Position numbers and translations under genes: made by a program
Assembly (NCBI GenBank): GCA_002368865.1
Contig: DFDT01000193.1
Span: 1 to 12,047, forward strand
Origin: Lachnospiraceae bacterium UBA3821
Lineage (GTDB): Bacteria; Bacillota; Clostridia; Lachnospirales; Lachnospiraceae
Direction of reading: 5' to 3'
DNA length: 12,047 nt
In this document: positions 1 to 12,047 of the stretch, one piece after another
Numbering within the stretch: the stretch's first letter is position 1
How the letters are laid out: each line of letters begins with the position of its first letter
Notes under the pieces: generated by a model
Databases searched by the model: none
Told to the model about the DNA's origin: nothing
What the model saw: the letters and a program-made list of their open reading frames with translations, nothing else

Positions 1-168
1 TTCCTTCATCAGTTTGATACAGGCTTCTTTGCTCTTGGCTTTAACTACCAATATCTTTCTTTTGCCATCAGCCTTATATCCTGCGCTCTTACGGAAGAGG
101 ATCATGCCATCATCACATGTTATGAAGCATCCCTGTCCTTTTGCATTTCTTGTTGTGGATGTACTCAT
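1..168 (-). CDS. Tyrosine-recombinase integrase, N-terminal part (cut by window edge)
   Basis: Reverse-strand reading frame of 56 codons, open to the window edge, beginning MSTSTTRNAKGQGCFITCDD and continuing with a basic stretch (RKSAGYKADGKRK). This resembles the small DNA-binding N-terminal domain that precedes the core-binding and catalytic domains in integrases of Gram-positive conjugative elements and prophages. The catalytic Arg-His-Arg-Tyr residues would lie left of the window and cannot be seen. Two in-frame ATGs occur, at 174 and 168. GGAGG at 178-182 sits 8 nt from the ATG at 168 but only 2 nt from the one at 174, so 168 is chosen. The gene follows the excisionase-like gene by 37 nt on the same strand, the usual xis-int order. 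The integrase assignment rests on the short N-terminus plus context; another element-borne DNA-binding protein is possible. Confidence 0.7.
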   Translation of the reverse strand, partial: MSTSTTRNAKGQGCFITCDDGMILFRKSAGYKADGKRKILVVKAKSKEACIKLMKE

Positions 169-205
169 GTTCATCACCTCCTTCCCTCCACGGATTCAGT
201 CATTC

Positions 206-415
206 TTATAAGTGATATTCTTTGTATTCATAATTCCTAAGCCAGTCAGCCAAAGCTGCTTCGGTCACATAGTATCTCTTTCCGATACAGATTGACGGAA
301 AGCTTTTTGATTTCATCAATGCGTACGCTTTGTCTTTTCCGATTCGCAGATCAGAGCTGAGTTCTTTGACTGTAAGCATCTTGATATCACTGTTGTGAGC
401 TTTGATCTCAATCAT
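206..415 (-). CDS. Excisionase-like winged-helix DNA-binding protein
   Basis: 69-residue protein. Residues about 14-64 (LTVKELSSDLRIGKDKAYAL, then FPSICIGKRYYVTEAALADW) match the MerR-like helix-turn-helix-plus-wing pattern of small excisionases (Tn916 Xis type, HTH_17). Such proteins bend DNA at attachment sites and steer the integrase to excision. The frame stays open upstream to 484, but ATG 415 has a strong AGGAGG 8 nt upstream, and the longer version would start inside the promoter's -10 region, so 415 is chosen. It lies directly upstream of the integrase gene, probably co-transcribed from the promoter at 475-503. That promoter is flanked by likely repressor sites. A plain MerR-like regulator cannot be excluded, but the position beside the integrase favours excisionase. 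Confidence 0.8.
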   Translation of the reverse strand: MIEIKAHNSDIKMLTVKELSSDLRIGKDKAYALMKSKSFPSICIGKRYYVTEAALADWLRNYEYKEYHL

Positions 416-474
416 AGTGTTTTCCTCCTTTCGTTTTATTATCGTAATACTCGATGTACGAATATCGTATATAT

Positions 475-503
475 AACATATCATGTATTTTTAGATATGT
501 CAA
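475..503 (-). promoter_or_regulatory. Sigma-A-type promoter for the xis-int operon
   Basis: On the minus strand, TTGACA (498-503) is followed after exactly 17 nt by TATGTT (475-480). Transcription would start near 468 and give a leader of about 50 nt before the excisionase ATG. The inverted repeat TACGA-N3-TCGTA (457-469) lies at the predicted start point and TCGTACGA (508-515) lies just upstream of the -35 box. A protein bound at either site would be well placed to block initiation. Confidence 0.7.
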
Positions 504-543
504 GTAATCGTACGAACATATTTACTATTTTCGTAAATTATTG

Positions 544-572
544 TTGAAAGCCTAATTTTTTTATGTTAGTAT
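544..572 (+). promoter_or_regulatory. Probable promoter of the XRE repressor gene
   Basis: TTGAAA at 544-549 and TAGTAT at 567-572 are 17 nt apart; a TATTAT lies slightly further on at 570-575. The -10 match is moderate, so the exact box is uncertain. Predicted initiation near 579 falls on a short inverted repeat (GAAAA/TTTTC, 576-592) next to the TCGTA copy at 591-595, which would allow self-repression. Confidence 0.45.
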
Positions 573-626
573 TATGAAAACGTATGTTTTTCGTAAATAT
601 CACATTAATGAAAAGAGGACAAATAT

Positions 627-1109
627 ATGGGAGATGGACAAAACCTTAAAAAGATACTGGATCAGAGAAACATAAGTGTTAGATCAATAGCAAAGAAGAC
701 AGGCATAAGCCCAACTACGTTGTATTCACTGATTCAGAGAGATACCAATTTACGATTCGACTATGCTTTACGAATAGCTAACGAACTGGAAATAGATGTT
801 AACGATATATGTGAAGCAAGTCCTTTCTCCGGAGCTTTGAAGGAAAGCGAGATTTATCCCTCCGTCCCAAATGATATTTATGGTCTTTTGGATGAAAGCA
901 GAGTAAAAGGATACCTGAAAAACTCTATGTATCCGCTCATGCTTTTGTTTGGCAAAAACGGTATGCCAGATGTTGACAATCTTCTTACTTCTTTCTATCA
1001 GCTTGATGACGAATCAAGAAAAGAAGTTGTTGAGACGATACGTTTTAAGCTGCAATATCACCGTGATCCTAAAAGAGCTGAAGAAGTCAAACAGATAAAA
1101 AGCTGGTAA
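627..1109 (+). CDS. XRE-family (cI-like) transcriptional repressor of the mobile element
   Basis: 160-residue protein with an N-terminal lambda-repressor-like helix-turn-helix at about residues 6-60. The HTH core is SVRSIAKKTGISPTTLYSLI at 17-36, followed by the typical ALRIANELEIDVNDIC helices. The C-terminal 100 residues are charged and predicted mainly helical (LDDESRKEVVETIRFKLQYH) and probably oligomerise. No LexA/ImmA-type protease residues are evident. GAGG lies 8 nt before the ATG. It is transcribed away from the xis-int operon, the standard layout for an element's lysogeny or quiescence switch, and likely binds the TCGTA sites between the two genes. Base composition is clearly more AT-rich than in the core genes further right, in line with transfer. 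It could instead act on other element genes outside the window. Confidence 0.85.
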   Translation: MGDGQNLKKILDQRNISVRSIAKKTGISPTTLYSLIQRDTNLRFDYALRIANELEIDVNDICEASPFSGALKESEIYPSVPNDIYGLLDESRVKGYLKNSMYPLMLLFGKNGMPDVDNLLTSFYQLDDESRKEVVETIRFKLQYHRDPKRAEEVKQIKSW

Positions 1110-1199
1110 CCCTCTTGATCCACATTTTTTCTTTCACTAAACAGCTTTTTCGGGTGAAAATACCTCAAAAAAATTACCAATAAAATTACCAATGAAACA

Positions 1200-1227
1200 A
1201 AAAAATGGCCATTATGGGCCATTTTTT
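1200..1227 (+). terminator. Rho-independent terminator after the XRE gene
   Basis: An 11-bp perfect stem, AAAAAATGGCC (1200-1210) with GGCCATTTTTT (1217-1227), closes the 6-nt loop ATTATG. The A-run on one side and T-run on the other allow function in either direction. It ends the repressor transcript and could also stop read-through leftward from the tRNA side. Between here and the tRNA terminator (about 1228-1330) no gene or further clear signal is visible. Confidence 0.75.
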
Positions 1228-1330
1228 AAGTGGAATTGCTCTATATCGTATTAGAAGAACACGGAAGAGAGCGCTAGAAAAGATTTTCTCATAACTCCCT
1301 TAAAACCTTGAAAATACTGGATTTTTCAAT

Positions 1331-1356
1331 AAAAAAGGAACCGAAAACTCGATTCC
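1331..1356 (-). terminator. Rho-independent terminator of the tRNA gene
   Basis: On the minus strand GGAATCGA pairs with TCGGTTCC (one A:C mismatch) around a GTTT loop, followed directly by six Ts (1331-1336 as As on the plus strand). It begins 6 nt after the tRNA discriminator base, so the tRNA is a single-gene transcript. Confidence 0.65.
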
Positions 1357-1361
1357 TAGAG

Positions 1362-1434
1362 CAGCGCTACTAGGATTCGAACCTAGAAAATGACGGAGTC
1401 AGAGTCCGTTGCCTTACCGTTTGGCGATAGCCCT
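1362..1434 (-). tRNA. tRNA-Gln (anticodon CTG), structurally atypical
   Basis: The minus strand folds into a cloverleaf. The acceptor 5' strand AGGGCTA (1428-1434) faces TAGCGCT (1363-1369), with discriminator G at 1362. The D arm has stem GCC/GGC. The anticodon stem ACGGA/TCCGT encloses loop CTCTGAC, with CTG at 1400-1402. The T arm is CTAGG-TTCGAAT-CCTAG. CCA is not encoded. Two oddities: position 3:70 is G:G instead of the usual G:C, and the variable loop reads CATTTT, 6 nt rather than 5. A strong promoter and a terminator bracket it, so it is probably transcribed. In Firmicutes such tRNAs are charged with Glu and amidated by GatCAB, so the glutaminyl-tRNA synthetase contacts known in E. 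coli may not apply. It may be a working minor isoacceptor or a decaying or chimeric copy rebuilt by element integration. Confidence 0.88.
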
Positions 1435-1451
1435 ATTGGATTACTTGATGA

Positions 1452-1480
1452 ATTATACACGAAGTTTGTCCAATTTGCAA
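1452..1480 (-). promoter_or_regulatory. Promoter of the tRNA-Gln gene
   Basis: Minus-strand TTGCAA (1475-1480) and a perfect TATAAT (1452-1457) are separated by 17 nt. The expected start is near 1445, leaving a leader of roughly 10 nt before the mature 5' end at 1434. Confidence 0.75.
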
Positions 1481-1493
1481 TACCTAATTTAAG

Positions 1494-1511
1494 AAATTTT
1501 ATGTAAAATTT
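1494..1511. repeat. Perfect AT-only inverted repeat directly after the glnN stop codon
   Basis: AAATTTTA (1494-1501) and TAAAATTT (1504-1511) form an 8-bp perfect palindrome with a 2-nt centre, abutting the glutamine synthetase stop codon. It has no G:C pairs and only a mixed A/T tail, so it would be a weak terminator at best. No better terminator is visible before the tRNA promoter. Confidence 0.3.
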
Positions 1512-3623
1512 TTATACCTCAAAGATCAGCTCTCCGTAGGTCGGGATTGGCCATGCCGTCTTGTCTACCATGGTCTCCAGTGTATCTACCGGAATGCGCA
1601 GTGCTTCCATCGCGGTAAACACTTCACCGCGGAAGTAAAACGCCTTTTCTTTCTGGTCCGCGATCGCGGCTGCACCGGCGGTCTTCTCCTCCAGGGTGGT
1701 CAGCGCCCGGTTCGCGCGCACCAGCTCCTCGGAAATGTTCTTCAGGGACTGTGCCTGAACGGATGCGTCCGCTCCGGCCTCTTTCACGGCGATCACGGTA
1801 TCCGCCAGGGTCTTGGTATATTTCATCACCGCGGGCAGGATCTGTTTCTTCGCCATCTCGATCATGGTCAGCGCCTCGATGTTGATGGTCTTGGAGTAGG
1901 TCTCGTAGAGGATCTCCTCTCTGGATGCCAGCTCCACCCGGTTGAAAATGCCGAATTTCTCAAACAGCGCAATGGATTTCTCCGTCGTCAATGCGGAGGA
2001 AGCCTCCACCATGGACTTGATGTTGGGCAGTCCGCGTCTGGCAGCCTCAGCCACCCACTCGTCGGAGTAGCCGTTACCGTTGAAGACAATGCGCTGATGC
2101 TCAGTCATGTACTGCTTAATCAGGTCATGGACGGCCAGCTCAAAATTATCCGCTTTTTCCAGAATGTCTGCCGCCTCGCAGAACGCCTCCGCCACGATGG
2201 CGTTGAGGGTCGTGTTGGGGTCTGCCACAGAGTCGGAGCTTCCCACCATACGGAACTCGAATTTGTTGCCAGTGAAGGCGAAGGGCGAAGTACGGTTTCT
2301 GTCTGTCGCGTCCTTCTCAAAGTCGGGCAGTGTGGAAACGCCGGTCTGCAGGGTGCCGCCCTGGATGGAATGGTCCGCCGCGCCGGTCTCGATGAGCTGT
2401 TTCACCACGTCCTCCAGCTGCTCGCCCAGGAAGATGGAGATGATGGCGGGCGGCGCCTCGTTCGCGCCCAGTCTATGGTCATTTCCCACGTCCGATGCGC
2501 TCTGGCGGAGCAGATCCGCATGGGTATCCACCGCTTTCATGATGCACGCCAATACCAGCAGGAACTGGATGTTTGCGTTGGGCGTATCGCCGGGATCCAG
2601 CAGATTTACGCCGTTGTCTGTATTTAAGGACCAGTTGTCATGCTTGCCGGAGCCGTTTACGCCGGCGAAGGGTTTCTCGTGCAGCAGGCAGGTCATGCCG
2701 TGGCGGCCAGCCACTTTTTTCATGGTCTCCATGATCAGCTGGTTGTGGTCCACCGCGATGTTGGCGGTCTCGTAGATGGGCGCCAGCTCATGCTGTGCGG
2801 GAGCCACCTCGTTGTGCTGGGTCTTGGCAGTCACGCCCAGCTTCCACAATTCGATATTCAGATCTTTCATATAGGAGCCGATCCGCTCGCGGATGGTGCC
2901 GAAGTAATGATCCTCCAGCTCCTGTCCCTTGGGCGCAGGCGCGCCGAACAGGGTGCGTCCGGTAAAGATCAGGTCGTCTCGCTTTAAGTATTTTTCTCTG
3001 TCGATCAGGAAATATTCCTGCTCCGCGCCCACACTGGGGATCACCTTGGTAGCCTCGGTGTTACCGAACAGCCGCACGATGCGCAGCGCCTGCTCGCTGA
3101 TGGCCTCCATGGAACGCAGCAGCGGCGTCTTTTTGTCCAACGCCTCGCCCTTGTAGGAACAGAAAGCCGTGGGAATGCAGAGGATCACGCCAGTGGCGTC
3201 CTCCTTCAGAAACGCGGGGGAAGTCATATCCCACGCGGTATAGCCTCTCGCCTCAAACGTGGCGCGCAGACCGCCGGAAGGGAACGAGGAAGCGTCGGGC
3301 TCACCCTTGATCAGCTCTTTGCCGGAGAATTCCATGATCATCTTGCCCTCCGCATCCGGATGGGTCACGAAAGCGTCGTGCTTCTCGGCCGTGATGCCGG
3401 TCAGGGGCTGGAACCAATGGGTATAGTGGGTGGCGCCGTTCTCCACAGCCCAGTCTTTCATGGCTTTCGCCACCACGTCGGCTGTGGCCAGGGACAGCTC
3501 GCCGCCCTGATCCATGATGCGCTTCACTTCTTTAAAAATATTCTTCGGAAGCCTCTCCTTCATCTTCGCCACTGTAAATACTTTGCTGGCAAACAATTCT
3601 TCCACATTGATGATCTCGCTCAT
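1512..3623 (-). CDS. glnN: Type III glutamine synthetase (GSIII)
   Basis: 703-residue enzyme joining ammonia to glutamate with ATP to give glutamine, the main entry of ammonium into biosynthesis. Length (about 700) and motifs fit GSIII rather than the 450-residue GSI. The GSIII-typical [12 protein letters not shown] is at 107-118, the metal/glutamate-binding GAEQEYF at 199-205, [12 protein letters not shown] at 321-332, [13 protein letters not shown] at about 382-394 and [16 protein letters not shown] at 443-458. All expected core motifs are present. The frame extends 24 codons further to 3695, but that start lies in the -35 box. ATG 3623 has AAGGAG 9 nt upstream and gives the normal [12 protein letters not shown]-terminus. 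It is transcribed alone from the promoter at 3667-3695. The predicted leader of about 37 nt is too short for a riboswitch. It lies next to a tRNA-Gln gene, which is probably coincidence. Confidence 0.96.
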
Positions 3624-3666
3624 CTTTTCCTTCTCCTTCTCACGGCTGATGTCAATTTTGGATTTT

Positions 3667-3695
3667 ATTTTAAATTCTTTGCAACAGGTTGTCAA
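3667..3695 (-). promoter_or_regulatory. Strong sigma-A promoter for glnN
   Basis: Minus-strand TTGACA (3690-3695), a 17-nt spacer and TAAAAT (3667-3672) lie about 40 bp after the U32 stop codon. This gives glutamine synthetase its own transcript and rules out the longer N-terminal version of the protein. Confidence 0.8.
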
Positions 3696-3734
3696 TGCCT
3701 AACCTCTTCTAAATTGTTCGGTCTCAATCGTTTG

Positions 3735-5177
3735 CTATGAATTGTTCGCCACGCGCAGCAGATCATATTGCTGTACCAGGTCGCATCGTCCGGGCTGCGT
3801 TTGCTGCCCGTGTTCCGCCTCGGTCTGAGCGAGGTCCAGATACAGTTTTTGTTTGGGATGGGGAGCGCTGTCCACCGGCTGCATCTCCTCGTCGTAAAGC
3901 GCCTGCACGCGCACAGGTATGTTGCGTCCGTCAGGTTTCATGATCTCAATCTCATCGCCCACGCAGAATTTGTTGCGCTGGGTGATCTGCGCCAACAAGC
4001 GGACATCTGAGCCAGCCGCTGCGCCATTCTCCACATCGGTGCGCACCACTTGCTCCACGATCCCCAGATACCTATACTCGTTCACATAGGTATTGTTGTC
4101 GTAAATCTGCGTTTCCTCATTGGGCTTTCCGAAATAAAAGCCCGTGGTAAACTGGCGGTAGGTGCATTTGGCAATCTCCGCCTGGTACCAGTTCAGGTTG
4201 GCGCGGTATTTCTCCGGGCTCTCCAGATAGTCGTCGATGGCCTTGCGGTAGGTGCGGGCCACTGTCGCCACGTAGAGCGCCGTCTTCATGCGTCCCTCGA
4301 TCTTCAGGCTGTCAATTCCTGCGTCGATCAGCTCGGGAATGTACTCGATCATGCACAGGTCCTTGGAGTTAAAGATAAAGGTGCCCCTCTCGTTCTCATA
4401 CACGGGCAGGTATTCTCCCGGCCTGGACTCCTCCATCACCGCATATTTCCAGCGGCAGGGATGAGTGCAGGCGCCCTGGTTGGCGTCCCGCCCGGTAAAA
4501 TAGTTGCTCAGCAAGCACCGCCCGGAATAGGAAATGCACATGGCCCCGTGGATAAAGCTCTCGATCTCCATCTCGTCGGGGATGTGCTGTCTGATCTCTT
4601 TTATCTCTTTCAGAGAGAGCTCCCTGGCCGAAACCACGCGCTTCGCGCCCATTTTCCACCAAAACAGATAGGTCTGGTAGTTGGTGTTGTTGGCCTGCGT
4701 GGAGATGTGGACCTCCACCTCGGGCCAGACCTCCTTCGCGATCGTAAACATGCCCGGATCGGAAATGATCAGGGCGTCCGGGCATTCAGGCTTCATATGC
4801 TTCAATTCTTCAAAATATTCCCTTGCCCCCTCCAGGTCGCCGTTATGCGCCAGAATATTGGCGGTCACATAGACTTTCACCCCATGGGCGTGGGCGAACG
4901 CGATCCCCTCCGCCATCTCCGCGGAAGAAAAATTCTTCGCCTTGGCGCGCAGGCCAAACGCCTCCCCACCGATATAGACCGCATCCGCGCCGAAGATCAC
5001 CGCCGTCTTCAAAACCTCCAGGCTGCTGGCAGGCACCAGAAGCTCCGGAGCACGGACCGCGCCAGTGTTGGCGGTGGATGTGGCCTCGGTAGCTTCGGCC
5101 GTGCCGGGCATTGACGAGCCCGCGGCGGCTGTATTTGTCTTGTTGGTTGTATTGGTTATGTCGGTTGTGTTGGTCAT
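3735..5177 (-). CDS. trhP: U32-family protein, TrhP-like tRNA uridine hydroxylase
   Basis: 480 residues. The family core starts at PELLVPASSLEVLK (44) and runs through a TIM-barrel-like domain. Four cysteines in the family's conserved spacing (Cys214, Cys221, Cys237, Cys241, in CISYSGRC and ACTHPC) are suited to hold an iron-sulfur cluster. The C-terminal part (about 390-450) resembles the U32 beta-barrel domain. Once called collagenase-like peptidases, close relatives (E. coli YegQ/TrhP, B. subtilis YrrN/YrrO) make 5-hydroxyuridine at tRNA wobble position 34 using prephenate. The TrmR-like methyltransferase upstream, which acts next in that pathway, supports this role over RlhA or UbiU/V. 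Residues 1-43 are a low-complexity Thr/Asn- then Ala/Thr/Gly-rich tail not typical of the family. AAGGG 7 nt before ATG 5177 supports the long start. A palindromic-site array begins 14 bp upstream. Confidence 0.85.
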   Translation of the reverse strand: MTNTTDITNTTNKTNTAAAGSSMPGTAEATEATSTANTGAVRAPELLVPASSLEVLKTAVIFGADAVYIGGEAFGLRAKAKNFSSAEMAEGIAFAHAHGVKVYVTANILAHNGDLEGAREYFEELKHMKPECPDALIISDPGMFTIAKEVWPEVEVHISTQANNTNYQTYLFWWKMGAKRVVSARELSLKEIKEIRQHIPDEMEIESFIHGAMCISYSGRCLLSNYFTGRDANQGACTHPCRWKYAVMEESRPGEYLPVYENERGTFIFNSKDLCMIEYIPELIDAGIDSLKIEGRMKTALYVATVARTYRKAIDDYLESPEKYRANLNWYQAEIAKCTYRQFTTGFYFGKPNEETQIYDNNTYVNEYRYLGIVEQVVRTDVENGAAAGSDVRLLAQITQRNKFCVGDEIEIMKPDGRNIPVRVQALYDEEMQPVDSAPHPKQKLYLDLAQTEAEHGQQTQPGRCDLVQQYDLLRVANNS

Positions 5178-5191
5178 ACCTGCACCCTTCT

Positions 5192-5463
5192 TTTCGGCCG
5201 AAATTCTTCAAATTTTCATTTTCGGCTAAATTTTATATGCATTTTTTTCATTCTTAGGGCTTCTTTTTCGGCCGAAACTTCTCAGATTAGCATTTTAAGC
5301 CGTATTTTCAATGATTTATTTCGATTATTTTTGACATTCAAGCCTCTTTTTTCGGCCGAAATCAATTATTTCTTCATTTTAGGCCGAATTACAAACTGAA
5401 TTTCACAAAATGACGGATTTATTTTCAGCCGAAATACCTCTTTTCTCATACTTTCGGCCGAAT
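5192..5463. repeat. Array of eight TTTCGGCCGAAA-type palindromic sites in four pairs
   Basis: Strong sites start at 5192, 5266, 5350 (all TTTCGGCCGAAA) and 5423 (TTTCAGCCGAAA). Each is followed 27-29 bp later by a variant: TTTCGGCTAAA near 5220, a weak TTTAAGCCGTAT at 5294, TTTAGGCCGAAT at 5378 and TTTCGGCCGAAT at 5452. Strong sites are 74, 84 and 73 bp apart and weak ones about 74, 85 and 74. The sequence between is T-rich and only loosely conserved (CATTTT before most weak sites; CATTC and GC..TCTTTTTT before strong sites), suggesting old tandem duplication or selected spacing. It fills the AT-rich half of the gap between the trmR-like and U32 genes and ends 14 bp before the U32 start codon. 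It may be a multi-site operator, a set of RNA hairpins (UUUC-GGCC-GAAA) in the leader, or a repeat-expansion locus. No confident promoter was found inside it. Confidence 0.75.
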
Positions 5464-5589
5464 AGTCCCCGCTACAGGCATCTCACGGCCTGTACTCGCG
5501 GTCCTGCAGACGCAACCCATGCTTCCGGCGCCCCGGGCCTACGCTTCCGGCGCCGCATCCGGTGTCCTCGGCGTCTGCCCCCGCCGGCA
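5464..5589. other. GC-rich, repeat-containing non-coding block after trmR
   Basis: This block contrasts sharply in composition with the T-rich array beside it. It contains the exact direct repeat GCTTCCGGCGCC at 5521-5532 and 5543-5554, an outer 8-bp inverted repeat GCAGACGC (5506-5513) / GCGTCTGC (5571-5578), and a hairpin TACAGGC/GCCTGTA (5473-5494, 8-nt loop). No T-run follows, so it does not look like a standard terminator. The only short frame, 24 codons on the minus strand, has no ribosome binding site. I see no gene here. Confidence 0.5.
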
Positions 5590-6231
5590 CTACTTCTTCA
5601 CACTCAGCGTCACCCCGTCCCCGACGGGCAAGATCACGGTCTGGAGCTCGGGATGGTGTGTCAGTTCATACAAATAATCCCGCATGCGGCTGTGGATGGT
5701 ACGATTCCGTCTCGTGACCGCAAAACGGGATTCTATGACATCTCCGTCCTGTAATACATTATCCGAAACCAGCAGGCCGCCCGGAGCGAGAAGCCGCATA
5801 ACCTCCGGCATGAAGTGTATGTATTGTCCCTTCGCCGCGTCCATGAAGATCAGGTCGTAGCTGTCTGTCAGTGTTTTCAGCAGATCCGCCGCATCGCCCT
5901 CCAGGAGCGTGATTCGGTCTTCTCTGCCTGCTTTGCGGAAATTCTCCTTTGCAACCGGGATTCGCTTCTCATATTTCTCGATCGTGGTGATATGGCAGTC
6001 CGCCGGCGCGTACTCGCTCATCAGAAGCGCCGAGAATCCCACCGCCGTGCCGACCTCCAGGATCTTGCGGGGTCTGGCGGATGTCATCAGAAATTTCAGG
6101 AGCTGTGCGGTGGATCTCCGGATGATCGGTACCTCCGCCTCCAGCGCTGTCTTTTCCAATTCGTCCAAATACGGGGGATTCGGCTCGTTCATGGAATCAA
6201 TAAATGTCAGCATCCTCTCATCAATTACCAT
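5590..6231 (-). CDS. trmR: TrmR-like O-methyltransferase (tRNA 5-hydroxyuridine methyltransferase)
   Basis: 213-residue class I S-adenosylmethionine-dependent methyltransferase of the small O-methyltransferase (family 3) type. SAM motif I EVGTAVGFSA is at 59-68; later come TTIEKYEKR (motif II acidic residue), LLEGDAADLL, DLIFMDAAKGQY with the metal-site Asp, and GGLLVSDNVLQDGDV. B. subtilis YrrM (TrmR), of the same family and in the same neighbourhood, methylates wobble 5-hydroxyuridine to 5-methoxyuridine. The next gene downstream encodes the U32 hydroxylase expected to make that substrate. The frame opens 7 codons earlier, but ATG 6231 has AAAGGA 8 nt upstream. It overlaps the end of the MltG-like gene by 11 bp, so the two are probably translationally coupled. 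Substrate is inferred from family and context. Confidence 0.85.
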   Translation of the reverse strand: MVIDERMLTFIDSMNEPNPPYLDELEKTALEAEVPIIRRSTAQLLKFLMTSARPRKILEVGTAVGFSALLMSEYAPADCHITTIEKYEKRIPVAKENFRKAGREDRITLLEGDAADLLKTLTDSYDLIFMDAAKGQYIHFMPEVMRLLAPGGLLVSDNVLQDGDVIESRFAVTRRNRTIHSRMRDYLYELTHHPELQTVILPVGDGVTLSVKK

Positions 6232-6661
6232 TTTTGCTGTCCTTTGTCTCAACGCTTTGGGCGTCTGAAGAAATCTCGGGCTCCGCCGCAGCGCTCTTTG
6301 CCGCGGGTACCATGGCCGCCATGATCTCCTCCGCTGTCATGGAAGTCCGCACCTCGTAGGTGCCGGGCTTAATGGCGTCCTTGTACTCCGAGCAGTAATA
6401 CTGCAGTGCAAAAAGCTTGCTGTCCCGAGTGAGGCCCTTACTCTCCATCAGCTCGCCGATCTCCCAGGCATTCATGTCCGGCTTCAGGGTTACGCTGACT
6501 GCACGCCCCTCGCCCACCGACATGGCGGGCTCCGTAAAGATCCTGTATCCGTAGTTGTAGCAGGTGGCTGCCCCTCTGTATATGATGAATATGGCCGCCA
6601 CGCCCAATACCAGCTTTAAAATGGCACTGAAAACTGCCAATATCAAATTTCCCGGTTTCAT
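6221..6661 (-). CDS. Short MltG/YceG-like membrane protein without the catalytic domain
   Basis: 146 residues from ATG 6661, chosen because GGAGG lies 6 nt upstream; a longer frame from 6703 has no comparable site. One N-terminal membrane segment (LILAVFSAILKLVLGVAAIF) is followed by an extracellular part with the LysM-like subdomain of YceG proteins (MNAWEIGELMESKGL, then IKPGTYEVRTSMTAEEIMAAM), and an Ala/Ser/Glu-rich tail. Full MltG transglycosylases have about 330-350 residues, with an endolytic domain carrying a catalytic Glu after this subdomain; that domain is absent. The stop lies inside the start of trmR, so there is no room for a frameshifted remainder. Position matches B. subtilis yrrL (mltG), just before yrrM. 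It may bind peptidoglycan or regulate a partner; lytic activity is not expected. Confidence 0.75.
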   Translation of the reverse strand: MKPGNLILAVFSAILKLVLGVAAIFIIYRGAATCYNYGYRIFTEPAMSVGEGRAVSVTLKPDMNAWEIGELMESKGLTRDSKLFALQYYCSEYKDAIKPGTYEVRTSMTAEEIMAAMVPAAKSAAAEPEISSDAQSVETKDSKNGN

Positions 6662-6714
6662 CTCAGTCCTCCATCCGTTTCTGTCGGCATCTTCGGTATT
6701 CATTCACCACGGTG

Positions 6715-7035
6715 TCATTCAAAATGCATGGCATCCGTCAGCCGCAGGTTGATCTCCTGCATCAGCCTGCAAAACGCCAGCTCTGCCGCCAGGAATTCAT
6801 CCACGATCGGATTCTCCCGAAACTTTGCATATTCTCTCTCAAATCCGTCTATCTCGGCTATGGTCGTGTGTTCATTTGTCTGCAATTCCAGATTGCGCCT
6901 GCGGAACTCATCGATCTGTGCTTTCAGCTCAGGCATGGCGTTCACCCGGATCCTCTGAACATCATACTTTCTGTAAATCTCCGATGCCAATATGTCATCA
7001 ATCAACTGTTGCAGAGAACTCTCAATTTTATCCAT
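6715..7035 (-). CDS. ylbF: YlbF/YmcA-family protein
   Basis: 106-residue all-helical protein of the Com_YlbF family (former DUF964), with characteristic segments ELKAQIDEFRRRNLELQ and YAKFRENPIVDEFLAAELAF. In B. subtilis YlbF, YmcA and YaaT form a complex that influences RNase Y-dependent mRNA maturation, competence and biofilm formation. Only one cysteine is visible here (in AFCRLMQ), so iron-sulfur binding as reported for the B. subtilis complex is doubtful for this protein alone. GAGAGG lies 6 nt before the ATG. It follows rnj on the same strand after a 254-bp gap, placing an RNase Y-type cofactor beside RNase J. A weak promoter-like TATAAA (about 7052) precedes it, without a good -35 box. 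No RNase Y or partner subunit is in the window. Confidence 0.88.
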   Translation of the reverse strand: MDKIESSLQQLIDDILASEIYRKYDVQRIRVNAMPELKAQIDEFRRRNLELQTNEHTTIAEIDGFEREYAKFRENPIVDEFLAAELAFCRLMQEINLRLTDAMHFE

Positions 7036-7102
7036 TGTACACCTCTCTGTTTTATATCTCCCCGGGCATTTGTGAAACGTTTCCTTTCAGTATCGAATTG
7101 AA

Positions 7103-7227
7103 CATATTGTACAATTCATAGAAGGGGCGTTTGAGGACGTTGGTACTTAGGCACCGTACTTTGGTGGCTTAGTACCATTACGTCCGAAATCGAGCGAGAG
7201 CGTCCCCGCATATGAATGTACAATATG
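7103..7227. repeat. 125-nt imperfect palindrome (MITE-like or structured RNA element)
   Basis: Terminal arms CATATTGTACA (7103-7113) and TGTACAATATG (7217-7227) are perfect complements, extended by TTCATA/TATGAA (7115-7120, 7211-7216) with one bulged A, giving 17 bp. Inside lie GGGG/CCCC (7124-7127, 7204-7207), GGACGT/ACGTCC (7135-7140, 7180-7185) and a long hairpin GGTACTTAGGCACC/GGTGGCTTAGTACC (7142-7155, 7163-7176) with T:T and G:G mismatches and a 7-nt loop. No T-run follows on either strand, so it is not a simple terminator. It takes up about half of the 254-bp gap between rnj and ylbF; the rest shows no gene. It could be a non-autonomous palindromic mobile repeat or an mRNA processing/stability structure between the two cistrons. 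Confidence 0.7.
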
Positions 7228-7289
7228 GACAATGATACTCACAAAGAAACCACTTTTCACAATTGCTTGTTAGATCTCTATGGATATCG

Positions 7290-8969
7290 CTAGATTTCCA
7301 TTATGATAGGCAAAATCATCGGCCTTCTCTTGGTCTTCTTCCAGACATACTCGCCCAGCACGTCCTTGGTGACCGATTTCAGTTTGCCCCAATCGGTAAT
7401 GCCTCTGTCCAGGCAGTTCTGCAGCGCTTCATCCACGGTAATCCGGGCTTCTTCGATCAGCTCGTCGGATTCGCGCACATAGACGAAGCCTCTGGACACA
7501 ATGTCGGGACCCGCGATCAATGCGCAGCTCTCTTTTTCCAGGCTCATGACCACGATCAGGATGCCGTCCTCCGCCAGATGCTGACGGTCTCTGAGCACCA
7601 CATTGCCCACATCGCCCACGCCGAGGCCGTCCACCAGGATGCCGCCGGTGGGCACTTTGCCCGTGATCTTTGCATCTTCTTCCTCACTGAGCTCCAGAAT
7701 ATCTCCGGAGGACAGAATGAAGATATGGTCTTTTTCTATGCCCAGGCTCTCGGCGATCTTCGCCTGCGCCGTCAGATGCTTGTACTCGCCGTGTACCGGC
7801 ACGGAATATTTGGGTCTGGTCAAGGCGTAGATCAGCTTAATCTCCTCCTGGCAGGCATGTCCGGACACATGGGTATCCTGGAACACCACATCCGCGCCCT
7901 TGCGCAGCAGTTCGTTGATGATCTTGGTGACTGCTTTCTCATTACCCGGGATCGGATGGGAGGAGAAGATCACTGTGTCCCCCGCGCCGATGGTGATCTT
8001 GCGGTGCATATTGTTGGCCATTCTGGAAAGCGCGGCCATGCTCTCTCCCTGGCTGCCAGTGGTGATGATCACCTGCTGCTCGGGGGGAACATTTTTCATC
8101 TGGTCGATATCGATCAGAGTATTCTCCGGGATGCTGATGCACTCCAGGTTGATCGCCGTATCAATGATATTGACCATGCTGCGGCCTTCCACGCAGACTT
8201 TGCGGCCGAATTTGTACGCCGTATTGATGATCTGCTGCACCCGGTCCACATTGGACGCAAAGGTAGCGACAAAAATACGGGTATTCCTGTGCTCGCTGAA
8301 TAAAGTGTCAAACGCTTTGCCCACTGTTTTTTCCGAAGGGGTAAAACCGGGGCGCTCCGCATTGGTGGAATCGCACAGCAGTGCCAGTACGCCTTTTTTA
8401 CCCAGCTCCGCAAAGCGCTGCAGGTCAATGGCATCGCCGTACACGGGCGTGTAATCCACCTTGAAATCTCCGGTGTGGACCACAATGCCCGCCGGGGAAT
8501 AGATTGCCAGTGCCGCCGCATCCACAATGCTGTGGTTTGTGCGGATGAACTCCACCCGGAACTGGCCGAGATTGATGGACTGACCGAACTTCACCACTTT
8601 CCGCTTGGTGGTCCGCATCAGCTCATGCTCGGTGAGCTTGTGCTCGATGATGCCCATCGTCAGTCTCGTCGCATAGACCGGCACATTCATCTCCTTGAGG
8701 ATATATGGCAGCGCACCGATATGATCCTCGTGTCCATGGGTAATAACGATCCCCTTCACTCTGTCGATGTTGTTCTTTAAGTAAGTCACATCGGGAATGA
8801 CGAGATCGATGCCCAGCATATCATCGGCAGGAAAGGAAAGACCGCAGTCAACCACAATAATACTGTCCTCATACTCGAAGGCAGTAATATTCATACCGAT
8901 CTGTTCCAGGCCGCCCAAAGGAATGATCTTCAGTCTGGAACCTTCGTTATTCTCTTTTCTTTTTTTCAC
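7290..8969 (-). CDS. rnj: Ribonuclease J
   Basis: 559-residue metallo-beta-lactamase/beta-CASP ribonuclease with 5'-to-3' exonuclease and endonuclease activity in mRNA decay and rRNA/tRNA maturation. Zinc-site motifs are in place: HGHEDH at 78-83, NHSIVDA near 145-151 and HTGDFK at 165-170. The beta-CASP part includes CDSTNAERPGFTPSEKTVG, TTGSQGE, SGHACQEE (about 370) and PVHGEY (about 390), followed by a RNase J C-terminal region ending KTKRRPMILPIIMEI. Length matches the usual 555 residues. The start codon is GTG with GGAGG 7 nt upstream. It is the last gene of the ireB-ruvX-DUF1292-rnj run and starts 49 nt after the DUF1292 gene. A second RNase J paralogue, if any, is outside the window. 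Confidence 0.96.
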   Translation of the reverse strand: MKKRKENNEGSRLKIIPLGGLEQIGMNITAFEYEDSIIVVDCGLSFPADDMLGIDLVIPDVTYLKNNIDRVKGIVITHGHEDHIGALPYILKEMNVPVYATRLTMGIIEHKLTEHELMRTTKRKVVKFGQSINLGQFRVEFIRTNHSIVDAAALAIYSPAGIVVHTGDFKVDYTPVYGDAIDLQRFAELGKKGVLALLCDSTNAERPGFTPSEKTVGKAFDTLFSEHRNTRIFVATFASNVDRVQQIINTAYKFGRKVCVEGRSMVNIIDTAINLECISIPENTLIDIDQMKNVPPEQQVIITTGSQGESMAALSRMANNMHRKITIGAGDTVIFSSHPIPGNEKAVTKIINELLRKGADVVFQDTHVSGHACQEEIKLIYALTRPKYSVPVHGEYKHLTAQAKIAESLGIEKDHIFILSSGDILELSEEEDAKITGKVPTGGILVDGLGVGDVGNVVLRDRQHLAEDGILIVVMSLEKESCALIAGPDIVSRGFVYVRESDELIEEARITVDEALQNCLDRGITDWGKLKSVTKDVLGEYVWKKTKRRPMILPIIMEI

Positions 8970-9018
8970 AAAACTTCCTCCATTAATTTTTTATATCACA
9001 CTTAAAGCCTCTCCGGGC

Positions 9019-9300
9019 TTACTCTTCTTCGTCCTGTACAAACTCCACGTCATCCAGCATGTCTGCAAACACGCCGGAAACCGCTTTCAGCTCCTGTTCA
9101 TCCGACACGATCACAAAACGGCTCTCCGATTCGCCGTCTTCCGACAGATCTTTTAAGATCAGCGCCTCGCCGTCTCCCTCTTCAAAATCCGTCACCAGGA
9201 TATAGTTGTAGCCGCCGATCCTGGTCTGCTCCAGTACATAGAAATCCACAGAATCTTCGCTGCCTGCGTTAAAGGTTATTTTCTCCAGTTTGTTTTCCAA
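9019..9300 (-). CDS. DUF1292 (YrzB-like) acidic protein, TTG start
   Basis: 93 residues, strongly acidic, with the DUF1292 pattern: [40 protein letters not shown] and an acidic C-terminus EFVQDEEE. Function is unknown; members commonly sit beside ruvX, as B. subtilis yrzB does. There is no ATG at a sensible place: the only upstream ATG in frame (9363) would give a 21-residue leader unlike the family. TTG 9300 has AGAGG 10 nt upstream and yields the expected N-terminus MENKLEKI. This start lies inside ruvX, a 32-bp overlap, suggesting translational coupling. A short hairpin (AAGCC/GGCTT) overlaps its stop codon, without a T-run. Confidence 0.82.
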
Positions 9301-9724
9301 TTTCGTTCTTCCTCTTATCCAGATATCCTTGCAAAATAAAGGTTGCCGCAAGCATGTCCACATATTCCCTGCGGTGCTCCCTGCGGATGCCTGCCTCCAT
9401 CATCGTCCTGTCCGCCGCCACCGTCGTCAGACGCTCGTCCCACAGGAAAACGGGAAGTCCCGTCCGGCGCTCCAGCTTCTCTTTGAATTCCATGGTGAGC
9501 TCCACACGCACACCTTCCGTACCGTTCATGTGCTTGGGCAGCCCCAGCACCAGTTCCTCCACTTCGTATTCCACGATCAGTTCCTCGATCCGGGCCAGTG
9601 TCTGTCGCAGCTTGTTCTCCTCTTTGCGCCGTATGATCTCTACGCCCTGCGCCGTGAGAAGCAGTGCGTCGCTGACAGCCACCCCCACCGTCTTGGAGCC
9701 GAAGTCCAGTCCCATGATCCGCAT
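9269..9724 (-). CDS. ruvX: RuvX/YqgF: Holliday-junction resolvase-like, pre-16S rRNA nuclease
   Basis: 151 residues, RNase H-like fold. [19 protein letters not shown] carries the first catalytic Asp (7). [23 protein letters not shown] (second acidic residue) and [16 protein letters not shown] (last acidic residue) complete the family pattern. Relatives process the 5' end of 16S rRNA in E. coli and cleave branched DNA in some bacteria. AGGAGG lies 6 nt before ATG 9724. It sits between ireB and a DUF1292 gene, the same trio as yrzL-yrrK-yrzB in B. subtilis. Its 3' end overlaps the DUF1292 gene. Confidence 0.93.
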
Positions 9725-9734
9725 GGAATTCCTC

Positions 9735-9998
9735 CTATTGCCAATCGCTGTTCTTGATGTACTCTGTCAGAAGCTCTTCCACCAGCTCATCGCGCTCCAC
9801 CTTCATGATCAGGCTTCTGGCGCCTTTGTGGCTGGTGATGTAGGTGGGATCGCCGCTCATAATGTAACCCACGATCTGGTTCACCGGATTGTATCCCTTC
9901 TCCGTGAGCGCCTCGTATACGGTGGAAAGCACCATTTTCACACCGGTCTCCGGTTCCGATTCCACTTTAAAAAATTGTGTGTTTTCTAAATTCTCCAT
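9735..9998 (-). CDS. ireB: IreB family regulator (DUF965)
   Basis: 87 residues, matching the family nearly end to end: [39 protein letters not shown] is the conserved centre. IreB of Enterococcus faecalis is a small dimer phosphorylated by the Ser/Thr kinase IreK and restrains cephalosporin resistance; the B. subtilis counterpart is YrzL. AGAAGGA lies about 7 nt before the ATG. It is the first gene of its operon, starting about 53 nt after the predicted transcription start, and its stop is 10 nt before ruvX. The N-terminal Thr residues, the phosphorylation region in the E. faecalis protein, are only partly visible here (ENTQFF). Confidence 0.92.
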
Positions 9999-10058
9999 AT
10001 GTTTTTCCTTCTCGCTTCTCTTATTCCTGTTGTAATACCGCTATTACCCTATTCTTAC

Positions 10059-10087
10059 ATCATAGCGCATTTGATCTGAAATTTCAA
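10059..10087 (-). promoter_or_regulatory. Promoter of the ireB-ruvX-DUF1292-rnj operon
   Basis: Minus-strand TTGAAA (10082-10087) and TATGAT (10059-10064) are 17 nt apart, immediately after the mtaB stop codon. The leader could form a small hairpin, GTAATA/TATTAC (10032-10047, 4-nt loop). No terminator separates mtaB from this promoter, so read-through from mtaB is also possible. Confidence 0.7.
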
Positions 10088-10090
10088 TCC

Positions 10091-11497
10091 TTATGTTTCG
10101 TGCTTTGCAAGCATCAGTTCGTCCGTGAGGAATCCGCGTACATAGACTCTGGTGATGGTGTTCCGGATGTCCTTGTCCCATTCCGGCACGGCAATCTTCA
10201 CATAATCCGCCGTATGCCCCACAAAATAAGTCTCCTTGTCGATGATCCGCATTTCCTCCCACAACACTTGGGCCCATTTTCCTATGTAGTCGCTGCGGAA
10301 CGCCCGGGACTGCTCCCGCTCCAGTTCGAACAGTTCGTCGCTCCTGGCGGATTTTGCGGCATCCGTGAGCTGATCCGGCATCCGGTCCGCAACGGTGCCT
10401 TCCCGCCGGGAATACTTGAAAATATGCATCTCAAAAAAGCCCACCTGCTCCAGAAAAGTCCTGGACTGCTCAAATTCTTCCTCTGTCTCCCCGGGGAAGC
10501 CCACGATCACGTCCGTGGTGATGGCCACGCGTTTGAAAGCCTGCCGCAGATACCGGACTCCCTGTAAGTATTCCCCCGTGGTATAATGTCTATTCATCCG
10601 TTTCAGGGTTTCGTCACAGCCGCTCTGCAGGGACAGGTGAAAATGCGGGCAAAGCTTCGGCAGCGCCGCCAGGCGTTTTGCCACATCCTCCGTGATGATA
10701 CGGGGTTCTAAAGAGCCCAGCCGGATGCGCTTCAGTCCCTCCACCCGGGCATGGATATGTTCCACCAGATCGATCAGGTAGCTCTCGCCCTGATAGGATT
10801 TTTTCCCCGCAAAATCAATGCCGTAGGAGCTGATATGAATGCCGGTGAGCACGATCTCCTGATAGCCGGACGCCACCAGTCCTTCGATCTCCCGGATGAT
10901 GTCTTCCTCCCGTCTGCTCCGCACTCTGCCTCTGGCATAAGGGATGATGCAGTAGGTGCAAAACTGGTTGCAGCCGTCCTGGATCTTGATGTACGCGCGG
11001 GTGTGCTCCGCGGTGTGCTTTAACGTCATCTCCTCGTATTCGCAGGAATCCCGGTTGATGTCGGGGATCGTAGTGTCGCCCAGAGTTTTGCCCAAAGCGG
11101 GCGCTGCGGGTGTTTCGTCCGGCGCCCCGCCGCCTGCCGCGCTCTTCAGATACGCCTCCAGAATCTCCACAATATCTTTTTTCCGGTTATTTCCGATGGC
11201 CAGATCGATGCTGTCATCCTGCTCCACACCCTCTCTGTCGGTCTGGACATAGCAGCCCACGGCGACCACGACGGCATTCGGATTTTTCTGCTTCGCCCGA
11301 TGCAGCATCTGCCTGCTCTTGCGGTCCGCAATGTTGGTCACGGTACAGGTATTTACAATATAAATGTCTGCGTATTGATCAAATGGCACAATTTGGTAGC
11401 CCTTTTCTTGTAACATTTGCATCATAACATCCAGCTCGTAGGAATTCACTTTACATCCCAGATTATGGAACGCTACGCTTTTCATGGAAGTTGCCAT
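10091..11497 (-). CDS. mtaB: tRNA t6A37 methylthiotransferase MtaB
   Basis: 468-residue radical-SAM enzyme that adds a methylthio group to t6A at position 37 of ANN-reading tRNAs, giving ms2t6A. The N-terminal methylthiotransferase domain carries the second cluster's cysteines, Cys15 (NLGCKVN), Cys51 (NTCTVTN) and Cys82 (VGCYVQT). The radical-SAM motif CNQFCTYC has Cys176, Cys180 and Cys183, followed by PYARGRVRSR and a C-terminal TRAM-like region. The NLGCKVNSYE start fits MtaB (YqeV) better than MiaB. Residues about 119-150 form an Ala/Gly/Pro-rich linker (AAGGGAPDETPAAPAL) longer than usual. ATG 11497 has GAGG 9 nt upstream; Met5 lacks a site. It is divergent from the HPr-like gene. Confidence 0.93.
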   Translation of the reverse strand: MATSMKSVAFHNLGCKVNSYELDVMMQMLQEKGYQIVPFDQYADIYIVNTCTVTNIADRKSRQMLHRAKQKNPNAVVVAVGCYVQTDREGVEQDDSIDLAIGNNRKKDIVEILEAYLKSAAGGGAPDETPAAPALGKTLGDTTIPDINRDSCEYEEMTLKHTAEHTRAYIKIQDGCNQFCTYCIIPYARGRVRSRREEDIIREIEGLVASGYQEIVLTGIHISSYGIDFAGKKSYQGESYLIDLVEHIHARVEGLKRIRLGSLEPRIITEDVAKRLAALPKLCPHFHLSLQSGCDETLKRMNRHYTTGEYLQGVRYLRQAFKRVAITTDVIVGFPGETEEEFEQSRTFLEQVGFFEMHIFKYSRREGTVADRMPDQLTDAAKSARSDELFELEREQSRAFRSDYIGKWAQVLWEEMRIIDKETYFVGHTADYVKIAVPEWDKDIRNTITRVYVRGFLTDELMLAKHET

Positions 11498-11530
11498 AGA
11501 AGTTGTCCTCTTTTTTGTACGCTTTTAGCC

Positions 11531-11559
11531 TTGACTTTTGCCTGCCGAAACTGTAATAT
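11531..11559 (+). promoter_or_regulatory. Promoter of the HPr-like gene
   Basis: TTGACT (11531-11536), a 17-nt spacer and TAATAT (11554-11559) point at the HPr-like gene, with expected initiation near 11566 and a leader of about 30 nt. The 100-bp divergent region must also serve mtaB, for which no equally clear promoter was found. Confidence 0.65.
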
Positions 11560-11597
11560 GGTGCTTGAAGGTATGACAAATTTAAGGAGGTACTATC

Positions 11598-11828
11598 ATG
11601 AAAACTGTTCAGATTTCATTAAATTCTATCGATAAGGTAAAAGCATTCGTAAACGACGTGACGAAGTTCGATTACGATTTCGATCTGGTATCCGGCAGAT
11701 ACGTCATCGACGCAAAGTCCATTATGGGTATCTTCAGCCTGGATCTGTCCAAGCCCATCGATCTGAATATTCACGCCGAGGACGGCATGGATGAGATCAT
11801 GGAGAGCCTGAAGCCTTATCTGATTTAA
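11598..11828 (+). CDS. HPr-like protein lacking the phospho-accepting histidine
   Basis: 76 residues with the HPr fold pattern. AKSIMGIFSLDLSKPIDLNI (39-58) matches the HPr Ser46 region KSIMGVMSLGIAKGAEITI, so Ser41 corresponds to the HPr-kinase target serine. The N-terminal GIHARPA active site, with the His15 phosphorylated by enzyme I, is replaced by NSIDKVKAF; the only histidine in the protein is in NIHAED near residue 60. It therefore should not carry phosphate in sugar uptake as normal HPr does. A regulatory, Crh-like role is plausible but unproven. AAGGAGG lies 7 nt before the ATG. The gene is monocistronic, between its own promoter and a strong terminator. Confidence 0.85.
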   Translation: MKTVQISLNSIDKVKAFVNDVTKFDYDFDLVSGRYVIDAKSIMGIFSLDLSKPIDLNIHAEDGMDEIMESLKPYLI

Positions 11829-11857
11829 TTTTTCAGAACATAGGAATTTGTTTTTTC

Positions 11858-11890
11858 AAACGTCTCAGGGAAACCCCTGAGACGTTTTTA
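11858..11890 (+). terminator. Strong rho-independent terminator after the HPr-like gene
   Basis: A perfect 13-bp stem, AAACGTCTCAGGG (11858-11870) and CCCTGAGACGTTT (11875-11887), has loop AAAC and is followed by TTTA. The T-rich tail favours the plus direction. It separates this gene from the convergent gene at the right edge. Just beyond it ATGCATTT is repeated (about 11895-11913). Confidence 0.88.
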
Positions 11891-11913
11891 TTTGCATGCA
11901 TTTACATGCATTT

Positions 11914-12047
11914 TTACTCTACAATGATCAGTTCGTCTGTCTCCAGAGCGGTCTTCACCAGTTCATCGATCTTCTCGTCCAGATTGTGCTCATGCCTGCG
12001 GATGACGTTCACATTGGGCTTCGTCACCGGGTGCTTCGCCACAAAGA
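11914..12047 (-). CDS. C-terminal end of an unrecognised protein (cut by window edge)
   Basis: A minus-strand frame enters from the right edge and gives 43 residues ending NLDEKIDELVKTALETDELIIVE before a TAA at 11914-11916. Codon choice and high GC at third positions match the neighbouring core genes, so it is very likely a real gene end. The tail is charged and probably helical (EHNLDEKIDELVKTALE) with a hydrophobic last strand (ELIIVE). Not enough is visible to name a family. It converges with the HPr-like gene and is separated from it by that gene's terminator. Confidence 0.7.
   Translation of the reverse strand, partial: FVAKHPVTKPNVNVIRRHEHNLDEKIDELVKTALETDELIIVE

What the first reader, a model, noticed from the sequence alone, without database searches (positions are those of the whole stretch)
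5192..5463. Phased array of TTTCGGCCGAAA palindromes upstream of the U32 gene
Eight related sites form four pairs. The strong sites start at 5192, 5266, 5350 and 5423, with spacings of 74, 84 and 73 bp; at 10.5 bp per turn these are 7.0, 8.0 and 7.0 turns, so all four strong sites face the same side of the helix. The partner sites repeat the rhythm (about 74, 85, 74) from an offset of 27-29 bp. Keeping whole-turn spacing despite a 10-bp length change, while the sequence between sites has drifted, is what selection for cooperative protein binding would give. Simple tandem duplication is the competing explanation. I do not recognise a regulator for this motif. An extra partial copy (TTCGGCCG) occurs at 5094-5101 inside the U32 coding region.
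Basis: partly seen in the sequence, partly recalled or inferred. Interest (0 to 1): 0.7.

Follow-up and report, generated by a model that had tools for sequence, protein, structure and literature searches.

The report
Decayed palindrome array before a tRNA-modification gene
A stretch of AT-rich DNA between two probable tRNA-modification genes of a bacterium carries an old tandem array of one 12-letter palindrome that looks kept while its surroundings drifted; among the relatives examined only the closest sister species shares it, with a single copy, so it is probably a small local protein-binding cluster or a decaying repeat, not a general control system.

Summary
TTTCGGCCGAAA occurs exactly three times in the 2.80-Mb draft genome, all here (5192, 5266, 5350), with one-mismatch sites at 5423 and 5452 and weaker ones at 5220, 5294, 5378. 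The array is about 3.5 tandem units of ~74 bp, each with a strong and a partner site, so the partner "rhythm" follows from the unit. Between units strong cores are 96% and partner cores 78% identical, flanks 48%; cores are 48% GC, flanks 27%. That favours maintenance of the palindromes. Helical phasing is weakly supported: it rests on one unit length and one 10-bp difference, and leaves out 5452, as good a match as 5423 but about a quarter turn out of phase. There is no sign of a regulon. Of 48 genus genomes with both neighbouring genes readable, only this one and its 95%-identical sister G083 have any site; G083 has one palindrome where the array stands, best read as collapse of an older array. 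The genes are probably trmR and trhP (wobble-uridine modification). Best reading: lineage-restricted tandem array, probably a local operator cluster; a non-functional repeat is the close rival. Side find: two Anaerolineae genomes carry 2577 and 3215 copies of TTCGGCCGAA.

The parts
5192..5203 (.). strong site 1, TTTCGGCCGAAA (exact), just upstream of the ribosome-binding site (by reading) of the U32/TrhP-like gene
5220..5231 (.). partner site 1, TTTCGGCTAAAT (3 mismatches)
5266..5277 (.). strong site 2, exact
5294..5305 (.). partner site 2, TTTAAGCCGTAT (4 mismatches, weakest)
5350..5361 (.). strong site 3, exact
5378..5389 (.). partner site 3, TTTAGGCCGAAT (2 mismatches)
5423..5434 (.). strong site 4, TTTCAGCCGAAA (1 mismatch)
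5452..5463 (.). partner site 4, TTTCGGCCGAAT (1 mismatch)
5184..5463 (.). whole array: about 3.5 tandem units (74, 84, 73 bp and a truncated last unit); 100-bp windows inside it are 30-33% GC between GC-richer genes
5203..5571 (.). 369 bp absent from sister genome G083, which keeps one TTCGGCCGAA at the same place
5464..5589 (-). GC-rich spacer between the array and the methyltransferase stop codon, with a repeated CTTCCGGCGCC and inverted repeats (the latter by reading)
3735..5177 (-). U32-family gene, closest curated model TrhP (below that model's cut-off); N-terminal 41 residues are a repeat-rich extension not aligned in most genus relatives listed
5590..6252 (-). O-methyltransferase gene, probable TrmR homologue by family and position

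Best explanation
The array arose by old tandem duplication of a ~74-bp unit with two palindromic sites, in the spacer between a probable trmR-like and a probable trhP-like gene, in the ancestor of this species and G083. Mutation then randomised and AT-enriched the DNA between sites while the palindromes, above all the strong ones, were kept, most simply because a two-fold symmetric DNA-binding protein uses them as a local homotypic operator cluster for the downstream gene. In G083 the array is missing and one palindrome remains, so the cluster is dispensable. Shown: sites, unit structure, core-flank contrast, absence in the other relatives read, one site in G083. Inferred: age and direction of change, protein binding, effect on the downstream gene. 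Not shown: phasing as a selected trait, cooperativity, identity of any binder.
For: Cores 0.958 and 0.778 pair identity against 0.482 for flanks; 76 of 20,000 column shuffles give a 12-column run as good. Cores (five sites) 48% GC, flanks 27%. Exact motif 3 times in the 2.80-Mb draft genome, all here; no other palindromic 10-mer recurs within 400 nt in 211.9 kb sampled from the same genome. Tandem origin: TRF finds the 74-bp period; flank likeness above mononucleotide shuffles at 55 of 5000 for units 1-2, 202 of 5000 for units 2-3, but only 439 of 5000 for units 1-3. Unit flanks differ at 44-58% of positions while G000 and G083 differ at 107 of 1129 four-fold sites: the array looks older than the split, so G083 looks like a collapse.
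Against: No sign of a regulon: with up to 2 mismatches the genome has 162 matches, the reversed control 193. No site in 46 of 48 genus genomes with a readable gap, and one site in G083. No regulator known to me; the motif's letters are in none of the papers searched. No convincing promoter: one 9-of-12 match, 0.4 expected. Two intergenic stretches of the window differ between G000 and G083 far more than four-fold sites do (76% and 57% identity), so intergenic clocks are uneven. The core-flank test was made on a feature picked for its cores, with an alignment anchored by them.
Confidence: 0.45

Rival explanations
1. A non-functional tandem repeat in a repeat-prone spacer; the palindromes persist through replication slippage, template switching between palindromic sites, or chance, and nothing binds them.
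For: No site in 46 of 48 relatives read, one in G083; neighbouring slippage: 18-bp repeats at 5126-5177, 15- and 9-nt length differences to G083 at 5076 and 5142, and a 13-bp repeat at 5306-5330 inside the longer unit. The same spacer holds a dispersed hairpin element in G119 (80% over 141 nt).
Against: Does not readily explain cores at 96% and 78% identity and 48% GC in near-randomised 27% GC flanks; 12 bp is short for gene conversion (recalled, not tested); strong sites are kept better than partners.
Confidence: 0.35
2. The palindromes act in RNA: sites pair with each other in the leader of the downstream gene as hairpins affecting stability or translation.
For: Any two sites can pair; the sense strand folds better than shuffles (z -2.79, 2 of 200 shuffles as good), the other strand more so (z -5.01, 0 of 200). 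The last palindrome sits beside the probable ribosome-binding site.
Against: The stronger signal is on the strand that is not the mRNA of the flanking genes; partner changes break pairs without compensating changes in the nearly invariant strong sites (by reading the alignment); no Rfam match here and no terminator-like site. Pairing is unavoidable for repeated palindromes, so the z-scores are not independent evidence.
Confidence: 0.1
3. The array was acquired ready-made by one lineage, by insertion of a foreign repeat-bearing segment at a single palindrome, rather than lost in G083.
For: Base composition far from that of the genes; G083 has one TTCGGCCGAA at the junction; the spacer has received a hairpin element in a relative.
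Against: No second copy found in 138 genus genomes (which scored at most 4 candidates a genome) and no spaced exact pair in viral contigs; no terminal structure beyond the palindromes by reading; the 10 nt before the strong sites are alike between units (16 of 5000 shuffles as good for four units, but 456 of 5000 for units 1-3 alone), as expected of duplication in place.
Confidence: 0.1

Closest known systems
Homotypic clusters of palindromic operators for dimeric bacterial regulators (recalled as a general class)
   Same: Several near-identical two-fold symmetric 12-mers in an AT-rich spacer before a gene, at near whole-turn spacings for four of them.
   Different: No regulator, no sign of a regulon, no conservation in orthologous gaps; the partner set is about a quarter to a third of a turn out of phase; no binding data.
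Intergenic minisatellite-type tandem repeats of bacteria (recalled as a general class)
   Same: Unit of about 74 bp, about 3.5 copies, copy loss in a sister species.
   Different: Units nearly randomised except for the palindromes, unlike young minisatellites whose units are alike throughout.
B. subtilis yrrM-yrrN-yrrO (trmR, trhP2, trhP1) operon for 5-methoxyuridine in tRNA (PMC6599085, passages read)
   Same: Methyltransferase followed by a U32 gene with the U32 C-terminal domain.
   Different: Only one U32 gene follows here; TrhP is the best model but below its cut-off; the passages I saw mention no such array.
HIP1, highly iterated palindrome of cyanobacteria (PMC4390886, passages read)
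   Same: A short palindrome present far above chance.
   Different: In the window's genome TTCGGCCGAA is rare (5 copies, 4 in the array), so this is not a HIP; two Anaerolineae genomes do behave that way.

Membership tests
Phased cooperative operator array | repeated near-identical binding sites well above chance | tested here: met
Phased cooperative operator array | sites kept while spacers drift | tested here: met
   (76 of 20,000 column shuffles as good); post hoc choice of feature noted
Phased cooperative operator array | whole-turn spacing of all good sites | tested here: inconclusive
   4 sites in phase (deviations 0.048, 0.0, 0.048 turn), but 5452, with 1 mismatch like 5423, lies at phase 0.76; P about 0.01 under a tandem null with post hoc tolerance
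Phased cooperative operator array | sites conserved before orthologous genes | tested here: not met
   2 of 48 genus genomes with both genes readable, and one of the two has a single site
Phased cooperative operator array | a regulator that binds the motif | not testable with these tools
   needs a binding assay
Tandem (minisatellite-type) repeat | head-to-tail units alike along their length | tested here: inconclusive
   period 74 found; flank likeness weak (55, 202 and 439 of 5000 shuffles as good for unit pairs 1-2, 2-3 and 1-3)
Tandem (minisatellite-type) repeat | copy number varies between close relatives | tested here: met
   one palindrome in G083, 95% identical around it; one comparison only
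HIP-type iterated palindrome | motif in high number across the genome | tested here: not met
   5 copies of TTCGGCCGAA in own genome, control 3
TrhP (prephenate-dependent tRNA hydroxylase), downstream gene | score above the NCBIfam equivalog cut-off | tested here: not met
   394.9 bits against cut-off 534; U32 and U32 C-terminal Pfam domains present

The most novel reading that the evidence does not exclude
A lineage-specific operator array, selected for whole-turn spacing, lets an unidentified dimeric regulator with a target set of a single gene switch the wobble-uridine hydroxylation step separately from the methylation step encoded just upstream, and such single-target arrays arise by tandem duplication and are lost again by collapse between palindromes.
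Probability: 0.1. Interest if true: 0.55.

Novelty: new member of a known kind. Interest (0 to 1): 0.3.

Why it matters
It is a clear example of a palindrome that stayed while its repeat unit decayed, with a sister genome that has all but one copy missing: a small natural experiment in how local operator clusters, or repeats that mimic them, are born and lost. If the sites bind a protein, the gene they would control belongs to a probable tRNA wobble-modification pair. Without binding data it remains a modest finding.

Tried and rejected
Regulon: exact motif in own genome 3 times, all here; with 2 mismatches 162 matches against 193 for the control. Of six 1-mismatch matches outside the array I read the surroundings of four (C53, C64, C77, C133); by eye, without an ORF call, they lie in gene-like sequence. 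In the genus 15 of 138 genomes have an exact match, the reversed control is in 51 of 138 by my count of the table. Rejected as a genome-wide operator.

Phage or mobile origin: no similar DNA in phage records, no spaced pair in viral contigs.

Similar arrays in the genus: a looser spaced-pair pattern found 7 of 138 genomes against 4 of 138 for the reversed control, a small excess that I do not count as enrichment. The clearest, G032 (shared in part by G080), is three sites 32 bp apart near genes that read as terminase-like.

Orthologues of the array by DNA: after own, the best of 138 genus genomes was G083 (25 nt, 5178-5202); the other listed matches are under 60 nt, the list is cut and at most 4 candidates a genome were scored. 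Six of these loci were printed; only L056 (G083) is the same place. A weak second match in own genome (C190, 76% over 54 nt) was read and has no palindrome.

Exact pair 62 to 92 bp apart in the species collection: 7 stretches, one of them Lachnospiraceae (records of the own or very near genomes may be left out there). L038 and the 14 exact-motif loci L041-L054 hold neither gene; L034-L037, L039 and L040 were not tested for them.

RNA: one Rfam match in the window, a tRNA. Recorded as a rival, not pursued further.

In one search the mask of the weakest partner was set one base off (5295 for 5294), which hardly moves the flank GC.

Papers: motif letters 0 papers, inner 8-mer 167 papers, ten listed, not opened; a four-term search for intergenic palindromic tandem repeats in Lachnospiraceae gave one listing on genome-editing enzymes. 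Seen beyond listings: passages of PMC6599085 and PMC4390886.

Full report
What is there. The 412-nt gap between the stop codon of an O-methyltransferase gene (5590-6252, minus strand) and the start of a U32-family gene (3735-5177, minus strand) holds an AT-rich stretch with repeated TTTCGGCCGAAA. Exact copies start at 5192, 5266 and 5350; one-mismatch copies at 5423 and 5452; weaker ones at 5378, 5220 and 5294. In 5000 dinucleotide-preserving shuffles of the 293-bp region none had as many sites at any of the four mismatch limits tried (0 to 3). The draft genome (2,800,564 bases, 69.89% complete) has exactly three exact matches, all here, and five TTCGGCCGAA, four of them here. In 211,900 bases from twelve other stretches of the genome, some letters of which read N, no palindromic 10-mer recurs within 400 nt; one non-palindromic 11-mer pair of overlapping words does, three times (L120).

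How it is built. Aligned, the array is three units of 74, 84 and 73 bp and a truncated fourth. Each unit has a strong site and, 28 or 29 bp on, a partner site whose commonest form is TTTCGGCCGAAT. The partner rhythm is therefore a result of the unit and not a second observation. TRF finds the 74-bp period over the first two units. Outside the sites the units are nearly randomised: flank identity 0.42 to 0.56 by pair, with likeness reached by 55, 439 and 202 of 5000 mononucleotide shuffles for units 1-2, 1-3 and 2-3. So tandem duplication is the likely origin, but an old one. The 10-bp longer second unit contains a 13-bp imperfect repeat (5306-5330).

Are the sites kept? Pair identity is 0.958 in strong cores, 0.778 in partner cores and 0.482 in flanks; 76 of 20,000 shuffles of the 48 full columns gave a 12-column run as good as the strong core. 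Cores (the five sites with at most one mismatch) are 48% GC, spacers 27%. This favours selection on the palindromes, with the reservation that the feature was chosen because of its cores and that the alignment is anchored on them.

Helical phase. Strong spacings are 7.05, 8.0 and 6.95 turns at 10.5 bp. Under three independent spacings a fit as close has probability 0.0047, under one unit length plus one indel 0.0102; both tolerances were set at the observed fit. The site at 5452 matches the palindrome as well as 5423 does but lies at phase 0.76, about a quarter turn out; the other partners lie at 0.67 to 0.71. Mean resultant length is 0.99 for the four chosen sites, 0.80 for the five with at most one mismatch and 0.55 for all eight. 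I rate phasing possible but not established.

Relatives. Of 138 genus genomes 15, own included, have an exact match anywhere; the reversed control is in 51 by my count. I read the gap only where loci were returned (the best 30 of each): 52 distinct genomes of 138, 48 with both genes in one locus; 2 of 48 have a site with at most two mismatches, G000 (6) and G083 (1); the four without a readable pair are G006, G008, G031 and G128. The gap ranges from -70 to 990 nt, measured to the aligned start of the U32 gene. G083 is 95.0 and 95.5% identical in the two aligned blocks and lacks 369 bp from 5203; its spacer has one TTCGGCCGAA and is identical to the window over 5178-5202. Four-fold sites differ by 9.5% (107 of 1129), unit flanks by 44 to 58%: the array is probably older than the split and G083 a collapse. 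Against a strict clock, four other intergenic stretches measured are 95-100% identical, but 7036-7289 is 76% and 1110-1360 is 57%, the first because of a diverged hairpin element (by reading). No outgroup that I found near enough has a comparable gap; G119's is filled by a copy of that hairpin element (80% over 141 nt).

Neighbouring genes. Pfam gives Peptidase_U32 and its C-terminal domain, and Methyltransf_3; the best NCBIfam model of the U32 protein is TrhP, at 394.9 bits against a cut-off of 534, and no NCBIfam model reached its cut-off for the methyltransferase. In B. subtilis yrrM, yrrN and yrrO lie in one operon and make mo5U34, yrrM methylating and the two U32 genes needed for hydroxylation (PMC6599085, passages). 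trmR and trhP are therefore likely names by homology and order, untested here. The rest of the window holds MtaB, IreB, RuvX, DUF1292, RNase J, a YlbF-family, a YceG-like (just below cut-off) and a type III glutamine synthetase gene.

Mechanism. I hold it most likely (0.45) that the sites are, or until recently were, a local cluster for a two-fold symmetric binding protein acting on the downstream gene; a plain repeat without function is close behind (0.35). The genome-wide counts (162 against 193 for the control at two mismatches) show no regulon. RNA folding is better than shuffles on both strands, as repeated palindromes must be, and stronger on the strand that is not the message of these genes.

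Elsewhere. Exact pairs 62-92 bp apart occur in 7 stretches of the species collection: five from two Anaerolineae genomes, one Bacteroidaceae, one Lachnospiraceae with a 63-bp tandem repeat behind a gyrA-like gene (gene named by reading). The Anaerolineae hits led to a separate observation: 2577 and 3215 copies of TTCGGCCGAA in genomes of 7.8 and 5.1 Mb, controls 0 and 17. Searches for 'highly iterated palindrome' with Anaerolineae or Chloroflexi found no paper, and in the HIP paper PMC4390886 no word beginning 'Chloroflex' or 'Anaerolin' occurs.

Noticed in passing
L034, L036, L037, L039, L040 (genomes G162, G163): Two Anaerolineae metagenome-assembled genomes carry 2577 and 3215 copies of the palindrome TTCGGCCGAA (reversed control 0 and 17), about one per 3.0 and 1.6 kb: a candidate highly iterated palindrome like cyanobacterial HIP1. 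In 40 kb of their loci (chosen for the motif) the inner 8-mer occurs 64 times against 3.7 expected from 4-mers; from 7-mers about 60 are expected, as those 7-mers nearly all belong to the 8-mer. No paper found for that term with Anaerolineae or Chloroflexi.
   Followed up: partly
window 7095-7240: A dispersed hairpin element (RNA fold z -9.56) in the gap between the YlbF-family and RNase J genes: 8 matches in G000 (two of them pieces of one place on C184), 20 in G017 where 20 of 47 candidates were scored, matches in 7 of 41 genomes searched, own included; at the same place in G083 it is strongly diverged between near-identical flanks, and a copy fills G119's trmR-trhP gap.
   Followed up: partly
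window 1-1361: DNA left of tRNA-Gln (1361-1434) aligns to the G083 stretch fetched only from 1331 on; it encodes an HTH_17 protein (206-484) and a Cro/C1-type protein (627-1109): perhaps the end of an element integrated at the tRNA gene.
   Followed up: partly
window 5055-5177: The U32 protein has a 41-residue Thr/Ala/Asn-rich N-terminal extension encoded partly by 18-bp repeats, with 15- and 9-nt differences to G083 in or just beside it; most listed genus relatives align only from about residue 36-44.
   Followed up: partly
L038 3975-4095: Lachnospiraceae genome from horse faeces: 63-bp tandem repeat with an exact TTTCGGCCGAAA in each of two copies, just behind a gyrA-like gene (named by reading).
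   Followed up: no
L045 1501-1576 and L115 1501-1542: TTTCRGYCGAAA-like sites 32 bp apart near genes that read as terminase-like in G032 (in part also G080), and a 42-nt inverted repeat with similar arms in G085.
   Followed up: no
window 5464-5589: GC-rich spacer with inverted repeats (GCAGACGC/GCGTCTGC, ACAGGC/GCCTGT, by reading) and a repeated CTTCCGGCGCC; also mostly missing in G083.
   Followed up: no
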